A stretch of 64,000 nucleotides of DNA from Metallumcola ferriviriculae. GTDB taxonomy: Bacteria; Bacillota; JADQBR01. The notes below the pieces were generated by a model. The model saw nothing but the letters and a program-made list of their open reading frames with translations, did no database searches and was not told the origin of the DNA. The stretch spans positions 1 to 64,000 of the forward strand of contig NZ_CP121694.1 of the NCBI RefSeq assembly GCF_035573695.1, given 5' to 3'. A program made the translations under genes and the position numbers. Positions 1-64,000 of this stretch are shown piece after piece; positions within the stretch are counted from its first letter, which is position 1, and each line of letters starts with the position of its first letter.

Positions 1-102
1 AACGACCCCGCAGTGTCTTTAACGCAAAACCCGTAAAGAGTAATATATCATCTGAACTACTTGAGATAGGAAAGCGGTTATCCGGCCCGCTTGGGGGTCG
101 CT

Positions 103-246
103 CTACAATTCTATACAATCAAACCCAATATTTACTTTATGTAATACTTTTTCAACAGACTGCTTGTCTTCTTGTGATAGAAAATAAGTACCATTTTGTA
201 ATACAATCTTTGAAGCATATTTGTTACCATCAATAACATGTCCCAT
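103..246 (-). CDS. Small hypothetical protein, 47 aa
   Basis: A short reading frame begins MGHVIDGNKYASK and ends NIGFDCIEL. A purine-rich GAGGGAGAT stretch sits just upstream of the ATG at a usable distance. I do not recognise the family. There is no signal peptide, membrane segment or obvious motif. It lies downstream of, and on the same strand as, the TIR-like gene at 500-1087, so it could be the last gene of that set. Support is only the ribosome binding site and an uninterrupted frame, so it may be spurious. Confidence 0.35.
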   Translation of the reverse strand: MGHVIDGNKYASKIVLQNGTYFLSQEDKQSVEKVLHKVNIGFDCIEL

Positions 247-499
247 AAACCCCTATCTCCCTCTTTTTTGCAGAATGCTCAATTTACAATTTTAAAAACA
301 TAACTTACGAATATAATAAATTTCTGCCACATGGCATCATATGCATAGAAATTAATTTACATTCAACAGCACCACGTCGTATTGCCCAAAAGAAAGTAAA
401 TATGGTTTATAGCCTAAAAAACGGCGTAACCTATGGTATATGCCATCTTAATTTCAGATTCGTCAGATTTATCCAGCTTAGACTCTATATTTTTATTGA
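247..499. other. AT-rich intergenic stretch
   Basis: About 250 bases between the small 47-aa frame and the TIR-like gene. I see no recognisable gene, RNA or strong hairpin here. Confidence 0.4.
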
Positions 500-1087
500 C
501 TAAGGATATACAGTTACCTTTTTAGAGATTTCATCCGTTCTTTTTTTGTATGCTTTTTCAATATACTCTTCTGGATCATTACAGAAATCGTCCCATTTTA
601 TAAGTACACAGTAGCGGTCTTCTTCCCTCCAAGCACATTTGTCGTTATCAGGTATATAATAGTTAATAGTAAATTCTTTTACTGTAGTACTATCATTAAT
701 ACTAACTAAGTTGTGGTTGCCTCCACAAATCGAACAATCATAATTGCCTTTATAAATTACGTCATACATACTTGGTAGTAATACCCCCAGAATACCACTG
801 CGGGTATTACCCTCACCGTTGTAAAGAGAAGCCTGCAGTTCTCTTTTAATGTATCTTTGTTCTTCATAACCAAGGTTTTCGGCGCTTCTTGTTCCAATTA
901 AATGAATGGTAACTGTAGAATCTGACAAGTAATCATCTCTTATTTTCTGCAAAATATAATCTTCATCATCCGAGTCTATAGCCTCGTCCAGTGACTTGTC
1001 TATCATATCAATATCTAAATTATTTTGTATATTCTTTTTAAAGTCTTCATCTTCCGTTTTAAATGAAATAAAGCATTTTCTTCCCAT
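500..1087 (-). CDS. TIR-like (DUF1863/ThsB-type) domain protein
   Basis: A protein of 195 aa. The N-terminus MGRKCFISFKTED is the first beta strand and loop of a TIR-like fold, and STVTIHLIGTRSAEN followed by YIKRELQAS matches the later strands of the MTH538/DUF1863 TIR-like family. Thoeris ThsB proteins, which make NAD-derived signals, belong to the same broad group. A CxxC pair (CSICGG, around residue 121) could bind metal. I chose the ATG at 1087 rather than a GTG 9 bases upstream because the GGGAGG ribosome binding site overlaps the GTG and lies 8 bases from the ATG. It is downstream of the broken SLATT gene and two further TIR-like genes on the same strand. A role in antiphage signalling is inferred from family and context, and NADase activity is not shown. 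Confidence 0.75.
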   Translation of the reverse strand: MGRKCFISFKTEDEDFKKNIQNNLDIDMIDKSLDEAIDSDDEDYILQKIRDDYLSDSTVTIHLIGTRSAENLGYEEQRYIKRELQASLYNGEGNTRSGILGVLLPSMYDVIYKGNYDCSICGGNHNLVSINDSTTVKEFTINYYIPDNDKCAWREEDRYCVLIKWDDFCNDPEEYIEKAYKKRTDEISKKVTVYP

Positions 1088-1205
1088 AAGTGTCACCTCC
1101 CTCTAAGTTTTTTCGGCCACTCTTTAACTCCCTCTATTTTATATTTGTTCTAGTTGAATAGTCAGTACAATGCAACTATCATCCTCCACCGTTTTTTTCG
1201 GAAGG

Positions 1206-1617
1206 CTAAATATACTGTGACCATTTACTGTTTTCGGAAGAAATTAGAGTTTCGATTCTTTGAACAAATAACGGAAATGGTTCTTTAACACCATACGGTT
1301 CAGCCTACGTTAAAAATAGATATTTTTCATGCTCCAAAGACTCGCTATTTGTTCGATATTCGACCCAGTTTTCTTGAAATCTGAAAAGACCTGTAATTGG
1401 CGCTATAATTGCAACTGCTGCCCCGGCAACACTTACTATTTCTTTCCACCAAACAAAACCGGTTGAGATAAACCCCGTGATAACAGGAATTGTTGCGGCT
1501 AATAATATTTTAATAGTTCTCAACCAATAAAAACACTTCTTAATTAAACTTACTCTTCTGATCATACCACCTTATTTGACCCTCAACACGGTTGTCAATG
1601 TATTCTTCTTGTGTCAT
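1206..1617 (-). pseudogene. Broken DUF4231 / SLATT 2TM protein gene
   Basis: Three pieces on one strand rebuild a typical DUF4231 protein. From ATG 1617, which has a strong GAGGGGGG ribosome binding site, one frame reads MTQEEYIDNRVEGQIRWYDQ and then stops. The next frame, shifted by one base, reads YWLRTIKI, two hydrophobic helices and WVEYRTNSESLEHEKYLFLT. A TAG at 1305-1307 follows, after which the same frame continues AEPYGVKEPFPLFVQRIETL to a second stop at 1206. The gene therefore carries a one-base frameshift (near 1540) and an internal stop where the family normally has a codon. SLATT proteins are predicted membrane-pore effectors that associate with TIR, SLOG and nucleotide-signal systems. 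Here the candidate effector is inactive unless both changes are sequencing errors. Confidence 0.75.
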
Positions 1618-1738
1618 ACAGTCCCCCCTCAATCTGAAACCCCAAATACTTTTTGGTGCGTTCTTATGATAGCAATCTCTTTTTCCAGTCATTCAAACAG
1701 AAATAGTAGATCCTAACTTAGAGTCTACTTTTATCAAA

Positions 1739-3109
1739 TCAAAGGTTTTCACTTTCAAGAATGTTGATAATTTGTTTTAGGTGATCATTTTCTAAATTGT
1801 TAGCTACTGTAGTACCCTCTATAATCTCAAGGTTATTAATTGTTGTCTCATAATTCCAGCCTGGTGCGTCAATCGCAAGTAGTTTTTGAGAAGCCCTGAC
1901 TGCTAATTCCCAATCTTCACCCAAAACAGCAGCCTCTAGTGCTGTAGCAACATCCCAATAGTCTTGAGAGTTAATTCCACCTCTACGTGCAACTGAAAAT
2001 ACTACTGCTGGAAGTATTGTTTCAAGCTTCTTTAAAGATTCCTCACCGTGTTTACGGAAAAGTAAGGTCGCTGCATTAATGCCAGGATAATAGTCACGAG
2101 GATCTAACTCAAACCCTTTGGAATACCATTCTATTGCTTGATCTAAATATCCTAATGCTTTGGCTTCCTTCCCATGCTTTATAGCTTCGTCATACAGATC
2201 CTTATAAATTCGCCCATAAATTCCGCAGTTTTCAGGAGAGGCACCAAATTTTTTAATTACGCTATCAAGAACCTTTGTTGCTCTCAGGCGATCCTTGTTT
2301 TGATTTCTTCTATTTAACGCCATTGCGTACTGTTCATTAATTGTAACGGAAAGATCTCTTAGTTCTTGAGGCACTTTTTCTATTAAGTTAATCATTTCAT
2401 CCCAAGCTTTTATATCCCTATATGAAAGCATTAAATCCATCAATAGTTCCGAATGAGTTTCGTTAAAATCACCAAGAGACTCTTCAATCTTTATCATATC
2501 TTTTTTAGCCTGTTCTTTATCTTCTAATATACGAGCCTCCTCAAGCTCCTCTCTAATGCTCTCTATTCTTTTTGCTCTATCCCTAAAACTTTCTGTTACA
2601 TCATGATCCAAATTTATTCCAGGAAATTTCGATATAACCTGGAACAAAGGGCTATCTGCTGTTTTTAGATCCTTCTTGGACTCTTCCAACTTTTCTTTCA
2701 ACAATACTGATAATCTCTCTGCACCCTCATCTGAAAGAACACCGTTATCTAATTCATAAGGGAGTGCCCTTACCATACCAACATCAAAAGGTAATTTACT
2801 GTCTTTAGCAAAGATTAGAATTGTGGATCTTGGTCGCGAACAGTGACGGATACCTAATTCATAGTAAACATTCGGGTTTTGAATTGTTAAATCAGCTATT
2901 ACAATTTCTGCCAGAAGCAGCCTTTCAAACATGGGAATGTGGATAATGCCACCACTTCTCTCTTCATCAGCTCTTATTACATCAACCTGAGCTTCTTCAG
3001 CGGCTGGTTTTATGGCTTTTTCGTAAATAGAATCAAACTCTATTTCAAATGTTGATGTTTGATCCTTTTTTTTACCAAAAGGCATCACAACAAAAAGTAA
3101 CGGTTTCAT
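1739..3109 (-). CDS. Deoxyribosyltransferase/TIR-like N-terminus with TPR-like repeats (TRAFs-binding type)
   Basis: A protein of 456 aa. The first 110 residues (MKPLLFVVMPFGKKKD, then IADLTIQNPNVYYELGIRH around 71-89) match the nucleoside 2-deoxyribosyltransferase/TIR-like fold that precedes the DUF4071 (MAP3K TRAFs-binding) region in bacterial proteins. The YYELG glutamate is the usual catalytic position of that fold. From about residue 170 on, the chain is helical and TPR-like (EWYSKGFELDPRDYYPGINA). The start at 3109 follows GGAGGGG by 6 bases, whereas the longer frame from 3136 has no such site. It lies 34 bases after the short TIR-like gene and upstream of the SLATT pseudogene. Proteins of this build occur in predicted nucleotide-signalling conflict systems. 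A role as sensor or signal-producing enzyme is inference. Confidence 0.7.
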   Translation of the reverse strand: MKPLLFVVMPFGKKKDQTSTFEIEFDSIYEKAIKPAAEEAQVDVIRADEERSGGIIHIPMFERLLLAEIVIADLTIQNPNVYYELGIRHCSRPRSTILIFAKDSKLPFDVGMVRALPYELDNGVLSDEGAERLSVLLKEKLEESKKDLKTADSPLFQVISKFPGINLDHDVTESFRDRAKRIESIREELEEARILEDKEQAKKDMIKIEESLGDFNETHSELLMDLMLSYRDIKAWDEMINLIEKVPQELRDLSVTINEQYAMALNRRNQNKDRLRATKVLDSVIKKFGASPENCGIYGRIYKDLYDEAIKHGKEAKALGYLDQAIEWYSKGFELDPRDYYPGINAATLLFRKHGEESLKKLETILPAVVFSVARRGGINSQDYWDVATALEAAVLGEDWELAVRASQKLLAIDAPGWNYETTINNLEIIEGTTVANNLENDHLKQIINILESENL

Positions 3110-3143
3110 CTGACCCCTCCTACACTGTGAATTCATTAAAGTG

Positions 3144-3536
3144 TCACCTAGTAGCTAGGTTCTGAAGCCTTGCTTCGCTCCATCCATAGAGTGTTATATT
3201 ATTATCTATCAAAAACTTTGGTTTCACACCTTTGGTATCTTTTAATCTAATTGCATAAACTGGTTTTCCTGCAGCAAGGGTCATTTCCACTTCTTCTGGA
3301 ACCCAATGACTTTTATAAGTCTTATTTCCAACAAACACAATTGTTCTTGAAGTACCTTTAATGTTCTTTGAGATAGCCTGCCTTATAACCGCTTCATCTT
3401 CTGTATCCCATCTTTTTAGCAAGTCTTTTACCTTAAAATCAAGGCCTTTGTATTTGGAGTTGACTGCTCGCCCTTTAATAGTAACAACAACCTTCCTATC
3501 AAATTCCGAGAAGCTAAAGAAAACTACATTTGCCAT
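3144..3536 (-). CDS. Short TIR-like (MTH538/ThsB-type) protein
   Basis: A protein of 130 aa that starts MANVVFFSFSEFDRKV. It contains TSRTIVFVGNKTYKSHWV and EEVEMTLAAGKPVYAIRL, the strand-loop pattern of the MTH538 TIR-like family to which Thoeris ThsB belongs. It is shorter than ThsB (about 195 aa) and ends soon after the LYGW strand, so it is essentially a bare TIR-like domain. The ribosome binding site is AAGGGGGAT. It is the first gene of the minus-strand set 3536-500 and probably shares a transcript with the TPR protein 34 bases downstream. Production of a cyclic ADP-ribose-type signal is known for some relatives but is only an inference here. Confidence 0.7.
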   Translation of the reverse strand: MANVVFFSFSEFDRKVVVTIKGRAVNSKYKGLDFKVKDLLKRWDTEDEAVIRQAISKNIKGTSRTIVFVGNKTYKSHWVPEEVEMTLAAGKPVYAIRLKDTKGVKPKFLIDNNITLYGWSEARLQNLATR

Positions 3537-3687
3537 TTCAAATCCCCCTTTTAACGTATAAATTTAACTCAATCCCAAAAAATTTCTTTATGTTTGTAAC
3601 TATACTTGGATATTGACTTACTATTTCAAAAGTACGGTCTTAGGGTTACATACTTTGGACACCTAGTACATTAGCAAATTTTGACCT

Positions 3688-3789
3688 TTATAGCCCTAAT
3701 CTATTTTTAATGTCCGCAGTCCAACAGATTTTAGCGGCAAAACCATAATTGGTTTTAATCCATTCTTAGATTTGTTTATATGTAGCCAT
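3688..3789 (-). pseudogene. Remnant of a small conserved protein (MATYKQI...)
   Basis: From ATG 3789 the frame reads MATYKQI, a TAA, then EWIKTNYGFAAKICWTADIK before stopping at 3688. This pattern (ATYKxIQxWVKxxYGFxxKTCWIA) is familiar from a small conserved hypothetical protein often found near restriction genes. The copy has an internal stop and lacks the second half. Recognition is from memory of the family pattern and has not been checked. Confidence 0.4.
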
Positions 3790-4251
3790 TTTAATACACC
3801 TTCTCAACTCATCTTGATTTCTAAAGTGATTTATTTTATGGTAATGCCTTGGCCTTTAAAGTTTCCGGCTGGTTCACATTATAGACAAAATCTTCTAAAA
3901 ACCCTTCAACACGTTGTGAGATAATTCCTCTTTTTTCCTCTTCTTACTAGTATTGTATTATTGGATCACGTTAAAAGGCCTCAATAAATTGATTGAGGCT
4001 GGCTGAAAGTACTCTTAGTTGTGTCACTGTAATCAAATGGAACGAAATCGCTAGGCGGTGGTTTGGTTCCATCCTTTTGGTACGCCGTTATCTCATCTTT
4101 CCCCTTCGTACTATTACCCTGCAAAAGTTTGTCTCAAATCTGAAATTTTATTATTGTCCTTGTCCTTGGTTCGTGTTAATAGCCCTTTATTCTTCAACCT
4201 GGCAACAAAACCATAACTTCCTCGAAAGTTAATGGCTGACTAAATCAAAGA
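3790..4251. other. Gene-poor stretch with decayed coding scraps
   Basis: No intact gene is visible. On the minus strand a short open piece reads EEKRGIISQRVEGFLEDF near 3840-3940, and another reads GSYGFVARLKNKGLL near 4120-4220. Both look like parts of larger proteins that have decayed. A 7-bp hairpin (CCTCAAT/ATTGAGG) lies at about 3979-3998. The plus-strand frame at 3993-4232 has no ribosome binding site and no recognisable protein. Confidence 0.35.
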
Positions 4252-4283
4252 AGCACCTTCCCTTGATATCAAGGGAAGGTGCT
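4252..4283 (-). terminator. 32-bp perfect palindrome, probable glmS terminator
   Basis: A gap-free palindrome of 16-bp arms (AGCACCTTCCCTTGAT and its complement) lies 126 bases beyond the glmS stop. On the minus strand it is followed by TCTTTGATT, a weak U-rich tail. It separates glmS from the accessory patch to its left. Confidence 0.6.
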
Positions 4284-4408
4284 CAGCTTCCATCTCTATT
4301 TCCGATTTTCCAACTTAATTCCATTACACAACAACAGTAACTTCCTTCTAAAAGTTCATTCTCAAACTTTATTCACTCCGACAAGCTTCACAATTATCAC
4401 ATAACCCT

Positions 4409-6223
4409 TTACTCCACCGTCACACTCTTAGCCAAATTCCTTGGCTTATCAACGTCCGACCCTCTTGCTACTGCAGCATAGTACGCAAGCAACTGTAGCG
4501 GTACTACCGTCAGTATCGGTGCCAGCAGCGGGATGGTGTTGGGGATGGTGATGACTTGGTCCACGGACTGACTGATGTTTGAGTCTTCAAAGACCACAGC
4601 GGTGACATGGGCACCGCGGGCTTTTACTTCCTTGATGTTGGATACGGTCTTATCATAGATACTGCTTTGAGTGGCTAGAGCCACTACCGGTATGCCTTCG
4701 GTAATTAGGGCCAAGGTGCCGTGCTTCAATTCGCCGGCGGCGTAGGCCTCGGCGTGGATATAGGAAATCTCTTTTAATTTCAGGGAACCTTCTAAAGAAA
4801 CAGCATAGTCTAAGCCGCGGCCGATGAAGAAGGCGTCTTCTCTTTTAGCCCATTCACCTGCCAATTTTTCCACTGTTTCCGCATGCCCGAGTACCTGCTC
4901 CAGCTGCTCCGGCAGTTCCCTTAAGGCCTGAGTAACACTGGTTACCTGATCCGATGTCAGAACTTTTCTCTCCTGACCTATAAAGAGTCCTAAGAGATAT
5001 GCTGCCGCCAACTGGGTCAGATAGGCCTTGGTGGAGGCCACTGCTACCTCCGGTCCGGCCCAGGTATAGATGACGGCATCTGCCTCCCGGGAAACTGAGC
5101 TTCCCACCACATTAGTGATGGCGACCACCGGTGCGCCCTTGGACTGGGCTTCCCGCATGGCTGCCAGGGTATCGGCCGTTTCGCCGGACTGACTGATTAC
5201 CACTACTAGGGTATTTTCGTCAATTAGCGGGTCCCGATAGCGAAATTCCGAGGCAATGTCTGCCTCCGCCGGGATTCGCGCTAGGTTTTCCATCACATAT
5301 TTGCCCACAAGCCCGGCATGATAGGCAGTACCACAGGCCACGAAGTAGACTTTATTAATATCATTTAAGTTCTTAATTTGTTTAAGTTCATCTAGCAGCA
5401 CGCCGCCGTTATCCAGTCGTCCTTTTAGGGTAGCTCTCAATGCTCGGGGCTGCTCAAAGATTTCTTTCAGCATAAAGTGGGGGTAGCCGCCCTTTTCTGC
5501 GGCTTCTATATCCCAATCTACCTGATAGACTTCTTTATCTACTTTCCCTTTTTGGTTAAATACCTCTACCCTTTGATCGGTAACCACCGCTACCTCGCCA
5601 TCTTCCATGATGAAGGTTTTCCGAGTATGCTTAAGAATCGCCGGGATATCTGAAGCGAGGAAGTTTTCGCCTTCGCCTAATCCCACTACCAAGGGGCTGT
5701 CTTTTCGGGCGCACACTAGTTTATCCGGTTCGTCTGTAGACAGTATCACCATGGCATAAGCACCATCTACCTGTTTAATTACTTGGTTTATTGTCTCCAA
5801 CAAATCACCATTATAGAATTTCTCTACCAGATGGGCCAGTACTTCTGTGTCCGTCTCAGACCTGAAGGTATGGCCTTCCTTAATTAGTTCGTCTTTTAAA
5901 TCTTGGTAGTTCTCAATAATACCATTATGCACTACGGCAAATCTACCGCTGCAGTCATAATGGGGATGGGCGTTTTCATCCGATGGCTTCCCGTGGGTCG
6001 CCCAACGGGTGTGCCCGATACCAATACTGCCGCCTAATTCCTCATCTGCCAGTGCCGCCTCCAGTACCTCAAGCTTACCTTTTTGCTTTATTACCTTTAT
6101 CTGCTCACCGCAAATGGTGGCAATGCCTGCAGAATCATATCCTCTATACTCTAATTTAGCAAGACCCTCCAATAGTACCGGCGCAGCCGGTTTAGGGCCA
6201 ATGTAGCCAACGATGCCGCACAT
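4409..6223 (-). CDS. glmS: Glutamine-fructose-6-phosphate aminotransferase
   Basis: Makes glucosamine-6-phosphate from fructose-6-phosphate and glutamine, the first step to UDP-GlcNAc for peptidoglycan. The protein is 604 aa, normal for the family. It starts MCGIVGYIG, so Cys2 is the N-terminal nucleophile of the glutaminase domain (about 2-220). Two SIS sugar-isomerase domains follow (VISQSGETADTLAAM near 345, and GRGLDYAVSLEGSLKLKEIS near 490), and the conserved C-terminus is KSVTVE. The ribosome binding site AAGGAG precedes ATG 6223. It lies downstream of glmM on the same strand, but a glmS ribozyme sits in the 322-base gap, so it is controlled by its own product. Confidence 0.97.
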   Translation of the reverse strand: MCGIVGYIGPKPAAPVLLEGLAKLEYRGYDSAGIATICGEQIKVIKQKGKLEVLEAALADEELGGSIGIGHTRWATHGKPSDENAHPHYDCSGRFAVVHNGIIENYQDLKDELIKEGHTFRSETDTEVLAHLVEKFYNGDLLETINQVIKQVDGAYAMVILSTDEPDKLVCARKDSPLVVGLGEGENFLASDIPAILKHTRKTFIMEDGEVAVVTDQRVEVFNQKGKVDKEVYQVDWDIEAAEKGGYPHFMLKEIFEQPRALRATLKGRLDNGGVLLDELKQIKNLNDINKVYFVACGTAYHAGLVGKYVMENLARIPAEADIASEFRYRDPLIDENTLVVVISQSGETADTLAAMREAQSKGAPVVAITNVVGSSVSREADAVIYTWAGPEVAVASTKAYLTQLAAAYLLGLFIGQERKVLTSDQVTSVTQALRELPEQLEQVLGHAETVEKLAGEWAKREDAFFIGRGLDYAVSLEGSLKLKEISYIHAEAYAAGELKHGTLALITEGIPVVALATQSSIYDKTVSNIKEVKARGAHVTAVVFEDSNISQSVDQVITIPNTIPLLAPILTVVPLQLLAYYAAVARGSDVDKPRNLAKSVTVE

Positions 6224-6335
6224 GTAACTTCACTCCTTCATGTAACAATCAAAAAGCGTATACGTATCCCGCAGCGTAATAAACCTTATCAAGCGTAATT
6301 ATACGACTTTTCGAAAGTTAGAATTGGTCAAAGCT

Positions 6336-6472
6336 CAAATACCCTTTGTGCCCGAAATTACTTCCGGGTTTTGTGGTACCTGTTAACGACCTGCTTTAAG
6401 GCCGAGGGGCATCCGCCGAAAGTTCGATAAAACCCCTTCCTCGTCAACCGCATAGTGCGGCTCAGGCGCTTT
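6336..6472 (-). ncRNA. glmS ribozyme (glucosamine-6-phosphate-activated)
   Basis: Read on the minus strand, AGCGCCTGAGCCGCAC starts at 6471. It is followed by GGTTGACGAGG, then TTTATCGA, then CGGCGGATGCCCC. These are the conserved cleavage-site, P2.1/P2.2 and P2 blocks of glmS ribozymes in the right order. A 3' part follows in which GGUACC pairs with GGUAUU around a CCCG/CGGG hairpin (P4/P4.1). Cleavage is expected just 5' of the AGCGCC block. It lies directly upstream of glmS. The 3' boundary is approximate. Confidence 0.93.
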
Positions 6473-6545
6473 TCAACCGGAGCAGCAAATCAATTATACC
6501 CTCCTCATCTCTCACCTCCCCTTAAGAATATCCTTAACTAATTAA

Positions 6546-7877
6546 TTATACATTCTCCCTCACTACCTGGGCAATACTTTCCACTATTTGCTTGATCTCC
6601 GCTTCATCGGTTCCTTCACCCATAATGCGCAGCAAAGGTTCGGTACCGGAAGGGCGCACCAGGATGCGGCCTTTACCGCCCAAGCTTTCTTCTGCGCCGG
6701 CAATGGCTGCCGTCACCGTAGGATGTGTCATGCTTTCCTGCTTATCCTTCACCCGTACATTTACCAGCACCTGAGGCAGGCGCTGCATTAATCCTGCAAG
6801 GACCGAAAGAGACTTACCGGTTTCCTTAACTACCTGCATAAGCTGTAACCCGGTAAGCACACCGTCACCGGTGGTATTATGGTCTAAGAATATAATATGA
6901 CCTGACTGCTCGCCACCCAGTGTCGCGTCAATCTCCCGCATTTTTTCAAGTACATAGCGGTCTCCTACCTTGGTTTGAGGTGTTTTGATACCATTTTCCT
7001 TCAAGGCCAGATGCAGGCCCAGATTGCTCATTACTGTCACTACCAGGGTATCCTTCCTTAATTGTCCCTTTTCCATTAAATCTTTGGCCAGGATTACCAT
7101 AATCTGGTCACCGTCCACTAGCCGGCCTTTCTCGTCTACCGCCAGCACCCTGTCTGCATCGCCGTCATGGGCGAGACCAATATCGGCACCATGAGCCAAA
7201 ACTGCTTGCTGCAATGCTTCAATATGGGTAGAACCGCAATCTTTATTAATATTCACCCCATCGGGATCATTAAAGATAGGAATCACATCTGCACCCAATT
7301 CCCAGAGGGCTTTGGGAGAAGCGCCGGAGGCAGCACCATTAGCGCAGTCCACCACCACTTTAATACCCTTTAAATCTGTACGAATAGTTCCTTTCAAGAA
7401 GTTTATGTAACGTTTTTCGGCATCCATCACCCTGACTGCCCGACCTACATTTTCCCCCACCGGACGACCGCTGTCTTCCACCTTTGCAGCTTCTCTTTCA
7501 ATATCATCTTCCACATCATCATCAAGCTTAAAACCTTGGCTACCAAAGAATTTAATACCGTTATCTGCCACAGGGTTATGGGATGCGGAAATTACCACCC
7601 CGGCATCAGCACCGAGTTCTCTAGTTAAATAACTGACCGCGGGTGTAGGTACAATCCCGACTAATAAAGCATCGCTGCCCACTGAGCATATCCCCGCTAC
7701 CAAAGCTGCTTCCAGCATATCTCCGGAAATACGGGTATCCTTACCGATTACTATTTTGGGTTTTTCCTTCCCCTTACCCAGCACTCGAGCCCCGGCCTGA
7801 CCCAGTTTAAAGGCCAGCTCAGGGGTTAATTCTTCATTGGCTACTCCCCTTACGCCATCGGTTCCGAATAATCTCAT
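6546..7877 (-). CDS. glmM: Phosphoglucosamine mutase
   Basis: Interconverts glucosamine-6-phosphate and glucosamine-1-phosphate. The protein is 443 aa, the usual length. It starts [14 protein letters not shown]. The phosphoserine loop is [10 protein letters not shown] with Ser99 as active serine, the metal loop is LAHDGDADR, the sugar-binding loop is GGEQSGH, and the phosphate-binding loop near the C-terminus is [10 protein letters not shown]. It is the fourth gene of the cdaA-cdaR-flavoprotein-glmM run, where GlmM commonly sits next to and can bind CdaA. Confidence 0.97.
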
Positions 7878-7896
7878 CTATTTTTACCTCCTTGGT

Positions 7897-9495
7897 TCAC
7901 TCTTTAGGCGGGGCGTACTTCTGGATGATATTTTCCGCCACCCGCACGCCGTCCACCGCTGCGCTGATTATACCCCCGGCATAACCTGCTCCTTCGCCTG
8001 CAGGATATAGACCTTCTAAGCTCACCGACTGAGTATCGGCGTTTCTTAAGATGCGTACCGGAGCTGAAGTTCTGGTCTCTACTCCGGTTAATGGTATATC
8101 TCCTCCGGCAAAGCCGGGTATCTTCCGATTAAAATCCTGTATGGCCCGGGCCAGAGTTTCGGCTATCTCTTCAGGTAAACATTCATGAAAATTAGCCGGT
8201 TTGACTCCGGGTCGGTAACTGGTGCTAACCGACGCAGCCACCTCTCCTATACGGTTAGCCAGAAAATCTTCCACCCGTTGAGTGGGCGCATGATAGTTGT
8301 TACCGCCCAATTGAAAAGCTTTACCTTCTAACTGTCGCTGCAGCTCTACTCCGGCAAGGATGTGATTAGATGGGAAGTCCTTTCCATCCACCGTCACCAC
8401 TACAGCACTATTTGCTATACCGGAGTCTCTGCCGGATTCGCTCATACCGTTGGTAACCACCGTGTCCGGCTCTGATGCTCCGGCCACCACATAACCGCCG
8501 GGGCACATACAAAAGGTATAGACACTGCGGCCGGTGAGCTTATCGCGATAGGTCAGATGATAGCCCGCCGGGCCTAATCGGGAATGACCGGCAAACTCAC
8601 CGTACTGCACCTTGTCTATCAACTGTTGGGGGTGTTCGATGCGAAGCCCTACAGCAAAGGGCTTTTGTTCCATGTCCACTTTTTCACATAGCATGGCGTA
8701 AGTATCCCTGGCACTGTGCCCAATAGCCAGCACCGCTGCTTCGGTCTTAATCTCCTGCTTTTCGTTTATCACCACTGCTTCCACCTGGTTGTGGCTGGTG
8801 ATAATGTCAGTTACTTGACTTTCAAAATAGACTTTGCCGCCCAATTGGATTATCTTTTCCCGCAGGGCTTTGACGATCTCTTTTAGCTTATCTGTCCCCA
8901 GGTGGGGCTTATGCTGATATGTAATTTCTTCGGGCGCTCCCCCGGCTACTAATTCCCTTAATACTTCCTCTACGCGCGGGTCCTTGATACGGGTGGTGAG
9001 CTTGCCGTCAGAAAATGTACCCGCGCCGCCCTCGCCAAACTGCACATTGGACTGGTGGTCAGGAATTCCCTCTTCCCAGAATTTTTTTACATCTTCGCTG
9101 CGTCGGGCCACATCCCGCCCCCGCTCCAGCAGTATTGGCTGATAACCCCAAACCGCCAAGGTTAACGCCGCAAACAACCCCGCAGGTCCCGCACCTACCA
9201 CTACCGGCGGGTAAGAAATTTGCTTTGACCCTATCTCTAACGCGCGTTTCTTTTCCTCGGGAAGTTCTGTCACATTGGGGTTAGTCAGCAGTTCTTTCGC
9301 CAGCTGACCTTCCACGTTGGCCGACACGGTGTAGACTAGGCTTGTGGAGCGGCGCCGAGCATCTACCGATTCCCGCAGGATTTTGAACTCCTTTAATTCG
9401 GACTGCGGCACTTTTAGCTCTTTTGCCACCCGGGTAGGCAGCGCTTCTATCGGCTGATCCAAATCCTGACGTAAATTACTTAACTTAATACGCAT
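7897..9495 (-). CDS. FAD-dependent dehydrogenase, COG2509 type
   Basis: A flavoprotein of 532 aa. An N-terminal domain of about 90 residues (MRIKLSNLRQDLDQP) precedes a dinucleotide-binding loop VVVGAGPAGLFAALTLA near residue 98. NVQFGEGGAGTFSDGKL and the C-terminal YPAGEGAGYAGGI loop are typical of the uncharacterised COG2509 family, which is distantly related to BaiN/HI0933-type flavoproteins. No signal peptide or membrane segment is seen, so it should be cytoplasmic. The substrate is unknown. It sits between cdaR and glmM, 94 bases after cdaR and 19 bases before glmM, a position empty in the standard operon, so it is probably co-transcribed. Confidence 0.85.
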   Translation of the reverse strand: MRIKLSNLRQDLDQPIEALPTRVAKELKVPQSELKEFKILRESVDARRRSTSLVYTVSANVEGQLAKELLTNPNVTELPEEKKRALEIGSKQISYPPVVVGAGPAGLFAALTLAVWGYQPILLERGRDVARRSEDVKKFWEEGIPDHQSNVQFGEGGAGTFSDGKLTTRIKDPRVEEVLRELVAGGAPEEITYQHKPHLGTDKLKEIVKALREKIIQLGGKVYFESQVTDIITSHNQVEAVVINEKQEIKTEAAVLAIGHSARDTYAMLCEKVDMEQKPFAVGLRIEHPQQLIDKVQYGEFAGHSRLGPAGYHLTYRDKLTGRSVYTFCMCPGGYVVAGASEPDTVVTNGMSESGRDSGIANSAVVVTVDGKDFPSNHILAGVELQRQLEGKAFQLGGNNYHAPTQRVEDFLANRIGEVAASVSTSYRPGVKPANFHECLPEEIAETLARAIQDFNRKIPGFAGGDIPLTGVETRTSAPVRILRNADTQSVSLEGLYPAGEGAGYAGGIISAAVDGVRVAENIIQKYAPPKE

Positions 9496-9589
9496 AATTA
9501 TCTCCCGTCCTGTTTTTCCTTATTTTTCTCTGGAGAAGTGCGTATTTATCCAAATATACTTTTAATATATTATCTTCTCCGCCGGAAAG

Positions 9590-10540
9590 TTACTGATTTT
9601 TATCTTCCTGGGGTTTCTCGCCTGCCCCTATTTCCACCATAACCCGTATTGGCGTGAATACACTTGGGGTCACACCGGTAGGAAGACGCAGCTGCACCTG
9701 CTGCTGCACACTTTCCTCTGCACCGCTGATGTCAATAGGCGCCGTATCCAAGTACTGGATATTTCGCAGTTTGTCCATGTCACCATATACTTTTAATAAT
9801 TCCGGTTCTACGATAACACGTTTAATAATAAATCCGTCAGCAGGTTCTCCCTCCAGCACCGGATTGACCGCCACCTGCTTGCCCGGCTGTTCTTTTACAA
9901 TAGGAATAAAGACTTCCACAGTCTGTGGCACTACCCGTACTATATCATTAATTGAATTACCCAGCTCATCCTCCACTTTCACCGGCAGATGCTCCAAGAC
10001 ATTTTGTGAAACACCTTCAAGGTTTACATCCACATAGGCCCGATATATTCTATTAAGCCCGTTACGGGGGCCCGCCACAATCACTTGGGACGGATTAATC
10101 ACCGGTTCTAGAGTAGAATACCCCGTAGTAGGGCGACCGGTAAAATTAATGATGATTGGGAACTGACTATCAGATATTTCATCAATGGCCACGGCCACTT
10201 CCCGAGGATCTATCGCCACCAAATCCACATTTTGCGGGGTATCCACTTCCACTTCCAACATATTTCTGCCAAAATGTACGCCCCTTAGGTCAACTACAGC
10301 ACGTAAATCACGTGAGTTAAGGGTTTGTATCACCTGTTTCTTACCCTCCACGCGCACATTTACCGATACCGGCTTTTCTTCTATCACCAAATCATTAGCC
10401 AGCGCCCGAGTCTCAAGCGGAACATTAATGACAGTTTCCGCAGTGGGATTGGTCTCGCCGGTGACGTAAAGCCACATAAAAATGGCTACCACCAGTGATA
10501 TGATTTTTAAAAATAAATTGCGCTGCCAAAATTTCTCCAC
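9590..10540 (-). CDS. cdaR: CdaA regulatory protein with YbbR domains
   Basis: A membrane-anchored extracytoplasmic protein of 316 aa. An N-terminal transmembrane helix (IISLVVAIFMWLYVTGE, about 12-28) is followed by three or four YbbR repeats, seen as recurring strands such as VNVRVEGKKQVI and PQTVEVFIPI. CdaR binds CdaA and modulates c-di-AMP synthesis. It starts with GTG 3 bases after the cdaA stop, and its ribosome binding site GGAGGTCC lies inside the end of cdaA, so the two are translationally coupled. Confidence 0.93.
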   Translation of the reverse strand: MEKFWQRNLFLKIISLVVAIFMWLYVTGETNPTAETVINVPLETRALANDLVIEEKPVSVNVRVEGKKQVIQTLNSRDLRAVVDLRGVHFGRNMLEVEVDTPQNVDLVAIDPREVAVAIDEISDSQFPIIINFTGRPTTGYSTLEPVINPSQVIVAGPRNGLNRIYRAYVDVNLEGVSQNVLEHLPVKVEDELGNSINDIVRVVPQTVEVFIPIVKEQPGKQVAVNPVLEGEPADGFIIKRVIVEPELLKVYGDMDKLRNIQYLDTAPIDISGAEESVQQQVQLRLPTGVTPSVFTPIRVMVEIGAGEKPQEDKNQ

Positions 10541-10543
10541 TTT

Positions 10544-11365
10544 TTAGGACCTCCACTGCCAGAAATGCTGATTGGTTGACTTAGGTATAAGCAAATCTTC
10601 CAATGTTTCACGCAGGGTATTCTCGTCAAGATAGCGGGTAAGTTTGCCCTCTTCAGCTACGGATATGGTACCGGTCTCTTCTGAGACAATTACCACAACG
10701 GCATCGGAAATTTCACTGATACCCAATGCCGCCCTATGCCTCGTGCCCAGCTGACTGCTCAGATATGGGCTATCGGTAAGCGGTAAAAAGCAGCCCGCGG
10801 CCGCCACCCGATCGCCCCGGATGATCGCAGCCCCATCATGCAATGGTGTGGTAGGTACGAAGACATTGGTTAAAAGCTCCACCGTCACCACACCATCCAT
10901 TTTAATCCCTGTTTCTATATAATCGTTAAGGCCTGTTTCCCTTTCTATCACTATCAATGCCCCATCCTTATTTTTGGCAAGCACATTTACTGCTCGGATT
11001 ACATCACCAATCAAGCGGGACATGTCGTCCGGTCCCAGGGTGGATAAAGGCCTGGCGAAAAATTTACCCCGGCCCAGCTGTTCCAAGGCACGCCGCAGCT
11101 CCGGCTGAAAAACGATAGGCAGCGCCACTAGAATAGCAATACGGGTCTGATCAAGCATCCAGTTAATGGCGGTAAGTCCCAGCCGTTTACTGGCAAAAGA
11201 TGCTGCCACCAATACAGCTAAGCCCTTTAAAAGCTGTACTGCTCTAGTACCGCGGATAAGCATGGTACCTTTATAAATTACAAAGGCCACCAAGGAGATA
11301 TCCACCACCATCAGCAGGTAGTCAAGCAGATCATAATATTTTAAAAACTTAAGCTGGGAAAACAT
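10544..11365 (-). CDS. cdaA: Diadenylate cyclase CdaA
   Basis: Makes cyclic di-AMP from two ATP at the membrane. The protein is 273 aa, the usual length. Three transmembrane helices occupy about residues 15-90. The DAC domain follows with both signature motifs, LHDGAAIIRG (DGA) and GTRHRAALG (RHR). It is the first gene of the c-di-AMP/amino-sugar operon with cdaR and glmM. The ribosome binding site is GAGGTGAAG. Confidence 0.97.
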   Translation of the reverse strand: MFSQLKFLKYYDLLDYLLMVVDISLVAFVIYKGTMLIRGTRAVQLLKGLAVLVAASFASKRLGLTAINWMLDQTRIAILVALPIVFQPELRRALEQLGRGKFFARPLSTLGPDDMSRLIGDVIRAVNVLAKNKDGALIVIERETGLNDYIETGIKMDGVVTVELLTNVFVPTTPLHDGAAIIRGDRVAAAGCFLPLTDSPYLSSQLGTRHRAALGISEISDAVVVIVSEETGTISVAEEGKLTRYLDENTLRETLEDLLIPKSTNQHFWQWRS

Positions 11366-11552
11366 CTCTTCACCTCAAATTTAACCCGAACAAAAATACT
11401 TAATTAAATTTTTTTCGACAAAACCTTCCCAAAACCCTTTTTCCTTTAAGGGCTTTCTCCTTCTTAATAGTTTCCTGGAAATATAGAAAGTATATCATAC
11501 TTTATTTACAAAAGTACTGAAAATATCAGTGACAAAGCCGCTAATTATTTAA
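11366..11552. other. Intergenic region upstream of cdaA
   Basis: A region of 187 bases that must hold the cdaA promoter. I can find no well-spaced -35/-10 pair. A TATACT-like sequence near 11490 on the minus strand is the best -10 candidate. Confidence 0.3.
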
Positions 11553-11593
11553 CCCAAAAACAGGGTGTAAAACAAATCATGTTTTAGCACCCT
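11553..11593 (-). terminator. Rho-independent terminator after the GMC operon
   Basis: On the minus strand AGGGTGCTAAAACA pairs with TGTTTTACACCCT around a 5-base loop with one bulge, followed by GTTTTTG. It lies about 85 bases after the GMC oxidoreductase stop. Confidence 0.75.
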
Positions 11594-11676
11594 ATCTTTC
11601 TCCCTTAGAGGAAAAGTATCAGTATTTATTGCTGACGATTTTAAATAATCCTCAATAAAAATTTCTATTGGGGGAC

Positions 11677-13293
11677 TTACCTACTATTAATTATATGCTG
11701 TGCCGTACGGGCCGCAATGGCCATCACCGTCTCTGTCGGATTTCCCCCGCCGCTAGTGACAAACGCGCTGGCATCGCAAATATATAAATTGGAGATGTCA
11801 TGACTGCGGCAAAATTCATCAACTACCGATGCGGCAGGGTCCCTACCCATACGGCATCCCCCCATCAAGTGAGCACTATCCGGAATAACGAAAGCTGCCT
11901 TTCCATCTGCAGCTTCAAGAATTTCATTAGCTTTTGCCACCCCATGCGCAATCATTTTATTATCATTGTCACCATAACTAAACGAGGCCAACGCTCGAGG
12001 AATGCCATATTCATCTTTTTCCTCACTTAAGGTGACAAAGTTATTATAATCGGGCAGCACCTCACCAACTATAGTAATGCGCGCATAGAAATTATAGTCC
12101 CGCATTATCTCGTAGAGATCACTTCCCCAGATGCCGGCACTTACCGCAAGGTTTTTGGCCAATGAAACCGGCCTTCCCCCATGAGCGTTCATGGTGTACC
12201 CTCTAGCAAAACCACGGCTTCGGTCCGTTTCGTAGAAATCCTGAGATAAAGCCATCACCGGGGTTCCTTTGTAAAGTCTTACCTCATCATCAAACTTAGC
12301 GTAAATATCGTGCCCAGTATGGGTTAGCAGGTAACGCCCCACTAAACCACTGCTATTAGCCAAGCCTTGAGGGAACTTGGAACAGGTAGAATTCAGCAGC
12401 AGCCGGGGAGTCTCCACGGCAAAAGCTGATACTATCACCAGCTTTGCTTTTTGGAAGTGCTCTTTACCATCATGATTAAAAGTAACTCCCTTGGCCTTCC
12501 CCTGGTCATCCAGCTCTATCCTGGTTACCATACAATCGCTTAATACTTCTGCACCATAACCAATCGCTTTCGGAATATGATGGATTAAGGTACTAAACTT
12601 TGAGTTTGGCATACATCCTTGGTTACAAAAGCCCCGGCTGATGCATGGCGGCCGCCCATCAAATGGTGCCGATAATATGGCCAGCGGAGCGACTACGCTT
12701 TTAATACCTAACCTGTCACATCCTTTACGAAAGACTTGGGAATTTGCGCTAATCGGATTGCGCTCAGGGTAAGGATACGGCCCGTGAAAACTGCCCCAGG
12801 GGAATTCCTTAGGACCGGATACAGCAATGTCTCGTTCAATCTTATCGTAATATGGTGCAAGATCCTGGTATTCAATCGGCCAGTCTTCCCCTACCCCATC
12901 GATTGTCTTGGTCTTAAAGTCACTTTCATGAAAGCGGAGGAACACCCCGGTGAAGTGCACAGTTCCTCCGCCTACTCCACGCCCAGAGTTATTATGACCA
13001 AAGGTTAGTGCATCTTTACCGGTAGAAAGTCGTGTGTCCTGCCAAGCCAAAGATTGGGCAGCAAGTTCGTCACTGGCAAAATCAGTCTGCGGGTTCCAGA
13101 AAGGTCCAGCCTCTATCACCACAACACTAAAGCCTGCTTTACTAAGTTCATATGCTAATACTCCGCCCGCCGCACCAGCGCCAACAATACATATATCAGC
13201 ACCATCTTTGTATTTCCTATTAGCCAAATCCCGCTGGCGATGATCCTTATAATGATCATGATTATGGGTGACATAGTCGTTATTATTCTTCAT
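11677..13293 (-). CDS. GMC-type FAD oxidoreductase (gluconate-dehydrogenase-like large subunit)
   Basis: A flavoprotein of 538 aa. The FAD loop is ADICIVGAGAAGGVLAYELS near 33-52. GRGVGGGTVHFTG is the GMC signature, and the C-terminal HLMGGCRMG and GNPTETVMAIAARTA blocks are those of gluconate/fructose-dehydrogenase-like GMC enzymes. It probably oxidises a sugar, sugar acid or other alcohol and passes electrons on through partners. No Tat or Sec signal is present (the N-terminus is Asn/His-rich MKNNNDYVTHNHDHY), so unlike proteobacterial gluconate dehydrogenases it is probably cytoplasmic-facing. It overlaps the end of the subunit-3-like gene by 11 bases. Confidence 0.88.
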   Translation of the reverse strand: MKNNNDYVTHNHDHYKDHRQRDLANRKYKDGADICIVGAGAAGGVLAYELSKAGFSVVVIEAGPFWNPQTDFASDELAAQSLAWQDTRLSTGKDALTFGHNNSGRGVGGGTVHFTGVFLRFHESDFKTKTIDGVGEDWPIEYQDLAPYYDKIERDIAVSGPKEFPWGSFHGPYPYPERNPISANSQVFRKGCDRLGIKSVVAPLAILSAPFDGRPPCISRGFCNQGCMPNSKFSTLIHHIPKAIGYGAEVLSDCMVTRIELDDQGKAKGVTFNHDGKEHFQKAKLVIVSAFAVETPRLLLNSTCSKFPQGLANSSGLVGRYLLTHTGHDIYAKFDDEVRLYKGTPVMALSQDFYETDRSRGFARGYTMNAHGGRPVSLAKNLAVSAGIWGSDLYEIMRDYNFYARITIVGEVLPDYNNFVTLSEEKDEYGIPRALASFSYGDNDNKMIAHGVAKANEILEAADGKAAFVIPDSAHLMGGCRMGRDPAASVVDEFCRSHDISNLYICDASAFVTSGGGNPTETVMAIAARTAQHIINSR

Positions 13294-13888
13294 TTCGTTC
13301 AGCCTCCCATGGGTCGGTCAGACCAAATTCCAGTCTCACATATCCTCGTGGGTATGCTGGGCCAGCGTACCCAATCTCCGACCAGATAGTAGGGTGAGCA
13401 TAATAGGCACTGACAATTAATGATGCTAATTTTTTAAATAATTCTTTCTGTGGTATTTGCTGCCAATCAGGTACTAAATAAGCCTTGGCTTTTTGTAACG
13501 CAGCCACCATCTCGAACTGTTGTCCAGCGTTGAGTTCAACAAATGAGCAATCGAATTGACCCCGGGCGGCGTTATCTAATGCCTTTAAGCCCCACCTTAT
13601 TAAGTCTTTTAGCGGCGGTGCATCTGGTTTTCGTTCCCCTTCACCAACTGGGGAAGTTAAGCTTTCATCGGTATGGTTAATGACAAATTCCAATATTTCT
13701 TTTCTGTCATCATATATAAGATGGGAAGCAATAGCTTTTAGCATTTCCTTCTCTTCAGGCAGTAAAAATTTAGGTGCGGCAAAAGGCCCTAACCTTTTTA
13801 ATACTATTTCTTCGGTATGCTGGTCCCACTCTTTCTTTTCATCCAGCACATTAAAACCTTTGTAACGTGTCCTCTGTTTTTCATACAT
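13283..13888 (-). CDS. Gluconate 2-dehydrogenase subunit 3 family protein
   Basis: A protein of 201 aa that matches the small (gamma) subunit family of GMC-type membrane dehydrogenases. FLLPEEKEMLKAIASHLI and the C-terminal SAYYAHPTIWSEIGYAG with GYVRLEFG are the family's conserved ends. The start at 13888 is chosen because GGAGG lies 9 bases upstream of it but only 3 from the alternative ATG at 13894. In relatives this subunit helps maturation or export of the large subunit. It lies directly between the 4-TM protein and the GMC subunit, which strongly suggests a complex. No signal peptide is visible. Confidence 0.85.
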   Translation of the reverse strand: MYEKQRTRYKGFNVLDEKKEWDQHTEEIVLKRLGPFAAPKFLLPEEKEMLKAIASHLIYDDRKEILEFVINHTDESLTSPVGEGERKPDAPPLKDLIRWGLKALDNAARGQFDCSFVELNAGQQFEMVAALQKAKAYLVPDWQQIPQKELFKKLASLIVSAYYAHPTIWSEIGYAGPAYPRGYVRLEFGLTDPWEAERNEE

Positions 13889-13894
13889 AACCAT

Positions 13895-14284
13895 TTACCT
13901 CCAATAAAGGGCTATCAGCCCTAAAACACTCATGGATAGCACCATCATAGGCAGTATCACCGGCGGCCCCACCAAAAAGTTCTCTAAGTTGTATCCACCT
14001 ACTCTTTCCCCCACACCCGTTGTATGCAGCGTAAGACCTGTAAGGCCCGCTAAAGCACCGACAGCATAGAAAATCCCCGCCGAAAGAATTAACAGCGGCG
14101 TGACATAGAAAACCAGCAGCAAAGAAACCAACCCAAGCAGCGGTGCCCCTAACACCGGCAGCCACTGGGCCCAGTGACGAAAGTTTTGTCGATAGTGAAA
14201 CATGGTCACCTGAACAAAAATAGCGATAAAAACCACAGCTAAAAATAATAATATTACCCTGGCAATCGGCCAGCCTTCCCACAT
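13895..14284 (-). CDS. Four-helix membrane protein in the GMC operon
   Basis: A protein of 129 aa with about four hydrophobic segments (roughly 7-28, 42-64, 66-88 and 106-126). I do not recognise the family. There are no haem-ligand histidine pairs in the helices. The ribosome binding site AAGGAG lies 10 bases upstream of ATG 14284. Its position between the TPP enzyme and the two dehydrogenase subunits suggests a membrane anchor for the complex in place of the usual cytochrome subunit. This is inference from context only. Confidence 0.7.
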   Translation of the reverse strand: MWEGWPIARVILLFLAVVFIAIFVQVTMFHYRQNFRHWAQWLPVLGAPLLGLVSLLLVFYVTPLLILSAGIFYAVGALAGLTGLTLHTTGVGERVGGYNLENFLVGPPVILPMMVLSMSVLGLIALYWR

Positions 14285-14306
14285 AAGTTATCAACTCCTT
14301 ATTTTT

Positions 14307-15902
14307 TTAAATTAGCGGTAATGGTACCGGGTCAAGGTGAACATCAACCACAGCCGGCTTCTGAGTCGCAAGGCACTCCCTTAACGCGCCCGGAAACTGC
14401 TCCGCTTGGGTAACTTTCCTACCCATCGCACCAAATGCTCTGGCGGCCTCTGAGAAATCAGGCACCTTAATATCGTAACCAAATGCTTTAAGACCTTCTT
14501 TTTCCATTTTGACCTTTTCTAAGTTATAGCTATGGTCATTAGCTACCACTACTGTTACAGGCAGCTGGTATTTCACTGCGGTGGCCAGCTCATTGACGGA
14601 CATCAACATACCGCCGTCACCTACCAGCGCCACGATGTGTCTACCCGGGAAATGAATACATGCACTCAGTGCGCCGGGCAGCCCACCGCCCATGCTGCGC
14701 CAGTGGCTGGACCCCAGAACTTCCTGGCCCTTGTTTTCAAAATAAGTATCAAACCAGTGAATAAACCCGCCTACATCACAAACTACCACTGCATCGCTGG
14801 GAAGCACTTTTCCTAACACGGCCATTAAATGTGCCGGCTGTATCGGGGAAACCTGATTCTTTTCCTGCTCATTTATTAATGCCATCAGCTTGTTATGGCC
14901 TTGGTTTATTCTTGCCCCCCAATCGACATGCTTCATAAAGCTTAATTGATTGTTAAGCATAGCCAGTCCCCGGGCAATGTTTCCCACTAAAATCTTGACT
15001 GTCTGCTTATAATCCGCTGCGGCAGGGTCCTCTATTAGCTGGACTATCTTCACATTGGTGGGTAGAAACTTCTTTTCATAGGATGCGCTGCCCACCAACA
15101 GAATACAGTCTGTTTCGGCGACCGCCTCAGGTACAAATGCCTCTCCGATCCCACCTAATAGCCGAGGTTGTTCGGTGGGCACAGCCCCTTTGGCCTGCTG
15201 GGCCAAAACCAGTCCGGCGTCAAGTTTATCGGCAATACCGATCAACAAATCAGCATCTTGCTTCGTAACATCGCCTGCCACTATTAACGGTTTTTCTGCT
15301 GCCACAAGGACTTCTAGCGCACTTTTTATCTCATCATCCGGCACCCCTACGGTACTTTTTATATCAGGAAGCAGCGGCACACCTGTCCGCCCCACTGGAT
15401 GAAAAAAGACATCCTTAGGAATTGCCAGATGAGTAACTGTCCTTTTATTCTCTGCCTGCACTAATGCTTTAGCAGCGATATCAAGGAAACTCTGACCAGA
15501 GGTAATAAGTTGAGATTTGCTGGTTACTGCCTGTAGTAGTTGTTGTTGATTAATATCTTGTTTCGAACCGGTGCCAACTTTAGAGCTCTCTACCTGTCCC
15601 GTGATCGCTAACACAGGCGCCTTATCAAAATAGGCATCTGCCAAACCATTGATCAAATTTGCCGTACCCGGCCCCGATGTAGCAACACAGACACCTACCT
15701 TACCGGTGAGCTTTGCTTGGTATGAGGCCATGAAGGCAGCATTAACCTCGTTGGTTACGGCGTAAAAATTGACATCTCGCTGACGGCCAAGGGCATCAAA
15801 TAAGGGAAAGACAGCATCTCCCAAAACGCCATAGATGTTAGTAATACCATTTTTATAAAGTAATTGAAGCAGTGCTTCAGCGACTGTAATCTGATTATCC
15901 AT
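14307..15902 (-). CDS. TPP-dependent enzyme of the pyruvate oxidase/acetolactate synthase family
   Basis: A protein of 531 aa with the three-domain layout of POX/AHAS enzymes. The N-terminal pyrimidine-binding domain has VTNEVNAAFMASY, whose Glu is the catalytic position, and ATSGPGTANLINGLADAYFD. A central domain follows, and then the TPP motif, VGDGGMLMSV with a downstream VANDHSYN. It resembles pyruvate oxidase (PoxB-like) more than the window's two acetolactate synthases, because it lacks the GYPGGA loop and has GVLGDAVFPLFD instead. Substrate uncertain. It is the first gene of a four-gene operon with the 4-TM protein and the GMC pair, which suggests that its product, or the acid it decarboxylates, is linked to the dehydrogenase. 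Confidence 0.82.
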   Translation of the reverse strand: MDNQITVAEALLQLLYKNGITNIYGVLGDAVFPLFDALGRQRDVNFYAVTNEVNAAFMASYQAKLTGKVGVCVATSGPGTANLINGLADAYFDKAPVLAITGQVESSKVGTGSKQDINQQQLLQAVTSKSQLITSGQSFLDIAAKALVQAENKRTVTHLAIPKDVFFHPVGRTGVPLLPDIKSTVGVPDDEIKSALEVLVAAEKPLIVAGDVTKQDADLLIGIADKLDAGLVLAQQAKGAVPTEQPRLLGGIGEAFVPEAVAETDCILLVGSASYEKKFLPTNVKIVQLIEDPAAADYKQTVKILVGNIARGLAMLNNQLSFMKHVDWGARINQGHNKLMALINEQEKNQVSPIQPAHLMAVLGKVLPSDAVVVCDVGGFIHWFDTYFENKGQEVLGSSHWRSMGGGLPGALSACIHFPGRHIVALVGDGGMLMSVNELATAVKYQLPVTVVVANDHSYNLEKVKMEKEGLKAFGYDIKVPDFSEAARAFGAMGRKVTQAEQFPGALRECLATQKPAVVDVHLDPVPLPLI

Positions 15903-16030
15903 TGGTTCATTCCTTTCCTATAAACTCACCTGTTATTTTCCCCCAAGCCGGGACTAGTATCCGCCGCATATCTTTTTCTTAGAAGCAAAGAATAATTAAG
16001 AGAATAATGGTTTTAGAAAGGGGAAATTAG

Positions 16031-17122
16031 ATGAAAAAGCTGCGCATGGGCATTATCGGTATGGGCATGGCCTTTGAAAGACTGCACTATCCTGCGTATC
16101 AAAGGTTAAAAGACCAGTATGAAATAACGGCAATCTGCGATACGGATAAGGAAAAGGCAAATAATTGGCGTGCAACTCTGGGGCTAAGTGAAAATGATGT
16201 ATATGAAGATTATCAGGAAATGATTAAGCGGAGTGACCTTGACGCGTTCGACGTAATGGTACCTATAGAATTGAATTATGAAGTAACGGAACATGTGGCC
16301 GCGGCAGGAAAACCGATTATTTGCGAAAAACCCCTTGCCCCTACGCCCGAACAAGCAAAGGCGGCCCGAGACCTGCCCAGTAAATATGACATTCCCATCA
16401 TGATTGCAGAGAACTACCGCTACAATGATGAAATTCAAATCATTCGGGACATGGTGCGGAAGCAGGAAATCGGTGAAGTATACTACTTTATCCAAAACAG
16501 GGTGGTAGATTTCCCTAAAGATATGCTAAAAAATAAGTTTCCCGCCAAAGAATGGCGGCAGCACCCGGAATTTCCCGGCGGTGCCATCATGGATACAGGC
16601 GTACATGACATTGGCGCTTTAAGGCATATCTTTGGAGCCATTAAAAAACTACATGCTTTCGGTAAGCGGCAGGAAGAGGAGTTTGCCCCGTTTGCGGTAA
16701 TTCAGGCGAATATGCTATTTAAAAGCGGCATTACCAGCAGTTTTACCTTCTTCTCCGCGGGTAAGGAAATGCAGCGTCCATTGATGGGGCTGCGTATCTT
16801 TGGCACTGAAGGAGAGATTTTTCTTGAGGAAAGGGACTGCGGCACCATCAATGTAGCCATGAATGACGGCAGCAGCAGGCAGATACCCTACCGCCCGCAG
16901 CAAGGATATTACCATGAACTGCAGAATTTCTATCAGGCGGCCATTGGCCGGGAACCATTGTCGGTAACCCCTGAGCTGGAATTCGGTGATGCCATCACTA
17001 TCTTAGCTATGCTGCAATCAGCAAAAACCGGTGAAGTCATTTCTGTTGACCAAAGCCAGGACTTTGACTTCGAAGCATTCAGACAGCAAAATATCCACAC
17101 GGAACAACCCAGGCTGCAGTAA
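16031..17122 (+). CDS. Gfo/Idh/MocA family oxidoreductase
   Basis: An NAD(P)-dependent sugar or sugar-acid dehydrogenase of 363 aa. The Rossmann loop is MGIIGMGMAFERLHYPAY. The EKP signature that carries the catalytic lysine is CEKPLAPTPEQA near residue 99, and a C-terminal substrate domain follows with MDTGVHDIGALRHIFG (catalytic His region). It is divergent from the TPP/GMC operon, 128 bases away, so the two may share a control region and a carbohydrate substrate. The specific substrate cannot be read from the sequence. Confidence 0.9.
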   Translation: MKKLRMGIIGMGMAFERLHYPAYQRLKDQYEITAICDTDKEKANNWRATLGLSENDVYEDYQEMIKRSDLDAFDVMVPIELNYEVTEHVAAAGKPIICEKPLAPTPEQAKAARDLPSKYDIPIMIAENYRYNDEIQIIRDMVRKQEIGEVYYFIQNRVVDFPKDMLKNKFPAKEWRQHPEFPGGAIMDTGVHDIGALRHIFGAIKKLHAFGKRQEEEFAPFAVIQANMLFKSGITSSFTFFSAGKEMQRPLMGLRIFGTEGEIFLEERDCGTINVAMNDGSSRQIPYRPQQGYYHELQNFYQAAIGREPLSVTPELEFGDAITILAMLQSAKTGEVISVDQSQDFDFEAFRQQNIHTEQPRLQ

Positions 17123-17175
17123 ATAGTGGTGACCAAGGAAGTTTTTGACGGGGAAATTATTAGCAGCTGTATAAG

Positions 17176-17212
17176 AAAATGATCCAGCCATATATGGCTG
17201 GGTCATTTTCTT
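17176..17212 (+). terminator. Terminator after the Gfo/Idh/MocA gene
   Basis: AAAATGATCCAGCC pairs with GGCTGGGTCATTTT around ATATAT and is followed by CTT. It lies 54 bases after the stop. Confidence 0.8.
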
Positions 17213-17226
17213 ATTAACGGTTCATC

Positions 17227-17277
17227 TGCAATAACTTGACAAAATGGTGTCAGGCACCATTTTGTCAAGTTATTGCA
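17227..17277. repeat. Perfect 23-bp inverted repeat with GGTGTCAGGCACC centre
   Basis: The left arm TGCAATAACTTGACAAAATGGTG (17227-17249) and the right arm at 17255-17277 are exact complements around TCAGG. No U-run follows in either direction, so a simple terminator is unlikely. Similar GGTGTCAGGCACC palindromes are scattered in genomes of related Firmicutes and resemble REP-type elements. Whether this one has other copies in the genome is unknown. Confidence 0.8.
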
Positions 17278-17312
17278 AAAGCGGCCGCAGCAATGCAGTT
17301 TTTAACGTTAAC

Positions 17313-17400
17313 CTTAAGAAGTTCTTAAGAAGTTTATCAAGAATTTCTTAAGATTCAATTGATATCATTACCCTATAAAATATAAAGGGTGTGATATAAT
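17313..17400 (+). promoter_or_regulatory. Putative response-regulator operator and promoter
   Basis: Two adjacent identical 11-mers CTTAAGAAGTT (17313-17323 and 17324-17334) form a tandem repeat, and a further TTCTTAAGA lies at 17345. One-turn direct repeats are the usual binding sites of OmpR-family regulators. A TATAAT -10 lies at 17395-17400 with no good -35 (CCTATA), as expected for an activated promoter. It precedes the two-component genes, so autoregulation is likely. Confidence 0.55.
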
Positions 17401-17432
17401 TTGTGCAAATTAATCTATCGAGGTGATACGTC

Positions 17433-18119
17433 TTGAATATTCTAGTCTGCGACGATGATAAGGAAATTTTGGATGCCATTAAAATTTATTTAGAAAACGA
17501 AGGGTATCAAGTATTTAAGGCTTTTAATGGATTAGAAGCTCTAGCAGTAATAGAAGAAAATGAAGTGCACCTGATTATTATGGATATCATGATGCCGCAA
17601 ATGGATGGCTTGCGGGCTACCATGAAGATAAGGGAAGCGAATAATATCCCGGTTATCATGCTGTCAGCTAAATCTGAGGACACTGATAAAATTATCGGCT
17701 TAAATATGGGGGCTGATGATTATATCACTAAGCCCTTCAATCCCTTGGAATTAATAGCAAGGGTTAGGTCTCAGCTTAGGCGATATACAACATTAGGCAG
17801 CCTGGAGACAAAAAGCAATGTGTTTAAAACGGGTGGGCTTGTGGTAGATGATGAGAGTAAGGTCATAACTGTTGATGGAGATGAAGTGAAGCTTACTCCT
17901 GTACAATATAAGGTACTAAAGCTTTTAACTGCCAATGCGGGCAGGGTATTTTCTATAGAAGAAATATATGAAAAGGTGTGGAAGGAAACTGCCTTTAATC
18001 CCGAAAATACAGTGGCAGTTCATATCAGAAAGATTAGAGAAAAGATAGAAATAAATCCTAAAGAACCAAAATACTTAAAGGTGGTGTGGGGAATTGGATA
18101 TAAAGTGGAAAAAATTTAG
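17433..18119 (+). CDS. OmpR-family response regulator (VanR-like)
   Basis: A protein of 228 aa. The receiver domain starts MNILVCDDDKEIL with the acidic pair and has the phospho-acceptor in IIMDIMMPQMDG, Ser in VIMLSAKSED and Lys in ITKPFNPLEL. The winged-helix DNA-binding domain covers about 130-228 and ends WGIGYKVEKI. The start is TTG, 7 bases after AGGTGAT. It overlaps the kinase gene by 26 bases, so the pair is co-translated. Targets are not evident, apart from the tandem repeat in its own promoter. Confidence 0.92.
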   Translation: MNILVCDDDKEILDAIKIYLENEGYQVFKAFNGLEALAVIEENEVHLIIMDIMMPQMDGLRATMKIREANNIPVIMLSAKSEDTDKIIGLNMGADDYITKPFNPLELIARVRSQLRRYTTLGSLETKSNVFKTGGLVVDDESKVITVDGDEVKLTPVQYKVLKLLTANAGRVFSIEEIYEKVWKETAFNPENTVAVHIRKIREKIEINPKEPKYLKVVWGIGYKVEKI

Positions 18120-20157
18120 CCATTCATTACTTACAAAAATCGTCTTTTTTATAATTACCATACTGTGCTTTACAGCTGCAATAACATTATTTTTAGATAT
18201 AGTAGGCTTGCATCATAATGATTTTGATATTGTTGTGGAAGACAGCTATTATCTTGGTAGAGAATACATGCAGGATAGCAGCCAAATCATCGATAATTTA
18301 ACAACCCTGATCAATTTTAAGAGTGAGGAGAACATCCTAAACGGAGGAGCGCTTACAGAAGAAGAAATTAGTAGGGAAGAGGATAATCTATTCAGGGATT
18401 TTGAGCATTCAAAAAGGTTTAATCCGAAATTATCTTATAAAGAAAACTACCCGCTGTTCCAAGAAATCTATGCTGACAAAATCGCCCAAATAAAGGATGA
18501 GTTAATCCAAGCTGATTTAAGGAATTATAATTCTACCTTAAGAGAATTAGAAAATTATCGAGGGGTTTTTTATTATGTAAGTGATGGTGACAATACATTT
18601 ACTAATGGCATTAATAATAAAGAGTACTTTAAAAAATATCCCTCTTATATGATATTTGATAAATCGGAACAAACAGTATACCCCGAAGAAATTAGCAAGA
18701 ATAAATATTACTATTGGATTGTTCCAGATACCAGCAGCTTAGAACAAACAAATAATACCACTCTTTACATTGCCTTCACTGATGACTTTTTAGATCCCAG
18801 AATTGACGACTGGTATAGAAATAAAGAATTCATTACTTATAGTTTATATAAAATAATGGGTCTGTTATTGGGCTTAGCAATAGCTTTTCTCTATCTAATA
18901 GTAATTGTTGGTAGGAAACCAGAGGATGATGGTGTTCACCTCAACTTTATTGATAAACTGTATATTGATTTTAATATAGCATTATGCCTGTTGCTGATCG
19001 GGTCATGGTTTGGGGCGATAAACTTTCTTTTATTCGAAAACAGAATCTTTGAAGCAGTGTTCCCAATCACCTTAGTTATCGCTACTTTAGGCTTAATATT
19101 AGTTCTTTCTTTAGTTAAGCATATCAAAAATGGGACACTCATCAAACATTCATTAACATATACCATATTCCACAAATTATTTATCTTCATAAAGGATGTA
19201 TATAATAGTGGCAGTGTTGGAGTTAAGATTGTGCTAATAGTAATAGCTTATCCTCTCCTCGTAGCCTTAACATTCTTTATGTTCCCAGTAACAATAGGAA
19301 TAGGCGTATGGTTAGCCCTTAAGAAGGTACAGGAATTTAATGCAATAAAAGAAGGTGTAGAGAAGGTAAAAGATGGCGGCATTCATCATAAAATAAATCT
19401 AGCCAGCAGCGGAGAGTTTGCGAAACTTGCTGCTGATATTAATAGTATAACTGATGGCTTAAATAAAGCCGTTGATAATGAACTTAAAAGCGAGCGATTG
19501 AAAACAGAATTAATTACTAATGTGTCCCATGATATAAGAACACCTTTAACCTCTATTATCACATATGTTGATTTACTAAAAAATGAAAAGGATCAAGCAA
19601 AGGCAGAGGGATATATAACGATAATAGAGCAGAAGGCAGAGAGATTAAAAATACTGACTGATGATTTATTTGAAGCCTCTAAAGCCTCCAGTGGAAACAT
19701 TCCAGTCAACTGTGAAAAGATTGATATTGTATCTCTTATAACTCAAGGATTAGGAGAGCTTGATGATAAGATAAAAGAGCAAAAATTAGAATTTAAGATG
19801 AACCATCCTCAAGATAAAGTATACATTGAAGCCGATGGCAAATTACTGTGGAGAGCGCTAGAGAATCTATTATCAAATATATTCAAATATGCTCTAGATG
19901 GGTCAAGGGTATATCTCGATGTAGCAGATATAGGAACTGAGGTAAGGATAGTAATTAAAAACATTTCTGCCTACGAACTTAACATTTCTTCTACTGAGCT
20001 GTTGGAGCGTTTTAAAAGAGGCGATGAAGCTAGAAGTGGTCAAGGCAGCGGATTAGGACTATCTATTGCCAAAAGTTTAATAGAAATTCAGAAAGGACGC
20101 TTTAATATAGAAATAGATGGAGATTTATTTAAAGCTATAATAATAATGCCCAAATAA
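18094..20157 (+). CDS. Sensor histidine kinase (VanS-like, multi-membrane-pass)
   Basis: A kinase of 687 aa. One N-terminal helix (about 12-34) is followed by an extracytoplasmic region to about 245, several further membrane segments to about 420, and then a HAMP-like linker. The HisKA H-box is NVSHDIRTPLTSI and the HATPase has LENLLSNIFKYAL and GQGSGLGLSIAK. It starts with TTG inside the end of the regulator gene. The large sensor part has no recognised ligand domain. This architecture is common in Clostridia and often responds to envelope or antibiotic stress, but the signal here is unknown. Confidence 0.9.
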   Translation: MDIKWKKFSHSLLTKIVFFIITILCFTAAITLFLDIVGLHHNDFDIVVEDSYYLGREYMQDSSQIIDNLTTLINFKSEENILNGGALTEEEISREEDNLFRDFEHSKRFNPKLSYKENYPLFQEIYADKIAQIKDELIQADLRNYNSTLRELENYRGVFYYVSDGDNTFTNGINNKEYFKKYPSYMIFDKSEQTVYPEEISKNKYYYWIVPDTSSLEQTNNTTLYIAFTDDFLDPRIDDWYRNKEFITYSLYKIMGLLLGLAIAFLYLIVIVGRKPEDDGVHLNFIDKLYIDFNIALCLLLIGSWFGAINFLLFENRIFEAVFPITLVIATLGLILVLSLVKHIKNGTLIKHSLTYTIFHKLFIFIKDVYNSGSVGVKIVLIVIAYPLLVALTFFMFPVTIGIGVWLALKKVQEFNAIKEGVEKVKDGGIHHKINLASSGEFAKLAADINSITDGLNKAVDNELKSERLKTELITNVSHDIRTPLTSIITYVDLLKNEKDQAKAEGYITIIEQKAERLKILTDDLFEASKASSGNIPVNCEKIDIVSLITQGLGELDDKIKEQKLEFKMNHPQDKVYIEADGKLLWRALENLLSNIFKYALDGSRVYLDVADIGTEVRIVIKNISAYELNISSTELLERFKRGDEARSGQGSGLGLSIAKSLIEIQKGRFNIEIDGDLFKAIIIMPK

Positions 20158-20285
20158 AGGCAGCAGCAGCAAATTAACCAAATATTTTTCATCTGGCTCT
20201 CTCATTGATAAATATTTTACAGACAATTCGCTGAATTTGGTCTAAAATAGTGTCATACTCAAATCTTAGTCAGGGGGATATATGT

Positions 20286-20969
20286 ATGACACTAACAACT
20301 GAACTAAAGGACTTTCTACTGCAGCAGGGGGCCGACTTGGTGGGCGTCACAACTGCCGATGCTTTGGCAGATGCACCCGAAGGACACCGGCCAAGCGATT
20401 ATTTAGCTAATGCCAAATCTGTCATCTCCGTGGCATATTCTCTTAATAGTGGTGCCGTATTGGGCCTGCCCAAGACCAGAAACGAATATGTGCTTGAATT
20501 TGACCAGGCTAACTCAACCTTAAATGCCTTCGCCCATCGCGGTGCGCGATTTCTTGAGAAACAGGGCCATGTAAGTATCGCCTTTCCCGCCACTGCCAGC
20601 ATCGGTGACGGTGCCCGTCTGGCCGGCGATATTTCCCATAAGCATGTCGCAGCCGCCGCGGGCCTAGGGGTGTTTGGCTTAAATAACCTGCTTATCACCC
20701 CTCAATACGGCAACCGCTTACGGCTGGGAACCATCGTTACGGAAGCAGCATTGACACCTGATACTCCAATGGAGGAATCGCCCTGTAATAACTGCGGCAA
20801 GTGCATCAAGAACTGCCCCGCCAACGCACTAGAGGGAGGAAAAGATTTAAATGACCCCCAGCAGGGTTGGCGTATCAATAAGGAGAAATGCTATCATTAC
20901 ATCTTTATCCGCCTGGGCGGTAGGCGCTGCGGCATGTGCATCGCCTCTTGTCCGATCAGTAAAGATTAG
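20286..20969 (+). CDS. Epoxyqueuosine reductase (QueG)-like double [4Fe-4S] protein
   Basis: A protein of 227 aa starting MTLTTELKDFLLQQGADLVG. The ATG at 20286 has an AGGGGG site, while the longer frame from 20250 does not. The C-terminal half carries two ferredoxin-type clusters, CNNCGKCIKNCP and CGMCIASCP, joined by an extra upstream cysteine. It is related to QueG and to corrinoid-type Fe-S reductases but is much shorter than QueG (about 380 aa), so tRNA modification cannot be assumed. It stands alone between two convergent transcripts. Confidence 0.8.
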   Translation: MTLTTELKDFLLQQGADLVGVTTADALADAPEGHRPSDYLANAKSVISVAYSLNSGAVLGLPKTRNEYVLEFDQANSTLNAFAHRGARFLEKQGHVSIAFPATASIGDGARLAGDISHKHVAAAAGLGVFGLNNLLITPQYGNRLRLGTIVTEAALTPDTPMEESPCNNCGKCIKNCPANALEGGKDLNDPQQGWRINKEKCYHYIFIRLGGRRCGMCIASCPISKD

Positions 20970-20984
20970 TACCCTGACGATGTA

Positions 20985-21016
20985 AAAGCCCTGCCGGGAA
21001 ACTCCCGGCAGGGCTT
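20985..21016. terminator. Bidirectional terminator hairpin
   Basis: AAAGCCCTGCCGGG and its complement form 14-bp arms around a 4-base loop between the convergent QueG-like gene and nrdJ. TTTATTTT follows on the plus strand. Confidence 0.85.
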
Positions 21017-21103
21017 TATTTTGCTGCTCAATCGATATGACCCGAAGAGCGGTTCGTCTGCTTCCTCGGTAAATGTGTAAATATATTGTGGCAGTTCATG
21101 CTG

Positions 21104-23302
21104 TTAACATTTAGAAAAGCCGCAGTTATTGCATACGTAGCAACCTTCCAGCCTATTTAACTCCTGTCCACAAATTTCGCAGATAAGAGAGTCTTCCTTT
21201 TTGTCGTCTAGTACTTGGGAACCCCCATTACACTGTACATCTAATTCTTTCTTCAACTGGGCCAGTTTCCGGGCAATCGCCGACGCACAGGATTTCCCTG
21301 CCGATACGCCTTTTCCTTTTCCCCGAGCCAACATGTATGATGGACAGGAGTGTGTCCCCGTCAATTGTTCAATTACCTTGTCAACGCCTATGCCACCGCG
21401 AATAGCTAAACTAATAAGCCTGGAAGTAGCCTCAGTATATACTAGGCAGCCCCCATCAGATCCGGTGGTAATAAAAGTCTCCAATATCTTGCCGCTATCC
21501 GGTTGATAATTAACCGTTAGATATATCTTTCCGCAACCCGTATCAAGTCGCTGCGTAATGCCATGTGCACTAATAGGCCGAGGCAGTATTTCACCACGGT
21601 TTAAAGAACCGGTATTCTCTTCCTTCTTGTCCTTCCCTACAGTGACAGTGCCTTTTTTACAGCCGTCTCGAAAAACTGTAATTCCTTTCAAGCCCAACCT
21701 GTATGCCATAAGATAGCACTCTTCTATGACCTCCGGGGTAGCTGTTGAAGGAAGGTTAATGGTTTTGCTGACAGCATTTTCCACATATTTTTGCACTTCT
21801 GCCTGCATTAAAATATGATCCGTATTATCAATATCCTGCGCACCTTTAAAAATTCTAGCCACATCTTCAGGAATACCCGAGACGTTCTGACATGTGCCTT
21901 GCCTAGCCACCTCTGCCAATACTTCCTCGGTTACGCCATGTTTTTTACATTCATCAAGGAAAAGTGGGGAAAATACTTCAAAATCTCCGGCCACATTGGT
22001 ATTTTTAGTATAGGCCACCGCAAAAATTGGCTCCATTCCGTAGCCTTCACAGCCAGCCATTGCCGTCACACTTCCAGTAGGAGCTATAGTGATACAGGCA
22101 GCATTCCGACGCGTGTCATCCGGATAAAAGATACTCTCTTCCCACGCCGGAAAACATCCTTTTTCCTTAGCCAGTTCTCTGGATGTTTCATGCGCCTGTT
22201 GCTGGATATACTGGGTTAGCTGACCCGCAAACTCCCTTCCTTCTGCAGAATCATAAGCCAGCCCAGCCATAATAAGGGCATCATGCAGTCCAGTCAACCC
22301 AAGGCCTACTTTGCGAGTTGCCTTGGTAGATTCTTCAATTAATGGCAGCGGATACTGCGCTGCATCGATAAGGTTGTCCAAAAATCGGATGGCAGTACCT
22401 ACTGTACTAGCCAATAGATCAAAATTAGCTTGTCCATCCGGATTGATCATCTTTGCTAAATTAATACTGCCTAAAAGGCATGATTCGCCCGGGCTTAAAG
22501 GCTGCTCTCCACACGGATTTGTGCAATCTAGAGGATTACCTGGCACAGGGTTATACTGCTGTAAACGGTCAATAAAAATAATACCCGGGTCACCGCAGGC
22601 ATGCGCAGCATTGGAAATAAGCTGCCATAACTCTATCGCACTTACACTCTCATAGGTGTCTCCATTAAATACTAATGGCCACTCTTCACCGTTTTCTAAA
22701 GCTTCCATAAATGCATCCGTTATCCCGACGGAAATATTAAAATTTGTTAGACTGCCGTCCATTTTGGCCTTGATGAAGTCGATGATCTCTGGATGATCAA
22801 CATTTAATATGCCCATAGAAGCGCCCCGGCGCACTCCTCCCTGCATGACCATATTAGACGATGCGTCATAAAGTTTTATCAATTCGACCACACCGGATGC
22901 TTTACCTTTTGTGGATTGTACCAAGGCGCCTTTTGGTCTAATGGTACTGAAATTATAGCCTACGCCACCCCCGGATTTAAAAACTGCGGCAGTCTCTTTC
23001 AACGTCTGGTACATGGAATCCAAACTATCTTCCACTGCCAAGACAAAGCATGCCCCAGGCTGCCACGGTCGGTCGGGCTTTCCTATATTGGCCCAAATTG
23101 GCGTTGACGGTATAAATAATAAATCGCCTATCACCGACGAGAACTTTTCTTCCCATACTTTATTTTCTTCATCTTCGACACTGGCAGCAGTGCGTGATAA
23201 ACGAAAAACAGCCTGCTCAAATGTCTCTATAATCTCGCCATTCTCATTCTTTTGTGCATAACGTGCTTCAAAAACTTTTTGACCATTGTCTGATAGTCTC
23301 AT
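21104..23302 (-). CDS. nrdJ: Adenosylcobalamin-dependent (class II) ribonucleotide reductase
   Basis: Reduces ribonucleotides to deoxyribonucleotides without oxygen, using B12 to make the radical. The protein is 732 aa. FIPSTPIWANIG and GACFVLAVEDS begin the catalytic barrel, GGGVGYNFS and GVRRGASMGILN follow, NPCGEQPL is the active-site loop, and IAPTGSVTAMAGC is the phosphate loop. The C-terminal tail has a CEICG...CNNCG zinc ribbon with the cysteines thought to re-reduce the active site. No cobalamin riboswitch is visible in the 120 bases upstream. Confidence 0.96.
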   Translation of the reverse strand: MRLSDNGQKVFEARYAQKNENGEIIETFEQAVFRLSRTAASVEDEENKVWEEKFSSVIGDLLFIPSTPIWANIGKPDRPWQPGACFVLAVEDSLDSMYQTLKETAAVFKSGGGVGYNFSTIRPKGALVQSTKGKASGVVELIKLYDASSNMVMQGGVRRGASMGILNVDHPEIIDFIKAKMDGSLTNFNISVGITDAFMEALENGEEWPLVFNGDTYESVSAIELWQLISNAAHACGDPGIIFIDRLQQYNPVPGNPLDCTNPCGEQPLSPGESCLLGSINLAKMINPDGQANFDLLASTVGTAIRFLDNLIDAAQYPLPLIEESTKATRKVGLGLTGLHDALIMAGLAYDSAEGREFAGQLTQYIQQQAHETSRELAKEKGCFPAWEESIFYPDDTRRNAACITIAPTGSVTAMAGCEGYGMEPIFAVAYTKNTNVAGDFEVFSPLFLDECKKHGVTEEVLAEVARQGTCQNVSGIPEDVARIFKGAQDIDNTDHILMQAEVQKYVENAVSKTINLPSTATPEVIEECYLMAYRLGLKGITVFRDGCKKGTVTVGKDKKEENTGSLNRGEILPRPISAHGITQRLDTGCGKIYLTVNYQPDSGKILETFITTGSDGGCLVYTEATSRLISLAIRGGIGVDKVIEQLTGTHSCPSYMLARGKGKGVSAGKSCASAIARKLAQLKKELDVQCNGGSQVLDDKKEDSLICEICGQELNRLEGCYVCNNCGFSKC

Positions 23303-23424
23303 TTTCTAACGAGCCCCCTCCCACTTCCATTCCACTATATTATATTAAAAAATACTCAATAATGACAGGTAAAAACAGGCAGATATTCTTTTGTTCTGCC
23401 AAAAATAAGACCCGCCTTCATTTT

Positions 23425-25026
23425 TTACGCTAGCGGTTCTCTATTGGTGGTCACAAAGTTAAGTGTAGGGTTTTTGCTTTGTACCCAGTTAAGGGCTGTT
23501 TCATTTTTGAAAAGCACTACCAATTGCCCGAATCGGTCTTTGGCCAACAAACTATTCATACTCTTTAACTCCTGGGTTTTTATTTCTTCCCCGCGAACCC
23601 AGCGGGCTAATCTGTGAGGAAGTCTTTCTAGGATAACTTCAGCACCGTATTCGTGGAGAAGCCTAAATTGGAAGACTTCAAACTGCAGTTCACCGACAAC
23701 GCCCAAGATTATATCCTCTGAGCCGTTTAAAAAGGACTTGTAGACTTGTACAGCGCCTTCTTCGGCTAACTGCTTTAACCCTTTATAAAACCGCTTTTGT
23801 TTCATGGCCTCCTTAATAAATACCTTGGCAAAATATTCCGGTGAAAACTGGGGCAGTTCTTCGTATTCGAGCGGCTTTCCCTCGTACACGGTGTCGCCGA
23901 TTTGAAATATTCCCGGGTCATAAATTCCCACTATATCGCCTGCACATGCTTCTTCAATAATATCTCTGCTCTGCGCAAAAAACTGCTGGGGTTGCGACAA
24001 TTTTATTTTCTTACCCTGACGTGCGTGGGTAGCTATCATACCTCTTTGAAACTGCCCGGAACAAATCCGCATAAAGGCAATCCGGTCTCTGTGAGCCGGG
24101 TCCATATTAGCCTGGATTTTAAAAATAAAACCGGAAAATCCTTGTTCTGCCGGGTCAATATATCCTTGGTTGCTTTTGTGAGGCTGTGGTGGTGGTGCTA
24201 ACTGCAGAAACTGGTCTAAAAAAGTCTGTACACCAAAATTATTAATAGCACTGCCAAAAAATACCGGTGTTAATTTCCCGGCATCTATTTTTTCCTGGTC
24301 AAAGGGGTCCCCGGCGATGTCCAAAAGACCTATTTCTTCTTCAAGCTGTTTAATCTGGGTGTTATCCAAAAACTCTCTAACCTCGGTATTTTCTTGCCAC
24401 GAACCGATTGCCGGAATGATTTCCCGTTCATCGTCCCCTTTAAATAGTTCAATCTGATTATTGCGCCGGTCGTAAATGCCACGAAAATCATATCCCATAC
24501 CGATGGGCCAATTTAAAGGGCAGGAGCGCATACCCAAGACCTGTTCGATTTCTTCCAACAGGTCCAACGGCTCTTTGCCAAAACGGTCTAGTTTATTAAT
24601 AAATGTAAATACAGGAATCTGTTGCAGGCGGCATGCCTCAAACAGTTTTATGGTCTGGGGTTCCACACCTTTGGCGGCATCTATCAACATTACCGCGCTA
24701 TCTGCTGCTAGAAGGGTACGGTAAGTATCTTCACTAAAATCCTGATGTCCGGGAGTATCCAAAATATTAATAAGATGCTCTTTATAGGCAAACTGCATCA
24801 CGCTGGATGTGACAGAAATGCCACGCTGCTTTTCAATTTCCATCCAATCAGAAGTAGCATACTTTTTTGTCTTTCTACCTTTGACCGAGCCAGCAAGTCG
24901 AATCGCTCCCCCGAAAAGAAGCAGTTTTTCCGTCAAAGTGGTTTTTCCGGCATCAGGGTGGGAAATGATTGCAAAAGTTCGTCGTTTTTCGATGCTCGCT
25001 TCTAGTGCCGACTGTCCGTTATTCAA
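23425..25026 (-). CDS. prfC: Peptide chain release factor 3
   Basis: A GTPase that recycles RF1/RF2 from the ribosome. The P-loop is ISHPDAGKTTLTEKLLLFGG, switch II is ILDTPGHQDFSEDTYRTL, and the G4 motif is FINKLDR. The protein is about 533 aa, as expected. The open frame runs further upstream, but homology begins at EKRRTFAIISHP. The start is ambiguous: GGGAGG is only one base from ATG 25032, so I prefer the TTG at 25026, which is 7 bases from it. It lies 17 bases downstream of the DUF401 permease. Confidence 0.95.
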   Translation of the reverse strand: MNNGQSALEASIEKRRTFAIISHPDAGKTTLTEKLLLFGGAIRLAGSVKGRKTKKYATSDWMEIEKQRGISVTSSVMQFAYKEHLINILDTPGHQDFSEDTYRTLLAADSAVMLIDAAKGVEPQTIKLFEACRLQQIPVFTFINKLDRFGKEPLDLLEEIEQVLGMRSCPLNWPIGMGYDFRGIYDRRNNQIELFKGDDEREIIPAIGSWQENTEVREFLDNTQIKQLEEEIGLLDIAGDPFDQEKIDAGKLTPVFFGSAINNFGVQTFLDQFLQLAPPPQPHKSNQGYIDPAEQGFSGFIFKIQANMDPAHRDRIAFMRICSGQFQRGMIATHARQGKKIKLSQPQQFFAQSRDIIEEACAGDIVGIYDPGIFQIGDTVYEGKPLEYEELPQFSPEYFAKVFIKEAMKQKRFYKGLKQLAEEGAVQVYKSFLNGSEDIILGVVGELQFEVFQFRLLHEYGAEVILERLPHRLARWVRGEEIKTQELKSMNSLLAKDRFGQLVVLFKNETALNWVQSKNPTLNFVTTNREPLA

Positions 25027-25043
25027 AACCATTCCTCCCTTAC

Positions 25044-26261
25044 TTAAATCAATACTTCTAATAATGACACCAGTAATATCGCGCCAAGCGGCGGAAGTAA
25101 ATAGGGATAGATACCACCGAAGCGTGACTGGCATGCTTCTTTAGTAAGTACCAAACACATGTGTACAGGCGAAGCGATATAGCCTACCATTGTACTGATG
25201 AATACCAGCGACAAGAATGCTATTTTATCAGTGCCCGGCGGTATCAACGGCATAAATAAGGGCAAAAGAATACCTACTCCTGCCAATGAAGACCCGGTAG
25301 CCATACCGGTGAGCATGGGCACAACAATTGCCAACAGCAGTACGGGTACACCCAAGCTGCCCAGATAATCGGCAATAGTGTTCATGGACCCCGATGCCTC
25401 AACAAACCCGCGGAACACCATGATACCCAGCACTGCCAAAGCTAATTTCCAATCTAAGCCAGGTAAGAAATTATATCTTAAACGCTTCCACGCATCTGCT
25501 GCGGTATTAACGTCCACAAATAAGGCTACCAATATACCAACACCTACGGAAATGATAAAAGGAACTTTAACAACCGCCAGAATAATGACCAGGTAAATGG
25601 GCAGCGCATAATGTAATAGCTTTAGAAATGCTTTACCCCATGGTTCCCTCTGTTCTTGCCCCGGAACACTGCCGGCGGCACCCCGCAGTATTACCACCAG
25701 ACTTACTGCCAGCCCCGCTGCCATAGGTAGGGCCTGCTGGCGGGCAAAAGCGGCTATGCTGATACCGCTTAGACTTTCAGCCAGAATAAGAGTGGGATAC
25801 AGGGGGAAAACGAAATAAACCAAATGCCTATAAAGGATATTGGCCGCTGCTTGTTTTTCCGGTGACAGACCGGCTTTATTACCCGTTTCCGCCACCAACG
25901 GCGCAGACATCACTGCCCCGCCAGGCACCGGTAAAAGACCAATAATCACCGGGAGTGACACTACCAAAAGACGCAGGTCGCGCAGCACTACCAACATCAC
26001 CTTTACCAGTTTCTCCAATATCCCAGCCTGCTTGAGAATATAACCCAAAGCATTGATTAAGACCACAGTTAGTGTCAGCTCCAAGGTATTTCGATCTGCC
26101 AAACTGCTCCACAATACCTGCAATCCGGCATGCAGAGAAAAGCCCCCCGTCAGCACCACAATTAATGACCCGGCCAACATGGCCAGGCCAAAATCATGCC
26201 AACGGTTCAATACCAACACCGCTATTATGAATGCTAATAATACGCCTACAACTCCGAACAT
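25044..26261 (-). CDS. DUF401 family membrane protein
   Basis: An integral membrane protein of 405 aa with about ten hydrophobic segments. LLPVPGGAVMSAPLV and ATGSSLAGVGILLPL are characteristic of the DUF401 family and place it within the ion-transporter/permease clan, where such Pro-Gly-Gly loops often line re-entrant hairpins. The transported substrate is unknown. It is 23 bases downstream of cimA and probably on the same transcript, which weakly suggests an organic-acid substrate. Confidence 0.85.
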   Translation of the reverse strand: MFGVVGVLLAFIIAVLVLNRWHDFGLAMLAGSLIVVLTGGFSLHAGLQVLWSSLADRNTLELTLTVVLINALGYILKQAGILEKLVKVMLVVLRDLRLLVVSLPVIIGLLPVPGGAVMSAPLVAETGNKAGLSPEKQAAANILYRHLVYFVFPLYPTLILAESLSGISIAAFARQQALPMAAGLAVSLVVILRGAAGSVPGQEQREPWGKAFLKLLHYALPIYLVIILAVVKVPFIISVGVGILVALFVDVNTAADAWKRLRYNFLPGLDWKLALAVLGIMVFRGFVEASGSMNTIADYLGSLGVPVLLLAIVVPMLTGMATGSSLAGVGILLPLFMPLIPPGTDKIAFLSLVFISTMVGYIASPVHMCLVLTKEACQSRFGGIYPYLLPPLGAILLVSLLEVLI

Positions 26262-26284
26262 AAAATTAATTCCGTCTCCTTTGT

Positions 26285-27886
26285 TTAAGCGTGGGTGGCT
26301 GCCGAAGCGGACTTCGCTGTTTCTTTCTGTTGTTTCAACAATGCATAGTCCATGCTGTCCAACAGCGCCTGCCAGCTGGCCTCAATAATATTTTGGGATA
26401 CGCCTACGGTGCTCCATGAATTATGGGCATCGCGCGACTCGATTAATACCCTTACCTTGGCACCGGTACCGTCTTTTTCGTCTAACACCCGCACTTTATA
26501 GTCAGTAAGATGCATCTCCTTAATTACCGGATAAAATTCTTCCAATGCCTTTCTTAAGGCATTATCCAAGGCATTTACCGGACCGTTGCCTTCCGCTGCA
26601 GTATGCACCACCTGGTCCTCTACCTTTAGTTTAATCACTGCTTCTGATAAAATATCTTCATTGGTCCGTTTTTCCATCATTATTTTAAATGATTCCAACT
26701 GAAAAAGTTCACGGTATTGGTTTGTGGCTTTTTTAATCTGAAGTTCCAATGATGCTTCCGCACCTTCAAATTGATAACCCTGGTACTCCATCTCCTTAAT
26801 ATGCCTAATCAGGTCCCGCGAAACTTCCTTTTCTGCCAGATTATCTATCTTTAATTCTTCAGATTTAAACAGTAAGTTACTAGCTCCACTTAACTCAGAT
26901 ACCAATACCCGGCGTTGATTGCCCACTCGTTCGGGTTCAATGTGCTCATAAGTCTTGCTATCCTTTAATACAGCACTGACATGTATACCGCCCTTATGAG
27001 CAAAGGAACTTTTACCAACAAATGCCTGGTTATGTGGTACTGTGGTGTTTGCTATTTCACTTATATAGCGCGAAGATTCCGTGAGCCGCTCCAGATGGCC
27101 GGTGGGCAGGCAGTGTTTGCCCATCTTAGTCTCCAGATTGGCTACCACCGAACAAATATTGGCGTTACCGCAGCGTTCACCCAACCCGTTGATGGTACCT
27201 TGCACCATTACAGCTCCGGATTTCACCGCTGCCAAGGTGTTGGCCACTGCCATTTCCCCATCATTATGAGCATGAATACCCAGAGGGATCTCCACTGTCT
27301 CTTTGACACAGCTGACTGCAGCAGCAATCTCATCAGGCATGGACCCGCCATTAGTGTCGCATAAAGCAAGCCAGTCTGCGCCGCCTGCCGCCGCTGCCCT
27401 AATTGTCTCCATGGCATATTCCCAGTTAGCCTTGTAGGCATCGAAAAAATGCTCTGCATCATAGATGACCTCAAGACCGTTTTCCTTAAAGTAAGCCACG
27501 GTCTCTCCAATCATGGCAAGGTTCTCTTCCAGAGTGGTTCCCAGTGCTTTCAGTACATGAAGGTCCCAACTCTTGCCAAAGAGGGCAACCGTTTTGACAC
27601 CGCTCTCCATAACTGCCTGGATATTTGTGTCAGCAGCTACTGCCGTATTGGGGCGGCGGGTACTGGTAAAGGCGGTCAGTTTTGCATGACAAGGGCTTAA
27701 TTCCCGAGCACGGCGGAAAAACTCCAAATCCTTTGGATTAGAACCTGGCCAGCCCCCTTCAATATAATCTACGCCAAGGTATTCAAGCTTCTGGGCAATT
27801 TTCAGTTTATCCTGGACCGTAAGGCTAATGCCCTCGCCCTGCGCTCCATCCCTCAATGTGGTATCAAATACATATACTTTAGCCAT
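26285..27886 (-). CDS. cimA: (R)-citramalate synthase
   Basis: Condenses pyruvate and acetyl-CoA to citramalate, opening the threonine-independent route to 2-oxobutyrate and isoleucine. The protein is 533 aa. The HMGL-like barrel starts [16 protein letters not shown], and GIHAHNDGEMAVANTLAAV holds the metal-binding histidines. A C-terminal LeuA-type regulatory domain lies from about 400. DYIEGGWPGSNPKD distinguishes this longer CimA type from LeuA. The ribosome binding site is GAGGTGA. LeuCD and LeuB upstream can process citramalate further, so the cluster could make isoleucine from pyruvate. Confidence 0.94.
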   Translation of the reverse strand: MAKVYVFDTTLRDGAQGEGISLTVQDKLKIAQKLEYLGVDYIEGGWPGSNPKDLEFFRRARELSPCHAKLTAFTSTRRPNTAVAADTNIQAVMESGVKTVALFGKSWDLHVLKALGTTLEENLAMIGETVAYFKENGLEVIYDAEHFFDAYKANWEYAMETIRAAAAGGADWLALCDTNGGSMPDEIAAAVSCVKETVEIPLGIHAHNDGEMAVANTLAAVKSGAVMVQGTINGLGERCGNANICSVVANLETKMGKHCLPTGHLERLTESSRYISEIANTTVPHNQAFVGKSSFAHKGGIHVSAVLKDSKTYEHIEPERVGNQRRVLVSELSGASNLLFKSEELKIDNLAEKEVSRDLIRHIKEMEYQGYQFEGAEASLELQIKKATNQYRELFQLESFKIMMEKRTNEDILSEAVIKLKVEDQVVHTAAEGNGPVNALDNALRKALEEFYPVIKEMHLTDYKVRVLDEKDGTGAKVRVLIESRDAHNSWSTVGVSQNIIEASWQALLDSMDYALLKQQKETAKSASAATHA

Positions 27887-27961
27887 TACTCAGCTCACCT
27901 CTTAGCCCGGACCACCCACCGGCAATAAACCTGCTGCATTTAGACGGTGGCAGCCGCAAAT

Positions 27962-29056
27962 CTACAATTGCTCTCGCACCAGGGCGCCCATTTCTGTTGT
28001 TCCTATCTGCTTGGCACCTGGTGTCATTATATCGCCGGTTCTGTATCCCGCATTTAACACTCGTTCCACTGCATTACGGATGGAATCAGCAGCAGTGGTC
28101 ATATTAAAGGTTAGCTCCAGCATCATCGCCACGGATAAAATCGTAGCCAAGGGATTTGCCAAACCCTTGCCGGCTATGTCCGGTGCCGAGCCATGGGCCG
28201 GTTCGTAAAGAGCAACCTCACCACCGACACTGGCTGAAGGCAGCATACCGATGGAACCGCTGAGCATAGACGCCTGGTCGGTAAGAATGTCGCCAAACAT
28301 ATTCTCCGTTACTATTACATCAAACTGTTTTGGATCGCGCACCAACTGCATGGCACAGTTATCCACGTACATACTTTCCAAATTAATATCAGGGTTATCG
28401 GCAGCCATCCTTTGGGCTGTCTCCCGCCACAGACGAGAACTCTCCAAGACATTGGCCTTATCCACCGACATCACTTTGCCCGAGCGCTTTCTTGCCGTTT
28501 CAAACGCCAATTTTAGAATGCGCTCAATTTCAGGCGTAGTATAGACCAAAGTGTCTACTGCCTTCTCCCCCATTTCCACCTCTTCACCTGAGAGGGATGT
28601 AACGGTGTACGCCTCTCTAAATTTCTCACCAAAGTAGAGGCCGCCGGTAAGCTCACGAATTACCACCATGTCTGTTCCGACAACTATTTCCTTTTTCAGT
28701 GCGGAAGCGTCTACCAGTGCCGGATATAAAAAACATGGGCGAATGTTGGCATAAAGCCCAAGTCCCTTACGCAGTGCAAGTAACGCAGCCACTTCCGGCC
28801 GCTGGGCCGCAGGAAGGGTATCCCACTTGGGGCCTCCCACAGCTCCTAAAAGCACTGCATCACTCTGCCGGCACATGGCTAACGTCTCATCCGGCAGGGA
28901 CTTACCTACAGCATCAATGGCCGCACCACCAATCAGTCCTTCTTGCAATTGTAAGTCCAAGCCATGCTTAGCAGCGACCTTTTCTAACACCTTTACCGCT
29001 TCAGGCACAATCTCCTGCCCGATACCATCACCCGGCAGCACCAGTATTTTAGCCAT
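27962..29056 (-). CDS. leuB: 3-isopropylmalate dehydrogenase
   Basis: An NAD-dependent oxidative decarboxylase of leucine synthesis, 364 aa. [20 protein letters not shown] is the N-terminal start. [12 protein letters not shown] holds the substrate-binding Arg/Tyr, [17 protein letters not shown] holds the metal-binding Asp residues, and [13 protein letters not shown] is the NAD loop. It overlaps the end of leuD by 8 bases and is translationally coupled. Confidence 0.97.
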
Positions 29057-29549
29057 TTTGCTTCACCTTTTTCTCTACATATTTCATCAGTCCGCCCTGA
29101 TCAATTAATTCCTGCATAAATTCCGGGAATGGAACCGCCTGATAGGTTTTACCGCTGGTCAAGTTCTTTATTCTTCCCGATGACGCATCAATCTCTACCC
29201 GATCTCCCTCTCCTATATCTCGAGCTGCTTCATCACACTCAAAAATGGGCAGGCCAATATTAATAGCGTTACGATAAAAAATCCGGGCAAAGGACGGTGC
29301 GATTATACAAGACACCTTGGCCGCCTTAATCGCAATAGGTGCGTGTTCTCTTGAACTGCCACAGCCAAAGTTTTTGCCTGCTACGATAACATCACCGTCT
29401 TGTGCCTTTTTCGCAAACTCTGGATCAGCGTCCTCCATGCAGTGCTTTGCCAAATCCTCAGGGTCGGATGTATTTAGATACCGCGCCGGGATAATGGCAT
29501 CGGTGTCAACATCATTACCAAACTTCCAAACGTTACCTACAAATTGCAC
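29049..29549 (-). CDS. leuD: 3-isopropylmalate dehydratase small subunit
   Basis: The swivel subunit of isopropylmalate isomerase, 166 aa. [20 protein letters not shown] and [17 protein letters not shown] are the family signatures. The start is GTG at 29549, sharing its G with the leuC stop (TAGTG) and preceded by GAGGAGG at 7 bases. The longer frame upstream of this lies inside leuC. Confidence 0.96.
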
Positions 29550-30811
29550 TACAGCACCTCCTCGGGAGCAGCAATATAGCCACATACTGCACTGGCAGCC
29601 GCAACTGCCGGGCCGGACAGGTAGACTTCACTTTCCGGATGGCCCATCCTGCCGACGAAATTTCTATTAGTAGTAGCCAAGGCACGCTCGCCTTTGGCCA
29701 AAATACCCATATAGCCACCCAGACAAGGTCCACAAGTCGGGGTGCTTACTGCCGCGTTGGCCTGAATAAAGGTGTCAATCAATCCTTCCGCCATAGCCTG
29801 ACGGTAGATTTCCTGGGTGCCGGGAATAACAATTACGCGGATATCCCGGTGTACCTTCTTCCCTTTAAGCAGTTTTGCCGCCTGCCGCAGATCCTCCAGA
29901 CGACCGTTAGTACAGGACCCGATTATCACCTGGTCAATCTTCACATCGCCGACTTTGCTGATGGGACGCGTGTTCTCAGGCAGGTGCGGAAAAGCCACCA
30001 CCGGCTCCAGCGCGGATATGTCGTACTCAATTACTCGGGCATAAGCTGCATCGGGGTCACTCTGATAAAGTTCGTAATCGCGCTTAGCCCGGCGTTTTAC
30101 ATAATCCACAGTTTTGTCATCGGGTGGTATGATACCATTTTTCCCGCCGGCTTCTATGGCCATATTCGCCATAGTCATACGCCCCTCCATTGAGAGGTTA
30201 TCAATCGCTTCGCCTGTAAACTCCATGGCCATATAGCGCGCTCCGTCCACCCCTATATCGCCAATGGCGTGTAAAATCAAGTCCTTGCCTCCTACCCATG
30301 GCTGAAGTTGACCGTTAAAGACAAACTTAATAGTCTCCGGTACTTTAAACCAAGTCTCACCGGTAGCCATGGCTGCAGCCATATCGGTACTGCCTACGCC
30401 TGTGGCAAAAGCACCAACAGCACCATATGTACATGTATGCGAGTCCGCACCAATTATCACATCGCCGGGCAGTACCAAACCCTGCTCAGGCAGCAGACAG
30501 TGCTCAATACCCATACGACCCACTTCAAAGTAGTTGACGATCCCTTGTTTCCTGGCAAACTCCCTCAGCATTTTGGCCTGCTCTGCGGATTGAATGTCTT
30601 TGTTGGGTACGAAATGGTCCGGTACCAACACTACCCGTTCCGGGTCGAAAACCTTTTCTACCCCCAGTTTCTCAAATTCTTTAATGGCAACCGGGGCAGT
30701 AATGTCGTTGCCCAGAACCACGTCCACCCGGGCACTAATCAATTCACCGGGCTGGGTTTTTTCAAGGCCCGCATGGCGAGCCAGTATCTTTTCGGTAATT
30801 GTCATCCCCAT
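29549..30811 (-). CDS. leuC: 3-isopropylmalate dehydratase large subunit
   Basis: The aconitase-type [4Fe-4S] subunit, 420 aa, of the short homoaconitase-like class paired with a separate LeuD. The cluster cysteines lie in [14 protein letters not shown] and [10 protein letters not shown], and [20 protein letters not shown] is the substrate region. The ATG at 30811 has GAGGAGG 7 bases upstream, so the extra 16 residues of the open frame are not used. It probably also acts on citramalate made by CimA. Confidence 0.96.
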
Positions 30812-30888
30812 GGTTTTTCCTCCTCTGCTCCATATCGGGAACACAGACGGCAAAAACACGCCGTCTGCATCACCCTATTTTAGAAAAG

Positions 30889-32424
30889 TTATACGATCCG
30901 TTGTAGGTCATCTTCGCCTACTTCAAAGACTAATTTGTTTAACGCATTGATATAGGCCTTGGCACTGGCTTCAATGATATCAGTACTAATGCCCCGACCG
31001 ATGTAAACTTGGTCAGCGTATTTCAGCTTAGCAGTCACTTCACCGATGGCATCCTTACCGCCGGTAACCGCACTTAAATTATAATACATCAAGGAAACTT
31101 TAATGTTGGTCACCTTGTCAATGGCTTTAAATACCGCATCCACCGGTCCTTCACCACATGCTGCTTCTTCTATCAATGTTTCACCATCTGTGATACCCAC
31201 TGTAGCTGTGGGAACAATACGGTTGCCCGAGGATATGTGCATATGTTCCAGTTGAAATTTCTCCGGAATACGGCGAATTTCCGCCTCCACAATGGCCTCT
31301 ATATCCTTGTCGCTAATTTCCTTTTTTCTATCTGCCATACTCTTAAACCGGGTAAAAGCTTTATCCAGCTCTGTCTTATCCACTTCAAAACCTAATTCTT
31401 CCAGCCGCTGCCGGAAAGCATGACGTCCTGAATGTTTGCCTAAGACGATGTTATTCTGCACCAGACCAATCATTTCCGGGTTCATAATCTCGTAAGTGGT
31501 ACGTTCTTTTAATACTCCGTCTTGATGAATGCCGGACTCATGAGCAAATGCATTGCGGCCGACAATTGCCTTATTTGATTGAATGCTCATCCCTGTCAAG
31601 CTGCTTACCTGCTTACTTGTACGATAAATTTCCTTAGTATTAATTTCCGTATGATAGTCATAGAAGTCCTTACGGGTGTAAAGGGCCATCACCATTTCTT
31701 CTAAAGCGGTATTACCGGCCCTTTCACCGATTCCGTTTACCGCACATTCTACCTGCTGGGCGCCATTGGCAATGGCCGCCAGGGAATTTGCCACCGCGAG
31801 ACCTAGGTCATTATGGCAGTGCACACTTAAAATAGTACGATCAATGTTGGAAACTTTACGTCTTATTGCCGCAATAAATTGCCCGAACTCTTCCGGAGTG
31901 GCATATCCTACAGTGTCAGGGATGTTAACCGTAGTGGCACCGGCATCAATCGCTGCCTCAACCACTTGGCAGAGAAAGTCCAAGTCGCTGCGTGAAGCAT
32001 CTTCCGGAGAAAACTCCACATCGTCGGTATACTGTCTGGCGTGTTTGACCCCTTTTACCGCCAGCTCTAATACTGTTTCCCGAGGCAGCTGAAGCTTATA
32101 CTTCATGTGAATATCTGAAGTAGCAATAAAGGTATGAATACGGGGTTTTTTTGCGACTTTCACAGCTTCCCAAGCCCGGTCGATATCCTGGGGGTCAATA
32201 CGGGCCAGGGCCGCGATTGTAGGACCCTCCACATTTTCAGCGATAGTTCGCACCGCCTGAAAATCGCCCTCTGAAGCGATAGGAAAACCCGCTTCAATTA
32301 TATCCACACCTAATCTGGCCAGTTGCGTAGCAATCTCCAGCTTTTCGTTAATATTTAAACTAACACCGGGAGATTGCTCTCCATCTCGCAGGGTAGTATC
32401 AAAGATATAAACTCGCTTACTCAC
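30889..32424 (-). CDS. leuA: 2-isopropylmalate synthase
   Basis: Condenses 2-oxoisovalerate with acetyl-CoA, the committed leucine step. The protein is 511 aa. The barrel starts [38 protein letters not shown] holds the metal histidines, and a C-terminal leucine-binding regulatory domain covers about 390-511. I place the start at GTG 32424, 6 bases after GAGGAGG. The frame is open for 30 more codons, but those overlap ilvB2. It overlaps the ilvB2 end by 8 bases, so the two are coupled. Confidence 0.95.
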
Positions 32425-34108
32425 AATCATCCTCCTCCCCGAATGGAAACTGTACCATTTCATCCAGTCCCCTGGCATTAGGTACCATGGGTAATACCAG
32501 CTCTCGCTGATCAACGATCACCTCAATGATGGTCAGGCGGCCGTTATTTACCGCCTCGGTGAGAATCGGTTCCACCTGGTCCTTCGTTTCTATCTTTAAG
32601 CCCACAGCATCGTAGCACCGGGCCAGGTTGACAAAGTCAGGGTTGCCGGTAAAATCAACCGCGGTATAGCGCCGGTCACAGTAGAAATGCTGCAGCTGAC
32701 GCACCAATCCCAAACTGCTGTTATTAAACAGCAAAACCTTGATGGGTAGGTTTTGTTCCCGCGCTGTAGCCAATTCCGCCATACTCATCTGAAAACTGCC
32801 GTCCCCGGTTACTGAAATTACCAAAGCGTCAGGGTCGGCCATCTGTGCCCCAATGGCCGCAGGAAAACCATAGCCCATAGTTCCCAAACCACCGGATGTC
32901 AAGAAAGACCGCGGTCGGGCAAAACGATAAAACTGTGCCGCCCACATTTGATGTTGACCTACATCGGTGGTAACTATTGCCCGATTATTTGTGATTTCGC
33001 CTAATTTTTGCATTACGTATTGAGGACGAAGCTTACTGTCATTGCCGTATTGAAGCGGATGCTCCCGGCGCAATTCCTTAATTCTCTCCAACCATTCCGG
33101 GTGTTTCTTCTCCTCTAATTTTTCCAGCATCCCAGTAAGAACCAGACGAAGGTCCCCAACAATTGGCACGTCCACTGACACATTCTTACCGATTTCCGCC
33201 GGGTCAATATCCAGGTGAATAATCTTTGCCTTCGGGGCAAACTTTTCCACCGCACTAGTAACTCGGTCGTCAAAGCGTACACCAAGACCAATAAGCAGAT
33301 CTGCTTCCGTTACCGCGTAGTTGGCTACAGGAGTACCGTGCAGACCCAACATGCCCAATGACAGTTCACTGTCCTCGGGAAAGCTGCCCAACCCCATCAA
33401 TGTGGTAGTCACGGGGATGTGCGCTCGGCGGGCCAACTCCAATAATTCTTCAGTGGAACCGGAGTTTATCACCCCGCCGCCCACATAAATTACCGGCCTC
33501 TTCGCCTGTTTGATCAAGGCTAAGGCACGGTTTATCTGCTGAGGGTGTCCTTGATAATTGGGCTTATATCCTCTCATGTCTAATTGCTCCAATGGTTTTG
33601 CAGAACAAAGTGCTGCAGCTACATCCTTTGGGATGTCTATCAGAACCGGTCCGGGGCGGCCGGTACGGGCAATATGGAATGCTTCTTTCATTACCTTAGG
33701 CAATTCATCTGCCTTTTTTACCAGATAATTGTGTTTGGTAATGGGCATGGTTATCCCGGTAATATCCACTTCCTGAAACGCATCGGTACCAACCATGCTG
33801 GTAGCCACCTGCCCGGTGATAATCACCACCGGCACTGAATCCATATATGCTGTGGCAATCCCTGTCACTAGATTAGTCGCTCCCGGCCCTGAAGTGGCCA
33901 TACAAACCCCGGGGTTACCGGTCACACGGGCATAACCGTTAGCCATGTGTACTGCTGCCTGCTCGTTTCGCACCAAAACATGCTTGATGTCTGAATCCAA
34001 TAAGGCATCGTATATAGGCAGCACTGCCCCGCCAGGGTAACCATAAATAGTAGTAACATTCTCATCCTGAAGGCATTTAATTAGTCTTTGTGCTCCTGTA
34101 GTCCCAAT
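32417..34108 (-). CDS. ilvB: Acetolactate synthase large subunit, second copy; possible ATT start
   Basis: A TPP enzyme of 563 aa if begun at 34108. Homology to IlvB starts at [16 protein letters not shown] and includes [31 protein letters not shown] (catalytic Glu), and the TPP motif TGDGSFQMS with LFNNSSLG. The first ATG/GTG/TTG in this frame is the GTG at 34024, which would remove the conserved GYPGGA segment. The only start well placed after the GGAGGT site (34118-34123) is an ATT at 34108, 9 bases away. An ATT start, a poorly expressed short form, or a sequence error are the options. It follows ilvN by 23 bases. An alternative role as an enzyme for 2-aceto-2-hydroxybutyrate is possible. 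Confidence 0.88.
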
Positions 34109-34131
34109 TTTATGTGCACCTCCACATGTTT

Positions 34132-34629
34132 TTATCCTTGGCCATTTTTAAATTTGGCTCCACGTACCATGGCAATCTTACCGGTACGTACTACTTCGCG
34201 AAGACCAAAAGGTCTTAAGGAAGTCTCAATAGCACTGATTTTACCAGAATCCCCTGTTGCTTCAATAATTAATGAATCCCGGCCAATATCCACAATCCGT
34301 GCCCTAAATATATCAACTATCTGCATGATTTCCGCTCGGGTATTGGGGTCAGCGTTTACCTTAACCAGCACTAACTCCCGATCTACAAACTGATCCTGGG
34401 TAATGTCACTGAGTTTAATAACCTCAACCAGCTTATGCAGTTGTTTGGTCACCTGCTCAATCACTCGGTCATCGCCGTCTACTACAATTGTTATACGGGA
34501 TATTTCCGGATCTTCAGTATGACCAACGGCCAAACTTTCAATGTTATAGCCCCTGCGGGCAAATAAACCGGCAATTCTGGTCAAAACACCGGGTCTGTTC
34601 TCTACCAGTACAGCCAACGTGTGTTTCAC
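34132..34629 (-). CDS. ilvN: Acetolactate synthase small (regulatory) subunit
   Basis: The ACT-domain regulatory subunit of acetolactate synthase, 165 aa. The N-terminal ACT domain [20 protein letters not shown] binds valine for feedback inhibition. A second ferredoxin-like domain follows ([19 protein letters not shown]). It overlaps the end of the upstream ilvB by 4 bases and precedes the second ilvB, so it lies between two catalytic subunits and could serve both. Confidence 0.96.
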
Positions 34630-36338
34630 CTTTTGCCACCCCCCAGCATCTTATTGATCGCGCCCCCTGCGGGCACCATGGGGAAAACATTTTCTTCTTC
34701 ATCTACGATAAACTCAATTACGAAGGTACCGGGAGCAGCCATGGCACGCTCCAGCGCCGGTCTTACATCTTCGGGGCGCTCTACCCGCATTCCTTGGGCG
34801 CCATAGGCCTCTGCCAATTTAACAAAGTCCGGTCCGCCTTCCATGTGGGTATAAGAATACCTCCGGTCATAAAATAGTTCCTGCCATTGTCGTACCATTC
34901 CTAAATAGTGATTATTCAGGATAGCCACCTTTATTGGCAATCCGTATTGTACTGCAGTGGCAAACTCCTGAGAATTCATCTGGATGCTGCCGTCCCCGGC
35001 AATGTTAAAGACTACTGAATCCGGATGGGCTAATTGAACTCCTATGGCGGCGGGAAGCCCAAAACCCATGGTCCCCAAACCACCAGAAGAGATAAATCTC
35101 CGTGGATACTTGCACTGATAAAATTGCGCCGCCCACATTTGGTTTTGGCCCACTTCCGTCGCTATAAACGCTTCCCCACGGGTAATATCGCAAATTTGTT
35201 CTACCACATATTGAGGTTTTATCACTTCATTGTCCTGATCATAATTCAAAGGATGATTCCGCCGCCACTGTTCAACTTTGTCTAACCATGCTTGGTGCTG
35301 CCGCGGTTCCACTTCTTTGAGCAAATCCGCGAGAACTTCTCGGACATTGCCTACTAATGGAATATCAGCCCGGATGTTTTTACTAATTTCCGCGGGATCA
35401 ATGTCCACATGAATGATGGTAGCGTTGGGAGCAAACATATCAAGACGCCCGGTTACTCTATCATCAAAACGAACTCCTAAGCCAATTACCAGGTCACTAT
35501 CGGTAATGGCGTAGTTGGCATACGCTGTCCCATGCATGCCGGGCATACCCAATGCCAACGGGTGTACATCAGGGAACGCACCCTTGCCCATTAATGTAGT
35601 AGTAACCGGTGCATTTATCTTCTCTGCAAATGCAATCAGTTCCTCATGAGCACCGGCAGCAATGATACCGCCTCCGGCATAAATTACCGGCCTTTCCGCC
35701 TGATTAACAGCCTTTACTGCCTGAGTTAAGTTAGCTGTAATTCCATTATAAATATATTTATATCCGGGAAGGTTTACCTCCGGCGGATAAATAAACTCGG
35801 TCTCCGCGGCAGCAATATCCTTAGGCAGGTCAACTACCACAGGACCAGGCCTACCGGTAGTGGCAATATGAAAAGCTTCCCGCATTATCCTAGCCAAATC
35901 CTTTACATCCTTTACCAGGTAACTGTATTTGGTAATCGGCTGGGTAATACCGGTAATATCCGCCTCCTGAAAGGAGTCCTTGCCGATTAAGCCGCTGGCT
36001 ACCTGCCCGGTAATGGCCACCAATGGTACAGAGTCCATATAGGCATTGGCAATACCGGTAACTAAATTGGTTGCACCAGGTCCCGATGTCGCAAAGACCA
36101 CGCCGCATTTCCCTGTAGCCCGGGCGTAACCATCTGCTGCATGCACTGCGCCCTGCTCATGACGGGTTAGGATGTGTTTGATTTCTTCTTCTCCGTATAA
36201 TGCATCATATAAAGATAAAACTGCACCGCCGGGGTAGCCGAAGATTACTTCTACTCCCTCGGCTTTTAATGATTCAACAACAATTTGTGCTCCATTTAAA
36301 GTTCTCACTACCGAATCCCCAATTTCTGCCACCTCCAT
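34626..36338 (-). CDS. ilvB: Acetolactate synthase large subunit, first copy
   Basis: The catalytic TPP/FAD enzyme of branched-chain synthesis, 570 aa. Key parts are [35 protein letters not shown] with the catalytic Glu, and the TPP motif [10 protein letters not shown] with ILNNHYLG. The ATG at 36338 overlaps the ilvD stop (TAATG) but has no clear ribosome binding site. Translation may rely on coupling, or may begin at GTG 36308 just before [10 protein letters not shown], where family homology starts. It is strongly similar to the second copy downstream, indicating duplication. Confidence 0.95.
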
Positions 36339-37999
36339 TATTTTTCAAATACCGCACCGGTACTGGCCGATGTCACCAATTTAGCATAGCGAGCCATATA
36401 TCCGGATTTAATTTTTGGTTCTGGTTTTTGCCAATTACGGCGCCTTCCTTCTAATTCCTCTTCCTCTACCAACAGTTTGATGCTGTTGTTTGGTATATCT
36501 ATTGCAATAGTATCTCCCTCTTCTACCAAGGCGATAGGTCCGCCTTCAGCCGCTTCGGGAGAAATATGGCCAATGGATGCTCCTCTGGTAGCACCGGAAA
36601 ACCGTCCATCGGTAATCAGGGCTACCGATTCGCCTAATCCCATACCGGCCACGGCAGAGGTGGGGGTAAGCATCTCCCGCATACCGGGGCCGCCTTTTGG
36701 CCCTTCATAACGAATCACAATTACGTCACCTGGTTTAATTTCTTTGGCCCAAATAGCTTTTACCGTTTCTTCTTCAGAATTAAAAACTCTGGCCGGGCCC
36801 TGATGGGTAAGCATTTTGTCGGCAACAGCAGCTTTTTTCACCACGGCACCATCCGGGGCCAAATTGCCCCAAAGAACCGCCAACCCACCGCTTTTACTAT
36901 AAGCCTTATCAAAAGAACGGATAACAGTATTATCCTTATTAGAAGCAGCGGCTACAGTTTCGGCCACCGTACCGCCGGTAACGGTAATCAATTGACTGTT
37001 GATAAGCCCTAAATCATCTAATTGTTTCATAACCGCAGGAATACCGCCGGCCTGGTCAAGATCTTCCAAATGGTGCTCACCGGCAGGACTGAGTTTACAT
37101 AGGTGTGGTGTCTTGGCGCTGATTTCATTAACCTTTTCCAAACTTAACTCAATACCCGCCTCGTGGGCAATGGCGGGAAGATGCAAAATAGTATTTGTGG
37201 AACATCCCATAGCCATATCTACGGTGAGAGCATTTTCAAAAGCCTGTTCAGTCAAGATATCTAGGGGCTTAATGTCCCCTTCCAGCATCCTCATGATTTG
37301 CATACCTGCCTGCTTGGCCAATCGTTTCCTTGCCGCATGTACCGCGGGTACAGTACCGTTACCCGGTAATCCCAAGCCCAGTGCTTCCGTGAGACAGTTC
37401 ATGGAATTAGCAGTAAACATACCTGAACAAGAACCGCAGCCGGGGCAGGAATTGTTCTCCACGTCCTCCAATTGTTCACGGGTAATTTTACCTGCTTCAT
37501 ACTCTCCCACTGCCTCAAACACTTGGTTTAAATCCATATCTTTATTATTCAGTCGTCCTACCAGCATGGGCCCGCCACTGATAAATACAGTAGGTACATT
37601 AATTCTGGCGGCAGCCATCAACATACCCGGTACTACTTTGTCGCAATTGGGTATAAATACCAAAGCGTCAAAGGCATGAGCCTGCGCCATAACTTCTGCA
37701 GAGTCAGCAATTAATTCCCGGCTGGCCAAGGAATACTTCATGCCTTCATGTCCCATAGCTAAGCCGTCACAGACGGCAATAGCCGGAAATTCAAGCGGCG
37801 TACCGCCGGCCATACGCACACCAGCCTTAACAGCATCTGCAATTTCACGCAGATGTATATGGCCGGGTACCACCTCGTTGAAAGAATTTACCACACCCAC
37901 TAACGGGCGATTTATTTCCTCATTGGTAAGCCCAGTGGACTTCAGCAGGGACCGATGTGGTGCGCGATTGATGCCGTCTTTCATTAGTTTGCTTTTCAT
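36338..37999 (-). CDS. ilvD: Dihydroxy-acid dehydratase
   Basis: An Fe-S dehydratase that makes 2-oxoisovalerate and 2-oxo-3-methylvalerate, 553 aa. [17 protein letters not shown] and [18 protein letters not shown] hold the cluster and active-site residues, and [20 protein letters not shown] is the conserved C-terminal block. I prefer ATG 37999, preceded by GGGAGTGAT, over an ATG 15 bases upstream without a site. It is the second gene of the operon, 27 bases after ilvE. Confidence 0.96.
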
Positions 38000-38026
38000 T
38001 AATATCACTCCCATCTGCTGTTTTTA

Positions 38027-38902
38027 TTAATAGATAGGGGGACCATCCAATTTTGTGAGCTCACGAAAATCTGCTATAAGGTTTCTAGTCATTTCCCCGG
38101 GCTGTCCATCGCCTATCGCCCGGCCATCTACCTTAACTACCGGAATAACTTCTGCAGCTGTTCCGGTAAAGAAGCATTCATCAGCAATATAGATATCATG
38201 ACGAGTAAACACCTTCTCACTGACCTTTATGCCTCTTTTCTCAGCCAGCTCCATCACCGAATTACGGGTAATCCCTTCCAAGATGCCTACGAAAGGCGGC
38301 GGAGTAATCAGCTCTCCATTTTTAACTATAAAGATATTATCTCCAGTTGCTTCTGCTACATATCCTTCATTATTAAGCATGATGGCTTCGGGAGAATTAG
38401 TCATGGTTGCTTCAATCTTAGCCATGATATTGTTCAAGTAGTTTAAGGACTTTACTCTGGGATTCATGGCTTCGGGCACATTACGCCGTGTAGCCACAGT
38501 GACAACCTCCAGCCCCTTTTCATATAACTCCTCAGGATAAAGGCGAATACCTGCAGCAATGCAAAATACCAACGAATTAGGGCACTTTCTCGGGTCAAGA
38601 CCCAGGTCGCCCTTACCACGGGTAACTACTAAACGAATGTAACCATCCCGCAGGTCATTCTTTCGTAATGTCTCCAAAACAACTTCAGTCATTTCCTCAT
38701 GGGTCAATTCAATTTTCAGCTGAATAGTGCGCGCAGACTCATACAACCGATCAATATGCTCTTTAAGTTTGAATACACGACCGTGATAAGCCCTAATGCC
38801 TTCAAAAACACCGTCTCCATAAAGTAATCCGTGATCAAACACCGAAACCTTCGCTGCTTCCTCCTGCACATAGCTACCATCAAAATAAATTACTAATCCC
38901 AT
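38027..38902 (-). CDS. ilvE: Branched-chain amino acid aminotransferase
   Basis: A fold-type IV PLP transaminase, the last step to Val, Leu and Ile, 291 aa. The PLP lysine lies in PRVKSLNYLNNIMAKIEA, and EATGDNIFIVKNGELITPP is the class signature. FDHGLLYGDGVFEGIRAYHG is the conserved N-terminal segment. It is the first gene of the operon, behind a leader of about 600 nt with a T-box and a ykkC-type riboswitch. The ribosome binding site is AAGGGGGA. Confidence 0.96.
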   Translation of the reverse strand: MGLVIYFDGSYVQEEAAKVSVFDHGLLYGDGVFEGIRAYHGRVFKLKEHIDRLYESARTIQLKIELTHEEMTEVVLETLRKNDLRDGYIRLVVTRGKGDLGLDPRKCPNSLVFCIAAGIRLYPEELYEKGLEVVTVATRRNVPEAMNPRVKSLNYLNNIMAKIEATMTNSPEAIMLNNEGYVAEATGDNIFIVKNGELITPPPFVGILEGITRNSVMELAEKRGIKVSEKVFTRHDIYIADECFFTGTAAEVIPVVKVDGRAIGDGQPGEMTRNLIADFRELTKLDGPPIY

Positions 38903-38983
38903 GAATATAATCCCCCTTTTTATACCCCCACTGCATCTTAAGCTATATCAGCATGACACAAAGGGTAAGTAGTTTAGAATAAA

Positions 38984-39125
38984 GTATAAAAATAGACCCA
39001 CAGATAAATCCCAGAGTGGAACCTATCCGCTGAGTCTTTTATCCCCACGGTGTAACATACCTAAAGTATGCCTGTACCGCTCGGTCCAGTCCGGCCACAG
39101 GCCGCGGAACCCTAGGTACACTTCC
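38984..39125 (-). promoter_or_regulatory. ykkC-family riboswitch, probably the ppGpp subtype, with its terminator
   Basis: On the minus strand GTACCTAGGGTTCCG (from about 39120), CTGGACCGAGCGGTACAGGC and ACACCGTGGGGATAAAAGAC appear in order, the conserved blocks of ykkC-type aptamers. The 3' end of the last block (GACTCAGCGGATA) can instead pair with TATCTGTGGGTC (38995-39036 overall), followed by TATTTTTATA, which forms a terminator that ligand binding would prevent. Members upstream of branched-chain amino acid genes belong to the ppGpp (2a) class. Guanidine and PRPP subtypes are less likely here but need the diagnostic nucleotides checked. Confidence 0.85.
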
Positions 39126-39195
39126 CTCTTTATTAACTTTGACTGTACCACACTAATCAACCTAAAATTTTTTCAGGGTATCTAACAAACTATAT

Positions 39196-39481
39196 AAAAA
39201 GGCCCTCTAATCCCATAAAATAGGGACGAGAGGACCCGCGTTACCACCCTGATTGCTGCTTTAAAAATGCAGCCTCTTAATCATGTGCCAGTGACACAGG
39301 ACGCTGTAACGGGCGTTCGCTTACCCGGCGGCCGCTTACTTTAGCAAAATCAAAGTCCAAGTACCTCATTTGGGCGGCGCAGCTTGGAAGGGATATTACT
39401 CAGTAAGTATAATGCCGGGCTTTCACCTAACCCCGGCTCTCTAATATCAGGGACTTACCCGCAACATGTCTTCCTCATTGC
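39196..39481 (-). promoter_or_regulatory. T-box leader, isoleucine-type specifier
   Basis: On the minus strand the leader has GAGGAAGAC (stem I base), AGAGAGCCGGGGTTAGGTGAA (AG bulge and GGTTGGTG-like loop), and the T-box AGGGTGGTAACGCGG (39236-39250). It ends in a terminator GGTCCTCTCGTCCC/GGGATTAGAGGGCC with TTTTT (39196-39233). Alignment to the usual specifier loop puts the codon at AUC in GTAATATCCCTTCC, so uncharged tRNA-Ile is the likely signal. It controls ilvE and the genes downstream. Confidence 0.93.
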
Positions 39482-39508
39482 CTTTTCAAATTGTGTATTT
39501 TAAACATT

Positions 39509-39537
39509 AGTATACCCAAACACGCAGAGGGTGTCAA
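39509..39537 (-). promoter_or_regulatory. Sigma-A-type promoter of the ilv-leu operon
   Basis: TTGACA (39532-39537) and TATACT (39509-39514) on the minus strand are separated by exactly 17 bases and lie just upstream of the T-box. This is a near-consensus promoter. Confidence 0.9.
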
Positions 39538-39696
39538 GATTAATTTTCGTTAAAATTGATACGAGCAGAAATGTGTAAATCCAGGGCCGGACGCAGATTT
39601 TAATCAAAGCTGAGTCGTCTCAGCAGACGATACATATTAGCCGCCATGACTGGAATACTAACTACAAAACAATTTTTATGAAAGGAGAGATTACTA

Positions 39697-39843
39697 GTGA
39701 GCGTGGAAGGATGGGAATATGCATCACTATCTCATAACGCCGTTGACAGGCTGCTGGATCTCGAAAATAGTCTAAATACGATGCAAAAAGAAACCGAACC
39801 AGGTGAGGAAGTAGTAGTAATAGCATTTAAAAGAAATCAATAG
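39697..39843 (+). CDS. Small unknown protein, 48 aa
   Basis: A GTG-start frame with AAAGGAGAG about 8 bases upstream. It encodes MSVEGWEYASLSHNAVDRLL and ends AFKRNQ. It has no membrane segment or signal and is predicted to be helical. I do not recognise it. It is immediately followed by two further small genes on the same strand, so it is likely the first gene of a small operon. Confidence 0.6.
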   Translation: MSVEGWEYASLSHNAVDRLLDLENSLNTMQKETEPGEEVVVIAFKRNQ

Positions 39844-39858
39844 GTGGTGATACGCAAA

Positions 39859-40176
39859 ATGGCTCTTAATAATATTGCCCGCAACAGCGTCCGCCTGATG
39901 CAGGAATTAACTACCATGCCCTTTAGGGCTGCACAAGATATCTGGGCGGGAAGTAACGACGAACAATCATCCACTGCCGGCCGTAATATCAATCGTTCTC
40001 TGGGTATTATGGAACAGTTGACCAGTATGCCTTTCCAGGTAGCACTGGATTTATTGGAGCCTAATGGCCGGAGTCAAAAGCAGCAGCAAACTTCTTCAGA
40101 ACCACACATGCAATCGCAGCTTTACGGTGAAGATAGGGAATTTCACCAAAACTTTCCGCCACAAAGCAAACAATAA
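39859..40176 (+). CDS. Small unknown protein with an internal duplicated motif
   Basis: A protein of 105 aa starting MALNNIARNSVRLMQELTTM. The ATG at 39859 has AGGTGGTGAT upstream, better than the GTG at 39844. A segment is repeated within the chain: LMQELTTMPFRAAQDIW and IMEQLTSMPFQVALDLL, about 38 residues apart, each predicted as an amphipathic helix around MPF. The C-terminus is polar and Gln-rich. Family unknown. It lies 15 bases after the 48-aa gene and 12 before the 78-aa gene. Confidence 0.65.
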   Translation: MALNNIARNSVRLMQELTTMPFRAAQDIWAGSNDEQSSTAGRNINRSLGIMEQLTSMPFQVALDLLEPNGRSQKQQQTSSEPHMQSQLYGEDREFHQNFPPQSKQ

Positions 40177-40188
40177 GGAGGCGTTACT

Positions 40189-40425
40189 TTGAAAAATCCT
40201 CAGAAAAAAAATAATAAACAAGAAAAGCTAAAACAACACAGTGCCGGAGACGCCGCAGAAACAAAACCTCCATATGACCCCATGGGTACCAACGCGGAAT
40301 TTGCCACCGAAATCGCAGACGGCAAGAGGTCTAATGTCACTGTGTCGGTAAACCCGCCTGCCTATGTAGGGCGAGGCGGCATGAAAGTTGATCGTGGTGA
40401 CCCACAAGACAACACTAAAAGTTAA
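40189..40425 (+). CDS. Small polar unknown protein, 78 aa
   Basis: A TTG start 8 bases after AAGGAGG. The protein is highly charged and Lys/Gln/Asn-rich at the N-terminus (KNPQKKNNKQEKLKQ) and ends with NPPAYVGRGGMKVDRGDP, which looks like a disordered tail. It has no cysteines, membrane helix or known domain. It is the third gene of the small operon and is followed by a terminator. A structural or spore-associated role is possible but unsupported. Confidence 0.6.
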   Translation: MKNPQKKNNKQEKLKQHSAGDAAETKPPYDPMGTNAEFATEIADGKRSNVTVSVNPPAYVGRGGMKVDRGDPQDNTKS

Positions 40426-40493
40426 GTTAAGCTTAATTAAAGCTGGTAAGTGTTTAAGTATAGGGCAGAAGCATACTTCTAAATGATATAATT

Positions 40494-40528
40494 AAAAGGT
40501 CGGGCCCCAGTCAGGGAACCCGGCCTTT
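40494..40528. terminator. Bidirectional terminator
   Basis: AAAAGGTCGGG pairs with CCCGGCCTTT with a GGGCCCCAGTCAGGG interior, between the plus-strand small operon and the convergent DUF3786 gene. Confidence 0.7.
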
Positions 40529-41147
40529 AAAATTCCTGCAGCCGCCAGCGTATCTTTAAAGAAAGTTGTATTCCTAGAAGATAGAGCGTATCAGTACTTA
40601 AATATGTCGCAGCGCTATCATCAAAGACAATGTTCGCAGATGCTGAAAAATCTTCATCACCCGCCCAAATTACCACCCCAAGAGGAATCTTAGGTAACAC
40701 CGGAATGCTATACCCCGCATCGCCGCTTTTAATAGGAGTACCGCCCATCCCCTCAGCAATACTTTTAAATATTCCCATGTGTCGGCCAAATTTTACTGCT
40801 AGCGGGTCAATTGCTTCCTGTTTAAAAAGGGCATAATGGTGCGGCCCACCGGGAAGCTGCATGAAGGAAAGCCATTTGTTCCGCAGGGGAAGGCCACTGG
40901 CCCGAGCCAAATAGTACGCCAAAATTTGCTTATCCGCGTTGTTCACATATTCAGCAGGTGAGGTTACCTCACCTTGGGGAAAAGAGACATAATAGCTACG
41001 GTTACAGTAGTTCACTGAAAACCTGGACTTTTCTTCGTCAAAGCCCGTACCACTGCATTCTGCCATTAACTTTGGGTCACCAGCCGCCAGCAGCTCAACG
41101 GCCTGCCGGTACCCACCTTCATAATTTCCATACACTTCTTGAGACAT
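40527..41147 (-). CDS. DUF3786 domain protein
   Basis: A protein of 206 aa. EVTSPAEYVNNADKQILAYYL, WLSFMQLPGGPHHYALF and FGRHMGIFKSIAEGMGG are the conserved pieces of the DUF3786 family, found mostly in anaerobes and often near Fe-S or corrinoid proteins. Function unknown. The start at 41147 (MSQEVYGNYEGGY) has an AGGTAGGTG site. The frame extends 19 codons upstream without one. It follows the GH18 gene by 8 bases and is likely co-transcribed. Confidence 0.8.
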   Translation of the reverse strand: MSQEVYGNYEGGYRQAVELLAAGDPKLMAECSGTGFDEEKSRFSVNYCNRSYYVSFPQGEVTSPAEYVNNADKQILAYYLARASGLPLRNKWLSFMQLPGGPHHYALFKQEAIDPLAVKFGRHMGIFKSIAEGMGGTPIKSGDAGYSIPVLPKIPLGVVIWAGDEDFSASANIVFDDSAATYLSTDTLYLLGIQLSLKIRWRLQEF

Positions 41148-41155
41148 AAATACAC

Positions 41156-42073
41156 CTACCTTAAAACTTTCCACATTCCGGGAAAATGAAAACCTAACCG
41201 CCAAATGCCCACCCCGGCCAGTCTCATATCGTGAGCCAGGGATGCCTTATATCTAATAGCCTGCTCATCCTGATACCATACACTATGCGGGACATCACCG
41301 GCCACGTATTCAAAGTATCTTTCGCAATGGCGACGGTGCCAGCGGCTTTCAATGTCATACTTTCGCAACAATTCTATCGCCTGGTGATGCAAAATGGCTT
41401 TTCCCTTGCCTTTTTCGGGCCAATCATAACCGTAAAGGGGAACCCCCAGGAAAAGCTGTTGTTTCTTCCAGCCCCTGCTGAGAGCAAAATCCACCACCTG
41501 TTCCATCCAGGGCACGGCGGCCACCGGACCCGGTTCCCCTCCCGGCCAATGCAAATCGTAGCTCATCAGTACAACAAAATCGCAAATCCCTGCCAAACCT
41601 TTATAATCGTATGCGGTAAACCATGTGGTAGCCGCAGTCTTCGCCGGTAATGCCATACTCACTGAATGGTCCGGCCTTAATGCTTCCGCCAATTCCCGGA
41701 CAAAGTGATTGAGCAGGGCCGAATCTCCCCCGTAATTTTCAAAGTCCAGGTGTATCCCCGCTAAACTATGGGCCTTGACAATATTTGAACAATTATCCAC
41801 TAACGCCTGCCTACTAACGGGACTTTCCAGTACCTTTTTCAACATCTCTCCGTCAAAACCCTGCACACCCAGGTTCTGTAACACCGCCAACAGCTCAGTC
41901 CCCCGCTCCCTTACGGGCAGTAACTGAGTAAAACCACCCGGGACACATACCTCTCCCGCCTGATTGAGTGTAAATCCCACTACAGCCAAATAATCGATGG
42001 TTTTAGCATAATCAAAGGCGGCTCCATTGTCCTTCCCAGGCCAACAATAAGCTAGAATTTTTGTCTGCCGCAT
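41156..42073 (-). CDS. Glycoside hydrolase family 18 protein (cytoplasmic, no LysM)
   Basis: A protein of 305 aa that is a bare GH18 barrel. AGIHLDFENY near residue 108 carries the catalytic Glu, and FVVLMSYDLHWPGGEPGPVA and LFLGVPLYGYDW are typical of YaaH/SleL-type spore cortex enzymes. It has neither signal peptide nor LysM repeats, so it may be packaged during sporulation, act in the mother cell, or do something else. In the DxxDxDxE motif only the last Asp and the Glu are kept, as in other YaaH-like proteins. Confidence 0.82.
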   Translation of the reverse strand: MRQTKILAYCWPGKDNGAAFDYAKTIDYLAVVGFTLNQAGEVCVPGGFTQLLPVRERGTELLAVLQNLGVQGFDGEMLKKVLESPVSRQALVDNCSNIVKAHSLAGIHLDFENYGGDSALLNHFVRELAEALRPDHSVSMALPAKTAATTWFTAYDYKGLAGICDFVVLMSYDLHWPGGEPGPVAAVPWMEQVVDFALSRGWKKQQLFLGVPLYGYDWPEKGKGKAILHHQAIELLRKYDIESRWHRRHCERYFEYVAGDVPHSVWYQDEQAIRYKASLAHDMRLAGVGIWRLGFHFPGMWKVLR

Positions 42074-42148
42074 AGTGTCACTTCCCTAACCGTTTTACCT
42101 TATCATATGTGCATCAGGTCAGGGAAGTGCAGCGAAATTACATAACCA

Positions 42149-42358
42149 TTAACAACCGGAGCAGCCGCGGCAGTTAGATGATGAGCAACCACTACTTCCA
42201 GCGGATTCACCTCCGGGTTTACTATAAAGAAAGCCGGTAAATATTTGTTCCGCTTTACCCTCGCATTTTGGGCATGTCACCTTATCCTTTTCAGCTATAC
42301 TTACCCGTCTGCTGAATTTTTGGCTGCACTGTTGGCAGCGGAAATCATAATTAGGCAT
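42149..42358 (-). CDS. FmdB-type zinc ribbon protein
   Basis: A protein of 69 aa. MPNYDFRCQQC and CPKCEGKAEQIF form the CxxC...CxxC zinc ribbon of the FmdB family. The tail is Gly/Ser/Cys-rich (SGCSSSNCRGCSGC) and could bind an extra metal. The ribosome binding site is AAGGAGG. Some relatives are proposed regulators or amidase partners, but the role here is unknown. Confidence 0.88.
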   Translation of the reverse strand: MPNYDFRCQQCSQKFSRRVSIAEKDKVTCPKCEGKAEQIFTGFLYSKPGGESAGSSGCSSSNCRGCSGC

Positions 42359-42417
42359 AATTTCCTCCTTACAGTATATCTGGCCGTTTGCCCCCCAGAA
42401 CTTATACTTTCTGACCA

Positions 42418-42459
42418 GAAAAAAGTGTTACCTCTATTATAAACAGAAAAGGTAACACT
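42418..42459 (-). terminator. Terminator after the ferredoxin gene
   Basis: On the minus strand AGTGTTACCT pairs with AGGTAACACT around 16 bases, followed by TTTTTTC. Confidence 0.85.
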
Positions 42460-42495
42460 CTCAAAAAAAAATGATATTTTTAGCCGAGCAAACGC

Positions 42496-42696
42496 TTAGG
42501 CAGTAACCTTTTCAATGGCATCTACCGGGCATCCCTTAAAACAACGGGCACAGCGTATACACTTATCGTCGTCTATCTCATACCTTTGTTCCTCGTTCAC
42601 AAATACAGCTTCATCCCTACACTCCGTCACGCAGGTAGCGCAATCCCAGCACTCATCCGCACGAATGACATAATCAAATTTAAATTTCTTAGCCAT
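42496..42696 (-). CDS. 2[4Fe-4S] ferredoxin-like protein
   Basis: An electron carrier of 66 aa with two complete cluster motifs, CWDCATCVTEC and CIRCARCFKGCP. The N-terminus is Lys-rich (MAKKFKFDYVI). The ribosome binding site is GGAGGGGGA. It is monocistronic, with its own terminator, so its partner cannot be told from context. Confidence 0.92.
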   Translation of the reverse strand: MAKKFKFDYVIRADECWDCATCVTECRDEAVFVNEEQRYEIDDDKCIRCARCFKGCPVDAIEKVTA

Positions 42697-42798
42697 GTAA
42701 AATCCCCCTCCACTGCTTTTTTAAAATATTTCGACAACCGCAGCCAGATTCCTGCCGCCGGCATTAATTATATGCGTTTCCCATAATTCCCAGAAGAA

Positions 42799-43160
42799 CA
42801 AAAGCATTTAATGCCTTCCGGCACTTAAAGGTAATGCTTTTGCACCCAAGGGCATTAAGATCGACTAGGCAACAAGTTGCCAAGTCTCTCTATATTCTTA
42901 CCCAGGGAACCCCTGGGTGCTTTGCACCCGGCCGCCTCACCGACTCGGCGGCGCTCGTACCTTGGCGTCACTTATTCGTGACGCCACTCGCCCTAGGTCG
43001 CTTCGCTGTTGCAAAACTCTTAGCAACTTGTTGCTGTAGAGTTTTGGCATGCCCCTTGCGGGTAGACCCTCCTGCATTTAACATAAGGGGGCATGCCCCC
43101 TTAAAAACCCCCATGTATCGGAAATTATAAACAACCCATAATTTCCTATACATCAAGTGT
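42799..43160. repeat. Cluster of perfect hairpins in a non-coding gap
   Basis: This gap holds at least seven inverted repeats: AAAAGCATT/AATGCTTTT (42800-42841), GGCAACAAGTTGCC (about 42868), CCCAGG/CCTGGG (about 42901), GGGTGC/GCACCC, GGCGTCAC/GTGACGCC (about 42963-42984), AAAACTCT...GCAAC/GTTGC...AGAGTTTT (about 43012-43045), and GGAAATTAT/ATAATTTCC (43120-43147). A GGGGGCATGCCCCC palindrome is also present near 43088. Open frames across it have no ribosome binding site and simply read through the hairpins. It looks like nested REP/MITE-type elements or a structured RNA. Confidence 0.7.
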
Positions 43161-43166
43161 AGCATA

Positions 43167-44105
43167 CTATTTTTGCAGGGTACATTTGTTTGGTTTCACC
43201 CCGCTAAAGCCAATTATTTTGGGATGACGTAGCTTTAGGTCATCCGTCCATTCCAAAAATTCAACCAATATCGGCAGGTACGGTTTGACCCAATAAATCC
43301 CTTTACCACTAGTTTTATTAATAAAAGGGCTGTCTTTTTGGACATTGTTCTTCAAGAAATTGAGCAGTTCTCCTTTTTCCGTACTTTTTAACGCAGCGTT
43401 GACCCGGCCAATGTATATCAGTCCGCGTTCTGAAAAAACTCCTAACAGTAATGCCGCTAAGCCACTATTAACAGTGTATCCACCGACCAAACAATTCAGC
43501 TGCTGCATCACCTTAATCTTCTGCCACAGCTTATTTTTTCCACCAATTAAATATTTGCTGTGCCTTTCCTTTGCTACTACTCCCTCTAACCCCTGAGTCT
43601 TCACTGCTTCAAACAATGTTTCTCCATGTTCGTAAACAACGTCAGTGATTACCAATTGCGAAGATATCTTGATGTTATTTTGAAGTAATGATTGGCGTTC
43701 TTCCCAGGACTTGCTCCGAAGTTCTTTACCATCTAGATACAAAATATCAAACAACATATAGCATACCGGGATGCTGCTAACCAAGGCTTTAATTACCCCC
43801 GGTGAAGTGGACCAATCTCGACGAATTAGGTCATAAAAATTAGGTTTACCATTACGGAGAGCGATCATTTCTCCATCCAATAAAGCTTCCCTTTTGCCCA
43901 CTGCCGACTGAATGATTTCCTGCATTTCCGGGTATTGGTCGGTACGCCGGTTTAATCGCTTGTTAAACAGCTCTATTCCCTGCCTTTGTACGTGAGCCAA
44001 TATCCTCACTCCATCCCATTTTACCTGATAGGCCCAGCGAGGATTATCAAAAATTTCGTCCACTAATACCGGATCCATGGGCTTAAACGGCTTTCCCAAC
44101 ATCAT
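43167..44105 (-). CDS. ATP-dependent DNA ligase, LigD ligase-domain type
   Basis: A protein of 312 aa with nucleotidyltransferase and OB domains only. The adenylated lysine is Lys29 in VKWDGVR. LLDGEMIALRNGKPNFYDL, YMLFDILYLDGKEL and EGVVAKERHSKYL are motifs III-IV, and WQKIK is motif V. The protein resembles the ligase part of bacterial NHEJ LigD, without polymerase or nuclease domains. Ku is not encoded in this window. A role in end joining, possibly in spores, is inferred from the family. The ribosome binding site is GGAGGGAT. Confidence 0.9.
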   Translation of the reverse strand: MMLGKPFKPMDPVLVDEIFDNPRWAYQVKWDGVRILAHVQRQGIELFNKRLNRRTDQYPEMQEIIQSAVGKREALLDGEMIALRNGKPNFYDLIRRDWSTSPGVIKALVSSIPVCYMLFDILYLDGKELRSKSWEERQSLLQNNIKISSQLVITDVVYEHGETLFEAVKTQGLEGVVAKERHSKYLIGGKNKLWQKIKVMQQLNCLVGGYTVNSGLAALLLGVFSERGLIYIGRVNAALKSTEKGELLNFLKNNVQKDSPFINKTSGKGIYWVKPYLPILVEFLEWTDDLKLRHPKIIGFSGVKPNKCTLQK

Positions 44106-44203
44106 TAAGTATCCCTCCGAGGTTTATCCTGCCCACTATTGATAACAATATCTATAAATGATATAGTGAAGGGGAAAAAATAACCATAACTCAACTGACT
44201 TTG

Positions 44204-44398
44204 TTAGGTGAGGCTCCTGTGTGGAAACAGGCCACTGCCCGGAAACGTCGAGAGACGCCAATGGGTACAACAGGTACTACCGGATTAAGGTTTTACCTAA
44301 TGTGGCTGGGTTATCCCCTACGCTATACAGTGTCAAAGCTCAACAAGTGAAGCAGGTTTATTTATTGTGCCTTTCACTTGCCGTGAAGGGTTTTTTTG
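44204..44398 (+). promoter_or_regulatory. M-box (ykoK) Mg2+ riboswitch with terminator
   Basis: GTTAGGTGAGGCTCCTGTGT begins a leader that continues CACTGCCCGGAAACGTCGAG, AGACGCCAATGGGT, ACAACAGG and GCTATACAGTGTCAAAGCTC. These are the conserved M-box blocks in order. It ends in CCTTTCAC/GTGAAGGG plus TTTTTTT (44369-44396), a terminator just before mgtE. High Mg2+ should favour termination. Confidence 0.95.
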
Positions 44399-44428
44399 TG
44401 CTATTTCGCTTTGATGGGGGTGGTAAAA

Positions 44429-45766
44429 ATGGAAATGTTAAACCTTTTTCGCAGTGCTATCGCTGCTAACAACCGTGAAAGATTAGCGGACCTACTTGAA
44501 GAAGTTCAGGCCTTTGACCAGGCGCGCCTATTGTTGGACCTAACCACCGATGAAAGACAAGTTATCTATGGTCTTCTTGGCCCGGAAATGCTGGCAGACA
44601 TCCTTCAGGAGCTTGATTACGATGAGCAGCTTCCCGTAGTAGAAGAGCTGGGCGTAAAACGCTTTACCCAAGTTCTGAACGAAATGTCCTCTGACGATGC
44701 GGCAGACTTGCTGGGAAGCTTTAAAGAAACTCTGGCGGAAAAGTACCTGGGAATGATGCGCCGTGAGGACGCCGACGATGTCAGAGAACTGCTGGCTTAC
44801 CCCGAGGAAACAGCAGGCGGTTTGATGACCACCGAATATGTGGCCATAAAAAAAGCTTCTACAGTGAAAGAAACCATTGAAAGCCTGCGCCTTATCGCAC
44901 CCGACGCAGAAACTATCTACTATATATATGTGACCAATAATAAAAACCAACTAGCAGGCGTATTATCCCTGCGTGATTTAATAGTAGCCGGTCCCGGTGA
45001 AACCATCGGCAGCATCATGTCCGAAAAGGTGGTTTCAGTGCCCGTAACCATGGACCAGGAAGAAGTCGCTGCAGTGATTGATAAATACGACTTCCTGGCT
45101 GTACCGGTAATCAATGATGACAATGTTCTATTGGGAATTGTTACCGTGGATGATGTTTTGGATGTATTGAAGGAAGAAGCCACTGAGGATATTGGCCAGC
45201 TTTCTGCAATACGGAAAATTGATGAACTTGAGGTATCCGCCTTTCAATCTGCTAAGCGGCGTTTACCTTGGCTAATACTGTTATTATTTGTAGATCTTTT
45301 ATCCGGCAACATCATTTCCTTTTTTGAAGTTACTTTGAACCAATTGGTAATCTTGGCCGCCTTTATTCCCTTGATAACGGATATGGCAGGGAATACCGGT
45401 ACCCAATCGCTGGCGGTGGTGGTCCGGGGTCTTGCCCTGGGGGAATTCACCAGGGAAGATGTGTGGGGAATAGTCAAACGCGAAGCAGGCACTGGGCTTT
45501 TAATTGGCACTGTCTGCGGCCTACTGGTAGCTGCTATAGCATTTGTCTGGCAGGGAAATCCCTATCTTGGATTGGTCATTGGTTTCTCGCTTTGGGCGAC
45601 ACTGATTACTGCTACTCTGGCGGGCGCAGTGATACCATTAATTATCAACACCTTCCGAATCGACCCCGCAGTTGCCTCGGGACCATTTATTACCACCATT
45701 AACGATATTGTCGGATTGATTATCTACTTTTCCACTGCCACCTTCTTTATGAGCAAACTGATATAA
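44429..45766 (+). CDS. mgtE: Magnesium transporter MgtE
   Basis: A Mg2+ channel/transporter of 445 aa. The N-terminal MgtE helical domain (EMSSDDAADLLGSF) is followed by two CBS domains (about 130-255), where Mg2+ closes the pore, and five transmembrane helices from about 280, with PLITDMAGNTGTQSLAVVVR as the pore motif. The ATG at 44429 follows GGGGGTGG. The upstream extension to 44396 would start inside the terminator. It lies directly behind an M-box, so expression rises when Mg2+ is scarce. Confidence 0.96.
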   Translation: MEMLNLFRSAIAANNRERLADLLEEVQAFDQARLLLDLTTDERQVIYGLLGPEMLADILQELDYDEQLPVVEELGVKRFTQVLNEMSSDDAADLLGSFKETLAEKYLGMMRREDADDVRELLAYPEETAGGLMTTEYVAIKKASTVKETIESLRLIAPDAETIYYIYVTNNKNQLAGVLSLRDLIVAGPGETIGSIMSEKVVSVPVTMDQEEVAAVIDKYDFLAVPVINDDNVLLGIVTVDDVLDVLKEEATEDIGQLSAIRKIDELEVSAFQSAKRRLPWLILLLFVDLLSGNIISFFEVTLNQLVILAAFIPLITDMAGNTGTQSLAVVVRGLALGEFTREDVWGIVKREAGTGLLIGTVCGLLVAAIAFVWQGNPYLGLVIGFSLWATLITATLAGAVIPLIINTFRIDPAVASGPFITTINDIVGLIIYFSTATFFMSKLI

Positions 45767-45779
45767 GGTAAGAAGTCAT

Positions 45780-45806
45780 GAAACCCGGCTCCACCGCCGG
45801 GTTTTT
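45780..45806 (+). terminator. Terminator after mgtE
   Basis: AAACCCGGC pairs with GCCGGGTTT around TCCACC, followed by TT. Confidence 0.85.
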
Positions 45807-45925
45807 AATATTACTCTTTGGTTTTACACGAAATCCGCTTCGCATTGGTTTTATTTACCTAAAGGGAATCCCCTATTTAGAGTGAATTAACGAAGGCATA
45901 TAATTATGCGGAGAGGGGATCTACT

Positions 45926-47605
45926 TTGAAAAAAATACTGTCATCTATTCTTGTATTGGGTTTTCTTTTTTCCACAACTCTTCCCGCCTTCGGGCAGGAA
46001 CCACTGAGTATTACATACTTATATGGCAGCTCCAGCACCGGCTACCTGACACAGTTAGAACCACTTCAGGATACATTAAATAATGTAATGCCCGATTACT
46101 TCAATATTGATAATAACGGGCAGTTGTCCGTAAGTGTTTCTCGAAATTTTGTCGAAACTGCCCAGGCCAAGGGGTTTAAAGTAATTCCATTTGTCAGTAA
46201 CCATTTTGATAAGAGTGCCGGCCATCAAGCCCTGCTCAATCAAGATAAGATAGTCACTACCATTACAACCGCCGTAAAGGATTATGACCTGGATGGAATA
46301 AACCTGGATCTTGAAAACATTCCAATAGAGGATAAGGAACTGTTCAATAAGTTTGTAAAAAAACTGGCGGCCGAAATGCATCAAATGGATAAGGTCTTAT
46401 CCATTGCTCTACCGGCAACACAATCTTATCCCGGCATCGGTTGGGTGAAGGCCTATGATTATAAAGTGTTGGCCGAGTTAGTAGACTACATCATAGTGAT
46501 GACTTATGATCAGCACTGGGAAAGCCCCGGGCCAATAGCAGGGATGACCTGGGTTGAAAAAGTCGTTAAAACCGTACTGCAGACTGTCCCTGCAGAAAAG
46601 TTAGTCTTGGGGTTACCTTTTTACGGGCGGTGGTGGATTAACGGTGAAAGGTATAAAGAAGTTGGGCATCAGGGTGCCCTTACTGTGGCTGCTGAATATT
46701 TAGCTGAAACAAAGTGGGATGATACCTCACAGTCACCTTATTTATCTTTTCAAGACGCCGAAGGAAACTACCACCAGCTGTGGTTTGAAAATTCCCATAG
46801 CTTAGGGTCAAAATTGGAGTTGGTGAACAAATATAATTTGGCAGGGGCCGCCAGTTGGCGCCTAGGTCTTGAAGATTCCGAATTCTGGAATAGCTACCGC
46901 CGTTTCCTACGTTCTTTAGGCAGTGAAGATAGAGACCAACCGGCGGACCGGGGCGAACAGCGTCCGGATACGCCTGAACAGGGAAATCCCCCTGATGATA
47001 GCGGAAGCTCTCAAGATGGCGGTACCAATAATCCGCCCCCCGAAAACAGTGATACAGACGCAAGCGGCAACACCAAAGCTTCGGATGTTTTTAGTGATGT
47101 TTCCACACACTGGGCCGCTGCTGACATCAATTATCTTTATCAAGAAAAACTTGTGGGCGGCTACGACGACGGTACATTTAAACCAAATGCGAGCATAACT
47201 CGTGCTGAGGCCACAGCCATGCTAATGCGCTGGCTGAGGCTTCCGGCGGGCCAAGAAAGTAATTTCACGGATGTAGACAGCACATATTGGGCCTATAACG
47301 CTATTAACACTGCTGCCACCATGGGAATTGTAGGCGGATATGACGATAATACCTTTAGACCCCGGGCATCAATCTCCCGGGCAGAACTGACCGCCCTTCT
47401 TAGCAGAGTGTTTTCCGGCCAAGGTTCTCCCGGTCAAGGGTTTACAGATGTAGAACCAAGTCACTGGGCTTACGAAAATATCATCAACATGCAAGGGCAA
47501 AGCCTTATCAGCGGCTACGACGACGGCACCTTTAGACCCCAGTCCCCTGTTACGCGAGCAGAATTCAGTACAATGCTGGCCCGGACTATGCGAAAAAATT
47601 CCTAA
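45926..47605 (+). CDS. Secreted GH18 hydrolase with three SLH domains
   Basis: A protein of 559 aa. A Sec signal peptide (MKKILSSILVLGFLFSTTLP, cleaved near AFG-QE) is followed by a GH18 domain (about 28-335) with the catalytic block DGINLDLENI and the YDQHW and GLPFYGRWW segments. A Pro/Gly/Asp/Ser-rich linker (about 335-395) leads to three S-layer homology repeats, each ending GGYDDGTFKP, GGYDDNTFRP or SGYDDGTFRP followed by TRAE or SRAE. It should be anchored to the cell wall and cut chitin-like or peptidoglycan sugars. The start is TTG after GAGAGGGG. Confidence 0.93.
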   Translation: MKKILSSILVLGFLFSTTLPAFGQEPLSITYLYGSSSTGYLTQLEPLQDTLNNVMPDYFNIDNNGQLSVSVSRNFVETAQAKGFKVIPFVSNHFDKSAGHQALLNQDKIVTTITTAVKDYDLDGINLDLENIPIEDKELFNKFVKKLAAEMHQMDKVLSIALPATQSYPGIGWVKAYDYKVLAELVDYIIVMTYDQHWESPGPIAGMTWVEKVVKTVLQTVPAEKLVLGLPFYGRWWINGERYKEVGHQGALTVAAEYLAETKWDDTSQSPYLSFQDAEGNYHQLWFENSHSLGSKLELVNKYNLAGAASWRLGLEDSEFWNSYRRFLRSLGSEDRDQPADRGEQRPDTPEQGNPPDDSGSSQDGGTNNPPPENSDTDASGNTKASDVFSDVSTHWAAADINYLYQEKLVGGYDDGTFKPNASITRAEATAMLMRWLRLPAGQESNFTDVDSTYWAYNAINTAATMGIVGGYDDNTFRPRASISRAELTALLSRVFSGQGSPGQGFTDVEPSHWAYENIINMQGQSLISGYDDGTFRPQSPVTRAEFSTMLARTMRKNS

Positions 47606-47618
47606 ACTAATATTCTAT

Positions 47619-47652
47619 AAAAGCCACAGTGAAATTTTCACTGTGGCTTTTT
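47619..47652. terminator. Bidirectional terminator
   Basis: AAAAGCCACAGTGAAA and its complement end in TTTTT between the SLH gene and the convergent EAL-HDOD gene. Confidence 0.9.
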
Positions 47653-47672
47653 AAACCAATAGAAATTTTGAA

Positions 47673-48893
47673 TTACTCATATTCTAAGAAATCTATCCAT
47701 TTGAGTGCATCAAGATAGGCATTGCGAATATCTTTATAATCAATTTGTAGCTCATCTGCCAAAGGGGCTATTTGATCCCAACTGTTAAGCTCATAATTTT
47801 TTATTATCCCTAGAATGGTGTTAAATTTATTTTGCTCACCCAGCAGCGCATCCTTAACCTTATCAGGCAGCAGCACCTCATTTAAAACCTGTTCAATCGG
47901 CCGCCCAATTAAGACATCTATCAAGGAAAAGAGCCCCATCAAAAAAACATCTGCAGATTGGTCCTTTAAACTTGTTTTGGCCGCAAGTAATTCGCCAAAC
48001 CTTGCTCGGATTAGTGACGTTTTTATCACTTCATCGGGTTTATCACTGCCAATGAGACTTAAAGCTACAACCGCAAGCCACTTCTTTATTTCGACCTGGC
48101 CTAGGATTACCATCGCCTCTTTAATGGATTCAATCTTTCTTTGAAAACCAAAAACGGCTGAATTAATATATCTAAGCATCTTATATGTCAACGACACATC
48201 CCGCAGAACAATGGCTTCAACATTATCAAATTCCATGTCAGCCCGGCTGACCTCTTCTAGAAGTTTCAAGTAATGCGCCTTAACTCCCGAAATTTCCTTT
48301 GATGAAATCAAAATCGGCTTGCAGAAAAAGTAGCCTTGAAAGTATGTATAGCCCAGGTCCACCGCTTCATTAAACGCTTCCACCGTTTCGATCTTCTCTG
48401 CTAAAAATTTGACGTTATATTTCCCTAGGCGAGGGACAATGTCCCTCCGTTCCTCAGGGGAAGTGGATAAAAAATCTATTTTAACTATGTCTACTATTTC
48501 AAGCAGCTCCTCAAATCCCGGCTTATAGACAAAATCATCCAATACCAAGAAATAACCTAATGCTTTCAGCCGATTACAAACTTTAATAACATCCTCTGAT
48601 GGCAGAACACTTTCTAAGATTTCTACCCCGATTAGCTCCTTGGGCAGAATGGTTACCACTTCGTTTTCCAATAAGTTTGCAGTAAAGTTTATAAAGGCCC
48701 GTTTACCCTCGGTCACTTCGTTGATACCGATATTATAAAAGCTGTTGGTTATAACCCCGGCAGTTGCCTGATCCAAGTTCCGACTGCCTAATTGGAACCA
48801 GTTATTCTCATTAGCCCGAAATAGAAGCTCATACGCAAAAACCTGCTGTTCCTTATCAAATATTGGCTGCCTGGCCATAAAAACATCCATCAT
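47673..48893 (-). CDS. EAL-HDOD signalling protein (YuxH-like)
   Basis: A protein of 406 aa. The N-terminal EAL-type domain (MARQPIFDKEQQVFAYELLF, then LVLDDFVYKPGFEELL and VKFLAEKIET) is degenerate: the EAL triad reads ELL and several metal ligands are missing, so c-di-GMP hydrolysis is unlikely. The C-terminal half is an HDOD domain (about 200-400). Such proteins act as non-catalytic signalling adaptors. The ATG pair follows GGGGG. The gene stands alone. Confidence 0.88.
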   Translation of the reverse strand: MMDVFMARQPIFDKEQQVFAYELLFRANENNWFQLGSRNLDQATAGVITNSFYNIGINEVTEGKRAFINFTANLLENEVVTILPKELIGVEILESVLPSEDVIKVCNRLKALGYFLVLDDFVYKPGFEELLEIVDIVKIDFLSTSPEERRDIVPRLGKYNVKFLAEKIETVEAFNEAVDLGYTYFQGYFFCKPILISSKEISGVKAHYLKLLEEVSRADMEFDNVEAIVLRDVSLTYKMLRYINSAVFGFQRKIESIKEAMVILGQVEIKKWLAVVALSLIGSDKPDEVIKTSLIRARFGELLAAKTSLKDQSADVFLMGLFSLIDVLIGRPIEQVLNEVLLPDKVKDALLGEQNKFNTILGIIKNYELNSWDQIAPLADELQIDYKDIRNAYLDALKWIDFLEYE

Positions 48894-49036
48894 TTTGCCC
48901 CCATTTCGTACACCAAGGAAGTAATTGACTTAATATTACAAACTTTTAGATGCTATTTACACATTAATTTATCAGTACCTTTTTTTCGACTTAACATTTC
49001 AGTATTCGACATTTTCATGGGTATTTTTAGACTGCA

Positions 49037-49082
49037 AGAACCACCGCATCTTTTATTTGCATAAAAGCATGCGGTGGTTCTT
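49037..49082 (-). terminator. Long hairpin after the cyclophilin gene
   Basis: AAGAACCACCGCAT pairs perfectly with its complement, with an inner TTTTAT/ATAAAA hairpin. It lies 37 bases after the cyclophilin stop. The U-tail is poor (TTCTTGCAG), so its efficiency as a terminator is uncertain. Confidence 0.6.
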
Positions 49083-49118
49083 GGTCATCCAAAACTATTT
49101 AGTTAATAGTACTCAAGA

Positions 49119-49550
49119 TTATTCTTCACTAATGGTAACCTTATTCATGACATCTCCTTGACTAATCTGGTCAACCACATCTAGGCCAGCAATAACTTTA
49201 CCAAAGACCGTATGCTTCCCGTCAAGATGAGGTTGTGGCTCATATACGACAAAAAATTGGCTGCCGCCGGTATTAGGTCCACGGTGGGCCATGGACAATG
49301 ATCCTCTCTCATGCTTATGGGGGTTGCCTTTGGTTTCACAAGGTATGGTATACCCGGGACCGCCTGATCCGTTGCCCTCCGGGCATCCACCCTGGGCCAC
49401 AAATCCTTCTATAACCCTGTGAAACTTAAGCCCATCATAAAAACCTTCCTTAATCAGCTTTTCAAAGTTTGCCACCGTCCCTGGTGCTTCCTTCTCAAAT
49501 AGCTCGATCACAACTTGCCCTTGGTCCATTTCAATAGTTGCTTTTTTCAC
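49119..49550 (-). CDS. Cyclophilin-type peptidyl-prolyl isomerase
   Basis: Catalyses proline cis-trans isomerisation in protein folding. The protein is 143 aa, the minimal cyclophilin length. [13 protein letters not shown] holds the catalytic Arg, and [18 protein letters not shown] and [12 protein letters not shown] are the other family blocks. It has no signal peptide, so it is cytoplasmic. The start is GTG after AGGAGG at 8 bases. Confidence 0.95.
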
Positions 49551-49611
49551 CTTAATTCCTCCTAGTATAATGTCTTTTAAAAATTTTTCCCTGCACCAAA
49601 ATTTCTACCCA

Positions 49612-50775
49612 TCATGCCTTCTTTAATAACTTTCCCCGATGGTAAACAGAAGCAACCCGGCTGAAAGCAGCAGCATCATCCAGGGGATTACCGTGTACAA
49701 TTACAAAACTGGCTGTGTACCCTGGTGCTAAATCGCCTAATTTTCCCAAGCCCGTAACCTCCGCCCCATTGCGGGTTGATAAAGTCACCAATTCTCTGCC
49801 GCTATAGCCGGCTTTATGCAGGTAACTAAGTTCCTGATAATAGCTTGCCCCATGGGGCACCCCAGGGGCACCGGCATCAGTCCCAACCGCGACATTTATG
49901 CCCAATTGCCGGGCCAGAGCAATCGCTTCAATGTGAGTCTCGCATGTTCGCTCTATTACCGTCCGATCTTCCCCGGGGCGGTCAAACTTTAGCCTGCCAC
50001 CGGCAGCTACTACCGTAGGCACCCAAGATACCTCTTTGTCAGCCATCTTTTTAATTGTCTCCCGGGTGACGAAAAAGCCGTGTTCCACTGAGTCAACCCC
50101 AGCTTCCACTGCCATATCAACGGCACTTGCACCGCTGGCATGAGCCATTACCGGTAGCTGCCGCCTATGTGCTTCAGCAACCACGGCTTTAATAAAATCC
50201 ACATCAAACTGGGGCCTGCCTACCTTACCATAATTTGTAAAACTCACCAACCCGGAAAGCACTACCTTCAGTTGATCTGCGCCAGCTATGACCAAATCAT
50301 CCAATATCCGCTGTACTTCAGTCAAAGTGGATACACCATAGCCCAAAAAGGACCCGTAACGTCCCTGCTCACTGATTGCCCGGCCGCAGGCGACAATCTC
50401 AGGTCGAGGCCTGGGAAATTCTTTTGCCTTTAGACCAATGGCCTGGGCATCGCTGCCATCCCGAATACCCACTACCCCAGCGGCCAATGTATTAAGCAGC
50501 TCTCTCGCCACCATAGGCTTCCAGGCCTCATTGGACTGCCACCGTGCCAGCGATCGGTGAAAATCTTCACCATCAAGCGCCAGGTGAACATGGCAGTCTA
50601 TTAATCCTGGCAGCATCGTGGTTCCCATCGGCAGCACTTCGGTTTCATTGCCCAGCAATTCCTTATCCACTCCTGGGCTAAGACTATGTACTTTCCCATC
50701 TGCTATTTCCAGCAGAGCATTGTTCAGTAATTCCCCACTACCCGTCAAGAGGCGGGGAGTAAAAATCTTCTGCAT
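49612..50775 (-). CDS. Amidohydrolase (imidazolonepropionase-like/prolidase-type)
   Basis: A metal-dependent hydrolase of 387 aa. LPGLIDCHVHLAL carries the HxH metal site. A Lys in DQLKVVLSGLV is the likely carboxylated ligand, VMAHASG and SVEHGFFV give the other histidines, and VGTDAGAPGVPHG gives the catalytic Asp. This is the subtype annotated as Xaa-Pro dipeptidase-like or imidazolonepropionase-related. The natural substrate is not deducible. There is no signal peptide, and neighbours are not functionally linked. Confidence 0.88.
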   Translation of the reverse strand: MQKIFTPRLLTGSGELLNNALLEIADGKVHSLSPGVDKELLGNETEVLPMGTTMLPGLIDCHVHLALDGEDFHRSLARWQSNEAWKPMVARELLNTLAAGVVGIRDGSDAQAIGLKAKEFPRPRPEIVACGRAISEQGRYGSFLGYGVSTLTEVQRILDDLVIAGADQLKVVLSGLVSFTNYGKVGRPQFDVDFIKAVVAEAHRRQLPVMAHASGASAVDMAVEAGVDSVEHGFFVTRETIKKMADKEVSWVPTVVAAGGRLKFDRPGEDRTVIERTCETHIEAIALARQLGINVAVGTDAGAPGVPHGASYYQELSYLHKAGYSGRELVTLSTRNGAEVTGLGKLGDLAPGYTASFVIVHGNPLDDAAAFSRVASVYHRGKLLKKA

Positions 50776-50862
50776 AGATTTAACCCCTCATAAAAACTCT
50801 TCATATAAACAACAGCAGGTTCTGCCAATCAATATGCTCCCCCATTCTTTCAACAAAAGAGC

Positions 50863-52026
50863 TTAATCCGGCTTAACTATCACTACCTCAGACTTTTCAA
50901 GAGAACCCTGGATAAGCGCTTCAATATCAAGAACCGACTCCGCTTTCTGCACCGGCCCTAACTTTGGTCTGGTTGCCGGATGCTTGGGCATAAATAAGGT
51001 ACAACAATCTTCATAAGGTAAAATAGATGTTTCATAGGTATCTATCTGCCTGGCATAGTCCATAATTTCCTGTTTGTCAAAGGTCACCAAAGGTCTCAGC
51101 ACCGGAATTTTTGTTACTTCATTAATAACACCCATGCTTTCTAAGGTTTGACTGGCCACCTGCCCTAGATTTTCGCCGGTAACTAAAGCCAGTGCACCTT
51201 CTTCCTTAGCGATACGGTCAGCAATTCTAAACATCATCCGACGCATAATGGTAACATAAAACTCCTCCGGGCAGTTTTGACGAATCGCTTTTTGTATGTC
51301 AGTGAAATGGTTTATGTGAAGCTTTACTCGGCCGCCGTAAGCACTGATTATCCGAGCCAGATCAATAACCTTTTCCTTGGAGCGTTCGCTGGTAAAAGGA
51401 AAGCTATGGAAATGGAGTCCCACAATCTCCAAACCCCGCTTCATACCCAGCCAGCCGGCCACCGGGCTATCTATCCCACCGGATAGCAGTAATACTCCCC
51501 TTCCCGTGGAACCAACAGGCAGTCCGCCATTACAGGGAATCTTACCAGTATATACATAAACACCTTCGCGACGTACCTCTACCATGACGGTCACATCCGG
51601 TTGATGCACATCCACTGACCAACCGGTGGTATTATCCAACAAATGTGCGCCCACTTCTTTACTTATCTCCGGGGACTGCATGGGGAATCTCTTATCAGGT
51701 CGTTTTGTCTCCACCTTAAATGTACCGCCATCAGCATAACCCTCAAGCTGTTCAAGTGCCGCCTGTTTAATTTGTGCTAAATCCTGAAGCGTCACCGCTG
51801 CCACACTTACCGATACGATACCAAAAACTTTCCGCACCCTTTGGATTACCGTATCAACATCATCCTTAATCGGCACATACATCCTACCGTATGCTGTTTC
51901 CACCCGGTTAGAGGCGATCCCGCCGAGAACATTTTTAAGGTTTTTCAGCAGCTTTCTCTCAAACTCGCGCCTGTTTTTTCCCTTTAAACTAATTTCGCCA
52001 AAACGAATTAATAATGTTTGTTCCAT
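50863..52026 (-). CDS. thiI: tRNA 4-thiouridine synthase ThiI
   Basis: Adenylates U8 of tRNA and inserts sulfur. The protein is 387 aa, the short form lacking the rhodanese domain. The ferredoxin-like and THUMP regions cover about 1-165, the PP-loop is LLLSGGIDSPVAGW near 183, and LPYEDCCTLFMPKHPATRPK is the conserved C-terminal cysteine block. It overlaps the upstream cysteine desulfurase by one base (TAATG), matching the NifZ-ThiI pair of Bacillus, in which the dedicated desulfurase supplies sulfur directly. Confidence 0.95.
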   Translation of the reverse strand: MEQTLLIRFGEISLKGKNRREFERKLLKNLKNVLGGIASNRVETAYGRMYVPIKDDVDTVIQRVRKVFGIVSVSVAAVTLQDLAQIKQAALEQLEGYADGGTFKVETKRPDKRFPMQSPEISKEVGAHLLDNTTGWSVDVHQPDVTVMVEVRREGVYVYTGKIPCNGGLPVGSTGRGVLLLSGGIDSPVAGWLGMKRGLEIVGLHFHSFPFTSERSKEKVIDLARIISAYGGRVKLHINHFTDIQKAIRQNCPEEFYVTIMRRMMFRIADRIAKEEGALALVTGENLGQVASQTLESMGVINEVTKIPVLRPLVTFDKQEIMDYARQIDTYETSILPYEDCCTLFMPKHPATRPKLGPVQKAESVLDIEALIQGSLEKSEVVIVKPD

Positions 52027-53183
52027 TATCTACTCAACCCCCTCAGTTCAGCAGCTATTTGCTTAAGCTTAGCTAAAAATATGTCTATTTCTTGGGGTGT
52101 ATTCAAGTAAGACAGGCTAACCCTAATGGCACCGGTAAGGGCGTCACCACTGAGACCCATGCTTTTCAACACGTGACTGGCTTCATTCCTGCGGGAATGA
52201 CACGCAGAACCGGTGGATACATAGATGTCCTCTGCCTCCAATGAATGGAGCAACACCTCGCCACGATTTACCCCTTCGCACCAAATATTTACTATATGCG
52301 GGGCGGCGGCATCACCCCCGGGACCATTAATATGTACTTTGTTTAACCCTCTCAGCCCCTGTAGCAGCTTTTGTTTTAATTTGGCTAATGTAGAGTCGTT
52401 ACTATCCAACCGCGCACCTGCTAACGCCGCGGCTTTGCCCAAACCGGCAATGCCCGGTACATTTTCGGTACCGGCGCGCTGCAGCACTTCCTGCTCACCA
52501 CCCACCAGTAACGCCTTAAGTTGGACGTTCCTATCGATATAAAGAGCACCAACCCCTTTAGGACCATGTGCTTTATGTGCACTAATGGACAGCATATCAA
52601 TGCCCGTTTCTTTCGGTCTTAGCAAGAGTTTACCAAAACTCTGCACAGCATCTACATGAAAGAATGCTTGGGGCGTGGAAGATTTAATTATTCGTGCCAA
52701 CTCATTTACCGGCTGAATACTGCCTACCTCGTTATTTACTGACATGACACTTACCAATATGGTTTCCGGCGTCAGCAGTTCCTGCAGCTGGCTAGGGTCC
52801 ACCAAACCATCTTGGTCGGTATCAAGATAAGAAATACGAAAACCATCCTCCGCAAGTCTGGAGACGCTTTCAAGTACTGATGCATGCTCAATGGATGAAG
52901 TGATGATGTGCTTGCCCCGGCCTTTACGCTGTTGGGCCGTACCCCATATAGCCCAATTGTTTGCCTCAGTTCCGCCGGAAGTGAAAAAAATTTCTTTGGA
53001 CTCAACCTGCAAAGCTTCGGCAACTTGGCGCCGGGCATTTTTCAACACCTTTTCCGCTTCTATTCCCACTCGATGCATGGAGGATGGGTTCCCGTAGGTA
53101 TCCAGCAAGACTGTATTTACCACTTCCGCCACCGCCGGCAAACACGGTGTAGTGGCACTATTATCAAAATAAATGCGCGACAT
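52026..53183 (-). CDS. Cysteine desulfurase (NifS/IscS family, ThiI partner)
   Basis: A PLP enzyme of 385 aa. YFDNSATTPCLPAV is the N-terminal signature, SISAHKAHGPKGVGALYI holds the PLP lysine, and VSTGSACHSRRNEASHVL holds the catalytic cysteine loop. The start is ATG 53183, 8 bases after GAGG. An alternative GTG lies 9 bases upstream but too close to the site. It is directly coupled to thiI, so 4-thiouridine synthesis is the likely duty. A general Fe-S role is possible too. Confidence 0.94.
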   Translation of the reverse strand: MSRIYFDNSATTPCLPAVAEVVNTVLLDTYGNPSSMHRVGIEAEKVLKNARRQVAEALQVESKEIFFTSGGTEANNWAIWGTAQQRKGRGKHIITSSIEHASVLESVSRLAEDGFRISYLDTDQDGLVDPSQLQELLTPETILVSVMSVNNEVGSIQPVNELARIIKSSTPQAFFHVDAVQSFGKLLLRPKETGIDMLSISAHKAHGPKGVGALYIDRNVQLKALLVGGEQEVLQRAGTENVPGIAGLGKAAALAGARLDSNDSTLAKLKQKLLQGLRGLNKVHINGPGGDAAAPHIVNIWCEGVNRGEVLLHSLEAEDIYVSTGSACHSRRNEASHVLKSMGLSGDALTGAIRVSLSYLNTPQEIDIFLAKLKQIAAELRGLSR

Positions 53184-53348
53184 ATTGTTCACCTCAACTG
53201 CTACCTATTGTACCCAAAAAGACGATTAGTTACATATGTTCAGCATTACAGTAAAAAATTCCTACAAAAAAAAGGTATTAATATTATTATTTTCGGCAAC
53301 AATAGAGGGATGACTCTTGAATTAGGAATAAATAGGAGAGATTATATC

Positions 53349-54191
53349 ATGAAATTTTCAAGATGGAAGATGCGTATAGCCTGTCTGACATTGGCCTTTT
53401 TCTTGTCTCAGGCATTTAGCGCAGCACCGCTGGCTGAGGCCGCGGGCAACTATTATATCGTCCAGCGCGGCGATAGTCTCTGGTCCATTGCCCAAAGACA
53501 TACCATGACGGTAAAAAAACTAAAAGAAATTAATGGCCTCACCGGTAACATTATTTATCCGGAACAACGGTTAACAGTAATACCGGTGGTGGCAAGCAGC
53601 AGTACTGAATACATCGTTAAGTCCGGTGATAACCTCTGGGCGATCGGCAAAAAATTTAATATCAGCATCAATACAATTAGGCAGATGAATAAACTTTCCG
53701 GTAACATAATCCACCCAAATCAAAGGTTGGTACTACCGGAAAGATCAGGTTCTCATTATGCAATGGCTTTTCGCCAATTGGAACATGGTATCCGACAGGA
53801 GCAAAGCAGTAATAAAACTGCCGACGACAGAACTCTCTATTGGCTGGCGCGAGCCATTTCCGCCGAGGCGCGAGGCGAACCTTTTGACGGACAGGTGGCC
53901 GTAGGAGCAGTTATCGTCAACCGAGTCAAGCACTCACGCTTCCCCAATTCCGTATTTGATGTTGTTTTCCAAAAATCCGGCGGAATCTACCAGTTTAGCC
54001 CGGTAAAGGACGGCTCAATCTATCGGGAACCCAGCAAGGAGGCCATAAGGGCTGCTGAGACTGCACTGGCGGGGCAAGACCCCACTAACGGTGCACTATT
54101 CTTCTATAATCCAACATTGACCTCCAGGTCAAATTGGATTCGCACCCGCCCGGTAGCCAAAGTAATGAATAATCACGTGTTTACACTTTAA
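53349..54191 (+). CDS. Spore cortex-lytic enzyme: two LysM domains plus SleB/CwlJ hydrolase
   Basis: A protein of 280 aa. The signal peptide is about 1-30 (MRIACLTLAFFLSQAFSAAP within it). Two LysM repeats, YYIVQRGDSLWSIAQRH and YIVKSGDNLWAIGKKF, bind peptidoglycan, and a Hydrolase_2 domain from about 155 has ARAISAEARGEPFDGQVAVG and the conserved GALFFYNP tail. The domain belongs to the SleB/CwlJ germination family. The ATG at 53349 has AGGAGAG upstream, while the open frame runs back another 440 bases into the divergent gene and is not used. Confidence 0.92.
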   Translation: MKFSRWKMRIACLTLAFFLSQAFSAAPLAEAAGNYYIVQRGDSLWSIAQRHTMTVKKLKEINGLTGNIIYPEQRLTVIPVVASSSTEYIVKSGDNLWAIGKKFNISINTIRQMNKLSGNIIHPNQRLVLPERSGSHYAMAFRQLEHGIRQEQSSNKTADDRTLYWLARAISAEARGEPFDGQVAVGAVIVNRVKHSRFPNSVFDVVFQKSGGIYQFSPVKDGSIYREPSKEAIRAAETALAGQDPTNGALFFYNPTLTSRSNWIRTRPVAKVMNNHVFTL

Positions 54192-54197
54192 ATATTA

Positions 54198-54223
54198 AAG
54201 AGCAGCCAACTGGCTGCTCTTTT
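54198..54223. terminator. Bidirectional terminator
   Basis: AAAGAGCAGCC and its complement around AACT, followed by TT, lie between the SleB gene and the convergent kinase gene. Confidence 0.88.
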
Positions 54224-54332
54224 AGTATCTATGGGGTAATATCCCGACTAAACTGTTCTCCGTTTTCATATTTTACTTGGATTAGCATTTTATCAAAGGA
54301 TTGTTGCTCTTCCAGGCAAACTCTCTCCCGAT

Positions 54333-55745
54333 TTATTCAGGTATCGGCAGCCAAATAGTGAATTTACTTCCCTGTCCTTTTATGCTTTCGACGGTGATCT
54401 CACCCCGGTGCTCTTTAGCTATCCATTTAGCGATTGCCAATCCCAGACCGGTCCCTCCTGGTTTACGAGCTGCATCTATCCGGTAGAACCTCTCAAAAAT
54501 ATGCTCAATATCTTCTCCGCTGATACCCTGTCCGTTATCTCTTACCGATATACCCATTTTACCAGGGTATCGCTCTACGCTTAAGGTTATCCTGCCTTGT
54601 TCGGATGTATATTTAATAGCATTATCAATCAGGATGAACACCGCCTGGTGCAGGTAATCCTTGTTGGCTGACACTTCCATGCCTTGAATTTCGTCAAGGC
54701 CTTGGATGGCAAATTCCCGCTTGGCCGCGCGGCGCCGAGCAGTTCTGCCCACATCCGTCAAAAGTTCTCCTAAGTTAATCCTTTCCATATCCAATCGCAA
54801 GCCGGCATCCGCCCGAGCCAATGCCAGCATATCCTCTACCAAATGACGCATTCGCCTGGTTTCTTCACTAATATCCGCCAATATCTCCCCTTGCAGCTGC
54901 GGGTCACTGTCTTCTATCTTTTGCAGCAATTCCACATTGCCGCCGATAGTAGTAAGCGGGCTGCGCAGTTCATGAGAAGCATCAGCTACAAAGCGCCGCT
55001 GAGCAGAGTAAGTGTCTTCTAAACGCTTATATGCCTGTTGTAAACGACTAAGCATAGCATTAAATGTAGCAGCTAATTGTCCCACTTCATCTGCCGGTCC
55101 ACTATAATCGATGCGCCTGTTTAAATGCTGACCGTCACCAATTTTAGCAGCAGTGCTGCTAATCTTTTCAATAGGGTTGAGCGCTGTCCTAGCAAGAAGC
55201 CATCCTACCGTCGCCGCGATCAGCACCGAGGCTAAGATACTAATCATCAGAAGCAGCCGCAGCCGGGCCAAGGTACCCTCCACCTGGACTAAAGAACGGC
55301 CCACCTGCATAACCCCGACAAACTGCCCTTCCACCACCACCGGTAAATTATATAACCTCAGTTTACTTCCGGATGCAGATAATGTCTCATAAAAACCCCC
55401 ATCACTGCGGCTGGCCATGCTTAAAGTCTCTCTAGAAAGAGGCAGCACCCGATTTCCTAGGTTGCCCGACCGGGACTGGACCCGCCCCTGGCTGTCCACC
55501 ACCTGCAAGAATGTATCAGGAGAGGCGAAAACATCTACATCAGGCAGTACCACTTCTTTCAAGCGAAACGGATATTTTACTATCTGGGTGGACTCCAATA
55601 CCTGATCTGCCTTAGTGGATAACGTTTGGTCAGCAGACTCTAGCATATATGTGGCCAAAGTAAAATATAGCAGCAGACCAAAGACGATCAATGTCCCACC
55701 GAAAATTGTCGTATACCAAAGAGTCAAACGAGCGCGCAGGGACAT
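54333..55745 (-). CDS. Sensor histidine kinase (two-TM, HAMP)
   Basis: A kinase of 470 aa. Two transmembrane helices (about 9-33 and 161-184) enclose an extracytoplasmic sensor of about 125 residues. The HAMP linker has ISSTAAKIGDGQHLNRRIDY, the H-box is FVADASHELRSPLTTI, and the ATPase has FILIDNAIKYT, VRDNGQGI and GGTGLGLAIAKW. The start ATG overlaps the regulator stop by one base (TAATG). The signal is unknown, but the layout resembles BaeS/CssS-type envelope sensors. Confidence 0.94.
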   Translation of the reverse strand: MSLRARLTLWYTTIFGGTLIVFGLLLYFTLATYMLESADQTLSTKADQVLESTQIVKYPFRLKEVVLPDVDVFASPDTFLQVVDSQGRVQSRSGNLGNRVLPLSRETLSMASRSDGGFYETLSASGSKLRLYNLPVVVEGQFVGVMQVGRSLVQVEGTLARLRLLLMISILASVLIAATVGWLLARTALNPIEKISSTAAKIGDGQHLNRRIDYSGPADEVGQLAATFNAMLSRLQQAYKRLEDTYSAQRRFVADASHELRSPLTTIGGNVELLQKIEDSDPQLQGEILADISEETRRMRHLVEDMLALARADAGLRLDMERINLGELLTDVGRTARRRAAKREFAIQGLDEIQGMEVSANKDYLHQAVFILIDNAIKYTSEQGRITLSVERYPGKMGISVRDNGQGISGEDIEHIFERFYRIDAARKPGGTGLGLAIAKWIAKEHRGEITVESIKGQGSKFTIWLPIPE

Positions 55746-56419
55746 TACTCTTCCCCCTTTAATATGTAGCCAACCCCGCGCACCGTCTGTATCAGCCGCG
55801 GCTCCCCTGCTTCCTCCAGTTTCTGACGAAGCATATTTACGTAGACTTCCAGCACATTTGATTCACCACTGTAGTCATATCCCCAGACTCGCTCCATAAT
55901 CTGTTCTTTGGTCAGCACCTGCCGAGGGTTAGTCAGAAACAACTGTAAAAGCTGATATTCCGTAGCGGTAAGAGCTATTGCGCGACCATTCCTTGTCACT
56001 TCCCGGGTATTATCATCCATGCTAATATCCGCAAAGGAAAGACGGTTTCCCAGTGAATTGTGCCGCCGAAGTTGGGCTCGAACCCGAGCCAATAATTCCT
56101 CTAATGAAAATGGCTTCACCAGATAATCATCAGCACCCGCGTCCAGTCCCTTGACCCGGTCACTAACCTCATCCTTTGCAGTCAACATGAGAATTGGCAC
56201 GGAATAAGATTTCCGCAGTTGGCGGCAGACCTCAATACCGTCCATACCCGGCATCATCACATCAAGTATTATCAAGTCGGGGCGGTGTTCTTCCGCTAAA
56301 TTCAACCCGGTGATGCCATCATTTGCGGCCAAAACCTGATACCCTTCAAATTTGAGGCTGCGCGTCAAGAAATTGGTTATCTTACTGTCATCATCAATTA
56401 TAAGAATCCGCGCTTCCAT
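55745..56419 (-). CDS. OmpR-family response regulator
   Basis: A protein of 224 aa. The receiver starts MEARILIIDDDSKI, the phospho-acceptor lies in LIILDVMMPGMDG, and Thr and Lys lie in MLTAKDEVSD and YLVKPFSLEEL. The winged-helix output domain ends VRGVGYILKGEE. ATG 56419 follows GGGGGCGAA, and the 20 extra upstream codons are not supported. It forms a coupled pair with the kinase downstream. Confidence 0.94.
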   Translation of the reverse strand: MEARILIIDDDSKITNFLTRSLKFEGYQVLAANDGITGLNLAEEHRPDLIILDVMMPGMDGIEVCRQLRKSYSVPILMLTAKDEVSDRVKGLDAGADDYLVKPFSLEELLARVRAQLRRHNSLGNRLSFADISMDDNTREVTRNGRAIALTATEYQLLQLFLTNPRQVLTKEQIMERVWGYDYSGESNVLEVYVNMLRQKLEEAGEPRLIQTVRGVGYILKGEE

Positions 56420-56507
56420 AGTTTCGCCCCCAATATTTTTATCCAAATTAATAGTAGCATAATTACATTTCGCTAGCAAAGCGTTAAGCGAGTTTATGCC
56501 GTTATCT

Positions 56508-56562
56508 TATGACATAACAAAAGCACCCTTCGATTTACAGAGTGCTTTCTTTTGGTGCCAGA
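56508..56562 (-). terminator. Terminator, first copy of a repeated segment
   Basis: On the minus strand CACCAAAAGAAAGCACTCT and AGGGTGCTTTTGTTATGTC bracket a hairpin that follows the 151-aa membrane gene. Nearly the same sequence recurs at 57308-57362. Confidence 0.7.
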
Positions 56563-56599
56563 ACCGGGGTTGGTCTGAAATATATATTTGTAGCTCACA

Positions 56600-57055
56600 T
56601 CATCCGAAATCAGTGAATTTATCAAACATAAATCCAACTACTACACCATAAAAAATGAATGTAAAAAAGGCGACGTAATTGGTAATTATTGAATGTTGTA
56701 AAAAGTCTAATCCCAGTGCAGGGTAGATCAGCATAAATACTGCAAAACCCATTGCAGAACTAGCAGATATAGTTTTAATATACAAATAATCCCTTCCTGT
56801 AACCTTTAGTAACACGGCAATTAATATCCCGTTTACTCCAGCCATACCTATTGAGGCTATTAAACCAAATAACTGTGCATACCAGGTAAGCACTTGTGGC
56901 GCATTAAAAAATACTTCCGCCATATCCTTCCAATAAGTTCTGGTTTTAAGCCCCGCCGAAATAAGTAGAAGAAGCAAAAAATTATGAAGGATGCCCCCTA
57001 TAATCCCTATCACTAATCCGGCTACATAGAAATCTTTTATTTTGATATTTATCAT
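56600..57055 (-). CDS. Four-helix membrane protein of unknown function
   Basis: A protein of 151 aa with four hydrophobic helices (about 10-35, 60-84, 93-115 and 122-145). I do not recognise the family. No catalytic or metal motifs are seen. It lies between two copies of a repeated terminator-like segment, which suggests it arrived or was duplicated with them. The ribosome binding site is weak. Confidence 0.65.
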   Translation of the reverse strand: MINIKIKDFYVAGLVIGIIGGILHNFLLLLLISAGLKTRTYWKDMAEVFFNAPQVLTWYAQLFGLIASIGMAGVNGILIAVLLKVTGRDYLYIKTISASSAMGFAVFMLIYPALGLDFLQHSIITNYVAFFTFIFYGVVVGFMFDKFTDFG

Positions 57056-57163
57056 AACAATATTTACTCCAATATTCGTTCTCTTATTTCAAATATCTTT
57101 TAGGGGACCAAATTAGTCGAGGGAAGCAGCTAAAAGGTATTTCTTTTCGCTCTAAACTAATTG

Positions 57164-57291
57164 TTATAGATTAGTATTTACTCTTAGCCATTTATTATGT
57201 CCCAAATTGGACCATAAAGCTCCAGCCATACCACCAAACAATGCTGGAAGCACATTATCAAAAGCCGGTTTAAGGCCAGGTGATGCTATAT
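57164..57291 (-). pseudogene. C-terminal remnant of a membrane protein
   Basis: A short open piece reads GLKPAFDNVLPALFGGMAG and then LWSNLGHNKWL before its stop at 57164. It has an in-frame stop upstream and no start codon with a ribosome binding site. The LPALFGG loop followed by a short positive tail looks like the end of a permease-type protein. Family not identified. Confidence 0.35.
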
Positions 57292-57307
57292 TTTATCGAA
57301 ACAACGG

Positions 57308-57425
57308 TAGCTCGACATAACAAAAGCACCCTCAATTAATTACGAGAGTGCTTTCTTTTGGTGCCGGGGACCGGTAATGTATAGTTTGCACTACTAAAGG
57401 CCCTCATTTAATGTTAAAGATTAAA
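57308..57425. repeat. Direct repeat copy A (left of the PIN-2TM gene)
   Basis: This segment contains CATAACAAAAGCACCCTC, GAGAGTGCTTTC, the tRNA-end-like TGGTGCCGGGGACCGG and TGTATAGTTTGCACTACTAA. A diverged copy lies at 59590-59705 beyond the PIN-like gene, and its terminator part also occurs at 56508-56562. Confidence 0.6.
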
Positions 57426-57463
57426 GATCTAAATGATCAGTAATTCAAGTCTTTATTATTTGC

Positions 57464-59437
57464 TTAAAATAACGTCTTTTTTATTAAGTCTTGTATTTTT
57501 TGCTTAACAATATTGGGTTGCCATAAGAAGCCTATAACGCCAACCACTATCGCCCCAGCTATTAAAACGCCCTTAAATATCATAGATCTATTGGATAAAT
57601 TTGAAAACAATGTAACAAGTGTCGTTATAGTAACCAGTAAAACAATTAATACTGCATAGGTTACGTTTGTTAATTTACATATTGCATTTTCATTTGACTT
57701 TTCCGCATTGAGTTTTTGATTGTTGATTTCATTTGTTCGCTCAATTTGTTCCTGAAGTTGACCTCTTGTTTTGCCATGTTCTTGCCTTTCGTCCAAATAG
57801 TTACTTTGTTCTTCTCCTCTAATTTGGTTTTGCATTTCTTCGTAGATCTCCAATGGCATTTTATCCGTAAAATTGTCTATATCACCCATAGTTTTATCTT
57901 GCAGTAAGTTCATTGCACCTTGGTACGTTCTAAGCAAGTAATACTGTTCATTTGTAACCAAAGCGTCCCCATAAAGCTTATCTAATTGCTTAACATATTT
58001 TTTAAGCAATATTTCGTTAGGCTGTAATGCCGCATAACACTCGGCCATTAATTTCTTCTTATTGAGCACTTCAACTTTTGACGGAGATTGTAGCCATAGC
58101 ATTGTACCCAATTGCAAGTCTGTTAAACAAATGGGTATGCAAAAAGTTCGCGCCTTCTCCAGCTCTTCAAATCTCTTATTAGAATGCGCCAATCCCGAAT
58201 TAGTTGTAACAAAAACACAGTTAGCTTTAGAAATTATTTGAGGTTTAAGTCCTTTTCTCAGTTTATGGACATACGATAAGGATTTCACATCTTTCCATAA
58301 AGTTAATTCTTTTTCTGTTTCGTTAAAAAAAGGATTGGAACCTCTATATGTTTCTATAATATATTTCTTGAGTTTCGCCTCATCTTCTTGATAACGCTCT
58401 AATTCATTTGGTGATGGGCCAGGCACAACCGTTATTTTATACTTTTCCAGTACCTTAGGTAATTTCAAAATGGTTTCTTGGACTTTAACTTTATCGTACC
58501 CGTTTGCAACAAAAAACTTAGCGGAAAGGCTTGCTTTTGAAGGGTCATATCTAGGATTCTCCACCCAGTTGAGGCACTCTTGTAAAATACTTTGTGCTTC
58601 ATCGTAATTATGCTCAAAAACATATAATTGTGCATTTAGGTCCAACAATGTTGTAATAAAATCTTCATAAATTGATTTTCTTTCTTCCTCAACTATTCCT
58701 AATAACATAAATATTAAATCGGAATCTAAATATACTTCTAATTCTTTTAAATCGTTTATCTCCGAATTTTCTTCTTCAAAAACATGACAATTAAAGACAG
58801 TATCAACTAAAACATGTCCTATCGAAATGTCTACCAAGAAATCAAATATCTCGGGGTCAGCTTGATTAGCATGTTGGATAAATTTAAATAAGCAATAATT
58901 CAACTTGCTTCTGGACATATTCTCAGGAATCAGGGAAACTTTCTTGGTAAAGATCTCTAAATCATAGACACTTAAAAACGCTAATAACGTGCTTTCAGCA
59001 TCACTATAAGTTATATCTTCGTTGAAGTTTGTTTTCGCAAACTCAATAAAATGCTGAATAACTTTCTCTTGTTTCCTCAAATGATCGTTAGCAACGTCCC
59101 CGAATTCCAATTCCTCAATTTTTTCAGTTACAGGTTGCCACTTTTGTCGGTACCTGTTCAATTTTATTAGTCCATGTTTTTTTGCTCTATTTAGTATCGC
59201 TACCATGGGATGGTACGGAATGTCTAGTCCAAATTCGTTTCTGAAGTCCTTCCTCACCTTATTAACGTTTATTTCTTCATAATGTTTCTTGTAGATTAAT
59301 GTTGCAATGAAAGGAATAAAATTATCAATGTAATCGGCATTTCTTGCTTTATAATTTACCGTTAAAACCGCATAACTAACTATAGTCTTTTTTACCATAG
59401 CTTTACTTCCATTAGGATTAAGATTTTTAGCACTCAT
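57464..59437 (-). CDS. PIN-like domain protein with C-terminal coiled coil and two membrane helices
   Basis: A protein of 657 aa that I do not recognise as a named family. Residues about 38-105 could form a winged helix. From about 233 a PIN-like nuclease pattern is visible: VYLDSDLIFMLLGI (Asp238, Asp240), FEHNYDEAQ (Glu275), TLWKDVKSLSYVHKLR (Asp383) and ANCVFVTTNSGLAHSNKRF (405-423). A helical/coiled-coil stretch (about 530-585) precedes two hydrophobic helices (about 593-612 and 618-638). A membrane-tethered RNase acting in immunity is a reasonable guess but is inference. The gene is AT-rich and flanked by diverged direct repeats, consistent with acquisition as a cassette. Confidence 0.65.
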   Translation of the reverse strand: MSAKNLNPNGSKAMVKKTIVSYAVLTVNYKARNADYIDNFIPFIATLIYKKHYEEINVNKVRKDFRNEFGLDIPYHPMVAILNRAKKHGLIKLNRYRQKWQPVTEKIEELEFGDVANDHLRKQEKVIQHFIEFAKTNFNEDITYSDAESTLLAFLSVYDLEIFTKKVSLIPENMSRSKLNYCLFKFIQHANQADPEIFDFLVDISIGHVLVDTVFNCHVFEEENSEINDLKELEVYLDSDLIFMLLGIVEEERKSIYEDFITTLLDLNAQLYVFEHNYDEAQSILQECLNWVENPRYDPSKASLSAKFFVANGYDKVKVQETILKLPKVLEKYKITVVPGPSPNELERYQEDEAKLKKYIIETYRGSNPFFNETEKELTLWKDVKSLSYVHKLRKGLKPQIISKANCVFVTTNSGLAHSNKRFEELEKARTFCIPICLTDLQLGTMLWLQSPSKVEVLNKKKLMAECYAALQPNEILLKKYVKQLDKLYGDALVTNEQYYLLRTYQGAMNLLQDKTMGDIDNFTDKMPLEIYEEMQNQIRGEEQSNYLDERQEHGKTRGQLQEQIERTNEINNQKLNAEKSNENAICKLTNVTYAVLIVLLVTITTLVTLFSNLSNRSMIFKGVLIAGAIVVGVIGFLWQPNIVKQKIQDLIKKTLF

Positions 59438-59792
59438 CAGACTTCCACACCCCTACTACCTAACTCCGTGTTTTTTATATAGTTTCTGACAACTTATGCC
59501 AAAATCCTTCCTTAAAATTACAAATTTTTTCCTCTGACTTCCCTTCTTCAAATCCGACTTACTTAAAAGCCACGGGGGGGTGTCTTGTCTGCCATTTGGC
59601 AATATGCAATAACCAAAAACGTACTCCCTAATTTTGAGAGTACTTTCACTCTAATACTGGTATAGTTTGCACTTCTAACGGGCCTATTTTAATATTTAGG
59701 GACAGGAGTTTCTGAGAAATTTATGTCACTGGTGGATTTCCTCTTAGTGTGAAAGGGACACATAAAAACCCATAATTATTGAAGACCAATAC
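59438..59792. repeat. Intergenic region with direct repeat copy B
   Basis: At about 59590-59705 the sequence AATAACCAAAAACGTACTCC, GAGAGTACTTTC and GGTATAGTTTGCACTTCTAA corresponds block by block to 57308-57425. The two copies share order and spacing but have diverged. The remainder (59438-59590) contains no recognisable gene. Confidence 0.6.
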
Positions 59793-60437
59793 CTATGATA
59801 CTTTTAAAAAAGACTTTGTTATTGCGGCATTCTGTATCTGATTTTTAAAAAGATTTAGCATTCCCGTGACTTCATTATATAGTGTTTCAAAGTCTGAAAG
59901 ATTAACATTGACATATTGTCCATGGGCAACTTCATTCCTATACTTTAACAATTCTGCATCAATTAGGTTGCATTTTAATTCATACGGTGTAAAATCTAAA
60001 TCTATAGTAGCTGTTATTTCTTTTAGGATCTCAGAATTTAAGTTTGATTTGGTTTTAATAACGCCTTGGCATGGAATTTGTGCCCTTTCTTCCATACTCT
60101 CTAATAGAAATTTCACAGTCTTATTATGTATAGTGGATTTATTAGTCTCCTCGCATTCAATCAATTCTTTCCGAAATGCTAATGCAATAAAGCTATGATT
60201 CAGGTCGCAATACCGTAATTTTTGGGATGCAACAAATTCTAAATACATTTCGGATGCATATTTAATAAATCCTTCCCAATGAGCATAAAGTAGTGCTATA
60301 CCAACTCTCAATGCCGTGCTCTGTAATGGCTCTTTTGTGGACTTCGCATTACCAAATATTACGGACAATTCTTTTCTTCTCCATGCAAAGTCCGTATCGA
60401 TTTTCTCAAGAAGTTGTTCTGTTGTTCTAATTTTCAT
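59793..60437 (-). CDS. MAE_28990/MAE_18760-type HEPN protein
   Basis: A protein of 214 aa. LYAHWEGFIKYASEMYLEFV is the characteristic start of this HEPN group, and RNEVAH (Arg167 to His172) is the R-x4-H motif that forms the RNase site in HEPN dimers. ATG 60437 overlaps the end of the DUF262 gene by 11 bases, so the two are made together. HEPN proteins of this class are predicted RNase toxins or effectors. Pairing with DUF262 proteins is seen in many genomes. RNase activity is predicted, not shown. Confidence 0.82.
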   Translation of the reverse strand: MKIRTTEQLLEKIDTDFAWRRKELSVIFGNAKSTKEPLQSTALRVGIALLYAHWEGFIKYASEMYLEFVASQKLRYCDLNHSFIALAFRKELIECEETNKSTIHNKTVKFLLESMEERAQIPCQGVIKTKSNLNSEILKEITATIDLDFTPYELKCNLIDAELLKYRNEVAHGQYVNVNLSDFETLYNEVTGMLNLFKNQIQNAAITKSFLKVS

Positions 60438-61557
60438 TACCAAACACCGATTTCCCTAAAGGAAGCAGGTGGGGAAGTCTGCTGGAAGCACGAGACCCAC
60501 TTCCTGAATAGGTCCTAAATGTGTCATTTTGCCAAAGGTTTTTGATTTTTGCTCTAATAACTTCAGCATTCTCCTTGGAATATTCCCATGTATCTATGTG
60601 GGTTCCCATTCCAATAGCAATTACCTCAAATGCGGAAATTAAAAATGAACCCATAAACCGTTGTTTCTGAAAATCATATCTCTTAAAAGACTCATCCGAT
60701 AATACTTGGTCTAATAAGCCAAATGTTTTCAAGAATACACTTTCCTCTCGATCCTTATCTAAGTTACCCTCTTGGCAAAAATCAATCATTCTCGATGTAA
60801 GAAACTCGCCAACATCCTTGCTTTTCTTTATGTCGTCAATTGAAGAGTTTTTATAAGCAAGAAATCGCAAAAATAATTCTACATGATATTGCTCCTCAAT
60901 CAGCTTATCAGATAACGAAATGCAGCTTAAGAAGCTTTCATTCTCTGACAGTCTAATAACCCATTCGAAAAACTCCCTATTAATCATTACTAGAATACAA
61001 TTCCTAACTTCTTGTGGAGTTAAAGGTGTGCCGCCAGTATTTAACCTTTGAAACAGCTCAAACTTGGTTTCTGTATCACTTTCTTTTTTTATAATTTTGA
61101 AATCCAGTTTTGCCCTTTTTATAGCAAGCCTCTGTGATTGGTCAAATGAATTCTCTGTTTCATTACCCTCAGAGTCAAGTTCCTTCCAGGCCTTGTTCTC
61201 CAATGAAGGAAGATATGTAGTACCCATTAACCTACTAGGAGAATATAATTCATCGTTTTCCTTCCTTAGCTCACCAACAAATTCAAGAATTGTTGATAAC
61301 CGCTGCAACCCGTCAATAACATCCCATACCCCATCGTCCCTTTGAGATACAAAAATTGACGGTATCGGAATACCCAATAATATGGATTCTATTAATTTTG
61401 TTTTCTGCAAATCAGTCCACCTAAAGTATCGCTGAAATTCTGGCCTTATTTCAATTTCTTTGTTATGATAGAGACTAATAAACTCTCCAATTGACATTGG
61501 ATATCCGTCGGTATGTATTTCTTTAGCTTTTGCATCGATTTCTGCCTGAAGTCCCAT
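60427..61557 (-). CDS. DUF262 (ParB-fold) domain protein
   Basis: A protein of 376 aa. RPEFQRYFRWTDLQKTKLIE and VIDGLQRLSTI (Asp82-Gly-Leu-Gln-Arg) are the two signatures of the DUF262/ParB-like nucleotide-binding fold, and FELFQRLNTGGTPLTPQEVR is a third. The same domain forms the N-terminus of GmrSD-type nucleases, but this protein lacks the DUF1524 HNH half. It is coupled to the HEPN gene and may act as its sensor or antidote. No RNA or protein partner can be read from sequence. Confidence 0.85.
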   Translation of the reverse strand: MGLQAEIDAKAKEIHTDGYPMSIGEFISLYHNKEIEIRPEFQRYFRWTDLQKTKLIESILLGIPIPSIFVSQRDDGVWDVIDGLQRLSTILEFVGELRKENDELYSPSRLMGTTYLPSLENKAWKELDSEGNETENSFDQSQRLAIKRAKLDFKIIKKESDTETKFELFQRLNTGGTPLTPQEVRNCILVMINREFFEWVIRLSENESFLSCISLSDKLIEEQYHVELFLRFLAYKNSSIDDIKKSKDVGEFLTSRMIDFCQEGNLDKDREESVFLKTFGLLDQVLSDESFKRYDFQKQRFMGSFLISAFEVIAIGMGTHIDTWEYSKENAEVIRAKIKNLWQNDTFRTYSGSGSRASSRLPHLLPLGKSVFGNEN

Positions 61558-61700
61558 TTGTCTCCCCCCTAAAATGATTGTTATATTATTTACTACAATC
61601 TTCTTTTAATTCCTCCATGCTTGAAGTACGTTCTTCAACCAATAAATACGGTCAAATAACTCTTAACTAGGGCTACCTCGGAAAATATCCTGTTGTTCTA

Positions 61701-62352
61701 CTAAGTCATTCCATTCTCCATCTGCAACTCCGCCTGTTGAATTACTAAGTCTATTGCCTCTGGTATTTCATCTGGAGGGTACTTATATTCTTTTAGCAAC
61801 CTCTTTATTAGGTCCCTCATATTTGCCCTGGCATCATTTCGCTTATACCAGTCTGGGGTTTTGTTTTCTTTAATGAGCTCCAGAAGATTTTTGGCCATTT
61901 CTCGCAAAACCTCTGATGCATAATGCTGTTTTACTAATTCAGGTTTAGCTAATGCATCATAAAAAGCCTGCTCTTCTGGAGTCAGCTGCATATCAATACC
62001 TTCGTTGATAGCGGCTTCCAATTTCTTTAGCGAAGTCTATCATTTCAGTTATCAATACTTCAAGGTCTTGGACCTGGTTATACTTTTCCACAATTACCTG
62101 AAGCTTTTCTGAAAAGGATATGGATCGGACAAGGTTGGTTTTCTTAAACCACTTAATTTTACCTTCAATTAGCTTCTTTAGGGATAATAGCAATTATGTT
62201 TTTACACTTCATTGCCATTATCTTAGCTAGGTTTTCAGGAGAAAGAAGATTTTTTTCTTTCTTGGCTACTATATACTCTACTCCTCCATCTTTTAACACA
62301 GCCTGTTCTATCATGTTTATTATTTTAGCTTTGAATGCCTCAACATCGGGCA
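61701..62352 (-). pseudogene. Remnant of type I restriction subunit HsdR, C-terminal part
   Basis: Three consecutive frames rebuild the end of Hsd[18 protein letters not shown]..., then KKLIEGKIKWFKKTNLVRSI and FSEKLQVIVEKYNQVQDLEV, then EAAINEGIDMQLTPEEQAFY and PDWYKRNDARANMRDLIKRL, ending in a QAELQMENG tail. Frameshifts lie near 62180 and 62022. Only about the last 210 residues of an enzyme of about 1000 aa remain. The 5' end is fused directly to an hsdM fragment, so a large deletion removed the middle of a type I restriction operon. Confidence 0.8.
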
Positions 62353-62353
62353 T

Positions 62354-62493
62354 CGGTCTGACGGTCTGATACGTATTTTAGAAAAATGATGCCAAGCGCA
62401 ATATTCTTATATTTCGAAGCATCAATACTGCCTCTAAGTTTATCGGCAACCGCCCACATCTTCTAGACTGGTAACTAGTTGTTCTTTTGCCAT
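62354..62493 (-). pseudogene. Remnant of type I methyltransferase subunit HsdM, N-terminal part
   Basis: ATG 62493 has AAGGAG upstream and encodes [11 protein letters not shown]. After a frame change the reading continues [20 protein letters not shown] and [12 protein letters not shown], the conserved start of HsdM, and stops soon after. The rest of hsdM, hsdS and most of hsdR are missing between here and the HsdR remnant. Confidence 0.8.
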
Positions 62494-62603
62494 ACCTACA
62501 GCTCCTTAGCAATCATGTATAAAAACCTATAAAATAACAGTTTCCCTAACAATCTTTAATTTCCTGCAATATGTACAAAACCCTGAAGAATAGGGTTTAA
62601 ATA

Positions 62604-63268
62604 CTATTCGCTATTCTTCTCATCTTCTCCACCCTCTATGGACTGAGCAGCATCTCTTGCAATCGGTTTGCTCATTGCAATTTCTATGTGTTTTAAAAGG
62701 GAGTTTTGTCTACTTTTGAAGAAGCTGTTGAAGTCGTTTTGCCTTAATGTATCAGGATTTATCATATGAGATGTTGGAATCTCATTCATTCGTGCATCGG
62801 TTATTCCTGCATGCTTCTGCAATTTTTCTAAATAAATAGAGGGCGCGTTAGCACTTATTATTCGATTTGTCTTAGCTGATATAGGCGTCTTATTGATAAT
62901 ACAGTCAGCCAGTTTATTATCAATGCTGTTTGTCTTGCAATATGCCTGTGGGAAGATATGGTGTATGTCAATGTTATCATCACAATATATTTATGTGTCG
63001 ATTGGCTCACCTGTTCTAAAATCCAGTCCCCCTTCTAGTAAGAGAAGTGTGCTTAATCCTTTATAGGCCGCACTATTTCTTGGTCTTAAAGTAAGAAGCC
63101 TTGTAGGTGCAAAATTAGCATCTTGAACCATACTTGGTTCTGCACCACCATCTATCCATTCCAGTGCCCCAGGTAAGTCTTTTGTAAATCGTGTTTCGTT
63201 GGCACTTCCATATAGCTCACCAAACACACCGCACCAATACCATTTATATAGCTTACGCCGTACTGAAT
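62604..63268 (-). pseudogene. Truncated GmrSD-like DUF262/DUF1524 nuclease with in-frame stop
   Basis: The readable C-terminal part begins RRKLYKWYWCGVFGELYGS near 63265 and runs through LRPRNSAAYKGLSTLLLLEG to a TAA at 62991. The same frame then continues IYCDDNIDIHHIFPQAYC, the HNH (DUF1524) nuclease motif, to a stop at 62604. The N-terminal DUF262 half is missing because the sequence switches near 63265 to the tail of a serine recombinase on the other strand. The gene is dead by both truncation and stop codon. Confidence 0.78.
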
Positions 63269-63640
63269 CTGACTCTACTTGATCAGATAGCCTCGTTAGA
63301 GAAAGCCTATGCTCATGAAACTAAAATAGATGCTAATGCGCTTCGTGTATTCTTTACTAACTTCAAAACTGCTTTTGAAAATGCAACAATCAAGGAAAAG
63401 CGTGAGCTAATGCGGACCTTCATCCGGCATTTAGAATTAATCCCTGAAAATGAAGAAATCAGGGTAGAATTTTACCCTGATAACATAGTGCAAAGTATTG
63501 GTGCCGGAGACCGGAATCAAACCTATACGGCGGTTGAAGACCGATGGACTCTCTTTATCTTTTCCCTTTATCATACGGCTCGCCGGCAGCCTGCGGCGCT
63601 TGAGATGATTTGGAGAAGACAACTAATGCGATTAAGGTAA
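63269..63640 (+). pseudogene. Tail of a large serine recombinase
   Basis: The open frame reads LTLLDQIASLEKAYAHETK, FFTNFKTAFENATIKEKREL and IRVEFYPDNIVQS, matching the C-terminal coiled-coil/zinc-region end of large serine recombinases. The catalytic N-terminus is absent. The GAGDRNQTYTAVEDR stretch that follows is the translated att-like/tRNA-like sequence often found at the end of such genes. The last part overlaps the end of the ABC permease on the other strand. It marks one edge of a lost integrative element. Confidence 0.7.
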
Positions 63641-64000
63641 CTACATAAGGAAAGGTTTTTAAGATTATGCCGGGGATTTGCGCCAATGCGGGGACCACCT
63701 GAGATACATTGGCAATAGTGCTTGCAAAGCCAAAGAATAGGGTAGCTCCTAGAATTCCTAAGGGTTTCCACTGGCCGAAGATTAAGGCAGCCAGGGCCAA
63801 AAAGCCTAATCCAGCCGCGGTTCCACTGAACTCACCCGAGAAGGTGACGATCACGATGGCTCCTCCCAGCCCCGCAAAGGCCCCGGAGGCCATCACCGCA
63901 ATGTAACGCATGCGATATACATTAACCCCGGCAGCATCCGCTGCGTGGGGGTGTTCACCGCAAGCTCTCAAGCGCAGTCCAAAAGGAGTTCTGTACAAAG
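63555..64000 (-). CDS. Nucleoside-type ABC transporter permease (NupQ/YufQ-like), partial
   Basis: Only the C-terminal 147 residues are in the window, and the gene continues beyond 64000. TPFGLRLRACGEHPHAADAA and GVNVYRMRYIAVMASGAFAG are the cytoplasmic coupling loop and following helix of BmpA-associated (nucleoside/simple sugar) importer permeases. Four further hydrophobic segments follow, and the chain ends with a polar tail GEPYDKGKR. The ATPase, second permease and lipoprotein should lie outside the window to the right. Confidence 0.88.
   Translation of the reverse strand, partial: LYRTPFGLRLRACGEHPHAADAAGVNVYRMRYIAVMASGAFAGLGGAIVIVTFSGEFSGTAAGLGFLALAALIFGQWKPLGILGATLFFGFASTIANVSQVVPALAQIPGIILKTFPYVVTLIALVVFSKSSQAPQAAGEPYDKGKR

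Follow-up and report, generated by a model that had tools for sequence, protein, structure and literature searches.

The operon for branched-chain amino acid (BCAA) synthesis in Metallumcola ferriviriculae is preceded by a leader in which an isoleucine (Ile) T-box and a ppGpp-type ykkC aptamer follow one another and, in our assessment, most probably operate as a serial AND-like switch. The parts of the leader can be read directly in the window (the whole 64,000-nucleotide stretch analyzed, positions 1 to 64,000 of contig NZ_CP121694.1), and the binding, termination and logic assigned to them are predictions. Both signals are probably needed to activate the genes.

Architecture of the leader and its operon

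The leader lies on the minus strand and begins at a sigma-70-type promoter (TTGACA-17 nt-TATACT, 39509–39537) that agrees with the consensus at 11 of 12 positions. Downstream follow the T-box, its terminator (terminator 1), a ykkC-fold aptamer after a gap of about 90 nt, a second terminator (terminator 2) and ilvE. A preliminary description of the sequence had proposed these same parts in this order, and all of them, including the consensus promoter, were recovered at the positions it gave. A scan of the minus strand from 38880 to 39640 found no promoter-like site other than the one at 39537–39509, and none between the two switches. The single promoter would drive a leader of ~600 nt in which two ON switches, independent of each other, are arranged serially. 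The same leader is present in both of the other genomes compared from the window’s class and in many Desulfotomaculia relatives, a recurrence which argues that it did not arise by chance.

An Rfam scan of the window matched the T-box family (RF00230) at 39219–39487 (minus strand) along all 219 model positions, with a score of 95.6 bits (cut-off, 93; E 1e-19). The antiterminator (39222–39250, minus strand), located from the RF00230 alignment and the sequence, contains the T-box sequence AGGGUGGUAACGCG with a UGGN bulge, whose UGGU (39246–39243) is a potential partner of the tRNA 3' ACCA. Terminator 1 (minus strand, about 39196–39237) overlaps the antiterminator and has a folding energy of -26.9 kcal/mol (z -4.2), which none of 200 shuffled sequences equaled. 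The T-box is therefore complete and has its own terminator, as had been claimed. The Rfam scan further identified an M-box (Mg2+) riboswitch (44193–44358, plus strand; 153 bits) before an MgtE-like gene and a glmS ribozyme (6326–6481, minus strand; 109.8 bits).

Terminator 2 (38988–39037, minus strand) is similarly stable (-24.5 kcal/mol, z -5.65), again with none of 200 shuffles matching it. Its 5' arm (39037–39017) consists almost entirely of aptamer sequence, namely the 3' strands of P3 and P0. Terminator-like hairpins occur at both sites in the 21 tandem loci that were folded, a few of the terminator 2 matches appearing misplaced. For a few relatives (L132, L215), the automated terminator finder chose poor hairpins as terminator 2, and these were not counted as counter-evidence.

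Downstream of the leader, ilvE (38027–38902), coding for the branched-chain amino acid aminotransferase, heads a closely spaced run of ten ilv, leu and cimA genes on the minus strand. It is followed by ilvD (36338–38014), the large (ilvB, 34626–36338) and small (ilvN, 34132–34629) subunits of acetolactate synthase, a second large subunit (second ilvB, 32417–34024), leuA (30889–32514), leuC (29549–30859), leuD (29049–29585), leuB (27962–29056) and cimA (26285–27886). The latter codes for citramalate synthase, and its terminal position suggests a threonine-independent route of isoleucine synthesis in agreement with an Ile sensor. Between 32417 and 36338, one small subunit is flanked by two large subunits of acetolactate synthase, and ilvC is located outside the operon (G000:C1:2910339-2910830).

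Predicted specificity of the two sensors

The T-box very likely detects uncharged tRNA-Ile, as predicted from the specifier codon AUC (39392–39394, minus strand), 6 nt upstream of AAG on the 3' strand of Stem I. The codon was read with the rule that it lies 6 nt upstream of the conserved GAG-like triplet in Stem I. To calibrate this register, we used nine T-boxes found upstream of aminoacyl-tRNA synthetase genes in this genome, the synthetases being identified with NCBIfam. The rule gave the correct codon in eight of the nine (serS UCC, valS GUC, pheS UUC, thrS ACC, metG AUG, alaS GCC, glyQ GGC and ileS AUC); the exception was tyrS, where UAC is read only with 5 nt. Furthermore, the specifier-loop sequence AAUAUC is identical in the ileS leader of the same genome, and AUC is also read in the ilvE-leader T-boxes of both other genomes of the class. 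These results uphold the Ile specificity proposed in the preliminary description. Besides the tyrS exception, two features count against this reading: the base 3' of the AUC is a C, where a purine is usual, and RNAfold predicts much of the specifier loop as closed. A C likewise follows the specifier in the serS leader of this genome. A tRNA-Ile(GAU) gene was not found among the tRNA loci retrieved or by pattern search, which does not establish its absence.

The ykkC-fold aptamer (39018–39127, minus strand) belongs to the ppGpp type (subtype 2a) according to published position rules and to its scores with two models, and very likely senses ppGpp. By the rules of PMC6031431, guanidine-I aptamers have an A at position 46/49, where a pyrimidine is found in both the ppGpp and the PRPP type. 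The PRPP type additionally has G96, where the ppGpp type has A, C, U or no base, and the change G96A alone turns a PRPP aptamer into a ppGpp aptamer. The window aptamer has a C at the equivalents of both C49 (39079) and C75 (39052). It also carries CUC-A-GCGG (39034–39027) as opposed to the PRPP-type pattern CCC-R-G-N-CGG, and has no G96. Its BCAA gene context agrees with the ppGpp type; the ppGpp and PRPP labels used throughout rest on the position rules together with gene context. The P0 stem is formed by GGGAAGUG and GGUUCC, both invariant, through GGAA/UUCC pairing 5' of P1 and 3' of P3, and eight base pairs in the aptamer hairpins show compensatory changes. The genome encodes a RelA/SpoT protein.

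The two models were built from sequences partly picked by gene context: six sequences from outside the window’s class for the ppGpp type (five from tandem leaders that precede ilvE, the sixth from a permease leader) and eight from purine contexts for the PRPP type. The window aptamer scores 103.4 bits with the ppGpp-type model versus 71.5 with the PRPP-type model. Bits from different models are not strictly comparable, and a control is provided by a second ykkC element of the genome, which precedes an NCS2 purine permease and gave the reciprocal result (58.5 versus 95.2 bits). This second element (L032 1757-1865; G000:C1:3437756-3437864, minus strand) is of the PRPP type by both the model and its G96, and has a transposase-like gene immediately upstream. 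In a survey of 84 loci, which contains the training sequences and ignores kinship, the model difference assigned the BCAA contexts 23 versus 0 to the ppGpp over the PRPP type and the purine contexts 0 versus 24. Among the elements of this survey, 2 of 49 of the ppGpp type and 30 of 31 of the PRPP type show a G96-like pattern, 4 loci being ambiguous. Two loci (L157 and L186) are of the ppGpp type by score yet carry CCCAGGCGG, which is G96-like; they could be intermediates or misaligned.

Other identities for the sensors fit the data less well. A T-box that reads Leu, Ser or Tyr tRNA would agree with the label ‘T box Leu’ given to such tandems in PMC9481103, and a 5-nt register like that of tyrS would yield UCC; yet the specifier loop has no in-register Leu codon, and AUC is kept at the specifier in 16 genera and matches the ileS leader of the same genome, so we regard another tRNA as very improbable. 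Even less credible is a guanidine-I riboswitch, which would tie isoleucine starvation to guanidine, as PMC12452182 suggests for T-box/‘guanidine’ pairs upstream of BCAA operons. Indeed, Guanidine-I (RF00442) was the sole ykkC-fold family among the Rfam scan matches (57.5 bits, E 1.5e-9), but the score falls short of the family cut-off of 63 and the aptamer has a C and not the guanidine-I A at position 46 in guanidine numbering, the equivalent of 49 (PMC6031431). Furthermore, ykkC RNAs that precede BCAA or purine genes bind no guanidine (PMC7266159), and the guanidine-type elements L003 and L004, unlike the window aptamer, reach only ~30–40 bits with both subtype 2 models. Sensing of PRPP (subtype 2b) or of another nucleotide (subtype 2c) is slightly easier to entertain, since subtypes 2a and 2b are nearly alike and a single base change swaps the ligand (PMC6031431), but it too is improbable: the PRPP-type model scores 32 bits worse, the G96 that is missing here is present in purine-context elements of the same genome and class, and a C at the C75 equivalent is consistent with a guanine ligand. 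The guanidine-I and PRPP readings were dropped on the position rules and model scores. The preliminary description had assigned the aptamer to ppGpp unless it scored best as guanidine-I or PRPP; it does neither (57.5 and 71.5 bits, respectively), and the assignment stands as a predicted ligand class.

Predicted gate logic and known tandems

The order of the elements implies that RNA polymerase would reach the T-box first. Uncharged tRNA-Ile would pair through its anticodon with the AUC specifier and through its 3' end with UGGU, and its binding would stabilize the antiterminator and let the polymerase pass terminator 1. At the second switch, the ppGpp-bound aptamer would keep P0 and P3 together and deprive terminator 2 of its 5' arm. 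Only with both signals would ilvE-ilvD-ilvB-ilvN-ilvB'-leuACDB-cimA be fully expressed. This AND-like behavior follows from an anatomy in which one leader holds two elements, each with its own terminator, and lacks a promoter-like site between the two. The same anatomy supports the AND gate of the preliminary description as a predicted logic. A less strict arrangement, in which a leaky terminator or a second promoter lets either signal suffice or ppGpp merely tunes the T-box, is unlikely but deserves some weight, given that the gate logic is deduced and that natural gates have a graded output (PMC5912903). Against it, both hairpins are stable and have U tracts, and the scan did not find a promoter-like site between the switches.

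The tandem arrangement is already known. T-box/ppGpp tandems have been described as AND gates (PMC5912903, Fig. 6C; PMC6031431) with separate expression platforms (PMC6031431), and Table 2 of PMC9481103 has 16 T-box-first and 15 ppGpp-first tandems, all labeled ‘T box Leu’. T-box/‘guanidine’ pairs have also been reported before Bacillota BCAA genes (ilvE, ilvB, ilvD and others) and discussed as guanidine sensing (PMC12452182). These reports date from 2018 and 2022 for the T-box/ppGpp AND gates and from 2025 for the T-box/‘guanidine’ pairs before ilvE. Hence, the stacked arrangement that the preliminary description had read from the sequence is confirmed, though described earlier (PMC5912903, PMC9481103, PMC12452182). 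The window leader resembles the T-box/ppGpp AND gate in having both sensors in one leader, with their own terminators, before BCAA genes (PMC5912903, PMC9481103), but its T-box reads AUC (Ile), unlike the Leu-specific T-boxes tabulated in both orders in PMC9481103. It agrees with the leaders of PMC12452182 in both the pair of elements and the genes that follow, but its diagnostic bases indicate the ppGpp type, which suggests that leaders of this kind are mislabeled when annotated automatically as ‘guanidine’.

Two further systems provide useful comparisons. The ilvE ppGpp riboswitch of Desulfitobacterium hafniense, which has served as an in vivo reporter (PMC12373219), shares with the window aptamer the ykkC fold, the pyrimidine at 49, the lack of G96, the position before ilvE and a terminator overlapping the aptamer. 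The window aptamer differs in that it comes after a T-box and in that its ligand is a predicted one. The guanine/PRPP tandem, an IMPLY gate, likewise includes an aptamer of ykkC subtype 2 (PMC5912903), but in that tandem leader a single terminator serves both aptamers, with the second input overriding the first, whereas the window leader has two terminators in series. An Ile version of the T-box/ppGpp tandem is not named in the portions of the literature covered, a scope outside which lies the original description of the ppGpp riboswitch (PMC6003355). Only the Ile specifier and its tie to the order of the elements may be new.

Element order and specifier among relatives

T-box-first tandems were found in 17 genera (genus counts here derive from search handles), with ilvE downstream in every case in which the gene was readable, and the specifier is AUC in 16 of the 17, the window included. 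The carriers of AUC comprise the window, its two class relatives, relatives of Desulfofundulus, Desulfotruncus and Desulfoscipio, and a separate family (L132/L133); most of the set comes from one class and represents few independent origins. The exception is L033 (Clostridiales PH28_bin88), which reads GUC. The ppGpp-type aptamer behind this GUC (Val) T-box (L033 2155-2418) has a long insertion, with a match of 264 nt versus about 120. By contrast with the T-box-first order, CUC is the specifier of ppGpp-first tandems from five genera (L154, L157, L162, L164 and L226). Another ppGpp-first tandem (L149) reads GUC and is in the same genome as the CUC-reading L162; this genome (G273) has two ppGpp-first tandems, L149 before ilvE and L162 before ilvB. 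In addition, ilvE is preceded in L049, L051, L052 and L059 by a T-box that reads AUC but by no recognizable ykkC element, which suggests that the aptamer was gained or lost among relatives.

On balance, these patterns favor two tandem designs, one with the T-box (Ile) first in operons headed by ilvE and the other with ppGpp first and a T-box (Leu) in operons headed by ilvB or other genes. If so, the ‘T box Leu’ label would need correcting for the T-box-first order, and the same logic would take two different amino acids as its specific input. If the AND-like reading is true, the operon would fire only if a general starvation signal coincides with a specific signal from a tRNA. Uncharged tRNA is the source of both signals, and the leader makes the reason for sensing both testable. 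The Ile/Leu split by element order would offer a natural comparison for why cells sense the two signals.
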